Shown: piece after piece, positions 1-64,000 of the stretch
How positions within the stretch are numbered: position 1 is the stretch's first letter
Layout: each line of letters begins with the position of its first letter
DNA from: Lophium mytilinum
Taxonomy: Eukaryota; Ascomycota; Dothideomycetes; Mytilinidiales; Mytilinidiaceae
DNA length: 64,000 nt
Assembly (NCBI GenBank): GCA_010093605.1
Contig: MU004184.1
Coordinates: 1,135,897 to 1,199,896, forward strand
Direction: 5' to 3'
Notes under the pieces: generated by a model
The model's database searches: none
The model's input: only the letters and a program-made list of their open reading frames with translations
Told to the model about the DNA's origin: nothing
Made by a program: the position numbers and the translations under genes

Positions 1-9
1 TTTCCTGTG

Positions 10-45
10 GGGGTACCCCAAGCAGTGGCGGACCAGTGTGCCCAG
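10..45. repeat. Remnant of a Tc1/mariner-type MITE end
   Basis: The stretch containing GCAGTGGCGGACCAGTGTGC resembles the inner part of the terminal repeat of the element at 26082-26465 (reverse complement GGCAGTGGCGACTCAGTGTG) and the right end of the element at 9052-9280, which also carries CCCCAAGCAGTGGC. The outer part of the repeat is not recognisable, so this is at best a degraded or truncated copy lying partly to the left of the window. Confidence 0.4.
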
Positions 46-570
46 TGGGACCGGCGTAGGTGGCAATACCATCACTTGCTCATCTGAAGCATTCTCTCTC
101 ACACATGTGTGGTAGCCCCATGAATATGTACCCGATTCCAACCGTAGAAGTCAAGAACATATCTCACCCTCCATCAACCCCCAGAACCTCAAGATGTCTC
201 CAAAAGGCATACAGAGTACCGTCATCAATCACTTTCGCACTCACACCAGTCACCGAATCACTCCAACCATTCAGCCAGCAGCGACCAAAGCTTCTTCAAC
301 CCTCTAATCAAAAACACAATCATACACCATCGCTATCCATTTGCCCCGCCCCAAAAATAGAGCCAGATGATATCACTCGCCAAGTCCGCTAAAAGTCGGC
401 TACAATGATGTACATTAAAGAAGCATCCCATTCCCGCCCCCCAAATCGGACCTTCCTGAATGACCCGCCTTTTTCAAAGCCCAACATATCTCCTACCGCT
501 CACCCCCTGCACGCTCGCTCCTCGCCGATTACTTCCAACCGAGCTGTAACCACGAGCCAAGCAGGCTCGA
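46..570. other. Intergenic, downstream of the Rgd2-like gene
   Basis: I see no coding sequence here that resembles a known family. Open frames are short and overlap on both strands. It is presumably 3' flank of the minus-strand gene that stops at 571. Confidence 0.5.
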
Positions 571-3219
571 CTAGTCATCCATGGGCTTGTCCTCCAGCTG
601 CACGCCCCTCTCGACCGGCTTCCGCGATAGCCCCGCCGTGCCGTTGGGTTTGGCCCCATCAACCACTGGCGTCGCGTCCGCACCTCCGGGCACCTCGAGC
701 GAATTGCGCGCCGCGCCGCCAGTGCCTCTCCGCTCGGTTGGCGAAGCCGTAGACGTGGCAACTGGGAAACGAGTCTCCGGGCCTCCCGAGCTGCGGTCGC
801 GGCGGTGAGACCGTGGTGACGGTGCCGGAGACGCGGCACGGGAGCGGTTGGCGGCGATGGCGCGTTGGCGCTCTTCCATGTGCGCACGCCTGTTGCTCTC
901 ATCAGTGCTGATGGCACGCGGTCGATTCGCGCCGGACGACGAGTGGGTCAGCGTGCTGGCTCTCTTCAATTCGCCGAAGATGGCGTCCTTATGTGCGAAG
1001 AGGTCGCGGATTAGGCGGTAGGCGTAACGTTCGTTCATCGTCAAGCTGGATTCTTGGCGTGGGCGGAGGATGCATGGCGCTAGTGTTTGTGCCAAAGCTG
1101 CGATGTACTGTTCGTCTGCCGAAGTGAGCTCGATTAGACGGGTGAAGTGTGTCGTGATAGCATCGAGAGTGGCAATGTTGGCTAGGCGAAGTTGGCCAAG
1201 GGTGGACTGGATGACTGATATACGGGTCTCCTCGCTTGCGTCAGTTGCCGTGGTGCTGTAGATCGTTTTGATGATTTCATAGACGTGCGAAGAAACCAGA
1301 GAATCTGTATTATGTCAGCGTCCGCATCATAGTCCCTTTACGTCAGAAAAAGTCATACCTGGAAGCTCCAGAAGGTACAGTTTCAGCACACTAGCGACAA
1401 CCGGGACTTCAAATTTGTCAAAAGCATCTTGGGGGATCGATTTTCCGGTGTTGATTGCTGCTCGGAGTGCGTGTGTCGCTGCGAGAGGAACATCGACCAG
1501 CCATATTCCTCGTCGCGCTTCGTCACCTTCTAGGTCTGGGTAATCTACAAGACAGTGAGCAGAATATCTCTAAGTAGGCATGCATACACTTACGATTATC
1601 CAGGAATGTGAGCACAGTGGTCACAATGATAGGCACCCGTTTCCGGTCGGACCTAGCCCGAGCCTCGAGATCTACACCAAAAGTTTGCTCTATGATCATG
1701 TTAGTAGATTAACAACCTAGAGCTGAGGTTCGTCTCACCATCGACAGAGTTGTAGTAGTTCTCATATGTCTGCACCCTAGGAACGAACTGGCCGGTCCTG
1801 TAGTTCTCGAGGAGGTACCTCAAGTCACCCAGAGGCTGCACCGTCTCCTGGAATAGCATCATGTTGTCAACTGTGCTCTGCAAGCTCGGGATAACGTTGC
1901 TGATGGCACCTGAGAAGTCCAGAATGACAGACTTGATCGCCTTTAGTCGGTCCAACTCGCATCGCTCCATGAATTTCAAATGATCAACCATTGCTTCTTC
2001 CAGGTTGCAGCGCAGAGAGTCCAACTTTCGCACGGATGCCTTGTACCGATCGTCAGATTCTCTGGCTTCTCGTCGAAGCTTCTCGGCTGGGGTTTCGTTT
2101 GGGTAGGGGTTGTTCAAGGGGTTCCATCCAGCCAAGTATTCTCCTACAGCTCCAACCGGAGAATCAACGCTGTCTGAAGACATGGCCGTGGTGGAACGAA
2201 CGAGAGTCTGCTTCTTTTCAGGGATGCCAGTGATTTGGAACACAACCGGCTTCCACTGATAGTTCATCCGCGTGCTGTTGGCGAAGGTGTTGCCCACATT
2301 GCCCACGAGGCGCAGGAAGTTGTTATTGACCATGTCTTGCCCGATCCTCTCGGCATAGCTGACACTAGAAGCGTTCATGTGCTTTTGGATATATTCCGTG
2401 ATATCGGCGCCACTGGACACATTCTGGTAGGTACCTAGGATGGGGACCCTGGTCTCCCCGATTGTGATGTTTTCCAGCATATGAGTGAGTATGCGCTTGA
2501 CTTGCTCGGGCTGATATGTCTCGTCGCCAATGTCGATTGGCTCCTGCTCAGCCTCATCCGGCTCTGACATTTTGATCGTGGGAATATTCTTGAGCTTCGG
2601 GCTTGTAGCCGATTCGTTCTGAGGGTCCTGGAATGCGAGCTTGTCCTCCTCCTCAATGTCCTCGACCAGTCTGCACTTGTTGTAGTATTGGGAGCGGAAC
2701 TTCCGAACAGCATCTGCCTGCTTGTCGTGTATCTTGATTCGTGATTGGAGGTCATCTTGGGAATTTTGGACTCGAGCAGCGTGTGCCTCGCACCAGCGAC
2801 TGAAAGGGCTCACGACTAACTCTCTGATATTAGAAGCGATCTTGCGGTGGCTGCTCGCTGCCGCGTCCATCTCGCCGCGCACACCTTCGAAAGCCTGCAC
2901 AGAGTCAGTCGCAACGTTCGCAAAGCCATGGATAGACCTCTCACCTTCCGTGTGCTTGCACCCTCATCACTGCTAAATCCACCTGGGATTCGGTCTGTTG
3001 CTGGTCCAATCGTAGCCAGGCTCTGTCCATAGGTATCTTCGGCGTCAGCGCGCAAGCGGGCTACATTTAGGATCTGCTGATTTTCCTGTACGCCCTGCTG
3101 GAGCTTTCCAAATAGCACGCCCAAGCCTAGACAGGTCAGCGGAGCTATGTGAAATATTCAGGAGGGTCCGTACCGCCAGCGTAGTCGCTAGACCAGAAGG
3201 ATGTTGCAAAGCCTGCCAT
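571..3219 (-). CDS. RGD2: F-BAR, DEP and RhoGAP domain protein (Rgd2-like)
   Basis: Six exons (3219-3174, 3126-2945, 2894-1739, 1689-1594, 1544-1359, 1304-571) join to 2,400 nt and 799 aa; every intron has GT..AG ends. The N-terminus (MAGFATSFWSSDYAGG, then FGKLQQGVQENQ) starts an F-BAR domain. A DEP-type segment interrupts it (about residues 195-290), the F-BAR helix resumes (EAMVDHLKFMERCELDRLKA), and a RhoGAP domain follows (FGVDLEARARS to SVLKLYLLELP and AQTLAPCILRP). This domain order is that of yeast Rgd2, which acts on Cdc42 and Rho5 at the plasma membrane in cell-wall and polarity control. Where RhoGAPs carry the catalytic arginine finger (G-I-Y-R-V-S-G), this protein reads GIWLVDVP, so the arginine is absent. 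The C-terminal 150 residues are Ser/Arg-rich and look disordered. The family assignment is firm; the catalytic state is inference. Confidence 0.87.
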
Positions 3220-3720
3220 GTTGCAGACTGCAGAGTCCCGCCTGGTTAAAGTCCGGGTTCTTAGGTTGAGGTTCGAAGGGGGCAGCGTATGCCAGAGAAA
3301 TGGAGAGGTAATGAGCGTGAGACGTAGGCGTCTAAGGCGTCAATACGGGCTGCAGATGGGGGCTGCTGGTTTGATGGGCGACAGGTGGCCGTGACACGTG
3401 GGCGGGCGTTACACTGGGCGCGCAGCAATGCTCTGATGCTGGCACTGTGCAGAGTGAAAGGTCTTGGTTTGGGGGAGAGAAAGGAACGAGAAAGGATCGT
3501 GAGCTCAGCCGTTGGGGTCTTCAGCTGCATCTCTCTTGGGGAAGGAGGTGCCTGCGCGCGTAAGCCTTGGCGCGCCGTTACGTCCACATTTCCAGGGCTC
3601 AGGGCTCAGGGCCCCTCTACTCCACGTCGCCTGGTCGCCTCGATTCATGTGTCTCAACTGTAGAAATAGCAACATCAGCGCTATATCCCGCCTAGCTGGC
3701 GACTTCACGACACCAGGAGC
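3220..3720. promoter_or_regulatory. Divergent intergenic region, Rgd2-like and GGTase-I beta
   Basis: About 500 bp separate two divergent start codons, so this stretch must hold both promoters. I see no recognisable TATA box or named regulatory motif. It is fairly GC-rich and contains short direct repeats such as AGGGCTCAGGGCTCAGGG near 3595-3612. Confidence 0.55.
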
Positions 3721-5216
3721 ATGGCCCACAATCCGCCCCCATCAGCCGCTTCTCCTCTCGCCAGCGCAGAGAGCGTGCTGAATCACAAACGACACATTAA
3801 CTATTGGAGACGGTGCTTGAAGACCTTCCTGCCATGGCAGTACACCTCCAACGACTCAAATCGCATGAGCCTGGCATTCTTCATTGTTTCTGCACTAGAC
3901 CTGCTCGGGGACTTGGACAACGGCATCTCTGCCGAGGAGCGGCAAGGCTTCATCGACTGGGTGTATCACTGTCAGCATCCTGATGGAGGCTTTCGAGCTT
4001 TCCCAGGCACCGATTTGGGCGAGCTGAGGAACGAGGAGAACAAGATCTGGGATCCGGCAAATGTGCCTGCGACTTTCTTCGCGCTGGGAATTCTCGTCAT
4101 CCTCGGCGACGACCTGCAACGGGTGAAGAGACGGGAATGCCTACTGTGGTTGACAAAGATGCAGAGGTTGGAAGGAGGCTTTGGGGAAACTCTCGGCGAG
4201 GGTGGACGAATTGAAGGAGGGAACGACACAAGATTTGGGTACACTGGTTCTGGCATACGGTACATGCTGCGGGGGTATATCACTGGTCCTGTCGACGGAG
4301 TACCCGACATCGATGTGGACAAGCTAGTGCAATGTATAAATATATCAGAGGTACGATATCGATATCGACCTGTTCTATTTGTCCACTCTCTCTGACCAAT
4401 GTGCAGTCCTATGACGGCGGCATATCTGAAGCGCCCTTCCATGAAGCTCATGGTTTGCTATGCCTGTTTCCCTGCTACCATTCTTTACTAACAAATTCCA
4501 AGCTGGCTTCACTCATTGTGCAATATCCGCTCTGTACTTCCTAGGTCGTCTTCCGGAATCTTCATCGTCGAGCGACTTTCTACATGACGGCGTTATCCGA
4601 GGCATAACCAATCTTCCTCTTACTCTACACTGGCTGGCTTCTCGCCAAACTGCCATGCTGGACGAAGAAGACCTGTACGACTCTACGGAAAGCGAATTAG
4701 AGCCCTCGCGCACACAAACGCAATCATCATTCGTGAAACTGTCTAGTTTTCCTCTCAAACCACGCGAAGTGCCACAGCAAGAACCCTGGCCTTCGCCGCG
4801 CTCTCTCCAGTGGGCAGGAATGAACGGACGATGTAATAAGATAGCAGACACGTGTTATGCCTTCTGGGTCTCGGGAGCATTGACTGTAGGTACTCAATCC
4901 TCCTCAGCCGTGTCGTCACTCATCAGGCTGCTAGGTACTCGGTCATTTAAACATCATCGATCACGCTTCTTTGCGTCGCTATCTTCTAGACAAGACACAG
5001 CACATGGTGGGAGGATTTGGCAAAGTAGCCGGAGACCCACCTGACCTCTATCACGCATACCTCGGATTGGCTACTTTAGCCCTCATGGGAGAACCCGGAC
5101 TCAAAAGTTTCCACGCCCCCTTGTGTTTCAGTCAAGACGCAAATGACCGTCTTGACGCGTTAGAATGGAGGAAGAAGTTGGTTGGCGACTGGAAACGGGA
5201 GTCACTTAAAACTTGA
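3721..5216 (+). CDS. CDC43: Geranylgeranyltransferase type I beta subunit
   Basis: Four exons (3721-4350, 4407-4452, 4503-4885, 4935-5216) give 1,341 nt and 446 aa. The protein attaches a geranylgeranyl group to the cysteine of CaaX-box proteins such as Rho1 and Cdc42, as a zinc heterodimer with the shared alpha subunit. Prenyltransferase beta repeats are visible: HPDGGFRAFPG, RLEGGFGE, SYDGGISEAPFHEAH, GRCNKIADTCYAFW and MVGGFGKVAGDPPDLYHAYLG. The zinc ligands are present as Asp and Cys of ADTCYAFW and His of DLYHAY. An insertion of about 75 residues (DEEDLYDSTESELEPS onward) sits before the last repeats and is acidic, Ser-rich and probably a surface loop. Type I rather than farnesyl is my reading of the N-terminal region (NYWRRCLKTFLPWQY), typical of GGTase-I beta. 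The divergent neighbour is a Rho regulator, and Rho proteins are substrates of this enzyme, though the pairing may be chance. Confidence 0.92.
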
Positions 5217-6112
5217 AAGGGCTAGCAGGTCCCTTTCTCACTTATACTTACATCGATAAAAGTCAGGATCCGCGGCTCCAGCTCCATTGATCTTCGCTAA
5301 ACCATCGCTGCGAAACGCGAGCTGCGACACGCAACATACTCTTCGTATTCCGCACGACACACGGAGCCACCTCACACAGCGTCATCATCACGAAAACGAC
5401 ATGTCTGAAATGAACTGCCAAGGTACATGCAAGAGGCACCACTTCTATTATACGGTTTTGCGAAACTAACGTCTGAAATAGAGCGCTAGGTTACGACATC
5501 ATATCTGACCTTCGGAGGTAGCTGCGCCAATCAACACGTCGTCAAAACGGATACTTCTAGATCCTCATCCGCATCATTTCGAAGGTATTCCACCGTATCA
5601 ACCACGTATATCAGAGCTGTTCCATCAATGCAATTATACTCGCCTGAATTGTTTTGACGTGGCTCGATGTGCTTTCGCGTAGAGAAAAAGTCTTTGCTAA
5701 ATGCTGAAATCTAGAACGTAGGAAACCTATCCCTGCCATCGACCTGTCAATCAAAACCATTCCAACATAAACAAACTCCAGGACTCTAGTGGCCAGGGGT
5801 GTCTCAAGGCGTTATGAGTTATTGCAGCGGCGCAGGCTCATCGTGGTAAAATGCGTTATTCCACTAAAACTACGCGTTGTGCTGGACTCGATAATACGCG
5901 ACGCGACGCGGAGCAGCAGAGATTCACTAGACATCACGAGATTATGAGCGAACATTCACCAAAATGGCAGCCCTGCGCAACCGAGCACCTCGCACTTCTG
6001 TCTATAAAGATGAACTGCTTGCACAGCTTTCTATCGACCGCACCACACACTCACCAAACTACCACCTCGCAACCAACACACCTCTTAGACACCACCAATA
6101 CAAAGCCTCAGG
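5217..6112. other. Intergenic, no gene seen
   Basis: Between the transferase stop and the next start I find only short open frames without recognisable similarity. The last 150 bases are rich in CACC and CAAC runs, a common look for 5' untranslated regions in filamentous fungi, and probably belong to the leader of the gene starting at 6113. Confidence 0.5.
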
Positions 6113-9007
6113 ATGCCTGCATGGCCGAAGCTCCCGACAGAGCTGCACATCGGTGCGTACGTCCAGTACAAGCAGAAGACTGCCTGGCTTGTCGGTTGGC
6201 TCCGAAAAAACTCCAAGGACACAAACAACGATGATCCACCAGCAAAGCCCACCACTCGACAGCTTTTACAGCAAGCCGAGGCCATTGCGAAAGCCCCGAG
6301 CCTACCCGCCGACCTCGCAGACTTTTCTAATCGCATACACGATGTCATCAACCTAAGAAAGCAAGTGACCAGCTTCTACACTGCGCATCTCATGGGTAAC
6401 GCGGAGCACGAATTTTTCACGGGCAAACTAGAGGACATCAGAGACGTCGTCAATAAGAAGGCGAAGGCAAGCACTCATCCGAGAAAGCGGAGGGGCAATA
6501 AGAAGAGCCCATGTGAACCTAGCGACAACACTAGACGTACAACAAACTTGTACATAGTTCTGGCAGAGGATGTTGCAGACAGCGTGGGGGAAGTTGGTTC
6601 TGACGACGAAGCGCCCATGACGTCTACTCCCAAACCCACCCCTGCGTCTACACCAAGCAATGCTGATGCGGTCAATGAGGCCGGCTCAGAACTCCGCTTT
6701 GCTCTCCTGTGCTTCATATATGACCTGTCGCTAGCTCGACAATTCGTTCAGAAGACCTGGCAGGCTTACAAAGACAACGAAGTGGACTTGGTAACGGCGT
6801 CTGTTACAACGAACGTTGTGATTGCTACTATCAAGCGATCTGTGGCTTGTTTGGATAATGCCGCTGAGGAAATAACGCCTTCTCGACGAGGGAAGTTCTA
6901 CAGTGTGACGGCGGCGATGGGGCATGCGTACTCGTCCATCAGCGTCGGCAAGGGTCACGCGCCGTACGACAGAGAAAAAGGATTTGCCCAATTTGGCCCC
7001 GATATGGAGCGCGTTGCCAATCTGCTCTGCCTACCTGCGGTTATGCATCTGGACATATACCGTCGAGCTACCTCTAAGACACTTGGTTCGGATGAGCGGC
7101 TCTCTGTTGGGGAGAACATCAACGACCTAGAAGTGGCGAGCTTCCTTTCAGTGCTTGGACTCTTCAGATCGCTAAAGATCAAGGCCCCGGCTCTGGACGA
7201 GTTGACGCGATTCGCGAGTTCCATGACGAAAGAGCTAACTGCTGAGAATCAATGGGCTTGCTTTGCTTTCCAGGTCTATCTAGATATCTTCCAGTGTCTT
7301 GGAGACGACATATGGGATGGTCTGAAGGAGTTAGTAGTGGGAGGACAGGACCTCAAAACGATGATTGAGGACCACATTCATGATGAAGAGCTCATGGAGC
7401 TACGGGGTACGAGGCTAGATTACATGCTCGTACAGCAGCCAGATTTCTCCGCCCGGTTCAAGGATGTCCTATCGCATATCACTCGCTGGACAGAAGAGGA
7501 TGTAATGGGCAAAGCCCTGAAGCAGGTGGGCTTGAAACGCTCTCCCAAGGGGGACTTCTATTTTCTGGGATCTCACCCGCTGCTTTGCGGTATAATACTC
7601 CACACTATGCGCCGTCTCGCACAGGAGGTGAGTATTTCGCACACACGATGGCTGATTGCGGCTGTTGCTCACCTGTACAACGCCGCGAGGCAAGTTGGCG
7701 GTCTCGAGGTCCCTTGGAAGGACCTAGAGTATATCATCGACTTCCACTCTGCGAAGCGAGTCTTCGTCGGCGCTGCACCAACTGAGGCTGAACTGTTCTG
7801 GGCCCGTCGTCGCCTAGCATTCGGGGCGAAGTTGGCAAGTTTTGCCCCTCGTCGTCACGGAGAGTATAAGAATGACACGACAAACCGCGGTTTGGTGGCA
7901 CGTTCACATCTTCAAGACTTGATCTGGAAACAGCAGATAGATGCTCGGGAGCACGGATGGCTCACGCTCCACCAACTTCTAGAGCATCTTAGTCATAACG
8001 ATGCCGGGGCTCACGATCCGAGTGATCTGGACAACGAGCTTCAACACACCATCCAGAGCGTCCCGGATGTGTCAAAAGATGATCCTCAACCAGCCGATAC
8101 CCAGCCAACCGATGCGCAGTCAACTGAGGATACTCCAAAGCTCTCGCAAGCACAGAAGAAGCGCCAGAGGCAGAAGGCGAAGAAAGCCGAGCAGGCCGCT
8201 GAAAAGAAGAAGATAGAGTTCCCCGAAGAAGCGCTTCTAGACACGATATCGACCGCAAAAATCGAGACTCCTGAGATTGGCCTCATTCCCCAACTCTCCA
8301 CTCTCCGAGAGCTCCTTGCGGTAGACGAGCTTCACTCTCACTTCGACTACCTCTCGTTGTCGCGCCGCTGCATGACCCTTCTTCAGCGTCTGAGAACAGA
8401 AGTTTATGAACGAGAAGTCACCGATTTGGTGCCCTTAGACGCTGAAGTCGAGCTGCCGGGCAACCTAGATCTCATCGACAGGCTGTTTCTCGAGCTAAAG
8501 GATAGGCCAAGGGATCTTACGAAGATAAAGGCTGTGGCGGCTATCTTCAAGGATTTCATCGAGAAGGAGGGAGATATCGAGCTGGAAGACGCTACCGAGC
8601 GGAAGGACGCGAAATCTGTGGTGTGGGAAACTGCGCCTGAAAATCTGGAGGGTGAAGGCCGGGAGCAGGAGGCAGAGGTGGAAGGTATGGCTCCAACCCC
8701 CGAAGCCCTCGAGGCCTCTCAGCACGGAAACGTCGAGCAAGAAGTGGATGAAACTCCTACCGCCACATCTACTGAGACGCTTCAGCACGACGACCAAGAG
8801 CACGAACCGGAGGAGCAGCATCCTGTTCGATCCCCTAAGCTCCGTTCGACGCCTAACTGCGAGACGCAGGTAGCTTCTGATGGCGACACAGATGACGGGG
8901 AGGAGCAATGGGTCGATGCGGAGGAGTCATTTGGAGGACATACCGAGACAATGGCGGACGATCCAATTGCTGCAATGCTATTGGCCCTTAACAGTTGGCA
9001 AGAATAG
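6113..9007 (+). CDS. DUF6604-type fungal protein, 964 aa
   Basis: A single uninterrupted frame of 964 codons. The N-terminus (LHIGAYVQYKQKTAWLVGWL) matches the opening of fungal DUF6604 proteins, which begin with a Tyr-x-x-Tyr-Lys segment followed by an alpha-helical domain; I place that domain at about residues 10-300. The function of the family is unknown. Basic stretches (HPRKRRGNKK near residue 125; KKRQRQKAKKAEQAAEKKK near 690) could be nuclear signals or nucleic-acid contacts, and the C-terminal 130 residues are strongly acidic and Glu/Pro/Thr-rich, so probably disordered. No membrane segment is visible. The start is chosen because the DUF homology begins a few residues after this Met. 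The lack of introns contrasts with most neighbours. A small MITE starts 45 bp after the stop. Confidence 0.72.
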   Translation: MPAWPKLPTELHIGAYVQYKQKTAWLVGWLRKNSKDTNNDDPPAKPTTRQLLQQAEAIAKAPSLPADLADFSNRIHDVINLRKQVTSFYTAHLMGNAEHEFFTGKLEDIRDVVNKKAKASTHPRKRRGNKKSPCEPSDNTRRTTNLYIVLAEDVADSVGEVGSDDEAPMTSTPKPTPASTPSNADAVNEAGSELRFALLCFIYDLSLARQFVQKTWQAYKDNEVDLVTASVTTNVVIATIKRSVACLDNAAEEITPSRRGKFYSVTAAMGHAYSSISVGKGHAPYDREKGFAQFGPDMERVANLLCLPAVMHLDIYRRATSKTLGSDERLSVGENINDLEVASFLSVLGLFRSLKIKAPALDELTRFASSMTKELTAENQWACFAFQVYLDIFQCLGDDIWDGLKELVVGGQDLKTMIEDHIHDEELMELRGTRLDYMLVQQPDFSARFKDVLSHITRWTEEDVMGKALKQVGLKRSPKGDFYFLGSHPLLCGIILHTMRRLAQEVSISHTRWLIAAVAHLYNAARQVGGLEVPWKDLEYIIDFHSAKRVFVGAAPTEAELFWARRRLAFGAKLASFAPRRHGEYKNDTTNRGLVARSHLQDLIWKQQIDAREHGWLTLHQLLEHLSHNDAGAHDPSDLDNELQHTIQSVPDVSKDDPQPADTQPTDAQSTEDTPKLSQAQKKRQRQKAKKAEQAAEKKKIEFPEEALLDTISTAKIETPEIGLIPQLSTLRELLAVDELHSHFDYLSLSRRCMTLLQRLRTEVYEREVTDLVPLDAEVELPGNLDLIDRLFLELKDRPRDLTKIKAVAAIFKDFIEKEGDIELEDATERKDAKSVVWETAPENLEGEGREQEAEVEGMAPTPEALEASQHGNVEQEVDETPTATSTETLQHDDQEHEPEEQHPVRSPKLRSTPNCETQVASDGDTDDGEEQWVDAEESFGGHTETMADDPIAAMLLALNSWQE

Positions 9008-9051
9008 TTTAGGTCATGATCTTTGTGCACTTGGACAGTGTTTGTGGTAGG

Positions 9052-9280
9052 TACAGTACCAGATCATAAGTCTGGACACACCTGTATGCGGCTGCTCTGT
9101 TTCTCTCCTGCTCCATTGATACCACTGTGAGGAGTGCCCTAGGTAGCATGTCTCTACTTCGTCAAAAAACAGGGCGATTTCCACTGTGTTGACTATTTCA
9201 TCATATCCGAAGTCTCCAAACCCTGCCGAAGTACCCCAAGCAGTGGCAAAAGGTGCCCAAACTTATGTTTTAGTACTGTA
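9052..9280. mobile_element. Tc1/mariner-type MITE, 229 bp
   Basis: The ends are inverted copies: the left end begins TACAGTACCAGATCATAAGT and the right end, reverse-complemented, begins TACAGTACTAAAACATAAGT, continuing as TTTGGGCACC. They match the terminal repeats of the longer element at 26082-26465. Both ends are bounded by TA, as expected for the TA target duplication of Tc1/mariner/pogo transposons. It has no coding capacity. It lies just downstream of the DUF6604 gene and may fall in its 3' untranslated region. Confidence 0.75.
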
Positions 9281-9634
9281 TTTTGGTAAGCTTTCTAGCT
9301 TTTGCTTCTTAATGATGACTTTAATGGATGCTTCGACGACCAAGTCAGCCTTGGAGTGTGGCTAGTGCCAGTTGGGATATCAGTGGCTATAATTGATAGG
9401 TGTGAAATCTGTGACTTCATCGACCGCTCGAAAAAGGCGATCGTTAGCGCCCATCTGGCGAATAGTAGAGACTCTAATGTAGGTGACGAGTTTGAGGCGT
9501 CAATACGTATTGCCTGATACTCTTCCATACGACACCAGCTGAGACTGAGTTACTTCGAAAGGCATTTTGACAGCCTGGTACTCACCTCTTTCTCTCTCGT
9601 GCTCCTCCACCGTTCCACGCCCATCTTCGTTTTC

Positions 9635-10162
9635 ATGACGGCCTCCGATCTATTTTTTTTCTTCCTTTCCATATCTTTCTCGTTCTTGACTTTAGCATTA
9701 GCAGACTCAGCAGACCTAGCGGACTCGGAGCTATCAATATGGTCAATGCATGGCTTCAAAGCAGCCCGTGACTGCGTCCAAGACGCGTTTCATAATTGGT
9801 ACAGTGGAGGTCTTTGGCTCGGTGTTTTGTAATGCTACCTGGATGATAAAGGAAACCCGCTGAACGGATGCGCTTGTCAGTGCGACCTTAGACCATTAGC
9901 ACAGTCTTACATACCGAACTTCATCAAGTCTGGATGCTCAAGCAACACGGTAGATATCGGAAGCGGGCTCTCACTCTATGATAGTTATTGCGAGACTGCC
10001 TTGGCCACTCATTGTGCTGCATCGTCCTCGAATGCGCCCACTACGGAAGACACGCCTGCACCGCCTACAATCCCGCCGACGGTGACAGGAGTCATCTACC
10101 AAATAAAGGCAATAGCGATTGAAGAGCATCGAAGAAGGGACCGGGCTCCTGTGATATACTAG
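9635..10162 (+). pseudogene. CFEM-like Cys-rich secreted protein with in-frame stop
   Basis: From the ATG at 9635 the frame encodes a hydrophobic signal-peptide-like start (SDLFFFFLSISFSFLTLALA), then DCVQDAFHNWYSGGLWLGVL, and then TAA at 9830-9832. The same frame stays open to the stop at 10160 and continues with CYLDDKGNPLNGCACQCDLR, IKSGCSS, YDSYCE and a Thr/Pro-rich stretch. Spaced cysteines around a C-A-C-Q-C core with a secretory leader and a Thr/Pro linker are typical of CFEM-like fungal extracellular or GPI-anchored proteins, though the exact CFEM eight-cysteine spacing is not confirmed. No splice pair removes the TAA cleanly, so I read it as a nonsense mutation, or a sequence error. 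The C-terminal end is uncertain; a membrane anchor is not evident. Confidence 0.55.
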
Positions 10163-10301
10163 AACCTCTTTGAGCCCGCTAATGCCTGTTATATTCAAAG
10201 AGCTCCTTTTTCAGCTTGAAGAGAGTTTAGTCCAGAACTGCATTTTCAATTTCGAGTACGAAGGGAAGACGAGTGCTTAGAAGCTTGAAGAAGGGATCTC
10301 T

Positions 10302-11690
10302 TCAAGTAGTAACCCAGTCATTCCCGCCATGCCTCTCGCAAGACAAATCCATCTTTTTCACATACTCCGGAAACCTCTTCACCACCCAGCCCGACGTAAC
10401 GTCAGGCATTTGCGACTTCAACCAATTCACCCCCTTAACCGTCTCATACCCCAACGTCAACTCATCCGAGATCTCACACTTGCCCACCGCATACGCAAAC
10501 TGCCGACACTTCGCCAGACTCTCACAAAGCGTCCTACACTGCGTAAACGAAAACCACGCCTCCTGCTCCTCCCGCTCCAGATTCCACCACTCCTTCCCGA
10601 CCAGCTGCCGAAACACCTCATCGCTATACTCCGTCGTCCACCCCACCATATTATCCCACCCCCGCCGCGCCGCCGGGAGCCGCGGCAGCACAAGCCCCTT
10701 GAAAACATCCCGATGCCGCAGCACCGCCCCGGACCCCTCCCACCGCCGCTGCCAGCCCTGCTCAAACTTCCACAACGCACGCCGCTCCTCCGGCCGCATA
10801 TTCCCATACGAGACCGGCGCATAGCACCACGGCTGCCTCCCGATCTGCGTAGCGTTGAAATTCAACCCCGCCGGCGCGTCGCCCTGGAAATGCGGATAGG
10901 AGCTGAACATCTCAATCCCGACGTCTTTCAACGCTTGGTACATCAAGATGTCAGCCGCCCACTCGCTTTCAATCAGCGACTCGAAGTTCTTCCGGTGCAA
11001 GCTGATGTGCGCGAGCATTTTGCGGATCGCGGGCGCAGAGAGCGCGTACCCGGCGTCGCCGTTTGCGAAGACCTGGGGGTGGTTGCCGAGGTGCGCGCGG
11101 TTGGCGATGTACCATGGCTTGCGGGCGTCGAAGCGGGAGAGGTAGGCGAGGAGGTTCGGCCAGACGATGTAGGTGTCGAGGTCGATAAAGACGTACCATT
11201 TCGCGGTGGGGCGGCGGTGGAGGACGTCGTGGAGGGTGGGGATGGTTTTCCATTTTTCGAGGGTGGCGGCGGAGGTGGTGTTTAGGGTGAGGGTGGTGTT
11301 CAGGCCGGCTCGGCCGTGGGTGCGGAGGTGGTTGTAGAGGGCGAATTCTGGGCGGGGGGAGCCGAGAACAGTGGGGAGCGAGGAGAGGGCGTCGTGGATG
11401 GGGATATCGGCGAGGGATTCGGCGTGGTCGGAGTATATGAGGTAGTTGGGGACGCAGCGGAGGGTGGTTTCTAGGTGGACAGGGAGGTTTTCGAGGACTT
11501 CGGTGGCGGTTGTTTTAAGGATGAGCTGGACGTCGTTGGAGAGGGGGGAAATTGGACAGTACAGGTTAGAGGAGGAGAGACGTATAGAGGAAGTTGGAAG
11601 ACTGCTGAGGAAGAAATAGAGTGCTAGTAGACAACAGGCGAGTACGATGAGGATTTTTACGACCCAGTTGCAACCCAATGGAACAATCAT
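10302..11690 (-). CDS. GT31-type glycosyltransferase, type II membrane protein
   Basis: An intronless 462-aa frame. Residues 8-32 (VVKILIVLACCLLALYFFLSS) form one N-terminal membrane anchor, giving a Golgi type II topology. The catalytic part carries a D-x-D motif in KWYVFIDLDTYIVWPNLLAYL followed by AHLGNHPQVFANGDAGYALS, the arrangement of Fringe-like family 31 transferases, where the acidic pair binds the metal and nucleotide sugar. The C-terminal Cys-rich part (FTQCRTLCESLAKCRQFAYA, GKCEI) resembles a PAN/apple-like module common in fungal members. Donor sugar and acceptor cannot be told from sequence. Fungal GT31 proteins of this type are numerous and mostly uncharacterised. The frame is unusually GC-rich in its central part, at third positions. 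Confidence 0.8.
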   Translation of the reverse strand: MIVPLGCNWVVKILIVLACCLLALYFFLSSLPTSSIRLSSSNLYCPISPLSNDVQLILKTTATEVLENLPVHLETTLRCVPNYLIYSDHAESLADIPIHDALSSLPTVLGSPRPEFALYNHLRTHGRAGLNTTLTLNTTSAATLEKWKTIPTLHDVLHRRPTAKWYVFIDLDTYIVWPNLLAYLSRFDARKPWYIANRAHLGNHPQVFANGDAGYALSAPAIRKMLAHISLHRKNFESLIESEWAADILMYQALKDVGIEMFSSYPHFQGDAPAGLNFNATQIGRQPWCYAPVSYGNMRPEERRALWKFEQGWQRRWEGSGAVLRHRDVFKGLVLPRLPAARRGWDNMVGWTTEYSDEVFRQLVGKEWWNLEREEQEAWFSFTQCRTLCESLAKCRQFAYAVGKCEISDELTLGYETVKGVNWLKSQMPDVTSGWVVKRFPEYVKKMDLSCERHGGNDWVTT

Positions 11691-12565
11691 GCTGATGGAA
11701 ATGCCCAGTACCTAGGTAAGAGCGGCGCCTGAGAGTAAGTTGTTCGTAGCCGTCGGAGCAGGTGGTTACTTCGCACGTCGTTGCAAGTACGGTAGCGAAG
11801 ATGAGTTGAACCATAGAACTACGGGATCCTGTGAAGTTCGAGAGCGCCAGTAACGGTATTAATAGACAACGAATGTGCAATAAGAACTGAAACGCATTCT
11901 AGACTTAGCCTGGGTGTTGTTTGGGGTTTGGAAGCATGCTGAATGTGAAGAGGAAGGGGAGGAGAGCATGACGATAGAAGGGACGAGGGGACTTTCAGCG
12001 TATATATGAAAGGTACCTTGGAGACAACTATTACTAAAGTGAAGCTCTCGGTTATGCTTTTCTTGACAAGTGCCATCACCTTTTTTCCTGTTCGCTTGTA
12101 TTAATGTATTGTGAGGGTTATCGGGAACGAATAATACATGGATCGGAGCAACGAATTTGTTCAACCATTGGAGACCATCAGAAGAGCCCTAACGCTCAGA
12201 ACCTAGCGCTGAATATAAGACGTGAGTAACATCAGGGCAATGGTCTCTTATGCTCGTGAATCTGGGATTCGATGACTGGTGATACAGCAGTCCTTTAGAT
12301 GGGGTGATGTATCAATCGCGGCTGTTTGGGCCCTGTCGGGCAAATCGAAAGACACGATGGCAGCACCATTCTCGTGCGCCGGAAATGGAAATCATGGTCA
12401 ATTGAAAGACACTGTAGAGCATTTGATGGATACTGGTTTAGGAGTTGTAGTGTTATAAATGAAGGAAACGTGACTAGGCGAGCCTTTCGCGCTAAGAACT
12501 CCTTGGTCTTGCATCTCGCGTTGCTGACCGAACAACTGCCATCGACCTGCCCCCAATCAATCGTC
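11691..12565. other. Intergenic between GT31 and BTB genes
   Basis: This divergent interval should contain the promoters of the minus-strand transferase and the plus-strand BTB gene. I see no other gene. TATATATG occurs near 12000-12007, but its position does not decide which gene it would serve. Confidence 0.45.
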
Positions 12566-13970
12566 ATGGCACACAACAAATCTTCGTCTTTCAAGATCGT
12601 CAAGAAAGGCAACTCAATTCGTCACCACACCAATGTTGAACGCGTGCGCTTTTCTATTCGGTAACTATACATACCCCGCCCGAACCCACCTAACACTAAA
12701 GACTAAAACTCATGAAGGAGGATGTGCGGTACGGACATGGTAACTATACGTGTTGGTCCCGAAGCAGTTCCATTCTATGTCCATAAGAGACTCCTGACGT
12801 ACTGGTCTCCGTACTTTCGTAACGCGTTCGATGGCTCGTGGATGGAGGCGGATAGAGGAATTAGTCTCAGTGATGTGGAGCCTTGGCTCTTCGAGGTCGT
12901 CAATGGCTGGCTATACACACAATCAATAGTACTGGAGCCGCCCGCTCAGGAATCATTTGATGCCAGCGACATTACCACTGCTGAGGCGGGATTGGAGTCT
13001 GGAGAGACCACATCCAAAGAACAGATCCCATAGTTATGTTTGAAGCGGACTGTAGACGTCGAAACTCGCCAAGAATTCATTTGTCACAGTGGGTATGGGT
13101 CATGGTGCGATGCAAGAACTATTAGCTTACGAAGACGCAGTCTCGGACACATTGTACTTGATGAAGGAGGTACTCAACGAAGAAGACAAGACTGACGCAG
13201 CTTTGGAATACCTGACGAAAGATTTGGACAGTCTTCTCCTCGAACAGATACCATACCCGATCTATCACCAGACGCGCTTCCTACACGGCCTCGCAAAACT
13301 TTTACGTCCCCAAAATGCATTTCCAGGGCCTGTAGGAACTACCATTCGCACGCATGCGCAGGCTTTGATCACGAGAGCGCACAATGTGATGTGAGTTAAG
13401 AAGCTCGATAACATCCAAAAATATGGACTATAACTAATAAAGTCAAGGATGACGCATGTTGAAGAATACCGATCAGCCTCTAAAAGGAGTTCTTCACTGT
13501 GGACTAGCGACTCGGCGCTCGTAGATTTGTACATCTTTGCCGACAAATATGACATGCCCCAGCTTCGAGTAGATGTCATTGACATGGTGCATCAAGAGAA
13601 CACGAACTGCATCCATTTTGTACCCAACATCTACGCTGTTGCTAAGGCGTTCGAAAATTTGCCACCTCAATCCGGGCTCTACAGATACTTCTTCGACGTT
13701 TATGTAGGGCAATGGGACGAGGAGGCTATCACGACATGCTCTGCACCATCCCACGTCCCCGTTTTAGACATGCTTCCAAAGTCTTTACTAGCAGCGATAA
13801 TGTTAAGGAGATCTGCCGAGTTGAAGCTGGTAAACGTCCCCGATTTCCCTGTACCTGAGTACCCCTTCCGACCCTTACCGCCCTTACCATACGAAAGAAG
13901 TCTTTGCTCTTATCATGATCACGCGCGGAATGAAGGCCGTGGATTCATTCCCTTGCATCTAAACGAGTAA
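12566..13970 (+). CDS. BTB/POZ domain protein, middle exon junction unresolved
   Basis: The first exon (12566-12660, MAHNKSSSFKIVKKG) joins by a 57-nt intron to 12718. There MVTIRVGPEAVPFYVHKRLL and YWSPYFRNAF give a BTB core that would bind a partner or a Cullin-3 type ligase. A 57-nt intron at 13391-13447 (donor GTGAGT) leads to the last exon ending at 13970, with DLYIFADKYDMPQLRVDVID, the helical region after BTB. In between, the frame closes at TAG 13031 while coding resumes in another frame (LAKNSFVTV to MQELLAYEDAVSDTLYLMKE). An acceptor at 13054-13055 (CTGTAG) would open that exon in phase 0, but I could not find a donor in the right phase with a good consensus. Either an intron with an unusual donor or a frameshift sits at 12.93-13.06 kb. 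Fungal BTB proteins of this kind have no assigned function. Confidence 0.65.
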
Positions 13971-14881
13971 TGGATCAATTTCAATCCCTAAAATTGAGGA
14001 TTAAACGAGAACTCTCAGGCTTCCTAGGCTCAACTAAGCCCTGGCAGTGGGCTTGGCTGCTCGAACCAGGAAATACCAAAGAGACGGCTGCTAGTAGCGA
14101 AACTTTGTGCCCCTAAATCTATGGATTTGGTCTTCGTCGCCTTTCCTTAAGCCTTTGCATCTGGCGAACAGTCAGAAACCAGGTTGATGCATGCGTCCAG
14201 AGAGACACTTTCAGGAATATGTCGATGCCAAGAGGAAAGCCACGGGGAATTGCCTGGAGGATAGCAAGCCGCTTTACTTGTGACGACGAAGAGCATTGCG
14301 TCTCTTTTCCGAATGAGGTCTTGGGTTGGTAAAGAGAGCAACAGACGTTGTGTTCTCCTCGATCTACTGAAGGCAGTTGGCTGTTGTACTTTAAGGTTCT
14401 TCACAAGGTTCTCCATTCACCCTGGATCGACGTAGAGCGCGCCAGGGATGTCCGGTGTCTCCGAACGACATAATGGCTGCAATCTTGATCCCGAATGATA
14501 ACTTCAGTATAGTAGTGATGATAATATGGCAATAAAAGTCACGTACAAAATGTTATTATGGCTATGCATCTAGATTTGTGTGGGGGAGTCGTAGTAAGTA
14601 TCACGTGCATTTTCACTCATGGCCATATCAAAGTATGTAATTTGATTGCTCGTATTAGCCTTCGATGCAGTGTATCTTGAGCCGCTCTTAATGGATCTGT
14701 GAATTTTCTGAACGCCTGTCTGAGATGGAGACTCAGAGGATAGACAGCTAGTGCTCCTAAGGGTTCCTGGAACACCATCTAAGCGGGCCCCTGACCTCGT
14801 AGAAGTATTCCGAGACCAATAACGCCATCGCTATGCATGTTCATTACCGTCGTGCTCGTGGCAGACATGGCCCTTGGACAA
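13971..14881. other. Intergenic, no gene seen
   Basis: This lies between two convergent genes, the BTB protein and signal peptide peptidase. A minus-strand frame at 14147-14416 has no recognisable similarity or signal and I do not call it. Confidence 0.45.
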
Positions 14882-16946
14882 TCAGGATGTTCTGAGTCGC
14901 TTGCCAACGGGTTCGCCATCCGTCACCTGTCGCTCCAATGCCTTCCAGTTTGGCTTCTCCTTCCCCAAGTCTGTTCCAGTGCTCAGGCTTGAGAGTTTAG
15001 AGCTGGAATCTTGTAGCTCACCCATTGTTCCATTGCCATGTTTCTCGGGTCCAGAGGACACTTTCTCTGGCTTTGCGATCGATTGTGGGGACGAGAGTGT
15101 CCATGGAGCCTCGATAGAGAAGGATAGTAGCTCGCGATCCTTGTTTCGGGAGGTGATTTTCTTCGTCTTACTGCGAATATCCTTGGTCTTTCTCTGGCTT
15201 GGCAAGGCTTCTGTCTTGCGGAACAAGTCGGAGCTCTTGTTCTCCGTCTTCTCGCTGCTGCTATCCTCCCGACCAGCATCTTCCCAGTCGCTGTCTTCGC
15301 CAGTTTTTACATGGCGATTGAAAGCTTTCTCCATTTTCTCAGCTTGGCGTTGCTGGCTTTCGAGGGAGAAGAAGCTCGGTCGACGCTGCTCACGGACCGA
15401 CGCCCCTTCGCCATTGCTCTGCGCTTTATCTTCGTCTTCCTCAATGGCTTCGGAGTAATCCCACATCTCTTTGAGTTCGCCGCGGACCAGTGCAGTACCC
15501 CACAAGGAGGCTAGAACGCCCGGAACCAGGTATAGCAGCGCAGGCTGGGCGTGACCATATATTTGCATAACTCCTAGGGTTGTGAGCATACCAACGACAT
15601 ATCCCACCAGGCTGGCATTGAAATACGTTTTGGGGAACGTGAAATGGGGTTGCTGAGAAGCAAGCAGAAACGAGAAGAGTGGGCGGCCGGTCCAGGTATG
15701 TGTCCAGAAGTGCTCGCTCCAGCGGCCGGAGAGGGAGAAGTACTTCTCCTTGACGACGGTGGGTTTCACGCCGTCACCAAGGTCCAAAGCTGGAGCCGGC
15801 TGAGTTTGCTTTCTTAGGTAGAATAGGTAAAGATCATATCGGAGCGCAAGTCCAATCATGATGCCAGGTAAGACTACGTCACCAAGGCCCAACATTGCGT
15901 GTGATCGAATGGCAGGATCTGCGCTGGGGGATGAAGGCCGAGGGAACATGAGTTTGATTGGTACATCCAGAGATGTGGCAACAGTGACCATCATGGGGCT
16001 TTAGTTTTGTTAGCTCCATGGGCCGGGAAGGGGTATGACATAGATATGTGACTTACGTGAAGAAGACAAAGTAAATGTCGTATACGAACAGTGCTCCGAG
16101 AATGAGGCTTCCTGTGGCAAAGGTCGTGGGGGACATCAGCTGTAAGGCTCCGTACGAGAAACCAAAACCCATGAGGTTGGTCAGATACCAAGGTTTATCA
16201 ACGAAGTTGAAGTAGGTCACCGCCGCAAGAGCTATAACCGCGCCAGCCACACCATGACCTCCAATCTTCATCTTCGCAGCAACAATTCGGTGGACGTACA
16301 TCCGAATTGTCCACTTATTGCTAGGCATGGCTCTATCAGCCCATAAAGTATTCCTCACACGAAGAGATAGCGGTATTCGAGACAGGAACCCAGGAAGAGG
16401 CGAATGGACAACATCGCTGGTTTTCCCGTTGCCATAGACTGGTTTCGCAGTTTTATCTATGTTGCTGACTTGGTACAATGTGCCACCGAGAGCGTAACGT
16501 TTCGGGAATATGAGAGAATGGCCAATGTCCAGAGCGTCCGTGACGAGTCGGGAAACCGAGAACACGCCAAAGATGGCGAAGTATCCATTGAGAATCTTGT
16601 TGAGCAACGCGGGGTCCTTAAGCCACTTGAGCAAGAAGTAGAGTCCAGCCAGAGTTATTCCTGCCATGAGGGGAAACACGAGAGCATCCGTGGGCGACAG
16701 ACCCTCCATCCTCTGGTATTCTTCCTCCTCATCTTCTTCGTCGTCCTCGCCCGTCGCAGACTTCTTGTTTCTCTTGTCCGGTTTGGCAGCGGATGACGGG
16801 CGGGACAGTGACGCGTGAGCACCGGCGTAGATAGGGAAGAGGGCCGACACGAGGAGGTGGAAGTAGGTCGGTAGCATTGGCTGCACGAGCGCGAATTCGT
16901 AGGCAATGCGGCCAAAGGCCTGAGCGATTGGACCTGGATCCGACAT
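14882..16946 (-). CDS. Signal peptide peptidase (intramembrane aspartyl protease)
   Basis: Two exons (16946-16057 and 15998-14882) joined across GTAAGT..AAAG give 2,007 nt and 668 aa. Multiple membrane helices and the three hallmark motifs of presenilin/SPP proteases are present: YD in FVYDIYFVFFT, GLGD in AMLGLGDVVLPGI (the two catalytic aspartates) and PAL in QPALLYLVP. The intron splits the sequence right after the first catalytic motif. SPP clears signal peptides and tail-anchored proteins in the ER membrane; yeast Ypf1 is the counterpart. An acidic loop (EDDEEDEEEEYQ) follows the first helices. The cytosolic tail of about 170 residues after PAL (Ser/Lys/Glu-rich) is longer than in animal SPP and looks disordered. 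The start is the ATG giving MSDPGPIAQAFGRIAYE, close to the first helix. Confidence 0.93.
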
Positions 16947-17911
16947 GCTGGTGTATATGAGGTGAGGAGAAACAAGAAGGAAAGGATCTCGGATATGCGC
17001 TACACCATACCGGTGGTGGTGTTCACCAGAAAATTGAAGGTGTACTTGGTGAGTTTGTCGAACTGCGAAGATGTGGTCGTTCGGAAACAAACACACACCC
17101 CGCTAAGGCCCTGCATGACGCAGCGGACGGACCTCTTAGTCGACGACTTCCGTGATTCGTTCTTTCACAGCGAATTTGGGTATCAAGTAAATTGCAGCAC
17201 TGAAATACCATTTTTTGTTCACGCGTTTTCTCAAACGAGACTCGGTGTCTCATGGACCTGAGAGGTTGGTGCTGGCATGTTAAGTAATCCACCAGCAAAC
17301 CTGCCTGACATTCCCTAAAATCATGGTCCGATTTGGCGTGCCATTATTTTACATGTGATAAACTGAGAGAACTGAACCCTGCTTATGTTTCTCAACCCTT
17401 TGTAGTGTCCCGGACTTTGTATGGTAAAAGAGCGTAATGATCGCACGACATCCACTGATTCCGGACCCAATTCGCATTTCCGGCAACACCCTGCCACCAC
17501 CGGACACAAAACCCTTCGGTCTGCAAGTTTGGCGTAGATATGCGCGCATCCTTTCTTCGGACATGTCTCGGCATGAGTCCATCTGCGATCCAATCCCCAA
17601 TACAGACCCACAGGCACCACCAGTTGATTTGGCATACCGAGCACATCGACCGTCAGCCATACCATCGTTCGACAATGTACTATCTTCTGAACACGGATTG
17701 AGGGTCCTCGAATAGTGGCAGAGAACGTACACAGATCAAGGACGAGGCATTGGAAGACAGCACGCATTTCGAGCCAGAAACCGGAGGCATTGCAAGGAGT
17801 TGGCTTATGAGGCTTTTGGACATTGAATACTCCCCGGGTCAATTGACTATCCGGTGTGTCTACCGTATTGATACATTTGTACATTCGTGCAGCGTTCAGT
17901 CGCTAATGGTA
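16947..17911. other. Intergenic, no convincing gene
   Basis: Several overlapping frames of 60-190 codons occur on both strands at 17.3-17.9 kb, but none shows family similarity, and the longest crosses the 3' end of the complex I gene. The left part should hold the promoter of signal peptide peptidase. Confidence 0.45.
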
Positions 17912-18371
17912 TCATATCGTCGACTTGACTAGCTCTGTAACTTTACTCTCAATCGCCTTGTCGTCCAATCCTAGAGAACGTGTCAGTATATTTAGTCCAT
18001 CACCCAGATGCGATCTGCCATACCCTTCAGTGTAATCATCTTCTCTTTCCCGAACTCTGTATGCGTAGTTAGCCCCACCCCAATATCAGGCCTAATGCGA
18101 CCAATCGCTGCCGAGTCCACGCACCATATCTCGCATACACCTTCGGCTCAACTCCCAGGGCTTCTCGGATCATGATGGGTGTGTGCGGGTTGTGCTTCTT
18201 CATTGTCGGATAAGTGCGCGTGAGGAATGTCCTGTAGTTGCTTCCATCAGTATGCCTCAACTTGCCTCCCAATCGGACCACATACCTTGCGGCAGCGCTA
18301 TGCTCCGACGTCTGACATAGCAGGAACCGCAGCTCCTTCAAAGAATTGGCGAAGCCATACTTGGTAGCCAT
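17912..18371 (-). CDS. NDUFA2: NADH:ubiquinone oxidoreductase subunit NDUFA2 (B8)
   Basis: Four short exons (18371-18286, 18231-18125, 18056-18024, 17970-17912) give 285 nt and 94 aa; all three introns have GT..AG ends and phases agree. The product starts MATKYGFANSLKELRFLLCQ, continues TSEHSAAAR, TFLTRTYPTMKKHNPHTPI, MIREALGVEPKVYARYEFG, and ends with KGLDDKAIESKVTELVKSTI. This is the thioredoxin-like CI-B8 subunit of mitochondrial complex I (10.5-kDa subunit in Neurospora), sitting in the matrix arm. Length matches the family. The start is the only ATG that gives this N-terminus. It shares a short upstream region with the divergent pyruvate carrier gene, which fits coordinated expression of two mitochondrial proteins. 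Confidence 0.93.
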
Positions 18372-18603
18372 TGTGACGTGTGGTTGGATTGAGTAGAGAA
18401 GAGCTGCAGGTGTCGTTGCTCAAGCTGGAGACCCGAGTCTTGGCACGGCGAAAGCGAGCTCTCCCTCCGAAGCCGCAACCTCTCAACGCCCGGGTAATCA
18501 CAGTCAAAGGACGACCCCAGGATCCTCAACCACAGTCACCGCCCTCACTCCTCTCCTCTCCTTCGGTTTTTTCTGCTCGCAATCGCCTGCTACCGCCGCC
18601 AAA
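18372..18603. promoter_or_regulatory. Bidirectional promoter, NDUFA2 and MPC2
   Basis: Only 232 bp separate the two divergent start codons, so both promoters must share it. Pyrimidine-rich tracts (CTCCTCTCCTCTCC near 18547) precede the MPC2 start. Both products act in mitochondria, so shared control is plausible but inferred. Confidence 0.7.
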
Positions 18604-19420
18604 ATGTCCGCCCGCCCTTCCTACCGCCTCTTCCAGGCGTCCCGGACCTTCTTCCGCCAGCCGCTGCTACGGCGTCGCATCAATACAGCTGCTCAACCAG
18701 AGGCTCCTGCTCAGACCGGCTTTGCGAAAGTATGGAATAGCCCGGTTGGCCCAAAGACGGTTCACTTCTGGTAAGAGCCAGCACTTCCTCTACTCCCAAT
18801 GACTATGACTTTGTGCAAACACCACGAGTTCGCATAGAGTCATCCTTCGGGCATTGAGACTTCAGATATGCTAACATGTCTTCCCAGGGCTCCTATCATG
18901 AAGGTATCCACTCCCCTCCCAACCAATCCAACCTCCAGCGCTCCCGAATACCCTACGTTTCGCGCACGCGACATAAACCAAATCCCCTCATGACTTCCGA
19001 ACTCGCAGAGGCTTACATTACCATCCAGTGGGCTCTCGTCCTAGCAGGCGTCTCCGACTTCTACCGCCCCGTAGAAGCCCTCTCGCTCAACACAAACGCC
19101 GCCCTCATGGCCACCGGCGCCATCTGGACCCGATGGTGCTTCGTCATCCGGCCCCAGAACATCTTGTACACAACCTTCCCCCACCTTACCTTACCTTACT
19201 CAAGCGCCCGTACTAACAAGAGAACAGCCTGGCTGCCGTCAACTTCTTCCTCTTCCTCGTGGGCACCACCCAAGTGACTCGCATCATGCTCTGGAAACGC
19301 TCGCAGGAGGGCCAGCCGATCACCGAGGAGGCTAAGGCTCTGGCGGTTGAGGCGAAGGATGGGGTCACGGCGAAGACGCAGGAGGCCGTTGACGCGGCGA
19401 AGAAGTATGCGGGTAAATAA
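18604..19420 (+). CDS. MPC2: Mitochondrial pyruvate carrier subunit (MPC2 type)
   Basis: Four exons (18604-18770, 18888-18903, 19029-19165, 19228-19420) total 513 nt and 170 aa. The 16-nt second exon encodes the middle of the motif F-W-A-P-I-M-K. The N-terminus (MSARPSYRLFQASRTFFRQP) is basic and Ser-rich, fitting a mitochondrial targeting sequence. The core KTVHFWAPIMKWALVLAGVS, then ANAALMATGAIWTRW-like residues (NTNAALMATGAIWTRWCFVI), RPQN and AAVNFFLFLVGTTQ are those of MPC2/MPC3 proteins, which with MPC1 carry pyruvate across the inner membrane. The C-terminal tail (EAKDGVTAKTQEAVDAAKKY) is an amphipathic helix-like extension of about 40 residues, seen in fungal members. Splicing was decided by frame and the WAPxxKW motif. 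Confidence 0.93.
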
Positions 19421-19881
19421 GTGCGTGAAGTGGAGGGGTGAGAGCGGAATGAGATAGAAGTGCCCGTGCTCGGTCAGATTCTAGGCTCGAAAATCATGAT
19501 TTATTGGGCGTATCTGTAACTTTAAGTTCGATTAAACAAGCAGGCGGTTGGTTCTGCAGTGACTTCAAGCCATGAGTAATATATTCAGCGTTTACCTCGT
19601 TATATCGCAGTGCCTGTGATCGAATTGTTTACGAGTGGTGAAGGATTATTTAGTTTCGTCTTAGCCATATAGTTGACAACAACGCTCAAATGTATGCAGA
19701 CGTATTGCCCTACCTGGGATACTCTAAAACGGAATACCCGTGTCACATCTCTCCGGTGGCATTGGCACGCTTTCGCTCACATCAAGGACCCAATAGTCTT
19801 CAAAAATGTACTCTCATATGCATTGCTAACAAAGAAGAAATAAAAAGGGGGTATCTCAAACAATCTGAACAACCACCACCC
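19421..19881. other. Intergenic between convergent genes
   Basis: This is shared 3' flank of MPC2 and the minus-strand gene ending at 19882. No gene is seen. AATAAA-like AAGAAATAAAAAG near 19836 may be a polyadenylation element, but its strand use cannot be decided. Confidence 0.45.
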
Positions 19882-22800
19882 TCAAACCCTCACCACGACC
19901 CTCACCCCCAACCCCCTCGCCTCCCTCACACAGCACCCAATACACGACCTCCCGACTCTCCCAACGACCGCATGCAGCCCCCTCTCCGCACACCAGGCCC
20001 TTGCCAGCAACTCCAAACCCCACTCACCCCTAGCATCCAACACAAGCACCTCCCCAACCTCGACTACCCCATCCTCTCCTTCGTCCCAGACCGGCACCTC
20101 CAACCCCTCCTCTAGCACATCTGCCACACTCACGACCCGGTATTTGTACGACGCGTGTAGCGGATGCGCAGGGAGCGCTTTTCCCTTCAGCGCGAGCCAT
20201 TCCGACTCCGCCTTCGCCTGCTTCTGTGCAGCCATGATCGCTTCTGCATCAACGACGCTAGGGCGAGGGGCGGCGGATTCAGTGTCTGGGGGATGAGAGG
20301 CGAGGGGGTTGAAGCCGTGGGAGCTGCGGCGGGCGAGAGTGATGCGCTTTGAGGCGGTGCGCGATAGGAGACGGGCGTTTGGGTTTGCGGGAGGGATGCA
20401 AGGGAAGGAGGAAATGAATGAGATGTCGTAGGCGAGGGTGAGGGTGTGCGATTTGGAGAGGTTGGAGAATGTGAGGGTGGCGGTTGAAGGGGGATCTGGC
20501 GGGTTCGTGTCGGTGGATAAGAGGGAGTTGGCGTCGACGTCAGCATCCGGGCTGGAGGGGCTAGGGGTGAGAGACCATTCGACGAAGTGGATGGAAGGGA
20601 GAGGTGGAGTGGAGAGGTCAAGTGGTAGGACGAGGTCTTCGGGTTTGACGGCGGAGAGATCCATTCCAGGGATTACGGCCGAGGCGTCAGCGATCCTGTC
20701 GCCGTTTTTTATAAGAGGTTCCTTGTCTGGAGGGGGTTGTTTGCTCGAAGTAGTAACCCAGCCGTCGACGTGTGTTGACGGGAGACATGGAATTGATATC
20801 CAGCCCATGCATTCAACGGCACCGTCAATGCATGATAGGACACGGCCAATGATGCAAGTCTTGCTCCACCAGCACTTGTCTGAATATACAAAACCGCCGT
20901 AGAGACTTGCTGTGTCCCCAAGCGCGGAAATAGCCAGTTTGTCGTTCTCGAGAAGAGTTGATATCAGGAAGTGCGAGATGGCCTCGCCAGGCAGAACAAG
21001 GCCAGTCAGATAGGACCTGCTCAACCAACCGCCGATGTCAAGAGCGCTCGAAGGGCCATTGCCTATGCTCGAAAGCAGGGCGGCTGAGGGACTTAATCGC
21101 ACAGATCGTTGGGTATTGTCTCGGCTCAAAGCGGGACGTTTGGAAGGTGTACCAAAGTAACTGTTCCTAGCGCTGATAGCAGAACGAGGAGAAGCCAGAG
21201 GAGTGCCATATATGCTAGGAGATGTTGGCGTGGCAGGGTCCAAGTATTTTCCTAGGCCTGGAGGTTTGTCATCGCCATCCTGCGATGAGCCTGGAATAGC
21301 TAGCTTCTGTGCTAAGTCCTCCGTTATGAGATCAATATTAGGCCACTGAAGAGACTCCGCAAAGTGAAGCAGGCCTGAAAGCTGTAGAGATTGATGACGG
21401 GGAAGTAGTAGCAGATCTGGTTCAGAGGCTGTCTGTTGCTCTTCGGACTTTGCTAGAACCGCAGAAAAGAAGCCTCTCAAGCTCGATGATTCGTCTCTCG
21501 GTATTTCTGGTGTTACTATCACGGCTTGGATATTGTCCAGGAAGCGACGAGCGAGTACCAGATCCCAGTCCGTCTTCCGGGATATGAGGCTTGTGAAACT
21601 CTCCAGTTCCTCCGCTGTCACTTGTGTTGCGCTATCGTCTCCCGAGTTTCCAGATATGGCGTCTAGTCGGATCAGTAGCTCACAAGCTAGGGAAATCTGA
21701 AGGAGAAGGATATCTCGCTCTGACCATGTCTGGTCTGGGTTGCTGATGGCCGGAGACTCGTCGTCAGCTGCTGCATCAGCAGCCGTCCACAGGGTTTGGC
21801 CTAGTCTTATGCGCCACTCCACAAGACTGAAGTCAAACCAAATCCCTCCCAACCTCAGTATCTTCAACAGAGTCTCAATCTGCACTTTGAGCCCTGTGGG
21901 GTCAAGAGTGTCGGCATCGAAGCGCGGAGGCGTGAGAAACTTTCCAAAGAGGTTGGCGTACAATTCTCCCGGAGTATGCTTGTCCAGTATCGTTATGGTA
22001 GAGCTATCTTTCCGCAAAGAAAGCCATAGCTCACCAAATTCGACCAATCGCTCATAGACCATGACCGAATCGACGCTCCGAATCCCAAGCTTTTCAGGGT
22101 TGTTGTTCATCAGCTCCTTGTTCCGTACTTCTTCCGACAGCCCACTCTGGTCGACCACCTCTTCTTTGCCTAAGTCCAGATTATCCGAGATGGGCAACTG
22201 GAGGAAGTGATCGAATCCAACAGTCCCTGGTTCTATTCCGTTGGCGCTGAGCATGCTTGGGACTTCCACGACATCAATGTCATACCCAACATAAGGACTG
22301 TTGGTTTCGTCGAGGGGGATATCCACAAAGGGTGGCACATGGGGCCTCAAGGTAGCGGCAGAGAAAGCTGGATGGCTAAGTGGAAGCGAATCGGAAAGGT
22401 TCCGGGCTTGTGATCCAGAATCCCAGGGACATGATGCAGTTGCCTCGAATTTATATGCTCGGGCCTTGATCGTGTACTGGGGAGCTCCAGAAAAGAGGGT
22501 CCGCAAGTCGGCCTCGCTAACAGTCTCAACATCGTCGTCTTTATGCTCCGGAGGAGGGGTCGGAAGTTGTTCCGGTAGGAGTTGGCTATCTATTTCACTT
22601 GTCGATACCCCCTTCTTGGGCGCATCCAAAGTTTTCTGCTCGGAGGGTTCGGCGTGCTTCGACTGTTCGGTGTCTTGGCGTGAGATTGAGGGCGGTGGTG
22701 GGGTAGTAATTCGCTGTTTGGAAGGCTTATCAGTTCACTTATCCCGTAAAATGAAAAGGGCCCGGTAGAACATGTATGAAGTAATTACCTCATCCTGCTC

Positions 22801-22923
22801 CCCTGTGTTCCGCCGCCTGGACTTGAAGAAGTCTAGCCATCTGTTCTTCTTCTTCTTCTGCACTTCTGGCTTGTCACCAAGCGCCTCTTGCACAGGCTTC
22901 TGGCGTTTCCGCAGTAGAGCCAT
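19882..22923 (-). CDS. Conserved fungal protein of unknown function, 992 aa
   Basis: Two exons (22923-22789 and 22725-19882; donor GTAATT, acceptor ATAAG) give 993 codons including stop. The N-terminus is basic (MALLRKRQKP, KKKKNRWLDFFKSRRRN), followed by a Pro-rich linker, a Ser/Thr-rich disordered part and a globular C-terminal half. Segments such as GYDIDVVEVPSMLSANGIEP, AISALGDTASLYGGFVYSD and WWSKTCIIGRVLSCIDGAVE look well ordered and conserved. I do not recognise a named catalytic domain. It may belong to the DUF8004 group of long fungal proteins, but that is a weak impression. The C-terminal 120 residues are Val/Gly/Glu-rich and of very uneven codon use. No membrane segment or signal peptide is evident. 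Confidence 0.7.
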
Positions 22924-24455
22924 GCTGAGCGAGGAGTTGCGGTACAGACTCGAGGAGCAGTGTCATGCTAGCGATTTGGCCACGAGCGATAACTGTAATT
23001 GAAACGAAAGCGGGCCAAGGCCTGGGGGTGTTTCGGAACAGCTGCAAGCAAGGCAGCGCAGCACTGCTGGATCCCTGAGGCGGATCTCAAGATAGTGATG
23101 GCGTCCCTGTCGTGCATCCCGCGCCAGCCTGGTCGAGAGCACGCAGCACTCGTCGGTGGCTCCGTTGAGAGCCAGCACGAGCCTGTCATACCGCCATCGA
23201 GGCCTGCAACGCCACAGCTGTGACGACAGCTTGTGCCGTGGCGACGTGGAGAGCGGACAAGGAGCGGGCAGACGAGCCAAACACATTAAGGGAAGCATGA
23301 GGCCTGATACAAAGGGTATAGTGGGCCCGCGTCTCTCACCCGCCTCAAATCTTGGAACCTCCACTCATACGACCATATACCTTGTCAACGCCTCCCGTCC
23401 ACGTAGTGTTATTGAGGGGAGTAATCGAGCGAGCACTGCGAGATACCAATCATTTACGTCCACTTGGGGCATATTTGATGGCATACTTCACCCAACAAAG
23501 CTCATATTCATCTCAACCATCTGCAAGTCCATGAAGCATCCCCAGTAGCCATCAATAGCAGCATAGGCCAATGGCCTGGCACTACATTGCTCCCCCGGAT
23601 CCCGATTCGCCCTACTGCATATTCTTCAGGGCGGAATCCACTTTACCAGGCACTGTTCCTGCTTACATAGTACACGTAGAACTAGAAGCTCGTCACCGAA
23701 CGCTGTGCTTACGCCAACACACGTGTAACACCATTCACGGACGCCATCGGACAATAAGCGAGCACCCCTTACCTACCTCCGTCGTTGAATTACCCACAAG
23801 TCCCCTCTAAGAGAGATTTCCTCGCTGGAAGGACCTCGATCGATGGTCTTTCGCCGGCGTCTTTTCCTACGTTTTTGACACACTTAGAGCTTTTCTGTCC
23901 GGACTAAACTGCGGTAGATATCGCCAGCTCACTTGTCACCTACAGAGACGAGTCGGAGGCACAGATGGACCTGTGTAGGGAACTCGAATGTGCTGAGACA
24001 CATCACGTGATTATCCTTGAGGTTGCAAGACGTATCCATTGATAGGGACGCTACATCATAACGGGGCATGTATTCAATGATTAAAACCTGTATATCGATC
24101 ACAATAACGGATATTTGTGCTACATAGCGAAATCTAATCAAATCAATTGAAAACCATCATGAACGTTATCGAGTCGACCTTTGTTAGAACACCACGAATA
24201 GATCCACCAATCAATCCAACCGACATGAACCATACTCAAGCATGCACGCATGCTAGTTCAAAGTTTGCTGCGATCATTCTGCACCGTTGAGTTTTCTTTT
24301 CCCTGTTCGGATCATCGTTCCCCCGCAAGACATGTGAGAGAAGCCGGTGGTTGGATAACGGGAGAGAAGCTTAAATATAATTTTTGGCGGGGAGAGTGAC
24401 CCTTCGACTCATCCCAAACCACGCTTCAACGTCCAATCCTCCCCAAACGCTCACC
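22924..24455. other. Intergenic, 1.5 kb without a recognised gene
   Basis: The interval separates two divergent genes and should contain the promoters of the 992-aa protein and argininosuccinate lyase. Frames at 22963-23364 (-) and 23156-23548 (+) overlap each other and show no family similarity. TTAAATATAATTTTT at about 24370 is an AT-rich element some 85 bp before the lyase start and could act as its TATA region. Confidence 0.5.
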
Positions 24456-26003
24456 ATGGCCTCGAAACAAGCACCGGCAGAGAACATGCTATGGGGCGGC
24501 CGCTTCACCCGTATGTTTCAACTCCAATTAACGTTGAAAGAGTCATTTCGACATCCTGTCTCAAGCTTCACCCCGCGCAGTACTGACGCTTCGCAGAGGG
24601 CCTTGACCCATTGATGGTCAAATACAACACTTCCCTACCCTACGATAAGATATTCTGGTCGCAAGACATTCGGGGCAGCATTGCTTTTGCGCGCGCCAAT
24701 CTCGCTGCTGGCATTCTCACCTCCGGCGAGTTCGCCGCAATCGAAAAGGGGTTTGGGCAGATCGCCGAAGAATGGAGGTCGGGGAAGTTCGAGGAGAAAG
24801 AGAATGACGAGGACATCCATACTGCAAACGAGCGGAGGCTGAGCGAGCTGCTGGGCAAAGACGTCGGCGGCAAGCTTCACACGGGCAGGAGCCGGAACGA
24901 GCAGATCGCTACCGATATGAGGCTATGGTTGAGGGATGAGTTGAGGACTCTGGAAGGCTACCTAATGGACCTTATCAAGGTCGCGGTCAGCAGGTCAGAA
25001 AAGGAGATCGATGTCCTGGTAAGAGCCAGCAGCTCCAACATAATCATGAAGAAACCTAGTAGAATCAATCCTAACAACTCCCCAGATGCCCGGCTACACC
25101 CACCTCCAAAAAGCCCAGCCAGTCCGCTGGTCCCACTGGCTCCTCTCCCACGCAACCGCCTTCACCTCCGACCTCGAGCGCCTGCGCGAAGTCATCTCCC
25201 GCGTCAACCGCTCGCCCCTAGGCTGCGGCGCGCTAGCCGGCAACCCCTTCAAGATCGACCGCGAAGCCATGGCCAAAGAGCTCGGCTTCGAAGGCCTCCT
25301 CTACAACTCCATGAACGCCGTCGCCGACCGCGAATTCGTGCTCGAAACCATGCAGTGGGGCTCCAGCTTCATGCTCAAGATTTCCCGCTGGGCGGAAGAC
25401 CTAATCATCTACTCCTCCCTAGAGTTCGGCTTCGTGCGCCTCGCGGACACGTATTCTACTGGTTCGTCGCTCATGCCGCAAAAGAAGAACGCAGACTCGC
25501 TCGAGCTGCTTCGCGGCAAATCTGGACGCGCGTTTGGGCAGATGGCGGGTCTGTACTGCACTATCAAGGGCCTGCCGACGACCTACAACAAGGACTTGCA
25601 GGAGTCGGTTGAGCCGATGCTCGATCATATCAAGACGGTTGGCGATAGTATGCAGATCGCGACAGGCGTGCTGTCGACGCTGTCGATCCACCCGGATAAG
25701 ATGCTCGCGGCGCTTGCGCCTGAGATGCTGGCGACTGAGTTCGCGGATTACCTTGTTCGCAAGGGCGTTCCGTTCCGCGAGGGGCATCACATCTCCGGCC
25801 GTGTGGTGCAGCTCGCGGAAGAGAACAGCGTGCCCATGGATAAGCTGACGGTTGAGCAGCTGCAGGGTATAGATGCGAGATTCGATGAGGATGTCGTATC
25901 GTGTCTGGATTACGAGCGCGCGGTTGAGCTGAAGGACGCGACTGGTGGCACGAGCAAGAGCGCTGTTAGGGAGCAGATTGAGGTCCTCAAGGGGATATTG
26001 TAG
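24456..26003 (+). CDS. ARG4: Argininosuccinate lyase
   Basis: Three exons (24456-24510, 24597-25018, 25086-26003) give 1,395 nt and 464 aa, the usual family length. The enzyme cleaves argininosuccinate to arginine and fumarate in the last step of arginine synthesis. Signatures seen: [13 protein letters not shown] at the start, [49 protein letters not shown], and the fumarate-lyase signature [20 protein letters not shown] containing the flexible-loop catalytic serine. The first intron splits the codon of Gln in FTQG; the second precedes MPGYTHLQ. Exon 3 is markedly GC-rich at third positions compared with exon 2, suggesting high expression or biased conversion. A MITE lies about 80 bp beyond the stop. 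Confidence 0.97.
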
Positions 26004-26081
26004 GTTTTTTCTCATATATGATTCATGAGGACAGGGTGGAGTATGGTCGTGTTGTGATTTGGTAAAAGTGTTTAGATAGGT

Positions 26082-26465
26082 TACAGTGACAGGCCACAAG
26101 TTTGGGCACACTGAGTCGCCACTGCCAGGAGCCCCCCCCAAAGATTTAGAAGATCTATCGGCGATGTCGGTCTTTAAATAGTGCAGATTAGACTGCCTCT
26201 TAACTAAATAGCTACTTTGCAGTTAGGCTACCCCCTACAGTGGTATTAAGTAAGCAATATTAGAGCCTAGCAGTAATAGATCCACGTTTTCTAGGATTTC
26301 AAAGAACTAAAGGCAATGTTGAGTTTTAAGTAGTGCAGGTTAGACAGCCTCTTAACTATGTAGCTCCTTAGCAGCCAGGCTACCCCCTACAGTGGTGTCG
26401 AGTGAGCAATACTAAAGCCAATCAGTGACAGTTAGGTGTGCCCAGACTTGTGGCCTAGTACTGTA
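26082..26465. mobile_element. Tc1/mariner-type MITE, 384 bp with internal duplication
   Basis: Terminal inverted repeats of about 43 bp: left begins TACAGTGACAGGCCACAAGT, right (reverse complement) TACAGTACTAGGCCACAAGT, both running into TGGGCACAC and ending near CACTG. TA dinucleotides bound both ends. Inside, a block of about 135 bp is present twice in direct order, starting near 26143 and 26303, sharing TAGTGCAG, GCCTCTTAACTA and GGCTACCCCCTACAGTGGT. No coding capacity is seen. The copy at 9052-9280 has related ends but lacks this duplication. Confidence 0.85.
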
Positions 26466-26620
26466 CGTATTTAATGGTTGAACGCACTTCATACCCACTT
26501 TGTTCGATTCAGAGTCACCGAGTGAGCCTGGGGACTTCAGACAGCGGTAAACAAGAGTCACGAAGCAATGCATCAATCACAGAAAGCGAAGATGAGGCGG
26601 ATGTGTTGTATTGATTGAGG

Positions 26621-27082
26621 TTATCGACTAGTGCTATGAGGATATGTATCAGGAGGGGGTATTCGTGAATAAACGAAAGACGACCGAAGCAAAGAAAACC
26701 GCTGTCCACCACTGCTCGACAAGAATGTGCTTAGGGAGATGAAGAAGTGAGTGAAAGTCGACGCCGATCCTGGAGCTGATGCTCTCCAAGCCCTTGCTGG
26801 TGCTGATGCAGTCGGAGGTGTAGCGCCCTGAGACATTGGCCTCATAACCATCGGCTCCCAGTTGCTCCGGTACTGTTCAGTCACCACCTCACTTTTCGAC
26901 CCGGGCTCTCGGAGTTCGATTTCCTTCTCTTCTTGTATGATCATGCAGCAAGTACAGATCAAGGACTTGAGACAGTCGTAGAACACGTTCCCCTTAAGAT
27001 TGTATCGATGCCGGATTTCCGTTTCTTGCACGCATGGAAGGATCCATGGGCATCGCAACAGGGTACAGCATTGCGCGATGCA
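26621..27082 (-). pseudogene. PLAC8-family gene, C-terminal half (inverted part)
   Basis: Reading leftward from 27082, the frame gives CIAQCCTLLRCPWILP, ETEIRHRYNLKGNVFYDCL and LICTCCMIIQEEKEIELRE, the second half of a fungal PLAC8 (Cys-rich, often membrane-associated) domain. It has no N-terminal half upstream on this strand. Instead an intron end precedes it (branch GCTAAC and acceptor ATCAG at 27083-27100), and then MITE sequence. The matching first half lies on the plus strand at 27714-28031. Joining the 28031 exon end to 27082 is phase 0 on both sides and restores the usual Asn-Gly-x-Cys spacing. I read this as one gene split by an inversion. The tail beyond about 26760 (Ser/Pro-rich) is of uncertain extent. 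Confidence 0.75.
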
Positions 27083-27159
27083 CTGATCGAAGTTAGCTCC
27101 ATAATCGCGATAGGAGATGGTGTTTTGGCGGGGATATACGGAAAGGGATCGGTGAGTTT

Positions 27160-27365
27160 CTTGAAGAGTGATGGTAAGAAGGAGATATATACACCTGTCT
27201 GCCACTTCTTGGAGTGCTTTAACAAGTTTCCAGATAGCCCAAAACTAATGGCAATCATCTCATTTGTATCTCTTAAAATGTATCGAAGCACCACAAACAG
27301 CGGCAGACAGTTGTATAAGAGGCAGAATGCGGGTTGAGTGTGCCACCTTTTTCATACCACGTGTG
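27160..27365. mobile_element. MITE (5-bp TSD family), interior plus one TIR
   Basis: The right end (27336-27365) is a 30-bp terminal repeat of the family CACGCTGGGCATGAAAAAGG (here reading CACACGTGGTATGAAAAAGG from outside inward). The interior holds the family's subterminal inverted pair, CACCTGTCTGCCACTTCTTG near 27190 and its partner near 27280-27325. The expected left terminal repeat is missing; the sequence passes instead into the PLAC8 intron. The missing repeat is found at 28061-28090. The flank outside the right end is GCAGG (27366-27370), the reverse complement of CCTGC next to 28090. Confidence 0.75.
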
Positions 27366-27545
27366 GCAGGCACCTTCTCAACGACGAGATCATGGCTTCT
27401 AGTTTCCACACACATCACATGAAAGAGCGATGTCACCCCTGTCACTTTGTTTATTTAGTCTCCACCGCCTGCGTCTTCTCGACCTTCTCTCTCACATTCC
27501 ACTCCGCAGCATTGTCAACCAGCAACACTAAGCTTCCATCCATTA

Positions 27546-27599
27546 CTCTCATCCACTACTCCGCTCTCATCCACTACTCCACTCTCATCCACTACTCCG
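27546..27599. repeat. 18-bp tandem repeat, three copies
   Basis: The unit CTCTCATCCACTACTCCG is repeated three times with one mismatch, upstream of the first PLAC8 half. It lies in a pyrimidine-rich stretch typical of fungal promoter or leader sequence. Confidence 0.8.
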
Positions 27600-27713
27600 C
27601 TCTCGTCTCCCTCGCCGTTTCACTGTCGTCGTGTTCTTGTCTCGTTCTCGGCGTTGCTCGACCACTCTCTGGACTTCACATCCCACCGCTTGCATCGTTT
27701 CTTTGCATCCATC

Positions 27714-28060
27714 ATGTCGACCCCCGCCTATCCTCAGACCGCCGGCAGTCCCTCGCAAGACATCGACGTTGAGAATCAGCGTAGAGACAACGTCAACGAA
27801 TCTGGATCAGCACCGGCAGCTCCAGCTGGCGAGAAGCAGGACCGCCTGGTCTCGCTCTCTGACTGCTTTGATCCGCCGGGATTATGTAAGTTTGATCACT
27901 CGTTGACCTTATCATGCTCAAGCGGAACTACTGCTGACAAGTGTCTCTGCCCATGTTATATCTTTGGGAAGACGTACCATCGACTGAAGAACAACGGCGA
28001 CATGAGCACATTTAGACCGGCCAATGGCCCGGTACATGATCGCTCTACACAGATCTTGAT
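27714..28060 (+). pseudogene. PLAC8-family gene, N-terminal half with split intron
   Basis: From ATG 27714 (MSTPAYPQTAG) the frame encodes a Pro/Ala-rich leader, LVSLSDCFDPPGLC, KCLCPCYIFGKTYHRL and MSTFRPANGP, the first half of a fungal PLAC8 domain with its C-x-C-P-C core. The exon ends at 28031, where GTACAT forms an intron donor in phase 0. The intron runs only to about 28060 before MITE sequence starts. The second half is on the opposite strand at 26621-27082. A perfect-looking donor GTAAGT at 27886 with an acceptor at 27941 would remove a 17-residue insert inside the domain, but that 56-nt excision would break the frame. Either it is not used or one base has been lost. The truncated frame adds only a short unrelated tail before stopping at 28077-28079. 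Confidence 0.72.
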
Positions 28061-28090
28061 GAGTGTGCCCACTTTTTAATGCCCAGCGTG
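28061..28090. mobile_element. Orphan MITE terminal repeat
   Basis: A lone 30-bp terminal repeat, inside-out orientation (GAGTGTGCCCACTTTTTAAT then GCCCAGCGTG), directly follows the broken PLAC8 intron. The flank CCTGC (28091-28095) is the exact reverse complement of the flank of the TIR ending at 27365, so both belonged to one insertion. Confidence 0.8.
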
Positions 28091-28371
28091 CCTGCTAGGT
28101 GGGAAGAAGTCACGCTTGCCATTTCTGTGCAAGCTTCAAGCTCAGCGCCTCATCATAATATGAAAACTCTGGGTGCCGGCTCGGTGGTCATTTCTATCAG
28201 CCTAGCATTCAGGGACCGGCCTAGGTCGGGTGGTGCTGAAATTTGTGCAGACCACATTGGAAGTAGTTAATATCGAATCCGACCTTTATAGGCGGTAGAG
28301 TCTAAACACTGGAAGGGACTCGGAGGGAGGTCCATTCAGTTCTAGGAAGGAGAAGTACCATGACGTGAAGG

Positions 28372-28602
28372 CACGCGGGGCATAAGAAAGGTGGCACTCT
28401 TATTCCAATCAACCCTCGATAGATGTGTACGCGTGTATGCCACTGTTCGGGTTGCCCTAATGCATTTCAGAAACCAAAACGAGAGAGAAGCTCTTCACTC
28501 TAGGCCATCTGAAAACTCGTTAGGGCAACCCAAGCAGTGGCATACACGCGTACACGAGATAGAGTGCTTGAAGGGTGTGCCACTTGTTTCATGCCCAGCG
28601 TG
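28372..28602. mobile_element. Complete MITE, 231 bp, TSD GAAGG
   Basis: Thirty-base inverted ends (CACGCGGGGCATAAGAAAGG at left; CACGCTGGGCATGAAACAAG reverse-complemented at right) enclose a second inverted pair (GTGTACGCGTGTATGCCACT near 28425, and its partner near 28535-28555). Both sides carry GAAGG (28367-28371 and 28603-28607), a 5-bp target duplication. There is no coding capacity. Confidence 0.85.
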
Positions 28603-28607
28603 GAAGG

Positions 28608-29638
28608 GACGCTGGGCCACTGCGAAACGCGCTGTCTACCAATCAATCCAAAGAGGAGGAGCGTGGCCAAGATGTTATGAGGAGCAATGCTCATGACCTG
28701 GACGATCTTAGTAAGGAGAAGGCGGAAAGGAGAGAGAAAGAGGGACGCTGGGAGCGTCACAGTTGGGCTTGGCTCTAATTCTCACCACCCACTGACGTTC
28801 CATGGAATCAAGAAGCATAACAAGAAGGATTAGAATGAGCAATCAATCCGGATACCAGAACAAGCGAAAAGGAAACTCGTAGATAAAAGTTCATTTATTG
28901 ATTATATCCTCCTATTGGCATAACCTACATTCACGACATCCTCCGAATTCAATTCTGGTAATTCAATATCATCGTTTCAGAAAGGGTAAACCAACCCAAC
29001 CCAAATCCCCCATCATGCTTCCCGGCGAAAAAGATCCAGGAGCTCAAAGACAAACCTTAAATCCATTCCAGTAACAGCCTAGGGGGGAATCTTAATAAAA
29101 AGGACAAATAAGACTGAGCGCTCACACGCAGCATGCTCCCCAAAAATGACACGCAAAATGAACCAATGTGACCGGAATAAAGACGAAAGCCTCCGAAGGC
29201 GAAGGACATCGCTGAAGCGAATGTAGTGGTAACGTGACTGCAGGCCAAAATGCAATCACTAATCATGTTGCAGAATGAAGCTCATCATCAAAATGCTAGG
29301 AAAAATATCGAGATCGGTGGGGGCGTATTACTTTGTACAAGGTCTCCGAGAATGGAGTGATGATAGATGAAACCACGCAAGCACGGTTGAGATCGCCCGT
29401 GGAGCCAGTCCCGAGCTAAGAGGGTATTATCGAATAGAAATTTGTTGGAGTGTAGCTCGGAGCTGAACGTAGCGTGTGTCGAAGATCTCGATTGGGCATC
29501 TTCGCTGCCATCACTTAGAAGACATGATGATATAACTTCTTCTCTGAAAAGGCCGTGATAGAGACGTATGGGGACGAGTCAGACGTTTTAGCTGAGAATG
29601 ACATATCCGTGGAGCTGGTGCTGGTGCTAAGATCCTAT
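28608..29638. other. Intergenic, 3' side of the Bem3-type gene
   Basis: About 1 kb without a recognisable gene, left of the minus-strand RhoGAP stop. A second stretch resembling the MITE end (GACGCTGGGCCACTG at 28609) follows the element immediately and might be a fragment. Open frames here are short. Confidence 0.45.
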
Positions 29639-32600
29639 TCAATCGAAAGCGCTCTCCTCTTGAACCATGCTAGAATCATCCCTGAGTTTCTGCATTGAGC
29701 TCTTCCGTTGGTTGTTTAGACCCATGTTAACGAGCAGCATACCACTTTCTCTACGCCTCTGTTTGACGTCTCTGGAGTTGTCCACTTGGAGAGCGCCGTT
29801 GAGACTGCCAAAGCCTTCGCCGTGCGCTTGTGGAGCATTGTACTGAGGCTGGCTATAGTGCGGTGCATCGTAGCTCGGCTGAAGAGGGATGAATCCCGTA
29901 TCATAACCCGCATGTTGTTGATGCTGACCTGGGTGCGGAAATGCACTAGGCTGCTGGAAAGATGTCTGGTTGTATGCCGGCGTGGGTAAGTCTTGGAACA
30001 TTTGTCGACGGGGAGAGCGTATAGCGTCAGAGCTAGGAGCTGGAGCGTTGATGGTTATCTCATGAATGGGAGAGTTTGCCTCCTCGACAGGCGTGCCGAA
30101 GATGTCGACATAATCCGTCAAGAACATAGATATGAGCGGAGCAGGAATGTTTAGTGTTGGAGCGAACACAATGCCCACATTCCTGACAGTCATTTTGTTC
30201 AGATCCGCGTTGTTGACAATGTCAATGAGGAAGGATGAAAGTGCCTGTATCAACTCGCAGTTGGCTCTGGGTAACTTGTGAACAAGTACGTTGAAAGCCG
30301 AGATTTTCTTCTCTCTTTCGTCAAGATCTATGCGTAATTAGTAAATGGCATGCCATAGTGATATGTGGAGCTACTTACCAAGAACTTTCAGGAAATCAAG
30401 ATGCAGTTCGCGAGTCAATATTGATGCTGGCAATTCTCGGAGGTAAAGCTTTAGTAGTGAGGCCACCGCGTGTACATCGTAATACTGTCCATCAAGCAGC
30501 CTGATGTCGCCCTCGGTATTGAAGCGCTCGCGAAGAGCTTTGATGACAATGTTGGAGCCACTGAGCCTGAAAATACCTTCCTCCTTGTAGGCATTCTTGG
30601 CTTTCAGATACTCCAAGCAGCGATAGACTACAGCAGGAAGGAAGAGGTCTACACCAACAGGCTGGCTACATTCAACTGCCTCCGCAAGTGGAATGCCAAA
30701 CACATTACGAGCTGGGTGGTGAAGTTCCGGTTGCTGGATGGGCTGCCCGATTGAAGGTAGTTGACCAGGCGCGAGATCAGATGATGACCTTCCTCTGAAT
30801 CCAAATATGCTTCGCTTCTTATCTTTCACGTTGGCAGGAGCCAAAGGTTTGTTGCCCCAAAACTCTGCATTCTGGATAACAACACCATTGGTGGGTGCTG
30901 AAATGGAGGGATGATTGTGCAAGTCTCCAGAGAATGCAGTGTGTTGGGGAGAATCCATCGTCCCGTCACGCTGGTTAGGTCCTCGAGGAACAGGTGCTTC
31001 GCCAGCAACAGTGTCGTCGTATTTCATTCCTTGAAGGGTATCTTGACTCCAACCGTCTGGACTCTCCTTGCCCTTGGGCCGACCAAGTTCTTGAATGCCT
31101 TTAGGGAAGCCAAGCCCACGAGCAGATCCTGGCTCTTTCTCGGTAGGAGATGTTGTTTGATTTGGATCCTGGGAATCAACGTGCTGAAGCAAGGCTTCTA
31201 CCCACATGTCTCGTTCCTCGTCGCTCTCGGCACACAGCACATGGCGAACTAAGCTGGAGGAATCCTTTCGTTTCGGTTCCAAAATGAGGAATGCATGTCG
31301 ATACTGGTTATCAGCATCATCGTCCCGTCGCGATGGAGACTGGTTTGACTGTTGCTGGGATTGCTTGCCAATCTGGGCATTCTGCAATTTGATGGTCCCA
31401 AGATGTGCGCCGCCAGGAGCCTCGTAATACCGAAATTCAGGGCCTTCAAGAATGAAGTATCGAGCTTTCCATCCACCGAAATTTTTGCCGCGTTTGGTCA
31501 AGTAGCCTTCCTTGCGTGCCTTGCCTTTTGACAGCGATGTGTGTGAGGGGGGAGCAGTCGCGGAATCTGGCGAAGTTCGAGGCTCGTCAGTGTCGGCTCC
31601 AATAACGTCGCTTGAGAAGAAGCCGCACACCAAGAGTGCGGCTCGTTCATTCATCGGCGTGTCTAGCATGACCTCGAAGTAACTGTTGAGGCTTGTTCTT
31701 CGTGCGTCAATTTTGGCTGGGGCATGTCCACTAAAAAGACTACGATCGGGTAGTTTGCCATGGAAGTCGCAAAGAGCCCTCAATTGCTGGTCAAGATTCG
31801 GGAGCGCAACTATGGTCTTCTCTACCCGCCATAGTTGCTGTCCGTTCGAACGGGCGTAAATCGCTAGAATATAGACAGGGTCTTCCTCCTGAGGTTTCGG
31901 CATCATGATACTCAATCGCGATGGCCTCATCCGAGATGAGTAGACTTTTACATCGATGGACGGCAACGCATTAGGAGGAAGGAGTAGACCTGGATACTGG
32001 TCTGACACTAGTCCTCGGTAGATTTGCTCCGCTGGACTAGATGTATCCGAGTCTGGACTGTGCTGGGCTGCTGACGGGGGCATCAGGCGATTCAACGAAG
32101 GAACTTGTTGGTTCACTTGTTGAGCGTGAGCCTCTGCTCTCGCCAAATGGGGTGAAGTGAAAGAAATGGGTGTATTAGGCGGTAGAGGAATTGGCTGCCG
32201 TGGTGCTCGTGGAGACAGGGGCATACCATTCAATCCGGGTCGTGGAGACATTGGAGGCGACGCCATTGACTGCTTGAGGCCTCTTGGCAAAGGTGAGCCT
32301 ATCGGTCTGTCGCCCGGCCTTGGGCTGACGGGGAGTCCAGGGCTCATGAGGGGAGGGGACACGATGCTTCGTTGTGTGATCATAGAGCCCTCCGAGTTTG
32401 CAGGGCTCAACATGGCGTTCAAGGAATTAGAAGCTGGTGGGAGGCGAGGGGAAGCAGGTAGGCCGTAGTTTTGGGCTGGGCTAATGGGGCGATATGCCGG
32501 GGCTTCTGAGATTGGAATTGGCTTCTCCGCAACGGGTTTCTTCTCCTCGACTGTTGGCAGTTCTGATGGTGGCTTGCTTTTGCTTTTGCTCTTTTTCTTC

Positions 32601-34255
32601 TTTGACCTGCTGCGCGCCTCCTGATCTTTGCTTACAAGAGCTTCCCGGAGACGGTCGTCCTCCTCACGAGTCTTTCGACGCCCACGATCCACGATTGGAA
32701 TCTCATCAACCTCTAAAACATCGTCGTAGTCAGAGTCGTCGTCCCCACCCACAGAAGCTTGATGCAGATGCGAGCTGGGCTTGTTGGGCATCGAAAGATC
32801 CAGGGGGGCCGGAGGTGCCTTTCTCAAGGGCTGTGAAGGTTTGTCCGTAGGGGTCTGGAATCCTCCTCCGCCAATGACTGGGGTTGCTTGGGTCAGCGAA
32901 AGCGATGGCATCTTCGTGTGATGGCCCTGTGTCACCGGCACAGCAGCTTGCTGATTAACAGACACATGGTTGTCATGAGACTGCTCGAAAGGCTGCGCTC
33001 TACTAGCACCATTTGCAAGCGCATCCAATCCTAGACCCTGGTGGTAGACTTGTAAGGGTTTGACAGCGTAATCCGTCGGAGAAGTGGCAGGCGAAGAACC
33101 GTGATTAGATGCAGACTCGGTCGGCTGGATTGGAGAGTGCATCAGGTCTGCGTCCTCGTAGGCGTGAGACCTGTCAGCCCTTTGGCCGTGCGGGGAAATT
33201 GTATGCTCGATGCTATCAATTACGGTCTTGCTGTCCTGTCTCTCGCTTAAGGCTGGAGATTGACTGTCCTCGCGTTCCACAGCAGGGTTAGACTTTTGGG
33301 TAGCGTTGGGTAATGGTGGTACCATAGCCAGGTGCTCTTTTAGCTTCTTTCGGTAACGTTCCTTCTCCTTCAGCGACTTTTCGAGGTCCTTGTTCAAGCC
33401 CAGTATCATTGCTCTTTGCTTCTCTACCAGTCTCCATAGCTGGGCGTTGTGAGAAGAGGCACTTTGCTTTTGGTTCCATAGCGCCAGGAGAGCGGCTTCC
33501 GGGGACCCCGCCGTGGCAATAAGGCTAGCCATGTCTGGGGGGTTTGTAGAGGAGGCATCTTGTGATGACTTGTACGAGTGTGATGCGGTGGACTTGTGTG
33601 ACTGGGAGGTATTTGAAGATATTGACGAGACCTGCGAATCTATGGAAGTATTGCGGGCAACGGTAGGGCGTGGGTCCGCTCGGTTCGGGCGCGATGGGGG
33701 GAGCATGGCGATGGGCGAGGACGGAGGGGAGAAGCCGTTGGAGGAGGAAAGGACAGGCGCAGACACGTTTCGAAACTGGGCATACGACGACGCTTTCGGG
33801 GTGTGGGCTCCGCTTCGGTCACTGGGGCTCGGCGGGAATGGTGAGACCTGGTTGGAGTTGTAGGAGCCGTGGCTGGCGGGCTCTTCACTGGCGAGCAGAG
33901 CCTCCAGCTTCTCGCGCGGCGAGCGTGGCGAGTCTTGATAGGAGGCCTGGTATGGCGAGCGCGGCGAATGAGGGTTTCCGTGGTCTATGGTCGAAGTGTG
34001 CGTCGTCTGCTGCAGAGGGCTGGGGATTGGCTTGCGCCGGCTGCTCTGCTGCGATGGGCGGGAGGGGAGGATATTCGGGCGGTTTGTGGTAGACTCGCGC
34101 AGGGCGCGGATGCTGTCGGCCAGAGAGGTGGTGGAGGTTGGCTTTGAGGTCGCAGTCGACGCAGACTGTTGGAGTGAGGATGCTGCGCTGTCGTCCCCGG
34201 ACGCGGACGGAGCATTGCGACCCTGGAGCATGGCCTGGTCCTGATGCTGGCTCAA
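29639..34255 (-). CDS. BEM3: Bem3-type RhoGAP with PX and PH domains
   Basis: Two exons (34255-30379 and 30327-29639) give 4,566 nt and 1,521 aa. The long N-terminal half is Ser/Pro-rich with a short coiled coil (EKQRAMILGLNKDLEKSLKE). Around residues 740-890 a PX-like lipid-binding domain is seen (PSIDVKVYSSRM to LNSYFEVMLDTPMNERAALL). A PH domain follows (KEGYLTKRGKNFGGWKARYF to ERDMWVEALLQHV), then RhoGAP (YKEEGIFRLSGSNIVIKALR, with the arginine finger in GIFRLSG, and ASLLKLYLRELPASILTREL). The single intron lies within the GAP domain. This is the architecture of yeast Bem3, a Cdc42 GAP at polarity sites. Unlike the Rgd2-like protein at the left of the window, this one keeps its catalytic arginine. 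The tail after the GAP domain is Gln/Pro-rich. Confidence 0.93.
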
Positions 34256-37200
34256 ACCAGCTTAAGCGGGCGGCGGGCTGTCCAGATTGGACCCCTCTGT
34301 AACTCCAGACAGGCGTGGGGAGGAGTGGTGTTTCGGGCTGCGAGGGGAGTACCTAGGTAGGTAGACGCCGGCACAGCAGCCGTCGACGGACGCCAGGATT
34401 TCTAACGAGCCTGGAGTCAGCTTCGGTGGGAATCACAGGTCAGATTCGGAGGTGTCGTCGTGACATGGGGCGCGCCATTGACGGGTGCGAGCGGCTGGAG
34501 CAGTGGGAGGGCTGTGGGTAGTCGCAGCTTTATTGCAGGGTTCAGATATGAGGATGGCCGTCCCACGGCGGCCACCAGAAGAAAGACATGCAGGAACACC
34601 ATCACCCGTCCACGCCATGCCCAGCGCAGTGCAGGCCTGGCCTCGTGTGCCAGCCCTCAGAACCACGGCCGCCTGCCTTTGTTCGCTTGGTCCAGCCGCC
34701 GCCGAAAGCGCCGCGCTGAAACGACCCAGAAGGCTCCTCCACAGCACCACCACCGCCACCGACCTGACGAGAGCGCTGCACACGCTGTGCTCCTCAGACC
34801 CGTTGCTCGAGGCGCCAAACTGCGGCCGCGACAAGCAATTGGCTGTCCCCCGCGAGCCCGTCGATGGGGACATGGCCCTCGAGAATGACAGACGACGTTG
34901 CCGCCACCCACAGCTCCACACCCGTCGCAGTCTCGAGGCTCCCATGCTCACCACCATCCATGGCTGCTGGCACGAGCGGCGCTGTGATTGGCTGGATGCG
35001 GCGTCGAGGTGTGATGCTCCCGCGGGCGTGCAGCGCTTCGAGCGGTGAAAAAAGGAGTCGGTGCTGAAAGTCCTTGCGAGCTGTTCGCCGCTGCGGTGCC
35101 TTGCGCCATGATTGGCCGCTGGCTATCGTCATCTCTCAACAGGCGCTGCGAAGCTTTGGGCCTCCGAGATTGAGACCCGGAGCCGTTCCCTTTGGGCGCA
35201 GCGTGCAGCGTGCAGCTTGCAGCTTTCGTGGATTCATACCCGCAGCTTCATCCACGAGACCCGTCAATTCGATCCTCTTGCGCGCGCCTGTCCCCAGTTT
35301 GACGAGAACTGTGCTCGTCCTCGCAGCCACAGGTGCCACGACGGCTGGCGTTTGGGGTTGGGCGCGTGCTACCACCTCCAGCCGAAACGCTGTCACAGCA
35401 GAGTGAATTGGACCTATGGGGCGCTGCACTCCAGAAACCCTCGACTCTCAGACAGCTAGCCGAGTCGTACGATTCTGCCACCCTGATCATCTCTTAGTGA
35501 TAAAGCTGGCCGTCGCGCTGCTCCAATATGTTTCCTTTTGAAACGCTCTTGCTGCGGGTCCTCTTCCTAGCACACCTCGAAGCCCTCCGCACCATGGACG
35601 CATCGCCTCTGTGTGCGACACTCCATCTCCGCCAGGATCTATCCGAAGCTTTGATCCAGCTGCAGGCCCCCGCTTGGGCCTCCACCATTTCATTTAGCCG
35701 TGGCTCTCTCTGTCGCTGGCCGTGCAAGGTGCACGCCCCGGGCCCTGCTCGTGCCGGGAGCCGCTAATTGCGCACGCCAAACTACTGCAGGTCCAGATCT
35801 GGTGAGTCGGTGCGTCGATAGCAGTCCGGGGAACGTCCTGCCTTTCCTTGCGCCATCACTGCAACGGCAATATCGCGCCCGCCACGGAATGAACTCCCAA
35901 TTCGCACTCGAGTCTTACCCAGCGTGCTCCTCGTGGGGCCCATTACGCAGTTTCACTTCCACCTCGCTCAGTGTAACCACGTAGGCTGCTGTAACGTTAC
36001 GCTCACTCAAGGTAGCCTCAGCCTTACCCGGACCCCATTCGCAGACTGGCTGCTTCTATTCGGCACCATTTTACATTGCCCGGAATCGTCCCGCGATGAT
36101 CAGATACGCATGCCCTACGATCCTCGATCAGATCGCCAAAGGGGCGAGAAGCAATACTGCGCCTCGTCATTGTCAATATGCGCAGCGCCACATCGCAGTG
36201 CGACGCTTAGTGCGTCCGATATGCTGATCTGATTTCGCTTGATTGCTTCGCAGAGATAACAAGGTGTTAAGTTGGATTTTGACTATTTTTTGTAGCACTC
36301 ATCGAGTCTATACTCCTAATGGTATTCACCTGGCGGCTAGGTCTATTTGGACATGTTCTGCCACTTATGGTGCTCTCTCTGCTTACCAGACTGCGACCTA
36401 ACTATTTCGGGTTTCACTAACCACCCAACCGCCTTGATCCTCGCCTTGTCGCCTAAAAGTCAACTACCAGAAGGCCTCACAATACAAACACCACCCGTTG
36501 AACTAGGTTCTAAACACACTCTACGCCCCGTATTTCAGTAACCCCCCGAGCATTATTGCCAAGCTAAGCCGGCTAAACCACTCGAACTCTGAGCACGCCA
36601 CGACCGTGCCCCGGGAGCCCGGCGATCCGATAGACGAGGGCCTCACTAACCCATCCATCGAACGCCCCAAGATTTCGAACTATCCTAGCTTTTATTGAGC
36701 CCCCACACGTGGGAGACGCACTAGCGCACTTGTCCGGCGGTATTCAGCTGCTTCGATGCGTGATCGAGGCTTGTCGATCGCGTTCGCCCGGCTGTGTCTT
36801 ACGCACACGTCAGCGCGAGGGGGCTTTAGGGAAATGGATGGGATAGAGTGGTTGGCGGTAAGAACTTGGAACAGTGTGTTTCTGACGGATCGTCGGGGAG
36901 GGTCGGACGGGGCACTGCCACTTTTTTGGTGTCTTTAGTGAACTGTAACTGTATTTGGATAATGCAGCGATTTGAGTGTTTGGCTTTCGAACGTTGCTGC
37001 CCTATAGCATTTGTAGTCATGCAGGTCCCTTTCGAATATCGATGTTCTACAACTCGAGAGTAACTATCCGAGACCGATTCGAAACATTAAGCTACACACA
37101 ATACGTGTTAAAGAGGAAACACAGTCATATTCCTAGCTTATCCTATTTTGAACTTGAACAACAGTCTAGAAACACGACATAGCTCTTATCATATTTGCGA

Positions 37201-37937
37201 CTCTGACCTCCCATGTCCTCCAGCCATCGCCATGTCAACTTGAAATTTAATACAACCATACGCCCATTATATGCCAACCGCCCCAACTTTCCCCCGAAAT
37301 AAGCGTAAGCATCACGGTTCGTAACTTTAAAAGACGTCTTACATAATAACCAGGCATCAGGCGACAGGTTCTGCTGTTAGAACTCTATTTTGGGTGGGGT
37401 CCGAAAGGCACGTGATTGTGGTTGGGAAGTTCGGGTGTCTGCGGTAGATTTAGTGGCCTGTGGGGGAGCGTATGCTTGGTGTATATGCGTATATGCGAAG
37501 TAAGGGAGAAGGAATATGGAGTAATGGGAGTAATGGGAGTAATGGGAGTAATGGGAGTAATGGGAGTAATGGCGAGATTCGGCGTATTTGAACGTGACTG
37601 GTGAACCTAGGATGCCCCGCGTCTCGCTCACCGAAGTCTATGCTCATAAACCTGTTGGAGAAATTCCAAAACCAAGCTGGCAAAGTGAGAAGTTACGCGT
37701 GGTGGATCTACTGAAGCCCTCAGGAAATAGAAGAGCTGGAGACCTCGAGGGTACACATTGGCTCACAATCGTTATTTCTTAGCATATAGAGTCGTTCGGC
37801 TAAGTTGTAGTAATAAAACACATTACCCTTCGACCATACAAAAATTGCATGATTTGGTATATGCTTCATGTTCGTATACGATCCACAGACTCCATTCCCA
37901 TGTCCTTCGTACAGTTCATTTCACAGCAAATCGGCCC
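34256..37937. other. Gene-poor interval, 3.7 kb
   Basis: The first 1.5 kb is GC-rich, with many overlapping open frames on both strands, none resembling a known family; it probably includes the promoter and leader of the Bem3-type gene. The 35.1-35.4 kb stretch encodes a basic, Arg/Ala/Ser-rich frame (RPGAVPFGRSVQRAACSFRG) that could mimic a mitochondrial presequence, but nothing follows it. From 36.2 to 37.4 kb the sequence is AT-richer and I see no gene. A minisatellite sits at 37520-37573. Confidence 0.5.
37520..37573. repeat. 9-bp minisatellite, six copies
   Basis: The unit AGTAATGGG is repeated six times in tandem, the last copy ending in C. It is intergenic and in no called frame. Confidence 0.9.
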
Positions 37938-38448
37938 CTACAATGTGTACCTAGGTACGTGATTCAGCCTCCGTGCCGTATTGATCTAGACACAAGTCAG
38001 CCATGCTCCTTCGACTTCCACAATCATACTTACCTGGGTCCTTGTCCTCTGTCCGCGTACTGGTAGTCCCATAGCATGCCTCCTCCCTCTGTACGTGCCC
38101 ATGTCCCTCAACCGCCCTATGTCGTCTCGTATTTGCCGCTTCAGATCGTTCTCGAGCTTCATCTCAGCGAGGTCGGCATTGAGTTGGAGGATCTTTGGAT
38201 TGGGGAGCTCGCCGACTCGGATTGTAGGGTGCAGGTAGTGGCGCGCCATGAGGCGTTTGCAGATTTGGGGACCAATGCCAAAGAAAGTCTGCAAGGAATG
38301 CTGCAGCGGATGTATGTCAATGGATGCACAGCGTGTGTGTATGGGGCGCGTACTCTGAGGAGGTCTGGGTCCGCAAAGGGCTTTCCGAAGATGAAAACCT
38401 GGCCTGTGTTAGTCAAAGGAGTCTCATACGACAGAATTGGCCTACCAT
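37938..38448 (-). CDS. SWS2: Mitochondrial ribosomal protein uS13m
   Basis: Four exons (38448-38446, 38398-38354, 38288-38034, 37985-37938) total 351 nt and 116 aa. The first exon is only the ATG; the 47-nt intron then opens exon two with VFIFGKPFADPDLLR. The rest reads TFFGIGPQICKRLMARHYLH, RVGELPNPKILQLNADL, DIGRLRDMGTYRGRRHAMGL and PVRGQRTRTQINTARRLN, the S13 signature with the helix-two-turn-helix and basic C-terminal tail that contacts the small-subunit head. It acts in mitochondrial translation. The ATG-only exon is inferred because fungal orthologues begin Met-Val-Phe-Ile and no in-frame ATG precedes VFIFG otherwise. Confidence 0.9.
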
Positions 38449-38654
38449 CTTGAATAGTGAATAATGCTAATTGGCGTATAGCGATGCGTTTCGCTCTCCT
38501 GCAACTCGTTGCTGTTGGCTGCTGGAAGAAAGCTTGAAGTCACGTTCCGGAGAAATGGTATCGCCTTGCGCCGAGAGCCACCTCTCCCGTTTCATGGCCG
38601 CCGTAGTGCATACAGGAACCCCACCACGGCCCATTGCTTTACATTCAAGACACC

Positions 38655-39546
38655 ATGGCTTCTATACAGAGACTCATTATCTCAGTGCTGCTAATCCTCA
38701 CCGTCACTTTCGTCTTCTTCGCGCAGGCGTCTGAAGGAGCGAAGGGGCCAAAGATCACCCACAAGGTACGTGGTAGACGTCACGAATGAGTGTATTGGAA
38801 GCTTATATGTGTGCTACTACAGGTGTATTTCGACATTGAGCACGATGACAAGCCCCTTGGACGTATCGTGATTGGTCTTTATGGCAAGACCGTACCGAAG
38901 GTAAGCCATCCTGCGTGCCATTCTAGACAGCTGCTAACAAACATCGCAGACAGCGGAGAACTTCCGGTATGCATAGATCACTCGCCATCTGATATAATCC
39001 ACAACTCACATTGAAGTAGCGCTTTGGCTACCGGAGAGAAGGGCTTTGGATATGAGGGTTCTGCATTCCACCGAGTGATCAAGAGCTTCATGATCCAGGG
39101 TGGCGACTTCACCAACGGCGATGGTAAGAGAAATGAGCCTTAAATTGCTTGTCCATGCTGACCTTTGTGCCAGGCACTGGCGGGAAGTCCATCTACGGCA
39201 ACAAGTTCCCGGATGAGAACTTCAAGTTGAAGCACAGCAAAAAGGGTCTCCTCAGTAAGCGCCCAGCAAACTAAATGCACCCAAAAGTCCGCGACTAACA
39301 CGACAAATAGGCATGGCCAACTCGGGCAAGGACACCAACGGCAGCCAGTTCTTCATCACCACTGTTGTCACCTCCTGGCTCGACGGGCGACATGTCGTCT
39401 TCGGCGAGGTGCTCGAGGGCTACGAGATCGTGGACCAGATCGAGAACATCCCCAAGGGCGCGGGAGACAAGCCATCCAAGCCCGTGAAGATTGCCAAGAG
39501 CGGCGAGCTCGAGGTGCCAGAAGAAGGTATCCACGTGGAACTCTAA
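38655..39546 (+). CDS. cypB: ER cyclophilin B (peptidyl-prolyl isomerase), HVEL-ending form
   Basis: Six exons (38655-38765, 38823-38900, 38950-38966, 39020-39123, 39174-39254, 39311-39546) give 627 nt and 208 aa. The first 25 residues ([20 protein letters not shown] then FFAQA) are a signal peptide. The cyclophilin fold is complete: [40 protein letters not shown] (active-site Arg and the FMIQGGD motif), [19 protein letters not shown] and [15 protein letters not shown]. It catalyses proline isomerisation on secretory proteins. The frame ends GIHVEL, a KDEL/HDEL-like retention signal. A GTATCC donor just upstream, at 39527, offers a second ending (see 39527-39853). Several introns of about 50-60 nt, and a 17-nt exon, break up the N-terminal part. 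Confidence 0.94.
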
Positions 39547-39853
39547 GCCAGCCGGGCCACCGTCTGTCTGCTCTGACAACGCTGATAATTGACCTTCTAA
39601 AGAAGACTTGTTTGGATCAGCAGACGCTGCTGTCCCCGGAGACGACCTGGATGTCACTGTATCGCGACAGCCGTCGCCGGAAAAGGTCGCAGAAACGGGT
39701 GGAAAGGAGTCGCTTGTCTTGGTGTCCGCCGAGGGTCTGTCGATGTTCCATAAGCTATTTTTCATCGGCGCGGTCGTTGGTGTTGTGGGGATCTTCTTGA
39801 AAACACGCAAGACCCAGTCGTCGTATGGAGTAAAAGAGAAGAGTATGGCGTAG
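39527..39853 (+). CDS. cypB: Alternative membrane-anchored C-terminus of cyclophilin B
   Basis: If the 76-nt intron 39527-39602 (donor GTATCC, possible branch CTGAT, acceptor CTAAAG) is removed, exon 39603-39853 joins in phase 1 and replaces GIHVEL with [20 protein letters not shown] and later residues. It ends in one hydrophobic helix ([15 protein letters not shown]) and a basic tail ([17 protein letters not shown]). The summed frame is 858 nt, 285 aa. The long open frame, the intact splice signals and the membrane helix argue that it is real coding sequence. Retaining the intron gives the soluble HVEL form. Which form dominates cannot be seen from DNA. Confidence 0.7.
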
Positions 39854-40553
39854 ATAGAGTGTGCATGATGTCGCTGTATGCTTGTTTGTGTTTGCCTGGG
39901 CCCTTCCAATCCATTTTACGAATCGAGAATGAGTACTGAATTGATCCTGTGACGTTCACCAAACATCCTACGAAATCATAGAAAGTCAACAGACAGTAGC
40001 AGATCATATCAGAACGGTCTCATGAGTTAAATTACAAATTACAAAAAGGTTTGGACAGGGTCGGATACGTGTAGTACTGAAGCGACATATCTTCTCGATG
40101 TAAGCCGGGTGCCAGGTGCGCACGGACGCCGCTTCACTAGCGCGCCCAGTCTTTTTCGGTTTTGCCGCTGAAAATCACGGTCAAAGCCTTTGCCCTTTCC
40201 AACCCTCCTCAACACCACACAACCCCCTCTCTAGTGCATCAACAACTCTTCGTGCACTGCTTTCGTGAAGTCCTTTGTTCTTGCTTGGCTTCACTCTCCT
40301 TTCCTTCTACCGTCACTGGGAAATAGAGGCCCTCCGCCCTCACTTTTCCTGTCACGAACCGGTTCAGGCGCGTTTCCGTCTGCCAGCAACAAGTCGCAAT
40401 CTTTGCTTCTGCATCTGCTTGCTTGAATTCCGCCCGCCGGTAAGACGAAGCTCCTGGTCTGCCTGCGTCGCGACCTTTCTAACTCTACTCTCAGGCACCC
40501 GACCGCTCCCTCAACAAAATCTTAGCAATCTTCTCCACCGACTATCCTTCAAC
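39854..40553. promoter_or_regulatory. DED1 promoter and leader region
   Basis: No gene is seen. The last 350 bp before the helicase start are pyrimidine-rich (CAACACCACACAACCCCCTC near 40208), typical of strongly expressed fungal genes with long leaders. An upstream ATG at 40275 opens a frame that runs into the helicase N-terminus in the same phase ([14 protein letters not shown] and on), but the conserved DED1 start is at 40554. Confidence 0.5.
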
Positions 40554-43207
<2,654 letters not shown>

Positions 43208-44183
43208 ATCCCTCTACCTCGATACCGAACCCGGTGCCCAGGTTACATCAGTCTCTCTTGGACAGCCTGGGGCCACAAAGCCGTCCTCGACATGGCTCGA
43301 CACGGCTCGATTCTCTTTTTATTTCTGTTTTCACGGGTTGATTCTGCTTCACCAGGATTGCAAATCGACACGGAAGTCCGGAACTTGCTCTCATACCCCG
43401 ATCAGCATATAGATAGCGTTGAGATTCTTTGCGGACCTGCCTCCTTTATTGAGCTCCATTGCATCAGGATCACGGCGCACAAACGTCGGCTCACATCGAG
43501 CTCGATCTCATAGAAGGCAGTAGGCATGAGGCCTTATCTCGAGGAAATGCCGTCACGAATATCTTATGCCTTTCCGCTTTCACACCTTGCTGCTTGGGGG
43601 GCTACCAATCCAGATAGATCTCGTTTCTCCGGCTTTCGAGTGCCGATGGGTCATCTTCTTTTCTTTCCTCTTTTTTCTTTACAGTTTCACAAAAGCGAGC
43701 TATCCCTTTGGTCATTACGTCTCGGACGAACATGCGCTTTTTCGTCGTCATTTGGAAGGATATACCAGCAAGAGTGGGCCTTTTTTTGGACGACGAGGGG
43801 GCGGTGGTCTCTATCGCACATGCATGGCGTTCACAGTGGGTGTTAGGCCTTCTGGCGCCCCTAGTACAGGATCGGCGATGGAAAAAGTCTGCGGTTTACG
43901 GCTTTTCTTTCATGGGAATTGGGGAAATGGAGGGCCCCAACTCGTGGCGGAAGGCTTTGGGCCACTATCTACGCGCTCCGGGCAGCGATAATGACTTTGG
44001 GTGATAGATCATCAAATCAAAAAAGTGTCTTCGGTCTTAATGGAGGGCGACTTAATAGACTATTCCTATGGAGCGACTTGGACTCTACTCTGCATTTGAA
44101 GTGATGTGCTTGAGTAGGACCCTTTTCAAGAGGCGATGTCTCAGTCAAAAGCTAACATTCCTCCACTTCTGACTCTATCGCGA
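43208..44183. other. 3' flank of DED1, no gene called
   Basis: Overlapping frames at 43.5-44.1 kb on the plus strand show no family similarity and lie where a long 3' untranslated region is expected. Poly-T tracts such as TCTTTTCTTTCCTCTTTTTT at about 43657 fit untranslated sequence. Confidence 0.5.
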
Positions 44184-44373
44184 CACGCTGGGCACAAAAA
44201 GGTAGCACACTCAGCAAGCGTCCTGTCTCGTGCGGTCGGGTATGCACCTGTCTGTCACTGCTTGAAGTGCTTCAACAAGTTTCAACACAGTCGAATGCTG
44301 AGACTTTCCATCTTGTTGAGTATACACCAGACAGAATGCTCGGTAAGTGTGCCCTTTCATCATGCTCGGTGTG
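44184..44373. mobile_element. Complete MITE, 190 bp, TSD CGCGA
   Basis: Terminal repeats CACGCTGGGCACAAAAAGGT (left) and CACACCGAGCATGATGAAAG (right, reverse complement), an inner CACCTGTCTGTCACTGCTTG segment shared with the copy at 27160-27365, and identical 5-bp flanks CGCGA at 44179-44183 and 44374-44378. There is no coding capacity. It sits between DED1 and IES1, about 260 bp before the IES1 start. Confidence 0.85.
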
Positions 44374-44631
44374 CGCGAGGGCGTAACATCTGTCTGATCA
44401 CGTGAGAACGATCACATGCAGCCGGATTAAAGTGCACCCTGGCCCGACGGCCAGGTTCGCGCCTTCACCAGTTCTTGGATTAATAAAGTTCGCGGGAGCG
44501 CTATCGCTCCAGCTACATATTCGAGAGTCAAGTCCACTGCTGATCATCCACGTCTACGGCATCACTGCACCAACCCCCTGTAATTTCGAAACATTTCCTT
44601 GCGCGCTGCATTGGCGCGACCTGAGCTCGAC

Positions 44632-47146
44632 ATGGATCCGAACACGACACCTCGCGCTGAGGAGCCCGACTCCAGGAACAGTCTTCGCCACATTCTAGCT
44701 ACGGAGCCTTCACTAGCCATGGAAGACTTGACTCCTCCGGATCCAGAGCCGTCGCTTCCACCTGATGACGATGACGGTCAGGATGACCGCGCCCCAAAGT
44801 CTGCGACATCGTCCAAGGGACCCGGGTCCGAATTGCCCATGTACACTGCGACCACGACAACGACGCGCCGAAATGCAAATGGAAGCGTTTCATCGGTCTA
44901 CTCTGGCAACAAGATACGGCACTTGAAGAAGGATGACGGTATTCCCCTATGGCGTCGAGACATCCAGTACGACTTCCTCCGCTACGTCTTCGAGGACGAC
45001 CAGCGGGTGTTCCACAAGGTCTCAGATGGAACAGGCGGGCATACTTTTGCAGACATATACCTAGATGCGATGGCAAAGAGCAGCAAGTGTTCCAAGATCT
45101 TGAAGGATAAACTCCTCACGGAGAGAGCTGCGGCTATCAACATGGCTATGGTCTGTCTGCTGGTGAACGTTGGGAGGATGAACACGACTCTCAACTGTAT
45201 GTTGGGATGCGCACACCTGTGCTGACGGAAAGCTAACTCAATCGCAGTTTTCCCCGAAATGCGAGCACAACTCCGAACCTACCACTCAATTCCCTCTCTT
45301 CAAGCGCATCAGGATCCAAACGCATACAAACAGCTACAGGATGCTCCACGGCTGAAATCTATACTTAAGGGAGCTACCGAGGACATTGAACAACCCAGCA
45401 CTATCGAAGACATCAAGAATCACGCCGTCCCCCGTACCAATCCGGTAAATCTGATATTCGTGCTCGCGCAATATGCCCCCAAGATTTCCGAAATACATTT
45501 CTATCCTCCACGCGACTTCTTTGACTTGGTCATGCGAAGTGCTCTAAGCAGCAGAAGTCGCGCAACAGCGTTTCTGTGGCTAATGTGGTGGTACCTCGAG
45601 AGCGATTTCACATCAGAGGCTGCGCAGAATAATCCATTCGGACCCGGCCTGCCAGGTACCGAAGGTGACGCTACTGGTGGTATGCCGATCAAATGCCCAG
45701 CTTTCAAGCATCTTACAGAGGATGAAATGGCGCTGGAGAATGTTGACACAGACGAAGAGAAGAATTTCGGCGATATAAAGAGGAAGGAGAGAATAGGTAT
45801 GAATTTCTTGACGCTCAGATGGGCTTCTTATTCTAAACGTTCAGCAGCAATTCTCGCAAGTGATATGGCCCCTGTCGTTACTGGACCCAAACGCACGGGC
45901 AAAAAAGGTTAGTACCAGCGTTTTCTTTTATGCGAAGTGGAGATCGAAGAGTCCCCAATGCTCAACAGTCCTTCATATTGACGGTACCATAGCTTTCAAC
46001 CAAAACCCTGTCTTCTCAGTCCTCGCAGATGACGGAGCCTCCACACCAGGCCGAGATCATCAGTCTCCATCTCATGGTAAATTTGTCCTTTTGGAGGACA
46101 ATTTTTAGCATAGCAGCTACTAACTAATCTCAGGGTCGTCGAAGGGTAGCCGCAAACCAATGCCGAATGCAAAGTCCCTAGCAATGGATTATGCGTCTGA
46201 CACTGATCGCACACGATCTCCCTCTCCACACCAGAGGCCAACATCTGTTTATGGTGGCATGACTGACAAGAAGGGCACTCCAAACATGCGAATCAACACC
46301 CTTCTCAACGACGAAACTCCGTCGGTTTCTACTCCCCCGAAAGGCCCTGGCCGTGGCAACTGGTCTCGAAACCGCAACAACGGCACAGTGGGTCGGAACG
46401 CCTTCAAAAACAAGCTAGAAGCAAGCCAGGACGGCACTTCCCCATCTACCAACGGCCCCACCGTCTCCCTCCATACTAGCGGTCCCCATGGCTTCTATCT
46501 CCCTCTAAACGGCTCAGATCCCTCGCACAAACGCTCTCGCCCGCTAACCCAACACCAACTAGCAGTCGAGCAATTCCGACGCAAACGCGTCGAAGTGATC
46601 CTCGATCGCGGTCTCCGTAAGCAGTACAAAGTCGCCAAGCGGCGACGCGAAGACAAAGGCGCTTTCTGGCTCGCGTGGCTGCGATGCAAGCTCTTACCGG
46701 ACGGCTACGACACCGACGAGGACGAAAACGAACAAGCTGCTCATTACGGAGACTCGGACATCGGTACTCATGGTAAGCATATCCCGCTCGGCTTTGGCGG
46801 ACTCTTACCCGTCCGCGATGCTGAGAAGGTCGACTGCGGCGAGGAAGCCTACAACCGCGCAAAGGTAATGAATCGGGTCGCGAGGAGGCTTGAGCGCTGG
46901 GAGGGCGGTGTCGAGGCCGTCAAGCGAAAGAAGAAGAATGGGACCGACCTCGTATGGGTGGACACGGAAGGCGACCGGGAAGAGCGTGGCGATAGTCAGA
47001 TGGATTATGAGAATGGCGACGGCGATGTCGATGATCAGATGGATGAAGACGATCGCGAGATGCTGGAGGCTGCTGGTGTTTACGATAGCGAGGATGAGCA
47101 GATGGATGACTATGATCGTGAGCTTGAGGCGGCGGAGCAAAGCTGA
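44632..47146 (+). CDS. IES1: INO80 chromatin-remodelling complex subunit Ies1
   Basis: Five exons (44632-45196, 45248-45796, 45845-45907, 45993-46076, 46134-47146) give 2,274 nt and 757 aa. Conserved Ies1 blocks are visible: RHLKKDDGIPLWRRDIQYDF, FADIYLDAMAKSSKCSKILK, INMAMVCLLVNVGRMNTTLN, FFPEMRAQLRTYHSIPSLQA, LQDAPRLKSILKGATED, PRTNPVNLIFVLAQYAPKIS and RATAFLWLMWWYLESDF, then the C-terminal HQLAVEQFRRKRVEVILDRG and LRKQYKVAKRRRE. Ies1 is a fungus-specific subunit of the nuclear INO80 nucleosome remodeller. The tail is highly acidic (DDQMDEDDREMLEAAGVYDS). Introns fall after conserved codons and keep phase. Confidence 0.93.
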
Positions 47147-48055
47147 TGGACGATGTGGGGTGACTGGGAGGTACTTGGCGTTTGGGCATGGGCGCATCTG
47201 GTAAAGGTTATTCACTCAAGGGCTGTAATATAGGCTATGGGCTTGCAAGCTTGCGAGCTTCAAAGAATGGGCTAATTAGTGAGTCTTACGAATATCAGGG
47301 TGGCAGTTGTAGGATATAATTGATGAAACCATAGACTTGTTCGGTTTCTGTACGAGCAGCCGTAACATGGGGCTTAATTAATAGTCCAGATTTCGTAATC
47401 GGATGACATTGCCTTTGAAAATGATCAGACTGTCCCTGTTCACTGCATAGAAGTACATGTTTAAGGGACACCACTGACACCTTCACTGAAGCACCGCCTT
47501 CCCACCGCTTGTTCAAGTAGTTGAGGTGGATTATGTCTGGATTTCGCAGGCTTCCTTGAAGTAATTCGTCTAGTGGTAAACGATCCCGATCTCGATTATG
47601 GGTTTGAACTGTACACTCGTGAGCCGATTAGGCAGAAAGTGGCAATAAAAATAGGAGTAGTCTGATTGGTGGTAGGCATCTTGCACGTGAGTTTCAGCCT
47701 GGTCGATCTCACACCTCAACCCTCATTCCCAGCCTGACTTCTTCCTTCTTTCCATGGCCCTAGAAGAAGCGCATGAGCTGCCGCCTCTTGTGTCCATACC
47801 AGCTCAAATCACCAGAAAGTATCCAAAATATAGTCAAATCACTGCTACCTCCACTATTGTCCATGTTACCAGATACTCCTTATCGAAGTGATTTAGCTAA
47901 GTAGCATGAAAGTCACCAGTATTGGGGGACACACCGAACTCTATCGTTATAACCCTTACTTCTCGTCGAAAGTTTCCAAAATCTTCAGAGACACTCCAAG
48001 TAGAAGTAGATGAGGATACACGCACTCTCGACGACATACCGCAGCACCCTCGAAA
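47147..48055. other. Intergenic, upstream of the HET gene
   Basis: No gene is called. At 47565-47615 the motifs CTAGTGGTAAACGA and GGGTTTGAACT resemble the A and B boxes of a tRNA-derived sequence, but no acceptor stem pairs. The last 150 bp before the HET start should be its promoter. Confidence 0.45.
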
Positions 48056-48768
48056 ATGAGACTTCTCGACACAAGCACATTTAAAGTGTACGAATCCTTC
48101 AGAGGCACAATTAAACTGCACGAGTTCTTCGGAAACGCAATCCCAAACTACGCCATCCTTTCGCACCGGTGGGAAGATGGCGAAGTCTCGTTCCAGGACT
48201 TGCGAAATCCACAGGTGGCGTCCCGGAAAGCTGGGTGGAGCAAGATAAAGAGGTTCTGCGAGAAAGCCGCTGAGAGTGGATATAGATACGGCTGGATTGA
48301 CACTTGTTGCATTATATAGAGTCACCATCAATACCTTTACCCTATAAAAGGAGCGGCATATGCCGCTAAATATAGCGGTAGAACGTATATAGCTATTTAA
48401 TACAAAGGTAGTCTTAAGTCTTAGTTAGTTATAATTCAACTAAGAAACCTCCTTACAGTATGGCTTTAGAATCCGATCTTGTAAGAAGGCTCAGAATCAG
48501 GCACGGGGCTGAGCAATGGCTGAGCTCATCTTACTACTTAAGTCTGTCGCCATTACTACCTAACAAAGTAACCACTCTTATACACTAGTTCGGCTCGGGC
48601 TTGCACCGCCACAGCTTACAATCTGCTTATATACACTAAAACTTACTAATACCTAAGTCTATTTTAGATTTTAATATTATTAGCTATAAAAGTCTAATAT
48701 AAGTTAGTAAGTAAGAACTTAGAACTATTAAATTATCTATATTTTATTCTACTATATCTACTAGGCTA

Positions 48769-48864
48769 TAGTAGCTAAGTATATACTTTATATAGTAGCT
48801 AAGTATATACTTTATATAGTAGCTAAGTATATACTTTATATAGTAGCTAAGTATATACTTTATA
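48769..48864. repeat. 24-bp tandem repeat, four identical copies
   Basis: The unit starting TAGTAGCTAAGTATATACTT and ending TATA is repeated four times without differences near the left boundary of the RIPed block. Perfect identity inside a mutated region implies that the duplication arose after RIP. Confidence 0.9.
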
Positions 48865-51800
48865 TATAGCGCGTACTATATACTTAAAAATACGCTACCT
48901 CTAACTAGCATTATAATAAAGACTCTCGGAATAATATCTATAAATTATTTCTTTTTCTTCTTTAATTACTCTTACTCTATAAATATATTTTTCTAATCTC
49001 TACCTATAAAAGTAGGGTGCTAACTAAAGCTATTAACGCCGTTAGCCTATAACTCTTCTATTAGTGCGCTATAGACCCTAATCTTTATACTAATATTTAC
49101 TAGTTAACTAAAACCTTTATAAGCCGGCGTAAAGAAACGCTCTATTAAGTCTTAAAAAGAAAATATAATAAAGAAGGTTAGAAATCTTAAGCTATCTATA
49201 TTAAGAATATTACTTATATAGTACTAAAGAATATTCTACTCCCTAAAGAGATAATTTTTTAGTTATAGAGAGAAGAATAAAAGCCTAAGAAACTATAAAT
49301 TTTCTTAGGCTCTAATTAGCAACCTTTACCTTTTAAAGTTAAGAAGCGTAACCTAAATTCTATTATCTTACTTACGCGGCACTTACTTTTTATAGATAAG
49401 AATAAGGATAATAATAATATAGAGTGGGGCACGTATAAAGAACTTAAATCTAGTACTTTTATAAAGGTTTTCTATATAACTTATTCTAAGATACTAGGTT
49501 TAAGCTATACTATAAAGATTCTAAATAAACGCCCTAAAAGAATTAATACAGCTATACTAGAGGCTTTCGCCTCTATCTTATTAAAGTACTTACCCTATAT
49601 TATTAAAATTATTAATTTATAGATTAGAAGTAGATTATTTAATCTTACTACACTTATAGTACTTATGCTGCCCTTAGTAAATAGTAGGCATCTAGGTAAT
49701 TAACTACGCACGCTTTTAGTTAGTAGGGGGAGTGCTAATATACTACTTTAGATTAAGACTTAAATCTTTTAATAGATATATTATTTAGTAAGAATATTAG
49801 ATAAAATTTATAGAACTAGCTATATATATAGAGATATAAAACTAGAAAATATTTTTATCTATAATAACTCTATACTCTATACTAATTTTAGTTTTTATAA
49901 ATTTTAAACGCATTTAATAGACCTAAAGTAGATATCTAGCGGGTCTACCGTAGAAATAGTACTAGTCCCGCCTATAGACGGCTAGAAATTAGAGAACTAT
50001 AATTATCTATATAATTATAGTTTAGAGCGGCTACTCTAAGATAATAAACTTTTAAAATATAAACCTCTAATACGGGTAGAACCTAGAGAGACGCTAAATA
50101 AGGTTATAGAAATAGGTAAAATTAGTAGTAATATTTTTAATCTTAGATAGATTATCTATAAGATACTCTAGGTAGTAACTTCTACTTTAGTTTATAGGAG
50201 AAAGCTACTATATCAGCTAATAGTAAAGATTTTTATATAGGATAGATAGTAATAATTCCTTACACTAATTAATAAAATCTTAAGATTATTACCGCCTTCT
50301 AATATAACTCTAGAAGTTTTAAAAGAGCCTGCGCGTTATACTAAGCTTACTTAGAAGTTACTAAGTATTATTATCTATAATATAGTTATTTCTACTACCG
50401 CTAATTAGAAGCCTTTAGGGAAAGTTACTAAGCTTATTAAAGATATAATAGACTTATATAAGATAGCTCTAGATACTTATTATACTAGAGATAGTAGACT
50501 AGTTTATAAGCCCTAGTAGACTTAAAGAGTAGTCTAAGTTATAATTATAGTTATATATCTTTTTTAAATTTATAATTAATCTATTATATTCTATCTATCG
50601 CCGTAGCTATTAGCTAGCCTTACGAGCACGTTCTTTAAGCACGTTCTTATTAGCGTATTAATTAATCTAGATTAAAGCTACTATATAGCCTCTTTAACTT
50701 ATAGATTATATTACTTATTTAAAACTTTATATATAAGCTAATAGCTAGTAGATATAATATAATTTATAACTTTTTAATAATTTCTAAGTAATCTATCTAT
50801 TTACCGTCTAATAGTAGCTACTATATCTAACGCCTATAAGTATAAGATATAGTTAATATAGAATTAATAGTTTTGCATTTTTTATATTTCTAGTCGCCTT
50901 TTACTATAATAACTACTATAAAGAATAGTATTTACGCTTTCTATATAATTATTTATAGGTATAGTTAGTTTCTAATAGTAGTATTAAAACTTAAATAGCT
51001 TTTAGTAGGTCTCTTAGTTATTAAACTTATTAGTATATATTCTAAGAGAACTTCTTAGCTACCTACCTTATTATTTAGCGGATTAGATCTACCTATTATT
51101 ACTACTAGTACTTAGTTTAGTAAATTAGCAGCTTCGCGTTTATAGAAGTAAGAGTCTAGGTACTTAAATAGATAGGTATAAAAGCCTAATATAATTAAGA
51201 GAGAGATTTTTTTAGATAGAAATTAGAGGGAAGTAGCTTAATCTATATATATATATTATTAGGCGCCCTAGATTAATAGCTTATTCTAGAAGCAGGTTTA
51301 GGTATAGCCCTAGTCTAACCGCGTAGATGCTAAGTATAGCAGCGTGCATATAGATATTAAAGAAATAAACTATTAAGTATAGCCCTTAAACTTAATAGAA
51401 TAAAAAGTAATACTTAAATTATCTAAATTATACCTATTTAATAAAATTAAAGTTATTTTATATTTACTATAGGTGTCCCTAGTTCTTTCTTAGGTCTTTA
51501 AAGTATAAAATAGCTTAATTTAAAGCGTCTTATATATATAAATACTATTAAATCCCCCTCTAAGTTAATTTACTATAACTAAGACTTCCCTATTGCATTT
51601 AATTTCCTTAATTATTTACTAAGGGACAGGCTATAGTCTAATAAGAATACCCTCTATTTTAAATCCTTATATTAGCAGTTTCTAATTTAAGTTAAACTTA
51701 AAATTTGCGACTATTTAGGCTTCTTTTCTCTAAAGAAGTATACTATTACGGCTAAACGCCTTAGTTAGACTTATTTATTTACCTTAAATATAGAAATAAT

Positions 51801-53842
51801 ACTATTTAGCGTAGCTTTAATATATATATATATATAGGTAAGATTTATTCCCTATATTATCTCTATATAGGTTAGTTATTATAATAAGTTAGTAGGCTCT
51901 AATAGTTAGTTTAGAAAATAATGCTATAACTTTAGTTTCTATAATCTATATAGAAGTAGACTCTCTATCTATAACTAGAGCGGTAAAAAAATAGATACAA
52001 GAATACCGCTGCGCAGTATACCTTAATAAAAACTTATTCCGGCCTACCCGCCTTATTAATATTAGAAGGTTGGCTAATTAACGTTATATTATAATAATTA
52101 AGATAAATAGAATATTAATTCTAGAATATACTTATCTCTCTTATTACTAGAGAGCCTCTTAACTAATTATAAACTTAATTACCCGCAAATTATCTCTAGA
52201 AGAATAAAAGATTAAGATATATAAGCTACTATAGATAATATAAAACTCTATTTATATATTATATTAGTTTTAGTATTAATATATATAGGTTAATAGCCTC
52301 TATATATTCTAAGATAATATTATAGATAAAGAGAAAGAAATTATTTTAATATCTTAAATCTATAAAAGTTCCGCCCTTATAATATATATATTAACGGCTT
52401 AGTTATATAAGAAAGGTTTTCTTTAACTGCGGCTTAAATATAGTAAATTTTAGCTCTAGATTAGTATACCTAGTAATAAAGTTAGTAGAGTCTACCTAGA
52501 TAGAATTAAGTAGTTTTTTCTACCCGCTAAAGAGGTATTAGGTATATAAGCCTAGGCATTATAAGAAAGGTTACTCTCGCCCCGTTTACTAGAGTATAGT
52601 TAGAGAACTGTAAGGTAGACTTACTTCTATACTAAGAGGTATAATAGATACTAGCCTCTACTAGTAGAAATTACTTAAGAAGATAAGAGCCTAATTATAG
52701 TAAATTATAACCTTTTTAGCTATCTTAACCTAATAGGGCTACGGCGCATTATTTAATATAGAAAAGAGCTTTTTATCTACTAGATTAAAGTTATTAAATA
52801 GTATACCCGTTAGAATCTTATATTTTCTAATAATAGACTTACTGCTATTAGTATAATTACAGTAGAAGTTTAAGAAAGGACTAGAGTACCTTATCTTATA
52901 GAATTATAAGATTATAAAAAGCTTCTATTTCTACTATTATAGAGAAATATATTGCCTCTTTAGAAACTTCTTTTATAACTATTAATATTGCGTGCACCTT
53001 TATAGTTATAGGCTAGTATTAATAGTCTAGTATTAATAAATTATAGTAAAGAGTTAGTATTATTATTTAGAATTATAGATAGAGAAGTCTCTAGTAGCTT
53101 TAGTATATTAGTATAAGGGTTAATTACTATTAAAGGCCGTATTTAAAGAGATCTATAGTAGACTAATAGATTTAATTAGTAGAAATATTAACTAATATTA
53201 GAGGATTTAACTTAAGTTACTTTAACTAGGCACGATCTAGAAATTAATATTTAGCCTAACTATATTAATAAGATATTTACTATTAAAGATAATATAATTA
53301 TAGTATTTCCGGGTTTAGGTTTAGTATTTTTAGCTATTAGAGTGGCAAACTAGAACTATAATCTCGTTCGCGGGTTAGTTCTAGCGAGATAGGATAAGAA
53401 GTATTATAGAAGGGTGGCCTTTTTCCAATTATATAGTAAGTAGAGTGCTACTATAATAGTAGACTAGCGAGTAGAAGCTATATATATTAAGTAGTATAAA
53501 CTATTATAATAAATTTATTCTAGAATCTATAACCTTTTAGTTAATAATATATCTAGAATATAAGTTAAATTAAAGGCTTTTAAATAATACTATATTTAGC
53601 ACTAAATAAAAGGGTTTATAGGATTAAGAGGCTATTAAAATTATAAATTTTAGTGGGGTATAAAGGCCTATTATATAGTAAATAAACTATATAACCTAGT
53701 ATAGCTACTTAAAAAGAGACTTTATATAAGATTACTTTGCAGGTTAATATTTATCGCTGTTTTTAAGTTAAATCTACCCTTAGCATACACCCGACTAGGC
53801 TAGTTAATAGTAGACAGCCTTTGCGAATAGTTGTCCTATGTA

Positions 53843-53873
53843 AGAGGCTGTCCTATGTAAGTGGACAGCCTCT
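53843..53873. repeat. Perfect inverted repeat in the unRIPed right edge
   Basis: AGAGGCTGTCC and GGACAGCCTCT pair as an 11-bp stem around a 9-nt loop. The loop-side sequence TGTCCTATGTAAG is also repeated directly just upstream. It may be a structural or terminal part of the inserted element. Confidence 0.75.
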
Positions 53874-55598
53874 GCTTAAATTTTTAGACCTAGTAGACAT
53901 TCATCTGCCTTAGCGGTCCTGGAAATGGGACCCTGCGTGAGAGGGTGAACCGCAACCCGGAAGGGGGGAGTCTATTTTCAGGCCCTTAAGCGGAACAGGG
54001 ACTATAAAATCTAAAAATAGTTATAGAGTAATTAGAAAGTACTTAAGGATAAATAACACCGTGTGGAATGTAAACCATAAAAATTACAGGTGTAAAAAAG
54101 GTTTAATAAAGTCAATATTGTCGCATTTGTACAATAAGTCTGTATCAACAAAATAAGCAGCTCCGAGTTATCGGAGTCCATAAATTCGATGTATCAATGG
54201 TATAAGAACGCCAGCGATCGTTTTGTGTACTTGAGCGATGTGACGACCGAGATTGAGGAGCCGTGGCGCGCGGGTGTGGAGAACGTTGAACACGAGTCAC
54301 TACCGTCGGTCTATCAACAGTTTGCCGAAAGCCAGTGGTTCACAAGAGGTTGGACTCTTCAAGAGCTTATTGCACCGAAGCGCGTCCTTTTCTACGATAC
54401 AAAGTGGCAGTCCCTCGGCAGGAAAGAGATATTGCTTGATCCGCTTGCCCAGATAACAGGGGTGGACTTCTATGTTCTAGAAGGGATACGCGACCCTTCA
54501 TCCGTGAGCGTGGCGAAGAGGATGTCTTGGGCATCAGCAAGAGAGACGGCTAGAGAGGAGGATATGGCGTACTGTCTGCTCGGCCTATTCGATGTCAACA
54601 TGCCAATGCTCTATGGGGAAGGAAAGAAGGCGTTCGTGAGATTACAAGAAGAGATCTTGAAGACCTCCGATGATCACTCCATATTCGCATGGACTATGTT
54701 TTCCCCGGAGGACGAGTACAGTTTCAATGGGCTTTTGGCGGAGTCACCAGCTGCCTTCAGCAAATCGTCTTCCATTGAATCCCTTGATCACACGAATATC
54801 GGCGATTACGGAGATCACGAGTATAGCATGACGAACAAGGGATTGAAAATTACCCTTCAATTGATACCGTGGGGCGTAGACGTATATCTTGCTCCTTTGC
54901 GGTGCCACGGGGGGGGATCTTCCGGGCCTTTGTACATATTCTTGTTCGATCTAAAGGCGCCCCGAGACCGATTCTTAAGGATGAGGGTACTAGGAGAGAG
55001 TTGGACAAGCCTAAGGGACGCGACGAAGGCCGAGGAGAAGAGGACCGGCGAGATCAGGAGGGACTTTTGGAAGATCGAGGAGAAAACTATATACATCCCA
55101 AGAAAAGGTGGCAACTCAGGTCGATTCTCCTTCTACGGATTCTGGATTCGAAGCATCAGAAATGCTGGCATCATCGAAGTGTATCCGGAAGAGCGCTGGG
55201 ATTCCACAGAAGATATTTTGAAAATGCCGCCAGGTCCAGGAATCGTTACCGGGGTGTTACTCTGTGGCGACGAGCATGTAAAATTCACTGTCCTTCTAGG
55301 ATTCAGAGAAGACTCCCAGCCATTTATCTGCATACGGCGAGCGGATAGTGCCGATCCGAGATTCGCATTCGAGAATGTTCCCGAATATGAGCCCAAGAGA
55401 TGGAGCATGGTCACGTATCTTGACTACTACCGCAAGATCGCTGCAGAAGGAGTTATCGAAAGGCCCTCGAACGATGGCAATCATTTCAGATATGCCGTTG
55501 ATATCAGGTTGGTCTCGATTTGATGTATTTTAGGAAATTTCATGAATATAGAACTCAAATACTAACACTACCCTTTACTTTCTTCCGAATCTGCGACA

Positions 55599-57158
55599 TC
55601 AAGTCCTTCGATTTCTCTTCAGCTTGGCCTCAACAATCGCCTGTGCACCCACAGCAAATGGCCACACTTCACAGGCTCTAAGCCAGCCGCATCTAGAATC
55701 CTCTCAAACTCCTTCCTCGTCTTCTCTTTTCCAGTTAGCATCATCATCATAAAGTCCATCCAATACAACATAGAATTATCCCCCAAGTGAGTCTTATCAG
55801 GAACCACAAAATCACCAATCAGAAGCCTAGACTCAGAGTCCATTGCGCTTGCGATGTTCTTCACAATGTCGATGCACGCGGGCTCATAGAAGCCGTGGAG
55901 AATCCGGCGGAGCAGATAGGCGTGTGCGCCTATCGAACGTCCCACTTAGTGATATTCCGAGAAGATTGTGGATGATGTCAATACGCATCTTTGACAGGCT
56001 GTGGAGTGAAGAAATCGTGCTCCATCTTGTCACTATTCGGGATATCCTTGCCCGATATCGTGGCTAGGACGTCGGGCTGTCTTGGAGTGTCAGCTTAGCG
56101 CCGAAGCCAGCTGATGCGTCTTTCTGAATCGACATGAGGATTTGGCCTCTTCCGCCGCCGACGTCGACGATGAAGGGTCTCTTTGGTGAGACTTCGACTT
56201 GTGATCTGAGAGAGGTGAAGGGGAACATGCCTAGAATTGGCATTTGCTGGTCCATTTGTACGAGAGTCTAGGGAGTGTTGACGTCAATAGACGCTGAGAA
56301 TATGATGTAATTCGGAAAGCCATTTTGGCTGATCTGGTGTTGTGCAGCTTGAGGTGCTCTCACCTGGTTGAACATATGAAGTCTATCTGGGTCATCTGAG
56401 ATGACCTGGTAGTAGGTCATACCTTCATGGTCGAGGGCATGTGGGTATGGACTTCTTCTGAGATCAAAGAGATCTTCCTTGGTATGGGTTTTGAAATAGT
56501 CGGGTAGCTTTCTCACCACGAGGTCTTGATGTAGTCTAGTAAAAAGTCAACGACTCTACCTAGAAGACGGCCAAGCATATGACTTGCAGAGCAGAGCAGT
56601 TCTACTGCTAAGTAAATCAAACTCACACCATTTGGAAAACCAATTGCTGGTGCCCGTGATGTACGCAAGTGATTTGGCGCTATGACCATAGGCATCCATC
56701 TCTGGCTCCTCGGCGATACCATGCACGCAAACTACTCTCATGGCCCGAGCTAATGGAAGTAAACCTTTAGAGGACTATAGACAGCAAGCCGTTCATCCCG
56801 GAACTACTCACTGATCACGGATTCATCAATATCAACCGCATTCGCAAGCTCTTGCGATGTAATGGTACCCTCAATAGGGATCTGGTGGAAGGCGCCAGTA
56901 GAAACGAGGAGGTTCAAAGCAGCTGTAGTATGTGCCTGAAAACCAATCGTTACTCTACTGTGGTATCTCGGCCTAGGAACCCATTCTCACGTTATCCCAC
57001 TGCCTCAAAATTGGATCCATAGATCCTTCCAGCATCAACCGCAACTTGTCCAATTGCTTCAGCATCGCCGTTCGAGTAGAGTGATCGCTCCTGTTCTCCT
57101 TTGCCGTGGCCAAGAACTGCTCCGCCATCTTCACTAGTTCCGAATTGTTTGTAGCCAT
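55599..57158 (-). pseudogene. O-methyltransferase pseudogene, several frameshifts
   Basis: The start (MATNNSELVKMAEQFLATAK) and first exons give a winged-helix dimerisation region (TTAALNLLVSTGAFHQIPIE, SQELANAVDIDESVI). Then come RKLPDYFKTHTKEDLFDL, the SAM-binding motif RPFIVDVGGGRGQILMSIQK and the C-terminal AYLLRRILHGFYEP and GDFVVPDKTHLGDNSMLYWM. The family is the fungal secondary-metabolite O-methyltransferases. The frame is broken in at least two places by single missing bases: near 56074-56078, just after AKLTLQDS, and near 55666, after LEPVK. In each case the conserved sequence goes on in the neighbouring frame. The junctions before RKLPDYF (56.51-56.58 kb) and before AYLLRR (55.93-56.0 kb) also cannot be spliced in phase. 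The original stop would be at 55599. It overlaps no other gene and lies tail to tail with the split HET gene. Confidence 0.8.
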
Positions 57159-57803
57159 TGCTGGCCTTGCGAACACACCGGGATTTTGGAGGCTTAGGAA
57201 GTGGTTGTATGGTTGTAGTAGATACCAAACAATTGAGAGGATACTTGATCGTGAGGAAGCACAAACTATTTGGCTTTAAGGTTCTTATGTTTATTGCAAG
57301 TGAAATGTGTGAACTGTAGGATGCTTGAAGGGCAGAAAGGTACCGCGGGGTTTGGGACGCTGTCGCAGGTATATTAGCCGCGGACATGGGCTGATTCGTT
57401 TTCTCTCATACCTGAGCCTGTTACGTTGCTCCAATACTCGTACAGGGAGCGACCTCTGACAAGGATGTGACGTGAAATTTTAGAATGTAGAGGTAGACAT
57501 TCGTAGTAAATCTTGGATGATGTGGCTAAAGTAATCACCCTTCCAGAAATCAAACACCAAGATCAAGTGCATGTCAGCAAGTCGGTTCGTGTGATACAGT
57601 CTTCTGCATGCTACACGGCCGGCGCAGCCACCATGCGGTTACAGTATTCGGGATGACAACAGAAAGTTCAATACGTTGTGAGCACCCCCTCGGTCCAAGA
57701 TGGTAGACGCCGCAAATGAACCAGAGAAAGAAGAAGATATATGAACTCGCTCTCTACCCATAATCGTAAATCATCACTGTATCAAAAGTTGGATCTTACG
57801 GTA
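57159..57803. other. Intergenic, no gene seen
   Basis: The interval lies between the methyltransferase pseudogene start and the Pol31 stop. It has only short frames, none recognisable. Confidence 0.45.
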
Positions 57804-59578
57804 TCAAGGTTTTGACTCGCCTACCCTAAGGTCGATGTGAGTTACCTCTAGTGTCTCCATGTCCAGCAACACAATAATTCCGGTCTCGGAATACTTTGGA
57901 ACGGAGATCAATGTGACTGTTTGCTGGAAGGGTCCCGATTCCGTTCTGACTTCAAATTTTGGCATGTTGCCCGCGAAGTATACGTGAGGACATTCTTTGA
58001 CAATCAGAGGGTCATCGTCTTGGAAAGGATAACACCCTATAATGGTTATTAGCATTGCCATTTCTGTAGCCCTTTGCCAAGCCCCTCGGCATGGGATTAT
58101 ATGGGATGAAGTTACATGTAAGAGAAATGATAGGGCAAACAGAAAATACATACACAACGTATCTGGAGCAGTCGGTGCGATGCACCTCCACCTCAACATC
58201 GCGTCCATAATGTCGAGAGTGGAATCGACGTCCAAGTATTTTTGCACATCTGTGACTGTTTGACCTCCAGTCCCTAAAAACCTCCAACCATCGATATCCC
58301 CTTCCCATGGATTGGAAACGCTGTCGAAGCCGAGGTGTGGGTCGTTTTTAAATGCAGGCGAATTCGCTAAGGCGCGACTTTGAGGGAATAAGGCCGCGTG
58401 TAAAGGTTGTTGTGGAATTGCTACGCTGGCGGGATCTGTAACACCGGGGAGTAGAGTGACTGGGAGAGTTGGTAGAATATCACTTAAAAACGTGTCTAAG
58501 CGTGCCGTGGGAGACGCATCGTATGCCGCAGAATCGTATCCATACTTCTTGTGACCTTTCTTTGCGGAAACCTCTTCGCGGGATGGTATAGGAGAAGAGT
58601 GAGCCAGGCTGCCACCAGCAAGTATGAGGCGACTGATCTTCTTGCTCCCTTCTGGTCTTGATGGGTCTGAGCTTTCTCCAATTAAGTATTCCGTAAGCAT
58701 ATCAAGGGCTAGATCATTGCCAGAGTCCCCGGCAATTTCCAGTCCACTGATTATAGCAATTCTGTCGGCCCTTGCTCTCCTTTGCTTGATTTTTCCTCCT
58801 GACAAAGCCAGGTTCGCATCGTCTTTTTCCCATCTCTCAGGCTGTCGGGGTAAGTCCGCGTATTTGGTGTCAATGACATTGAAGACCCCGTCGATGTTTT
58901 CGTGGCCCAGGATCGCAATCACACAGCCCGTAACAAGGCCAAGGGTGTCCAGACTATCGCCACTAATTTGCAATCGCCCAGACTCATCCTCAATCATCAT
59001 GTCAAGCTTGCCATCGGTAGTATATCTTTCACGGGTTGGGGGCGCTGATATCCAGTGCTGGTCTGGGCGTTAGCTGAAGTCTTCTAAACAGATTTGAAAG
59101 ACTCACGTCTTTCGAGATATCGTCTAGGACGTTTGGTTTCAGAGGCATATCGACAAAAACCGTTCCAACCACCCAGCTAGGTATGCCTTGTCGTACGTCA
59201 AGAACCCGATCCACATGCTGCGGAGTATCTGTTCCTATCTACAGAGCGACTTGATCAGTCTGAATTCTTCTTCTGGCTCAAGAGCTGGGCGTGGTGAATT
59301 CACCTTCATATTACCCCATGCCTCCTCGGCCTGCTCCTCGACGGCCGGCTTCAGCTGAGCCAGCCGCAGGAAGTACATGTCTGCATATTGCTGTTGGTAG
59401 TGCTTATCTGCGCCTCTCGGAAGGTCGAAGGTGTGGAGGGGAGTATAGGCGGATTGGGACCGCTCGTTCGTGGGGAAGTCTGTTTCGCTGGCGCAGAGTT
59501 AAGCTTGAGTCTATAGAGGGACGTGCGTGCAACTTACAATGGCGAGCATTGCCTGAAATCACCGCTTCCGTCGGCCAT
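57804..59578 (-). CDS. POL31: DNA polymerase delta small subunit
   Basis: Five exons (59578-59538, 59487-59304, 59238-59107, 59057-58154, 58036-57804) give 1,494 nt and 497 aa. The product binds the catalytic subunit Pol3 and Pol32 in replicative polymerase delta. An OB-fold region (QGIPSWVVGTVFVDMPLKPN, GRLQISGDSLDTLGLVTGCV) precedes a calcineurin-like phosphoesterase fold lacking catalytic metal residues. Family blocks are AIISGLEIAGDSGNDLALDM, ILPTLPVTLLPGVTDPASVA, PHLGFDSVSNPWEGDIDGWR, FLGTGGQTVTDVQKY, APDTLWCYPFQDDDP and HVYFAGNMPKFEVR. The acceptor of intron one was set at GCGCCAG, because it alone keeps frame. Length and motif order match the eukaryotic family. Confidence 0.95.
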
Positions 59579-60081
59579 AGCTACTGTTGCAAACTAGAGT
59601 ACAGCGTTGTGGGATTGGCATAGTAGTGTGGGGTGTAAATGTTCATGGTCGACGCGCGAAATCACTTTACGCGATGCGCGTCAAACGCAGGGGTCCCAAA
59701 ATTCCAATCAGTGGCCCAATCACGAGTCTTGATAGTTAAATAATTTACTGAGTTTGACCACGACAGACGTTCGTTATCAGACAGGCGGTGAATACAGCGT
59801 GACGTTTGTTGGAAGTGGTTTAATCTACATATTACTGGGACGATGAACGGTAATAGGTACTCTTCTTCACTACTGAGGCCGCAAGATAACGATTGTATAA
59901 GAAGGATATCATTAACACATGTAACGCTTCAACGTCTTCCAGAAAGCACACGCCCTGGATAGCGTGACCAAAAACCATCATAGCTCATTATATCCTGGCA
60001 TCAAAACACACCACCTTCAAAATCCTCCGAAATGACCATCGTCCATAACATCCCAGGTATCAAGTATATAAGCATCGAACC
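59579..60081. other. Intergenic, promoter side of POL31
   Basis: The sequence ACGCGCGAAATCACTTTACG and GATGCGCGTCAAACGC near 59650-59690 holds ACGCG-type cores. ACGCGT is the binding site of the yeast G1/S MBF factor that controls replication genes including POL31. The match here is partial, so regulation by that route is only a suggestion. No other gene is seen. Confidence 0.4.
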
Positions 60082-60345
60082 CTACTTTCCCTCACCCGCA
60101 TTCTTCACTCCTTTTGCAATATCTTGACCTCCCTTCTCCACTCCCGTTGCCGCATCTGCAAGCCCTCTTGCCACGGGTCGTCCAGCGCTGCCCGTCGCAC
60201 CCTCCAAAGTCTCGCCCAGGCCACGGCCAGCGGCGCCGACTATGCCACCCACTGTGTTGGTGAGGCCCCCGACAGTGTTGCCGACGGTTGAGGTGACGAA
60301 CTTGACACCGGACGTGACGCCGGATTCTTGCTGGCCGATGGGCAT
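60082..60345 (-). CDS. Small Gly-rich LEA-like conserved fungal protein
   Basis: An 87-aa frame without introns. It consists of short Gly/Thr/Val/Ala-rich repeats (TVGNTVGGLTNTVGGIVGAA, GRGLGETLEGATGSAGRPVA) and a Lys-rich end (GVKNAGEGK), free of Cys and Trp. Similar small repetitive proteins are common in filamentous ascomycetes and resemble stress-related hydrophilic, helix-forming LEA-type proteins. The function is unknown. The upstream side (60346-60530) is AT-poor with a short pyrimidine tract. The compact frame and the repeat structure make it credible despite its size. Confidence 0.7.
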   Translation of the reverse strand: MPIGQQESGVTSGVKFVTSTVGNTVGGLTNTVGGIVGAAGRGLGETLEGATGSAGRPVARGLADAATGVEKGGQDIAKGVKNAGEGK

Positions 60346-61418
60346 GATGTAAGGTGGTGGATCGGTTTAGAAATGGGTTTGTTGTGGGAGTTTATGGTTC
60401 TCTGATAGGAGAAGACTCTGTTTGAGGTAGTGCGTAGTGTAGATGGTTTGATCTGGGTCTAAAGAATAGCTAGTCATATTTCCTAACCGTCTTTATATCT
60501 CCACCACCACATCTGAAACAACATGACGTCACACTAGATCCCGTGTGAACCAGGGTGCGAGTGCTGCAGCAAGATCCCAGCCACGATGCGCGTTGCCAAG
60601 GTTGCGGGATCGGATCGCGGGCTTAAGATTGGTGTGCGCAGGGTCTTGCGCTAGAAGTGCAACGTCAGGCGTTCGGGCCTTGAGTTTGGGTTTGGTGGAT
60701 GACCAGGGTAAGTGGAGGTGGTGGTAGAGCCGTGATACTGGAGGGGCGCGGACGCTTCTGACGATGGGGATGCATTTCTGTCAAGCAGTTGGCAGTGGTC
60801 TTTCAGAGGACGATGAACAGCAAAGCTTGGGCGACGATTGGACGACAACACTGACAATTTCGTTTGAGCGTGGGCTTAGCTATCGAATGACTGAACGGCT
60901 TGACTACAGTATCTTCCATTCCCATGCCACCAGGCTGGCTTCGGACGCGTGAGTAAAAGACAGCAAATAGAGTGATTCATGACCTTGTTGGCGGTCAGTA
61001 CGGCTGTACACTGGGTGAAGGATATAATTGCTCGAATGTGTCCCGTCAGGTTGTATCCAGAACGCACGCTTTCGAGGATCGATTTTCAGAATTAGGATAT
61101 CAAGGCAAAGCTTTAGGGAAAAGAAAAGTGAGCTCAAAAACTACTCGAAAGCATGTGTTTCCGAAACGACCTACAATACAGCTGCTGTTGCTTGTCTCAG
61201 GGAACTCTCAGTAGGTGCCCCGACTCTTTGGCCGGTAAAGTTTGTGGCGGCTTCAGTATACACACTCAGTATACTGGCCCATGCTGGATGCATATTGCGG
61301 GCTACGCTAAGAAGGACCTATGTTGATCTATGATGGACCTGTAGCTGAGGCAAGTAAGATCCATGGAGCGTCATCCTGGCTCATGTTGAGGGAAACCAAC
61401 CTCAATCTAGGTTGCAGA
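60346..61418. other. Intergenic, no gene seen
   Basis: About 1.1 kb between two minus-strand genes. Overlapping frames of 60-100 codons on both strands show no similarity. It holds the promoter of the LEA-like gene and the 3' flank of the esterase gene. Confidence 0.45.
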
Positions 61419-62450
61419 TTACAAACCTACTTTATCTTGTAGAAATTTGACAATGTCATCAATTTCCTCAGGCTCCTTCCACCAATGCCCAAACTCATAA
61501 GTTTTCCACGTGATAGGTACTTGAAGCCGTTCAAAAATGCCGTAGGCTTGCTTCCCCATATGAAGACGAACCTTGTCGTCCTTTGTACCATGGCCGAGAA
61601 AGACGGGAGTTTCTGAAAATGATGGTGCTAAATGGCCGTCCAGAGGTAGCGTCGGAATGTCGCAGATGTCCCTCGCAAAATTCGCAGCACGAAGTTGTTG
61701 TTTCAACAGAGTGTCTTCATCTTTCCCTTCACTATCTCCGAAGGGATCATTGTCCTCTACATTATCGTATGGCCACGTTTCGGCCTCAATATCTCTGGCC
61801 AGAGGTAGCCATCCACTCATACCGATGAACGCTCCAAAGGGCAACGAACCCTGCGATTTGGTCAGAATTTCTACCACCTCCGCTTGGCTCGACGGCACGT
61901 CGTGTGAGCTGAGCAAGACATGTAGCCCTATAGCACAGCCCTGGCTTAAACCAACAAGAACCACATTATTCGCCCCAACAAGCGCTGCCTGCTCTTGTAT
62001 CAAACTCCGAATGATTGCGCTGCTTTCCCGCAATCCATCATACATGATCTCTTGCCTCTTGGTAGGGTCGTCGAGCGAATAGTTGTCGAACCATTGGTTT
62101 ATCCAGGCTCGGTTGTAGAGGGCAGCCCGACGTTTCTTTGCTGTGAGAAATACGAGCTTGACTCCTGGAAAGCACTCTTGGAGGGTGTGGCCAGAAGAAG
62201 TACGGGCTGATGAGAATTTAGGGCCGAAGTCATGGGCATTACTACCCCGGCCATGCAGTACGATGAATGTGTGTGTATGCGTTGTTTTCGATGGTACGAT
62301 GAGGGGTTTGGAGTCGTCTCGAGGGGCGTCAAAGGAGCTTTGAGGTGACGAAGACGCTATAGCTGCAGGTGTTCTGCGGCGGAAGCTGCTCACCATGTCC
62401 GTTAGTATCTCAGGTTCATACTCCGATTGTCTCTCAACTGGCTGCGGCAT
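61419..62450 (-). CDS. Acyl-protein thioesterase/phospholipase-like serine hydrolase
   Basis: An intronless 343-aa frame of the alpha/beta hydrolase fold. FIVLHGRGSNAHDFG carries the oxyanion-hole glycines, NNVVLVGLSQGCAIGLHVLL holds the nucleophile serine in G-L-S-Q-G, VFLGHGTKDDKV the acid and FGHWWKEPEEI the histidine. These are the blocks of the phospholipase/carboxylesterase (Abhydrolase_2) family that includes acyl-protein thioesterase 1. The length exceeds the 230 aa of typical APT1 because of an N-terminal extension of about 50 residues and inserts such as DNVEDNDPFGDSEGKDED. Members of this longer group are common in fungi and their substrates are unknown. A second Met (MVSSFRRR, residue 19) is an alternative start. 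No signal peptide is seen. Confidence 0.85.
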   Translation of the reverse strand: MPQPVERQSEYEPEILTDMVSSFRRRTPAAIASSSPQSSFDAPRDDSKPLIVPSKTTHTHTFIVLHGRGSNAHDFGPKFSSARTSSGHTLQECFPGVKLVFLTAKKRRAALYNRAWINQWFDNYSLDDPTKRQEIMYDGLRESSAIIRSLIQEQAALVGANNVVLVGLSQGCAIGLHVLLSSHDVPSSQAEVVEILTKSQGSLPFGAFIGMSGWLPLARDIEAETWPYDNVEDNDPFGDSEGKDEDTLLKQQLRAANFARDICDIPTLPLDGHLAPSFSETPVFLGHGTKDDKVRLHMGKQAYGIFERLQVPITWKTYEFGHWWKEPEEIDDIVKFLQDKVGL

Positions 62451-63142
62451 TTTCGAAGCAGCTTGTATCTGGGGATATTGTGGTTGACAGGTGATCTAGA
62501 ATAGCTCGGCATCTCTCCACAACGTAGGTATCCGCTAGTCCCAAAACTCTCCCGCTAAACGTTGGACTTCGAAACCTAACATCCTCGTAGCTTTTAACCC
62601 CTGACACAACACTCGAAGGTAATCAGAGATGCTAGCTCCAAGCTTAACTGTCCATGTATGTACCTAAAGACATAAGCTACCACCAGTATTGAAATAGGCC
62701 TTCGAAAATTTGCAGCACCATCATATCATGTCTGAAAGTAGTTGCTGGATTTAGCAGAGTGACAAAAGCACTCCTGTACCCTTCCCCCTCCTGCCCTCCA
62801 TCGACGTCAGTCGATTTGTCGAATTCAAAACAGCGTACAATCGCTTGGCGATTTCTCCCGCACCCTCCACTTGAGAGGGAATACTCCGTGAATGACTCAG
62901 GAGTAGGAGATTGATTACTATGCAAATTCAATAAAGCGGTGGCAATGTGCTGAATATGAGCGCCGTCGACCAAAGCCCCTCTGGAGTATCCCGCGAGCTA
63001 GAATGAGGAACTTAATTTGGGTTCGAGTATGGATTGACACACCTGCCGCTATTTCCCACTCTTGCAAAACGCCTGACGCCTAAATCACCTACGGGATATG
63101 CCATATGAATCGTAATTCGCATCATGATGTTGTCGAGGCCGC
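62451..63142. other. Intergenic with a possible small unrecognised gene
   Basis: Reading on the minus strand, MMRITIHMAYPVGDLGVRRF (63124 leftward) and, beyond an intron-like gap, GALVDGAHIQHIATALLNLH to LLNPATTFRHDMMVLQIFEG (62677) look protein-like. I could not find a splice pair that joins them in phase, and I do not recognise a family. It could be a small gene or a relic between BUD23 and the esterase. Confidence 0.25.
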
Positions 63143-64000
63143 CTAGAAAGCAATTCTCCTCTTTCGCCCGGTATACTTCGAATTTGTCTTCACCACCTTG
63201 CCTTTCCTCTCCATCTGTTCTTTCTTCCTCATGATCCATCCCTTACTACCTTTGGCCTCCTCACCCCTCTTCCTCCCCTTCGTCCTTCTCCGACTATCCA
63301 TCACATCCACCCCCTCCATACCCCTCACTACACCCGTGATATCCCCGTCTAGCTCGCCGCCTCCAACTGTCAGCACGAGATATGTCTTGGCGCTCTTGGT
63401 CCCAGGGTCATCTTCCAGAAGACCAGCCCCAAAACCAGCTCTTACTGCGGCACTCGACACCATCTTCTTCTGTTCGTCGTTCTTCGGGTAGAATTGGCAT
63501 ACTGCGCGTCCACCTCTCCGTAAGCTAGCATAGAGGCCATTGAAAAACCGCGATAGCCGTCCAGCAGGTGACTCCTCAGTCGACTCCGCATTGCACAGCC
63601 ATTGCACCGCCGATATACTGATCGCAGCATCGAATGTTCCAGGGCGGAAAGGTACGCCCTGCCCCGCATCTGCGAGAAACAGATCTCCTTCCACCTCCTT
63701 TTCCAAGGCAACTGCGAGCATAGAGGAGGATATGTCGAGGCCAATCCAGGTATGTGGTCCGCCGGGGTTCGTCTCCGGGGAGAAAGTAGATAGAATTTCG
63801 CCGCTAAGGCCGGAGCCGCAGCCGATGTCGAGGATGAGGCTAGGGCTGCGGAGGGAGAGAAGGGAGAGGGCGCGGTGGGTCATCTGGGACTGGATGTGCT
63901 GTATTCGAGAGGAAGTGGTGTATTTGCGGGACTCGGAATCATTGTAGAAGAGATCTGGGGGGCTGTTTGAGGGAATCAGTGAGGTTCTCGACCGCGATAG
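63143..64000 (-). CDS. BUD23: 18S rRNA (guanine-N7) methyltransferase Bud23, 5' end outside window
   Basis: The large exon runs from an acceptor at 63963-63964 down to the stop at 63143. It begins PPDLFYNDSESRKYTTSSRI and continues SLILDIGCGSGLSGEILS, the SAM-binding loop D-I-G-C-G-S-G. It then has WIGLDISSSMLAVALEKEVE, GTFDAAISISAVQWLCNAES and LRRGGRAVCQFYPKNDEQ, and ends with the basic Bud23 tail KGWIMRKKEQMERKGKVV, KYTGRKRR. The enzyme, with Trm112, methylates 18S rRNA at the P-site guanine and is needed for 40S export. The first exon, carrying the start Met, lies beyond position 64000; only part of the first intron (63963-64000) is in the window. Confidence 0.93.
   Translation of the reverse strand, partial: LSRSRTSLIPSNSPPDLFYNDSESRKYTTSSRIQHIQSQMTHRALSLLSLRSPSLILDIGCGSGLSGEILSTFSPETNPGGPHTWIGLDISSSMLAVALEKEVEGDLFLADAGQGVPFRPGTFDAAISISAVQWLCNAESTEESPAGRLSRFFNGLYASLRRGGRAVCQFYPKNDEQKKMVSSAAVRAGFGAGLLEDDPGTKSAKTYLVLTVGGGELDGDITGVVRGMEGVDVMDSRRRTKGRKRGEEAKGSKGWIMRKKEQMERKGKVVKTNSKYTGRKRRIAF

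What the first reader, a model, noticed from the sequence alone, without database searches (positions are those of the whole stretch)
26621..28095. PLAC8 gene split by an inversion that also tore a MITE in two
Seen directly: the first half of a PLAC8 gene (27714-28031, +) ends at a phase-0 donor, and the second half (27082 to 26621, -) begins at a phase-0 acceptor with a GCTAAC branch point. Next to the second half lies a MITE lacking one terminal repeat (27160-27365); next to the first half lies exactly one orphan terminal repeat of that family (28061-28090). The flanks outside the two repeats are GCAGG (27366-27370) and CCTGC (28091-28095), reverse complements of each other. Flipping about 27160-28060 restores at once a complete MITE with the direct 5-bp duplication CCTGC and a PLAC8 gene with one intron. 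Both halves are still open, so the event looks recent. Two independent reconstructions from one inversion make chance very unlikely.
Basis: partly seen in the sequence, partly recalled or inferred. Interest (0 to 1): 0.85.

Follow-up and report, generated by a model that had tools for sequence, protein, structure and literature searches.

The report
Small inversion splitting gene and transposon
In this fungus-like genome a stretch of about 850 bases flipped around, cutting a small gene and a short mobile DNA element in two; it looks like a well-documented accident that most likely left the gene dead, rather than a new kind of system.

Summary
The observation largely holds and the inversion is well supported; several details are wrong. 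An intact copy of the roughly 233-bp MITE matches the window in two separated pieces: 27190-27365 (element 1-175) and about 28049-28090 (the other end). With the segment turned, both are flanked by one 5-bp duplication, CCTGC; 26 of 39 copies with both ends seen (59 examined) also have identical 5-bp flanks. A partial paralog on the same contig (C4:1919341-1919711) keeps the uninverted order: first half, GTACC, then the intron piece now at 27189-27091, 97 of 99 bases equal. A second paralog (L010) has a phase-0 intron where the gene is broken.

Corrections: the junctions are 27189/27190 and within 28035-28048, not 27160 and 28060. The gene had two introns; the first lost its acceptor with 28 bp relative to the partial paralog, so the first half is open only if unspliced, and "recent" is not shown. 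No inverted-repeat pair of 18 bp or more sits at both junctions, which points to two breaks and end joining. It is an ordinary gene-breaking microinversion with unusually good internal evidence. The organism was not identified; no sister genome was available.

The parts
26621..27082 (-). second half of the PLAC8 gene (PF04749 positions 51-101 plus an open C-terminal tail)
   Evidence: E 1.9e-10, above cut-off
27083..27189 (-). 3' part of the interrupted second intron, with acceptor and GCTAAC branch-like site; 27091-27189 matches the uninverted paralog C4:1919613-1919711 at 98%
27189..27190 (.). inversion junction 1: intron joined to the base of the MITE inner palindrome
27190..27365 (+). MITE piece A (its reverse complement = positions 1-175 of an intact 233-bp copy)
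27366..27370 (+). GCAGG, one copy of the presumed target-site duplication (inverted)
   Evidence: family flanks
27371..27713 (+). presumed promoter and 5' leader of the first half (three repeats spaced 18 bp)
   Evidence: role is inference
27714..27885 (+). PLAC8 exon 1, ends at a phase-1 GTAAGT donor
   Evidence: phase as in L010
27886..27941 (+). remnant of intron 1, acceptor lost with 28 bp relative to the partial paralog
   Evidence: paralog intron 1 is 72 nt
27942..28031 (+). PLAC8 exon 2 (CPC..GKTYHRL..NGP), ends at a phase-0 donor
28032..28048 (+). inversion junction 2: GTAC of the intron donor, then 12-13 bp that are either filler or a diverged copy of the MITE linker
28049..28090 (+). 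MITE piece B, the orphan right end
28091..28095 (+). CCTGC, other copy of the presumed target-site duplication
   Evidence: family flanks

Best explanation
A MITE of about 233 bp (5-bp target duplication, CCTGC) inserted about 350 bp upstream of a PLAC8 gene that then lay whole on the minus strand. Later two breaks, one at GTAC at the donor of intron 2 and one at the base of the MITE inner palindrome, were rejoined with the roughly 850-bp segment between them (27190 to about 28035-28047) flipped, by end joining with a few bases lost and perhaps a short filler. The segment carries the presumed promoter and the first half of the gene, so the two halves now point away from each other and intron 2 can no longer be spliced in one transcript. 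The gene is most likely dead; intron 1 also lost its acceptor, at an unknown time. Shown: the pieces, their fit to intact MITE copies, and the uninverted order in a paralog. Inferred: end joining, loss of function, and the order of events.
For: The MITE pieces fit an intact copy end to end: A = positions 1-175, B ends at 233; 26 of 39 copies run from the matching point through a 14-26-bp linker into the right end (repeating). The window's outer flanks are reverse complements, as a flip of a 5-bp duplication requires; 26 of 39 copies with both ends seen have identical 5-bp flanks. In the paralog at C4:1919341-1919711 the first half runs through GTACC directly into the reverse complement of 27189-27091, with a phase-0 donor. 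The break falls at the place of a phase-0 intron in paralog L010, between ..NLP and CVGFC.. (window ..NGP and CIAQC..). Each half hits a complementary part of the Pfam profile. Of five inverted-repeat pairs of 18 bp or more in 26000-29500, none sits at both junctions, which argues against recombination between repeats.
Against: No sister genome or reads were available, so the ancestral allele itself was not seen. The paralog is mosaic: first-half stretches match at 85% (99 bp) and 75% (55 bp) but the intron piece at 98%, which I cannot explain; it is itself broken, with an in-frame TAG in its exon 2. The first-half Pfam score alone is below the cut-off, and exon 1 shows no convincing match to L010 (score 23). 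Part of junction 2 (28036-28048) is not assigned with certainty. 13 of 39 copies with both ends lack identical 5-bp flanks.
Confidence: 0.93

Rival explanations
1. Assembly error: the segment is flipped in the assembly, not in the organism.
For: Nothing directly; raw reads were not available.
Against: No inverted-repeat pair of 18 bp or more sits at both junctions to mislead an assembler, and a few bases differ at the junctions as expected of a repaired break.
Confidence: 0.03
2. Coincidence: a truncated MITE, a separate solo MITE end, and two unrelated PLAC8 fragments happen to lie side by side.
For: Truncated copies of this MITE are not rare: 19 of 59 examined copies lack one or both ends (20 missing ends). 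PLAC8 fragments occur elsewhere on C4.
Against: The pieces are complementary to within a few bases, the flanks fit the expected 5-bp duplication, and a paralog has the first half and the intron piece in one orientation.
Confidence: 0.02
3. Transposase-driven rearrangement: aberrant transposition of the MITE ends made the inversion.
For: One junction lies inside a MITE.
Against: The break is about 43-58 bp inside the element, at the base of the inner palindrome, not at the outer tip, and both outer ends and both presumed target-duplication copies survive.
Confidence: 0.02

Closest known systems
End-joining inversions, as described for Drosophila (PMC7584159, passages seen)
   Same: Breaks rejoined without repeats at both ends; that paper also places breaks at or next to sequence able to form hairpins or cruciforms.
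   Different: Here the inversion is under 1 kb and splits one gene; no inverted duplications at its ends were seen, whereas that paper's inversion has duplications and several breaks.
MITEs of Dothideomycete fungi (PMC4522978, passages seen)
   Same: Short elements without known proteins, with terminal inverted repeats.
   Different: The family here (TIR beginning CACGC, 5-bp duplications, inner palindrome) was not compared with any named family, and its transposase partner was not found.
PLAC8 family / fungal FCR1 (PMC6488628, outline and abstract seen)
   Same: Cys-rich PLAC8 domain (PF04749).
   Different: The window gene is broken and its function was not tested.

Membership tests
PLAC8 (PF04749) | match to the Pfam profile above the cut-off | tested here: met
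   second half 42 bits over 34.4; first half only 16.6-17.3 bits on its own, below the cut-off
PLAC8 (PF04749) | CPC motif and intron positions shared with another family member of the genome | tested here: met
   CPC..TYHRL aligned; phase-1 donor and phase-0 intron at corresponding places (L010 introns placed by hand)
PLAC8 (PF04749) | the whole domain in one gene on one strand | tested here: not met
   halves lie on opposite strands
MITE | terminal inverted repeats | tested here: met
   intact copies fold end to end; ends aligned
MITE | fixed-length target-site duplication | tested here: met
   5 bp identical in 26 of 39 copies with both ends seen
MITE | many short copies | tested here: met
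   40 scored of 109 candidates; 154 TIR-like sites
MITE | autonomous partner with a transposase | tested here: inconclusive
   one search lists only part of the 154 TIR sites; no partner picked out, none searched by protein
Inversion by recombination between inverted repeats | inverted repeats at both junctions | tested here: not met
   (18 bp or more); GTAC in the intron donor and at the MITE palindrome base is the one short match I noticed by eye
End-joining inversion | uninverted allele known from a sister genome | not testable with these tools
   no relatives held; a paralog was used instead

The most novel reading that the evidence does not exclude
The base of the MITE inner palindrome is a recurrent fragile site: extruded hairpins are cut there, so this MITE family seeds truncations and inversions across the genome, and this inversion is one product. 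For: 0 of 20 truncation ends in 59 copies fall inside the inner palindrome (positions 50-167), eight sit at its two bases (44, 45, 49; 168, 171, 176 three times), and three internal deletions begin at 173-175. Against: 9 of 17 internal deletions of 6 bp or more lie wholly inside that palindrome. The count is post hoc, some copies share a subfamily or a different right end, alignment ends are fuzzy, and the copies came from capped searches.
Probability: 0.15. Interest if true: 0.5.

Novelty: new member of a known kind. Interest (0 to 1): 0.3.

Why it matters
It is a clean example in which one genome alone documents a gene-breaking microinversion, because a mobile element and a paralog both record the earlier state. 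If MITE palindrome bases were recurrent break sites, such elements would be small local sources of rearrangement, which population genomics could test.

Tried and rejected
I first read 28036-28047 as pure filler replacing a lost 16-bp linker; one search shows a gapless 57-bp alignment of 28034-28090 to an intact copy (9 of the first 15 bases equal, partly because AC of GTAC is shared), so a diverged linker is also possible. A search of the window for a template of 12 bp at junction 2 gave 8 matches with up to 2 mismatches (one of them the site itself) against 5.6 expected, so nothing beyond chance. Identifying the organism by 5.8S rRNA failed (0 matches). A transposase partner was not found (capped list). 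Literature: searches were searched; among the listed titles and abstract starts I saw none plainly about this rearrangement or MITE family, but the organism is unknown, the library is open-licence papers only, and only four papers were opened.

Full report
Setting. The window is contig C4:1135897-1199896 of a 43.18-Mb genome in 24 contigs, with no relatives held. Genes with short introns and an AT-rich block at 48-54 kb (GC 25-32%) look fungal to me; the species was not identified (one search found no 5.8S match). A paper search returned the Ascochyta lentis genome paper (PMC8022934, passages seen; almost 42 Mb), similar in size, but nothing ties the window to that species.

The MITE. A search with 27160-27365 scored 40 of 109 candidates; of the 39 copies other than the window's own, 37 begin to match at 27187 or later and two at 27180 and 27186. 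Of 39 copies fetched, 26 continue from that point through a linker of 14-26 bp, commonly cacacgaccgcaaaag, into a roughly 43-bp right end; the other 13 have a shorter, longer or missing connection. That right end lies in the window at about 28049-28090, some 680 bp away from its element. Aligned separately to an intact 233-bp copy, the window gives positions 1-175 (27190-27365) and 177-233 (28034-28090, the first part weak). Of 59 fetched copies, 39 show both ends and 26 of these have identical 5-bp flanks. The window's outer flanks GCAGG and CCTGC are what an inversion of one side of a CCTGC duplication gives.

The gene. The first half (27714-28031, +) and second half (27082-26621, -) match PF04749 positions 9-38 (16.6 bits, below cut-off) and 51-101 (42 bits). 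Paralog L010, which reads as intact with introns placed by hand, has a phase-1 intron of 68 nt and a phase-0 intron of 91 nt; the phase-0 one lies between NLP and CVGFC, as the window break lies between NGP and CIAQC. Exon 2 of the window aligns to L010 residues 27-54, ending exactly at that intron; the second half aligns from residue 68, with one residue fewer before it. The part upstream of the first donor shows no convincing match to L010 (score 23).

The uninverted witness. A partial paralog at C4:1919341-1919711 carries first-half sequence and then, directly after ..ATGGTACC, the reverse complement of 27189-27091 with 97 of 99 bases equal. The match ends at 27189 also when the whole window is the query. 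This is the order the window would have without the inversion. The paralog keeps an intron-1 acceptor, gives a 72-nt intron 1 and a phase-0 donor at GTACC, and shows that the window lost 28 bp containing the acceptor and the start of exon 2. The paralog is itself broken: an in-frame TAG in exon 2, and its match stops at GAGCTAACT, before the acceptor, with no second half found in the 6 kb fetched. Its mosaic identity (first-half stretches 85% over 99 bp and 75% over 55 bp, intron piece 98%) is unexplained; gene conversion is a guess. Another site, C4:1308.1-1309.0 kb, holds second-half-like fragments, part of them in tandem. Differences between these and the window fall at codon positions 7/9/10, 6/8/10 and, in a third stretch, 5/3/2; first-half exon 2 against the C4:1919 kb paralog gives 4/4/3 and the end of exon 1 0/1/2. 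The larger counts show no clear third-position excess, so at least part of this subfamily seems to have drifted without constraint; which branch did so is not resolved.

Mechanism. Junction 1 reads ggagatata|TACACCTG; junction 2 reads ggcccgGTAC, then ATGATCGCTCTA, then CACAGATC. No inverted-repeat pair of 18 bp or more sits at both junctions. GTAC occurs both in the intron donor and at the base of the MITE inner palindrome in many copies, so joining by very short homology is possible. Either the linker was lost and 10-13 bp of filler added, or the linker stayed and diverged; one search does not decide. Two breaks and end joining explain what is seen; cuts at the MITE tips by a transposase fit poorly, because the outer ends and flanks are intact.

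Break positions in the family. Among 59 copies, 8 left and 12 right truncation ends were seen in 19 copies; none of these 20 lies within positions 50-167, and internal deletions in L045, L046 and L068 begin at 175, 174 and 173. Against a simple fragile-base picture, 9 of 17 internal deletions lie wholly within 50-167, four of them the same 107-117 deletion and two the same 97-107 deletion. L069, L117, L129 and L130 may share a different right end rather than being truncated, and L056 and L069 align poorly at their ends. This is a lead only.

Verdict. The inversion is real with high confidence; the gene is most likely dead and may have been decaying already. The event cannot be dated here. A fungal PLAC8 protein, FCR1, confers cadmium tolerance (PMC6488628, abstract seen); nothing here tests that for this gene.

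Noticed in passing
28372-28602: A second, complete MITE-like element of 231 bp with related ends and identical 5-bp flanks GAAGG/GAAGG; other copies match at up to 88%.
   Followed up: partly
26082-26465: A MITE-like element with 43-nt inverted arms (77% complementary) and two internal 137-bp repeats (79% alike) spaced 152 bp, just beyond the second half of the gene.
   Followed up: no
44184-44313: Another partial match to the same MITE family in the window.
   Followed up: no
L081 (C4:1306500-1311500), near 1308.1-1309.0 kb: Second-half-like PLAC8 fragments, partly in tandem, on the same contig.
   Followed up: partly
L080 (C4:1917000-1923000), 1919613-1919711: Intron piece 98% identical to the window while neighbouring first-half stretches are 75-85% identical; unexplained mosaic.
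   Followed up: partly
48001-54000: AT-rich block (GC 25-32%) beside a gene that looks like a HET-domain gene (recalled motif, not tested).
   Followed up: no
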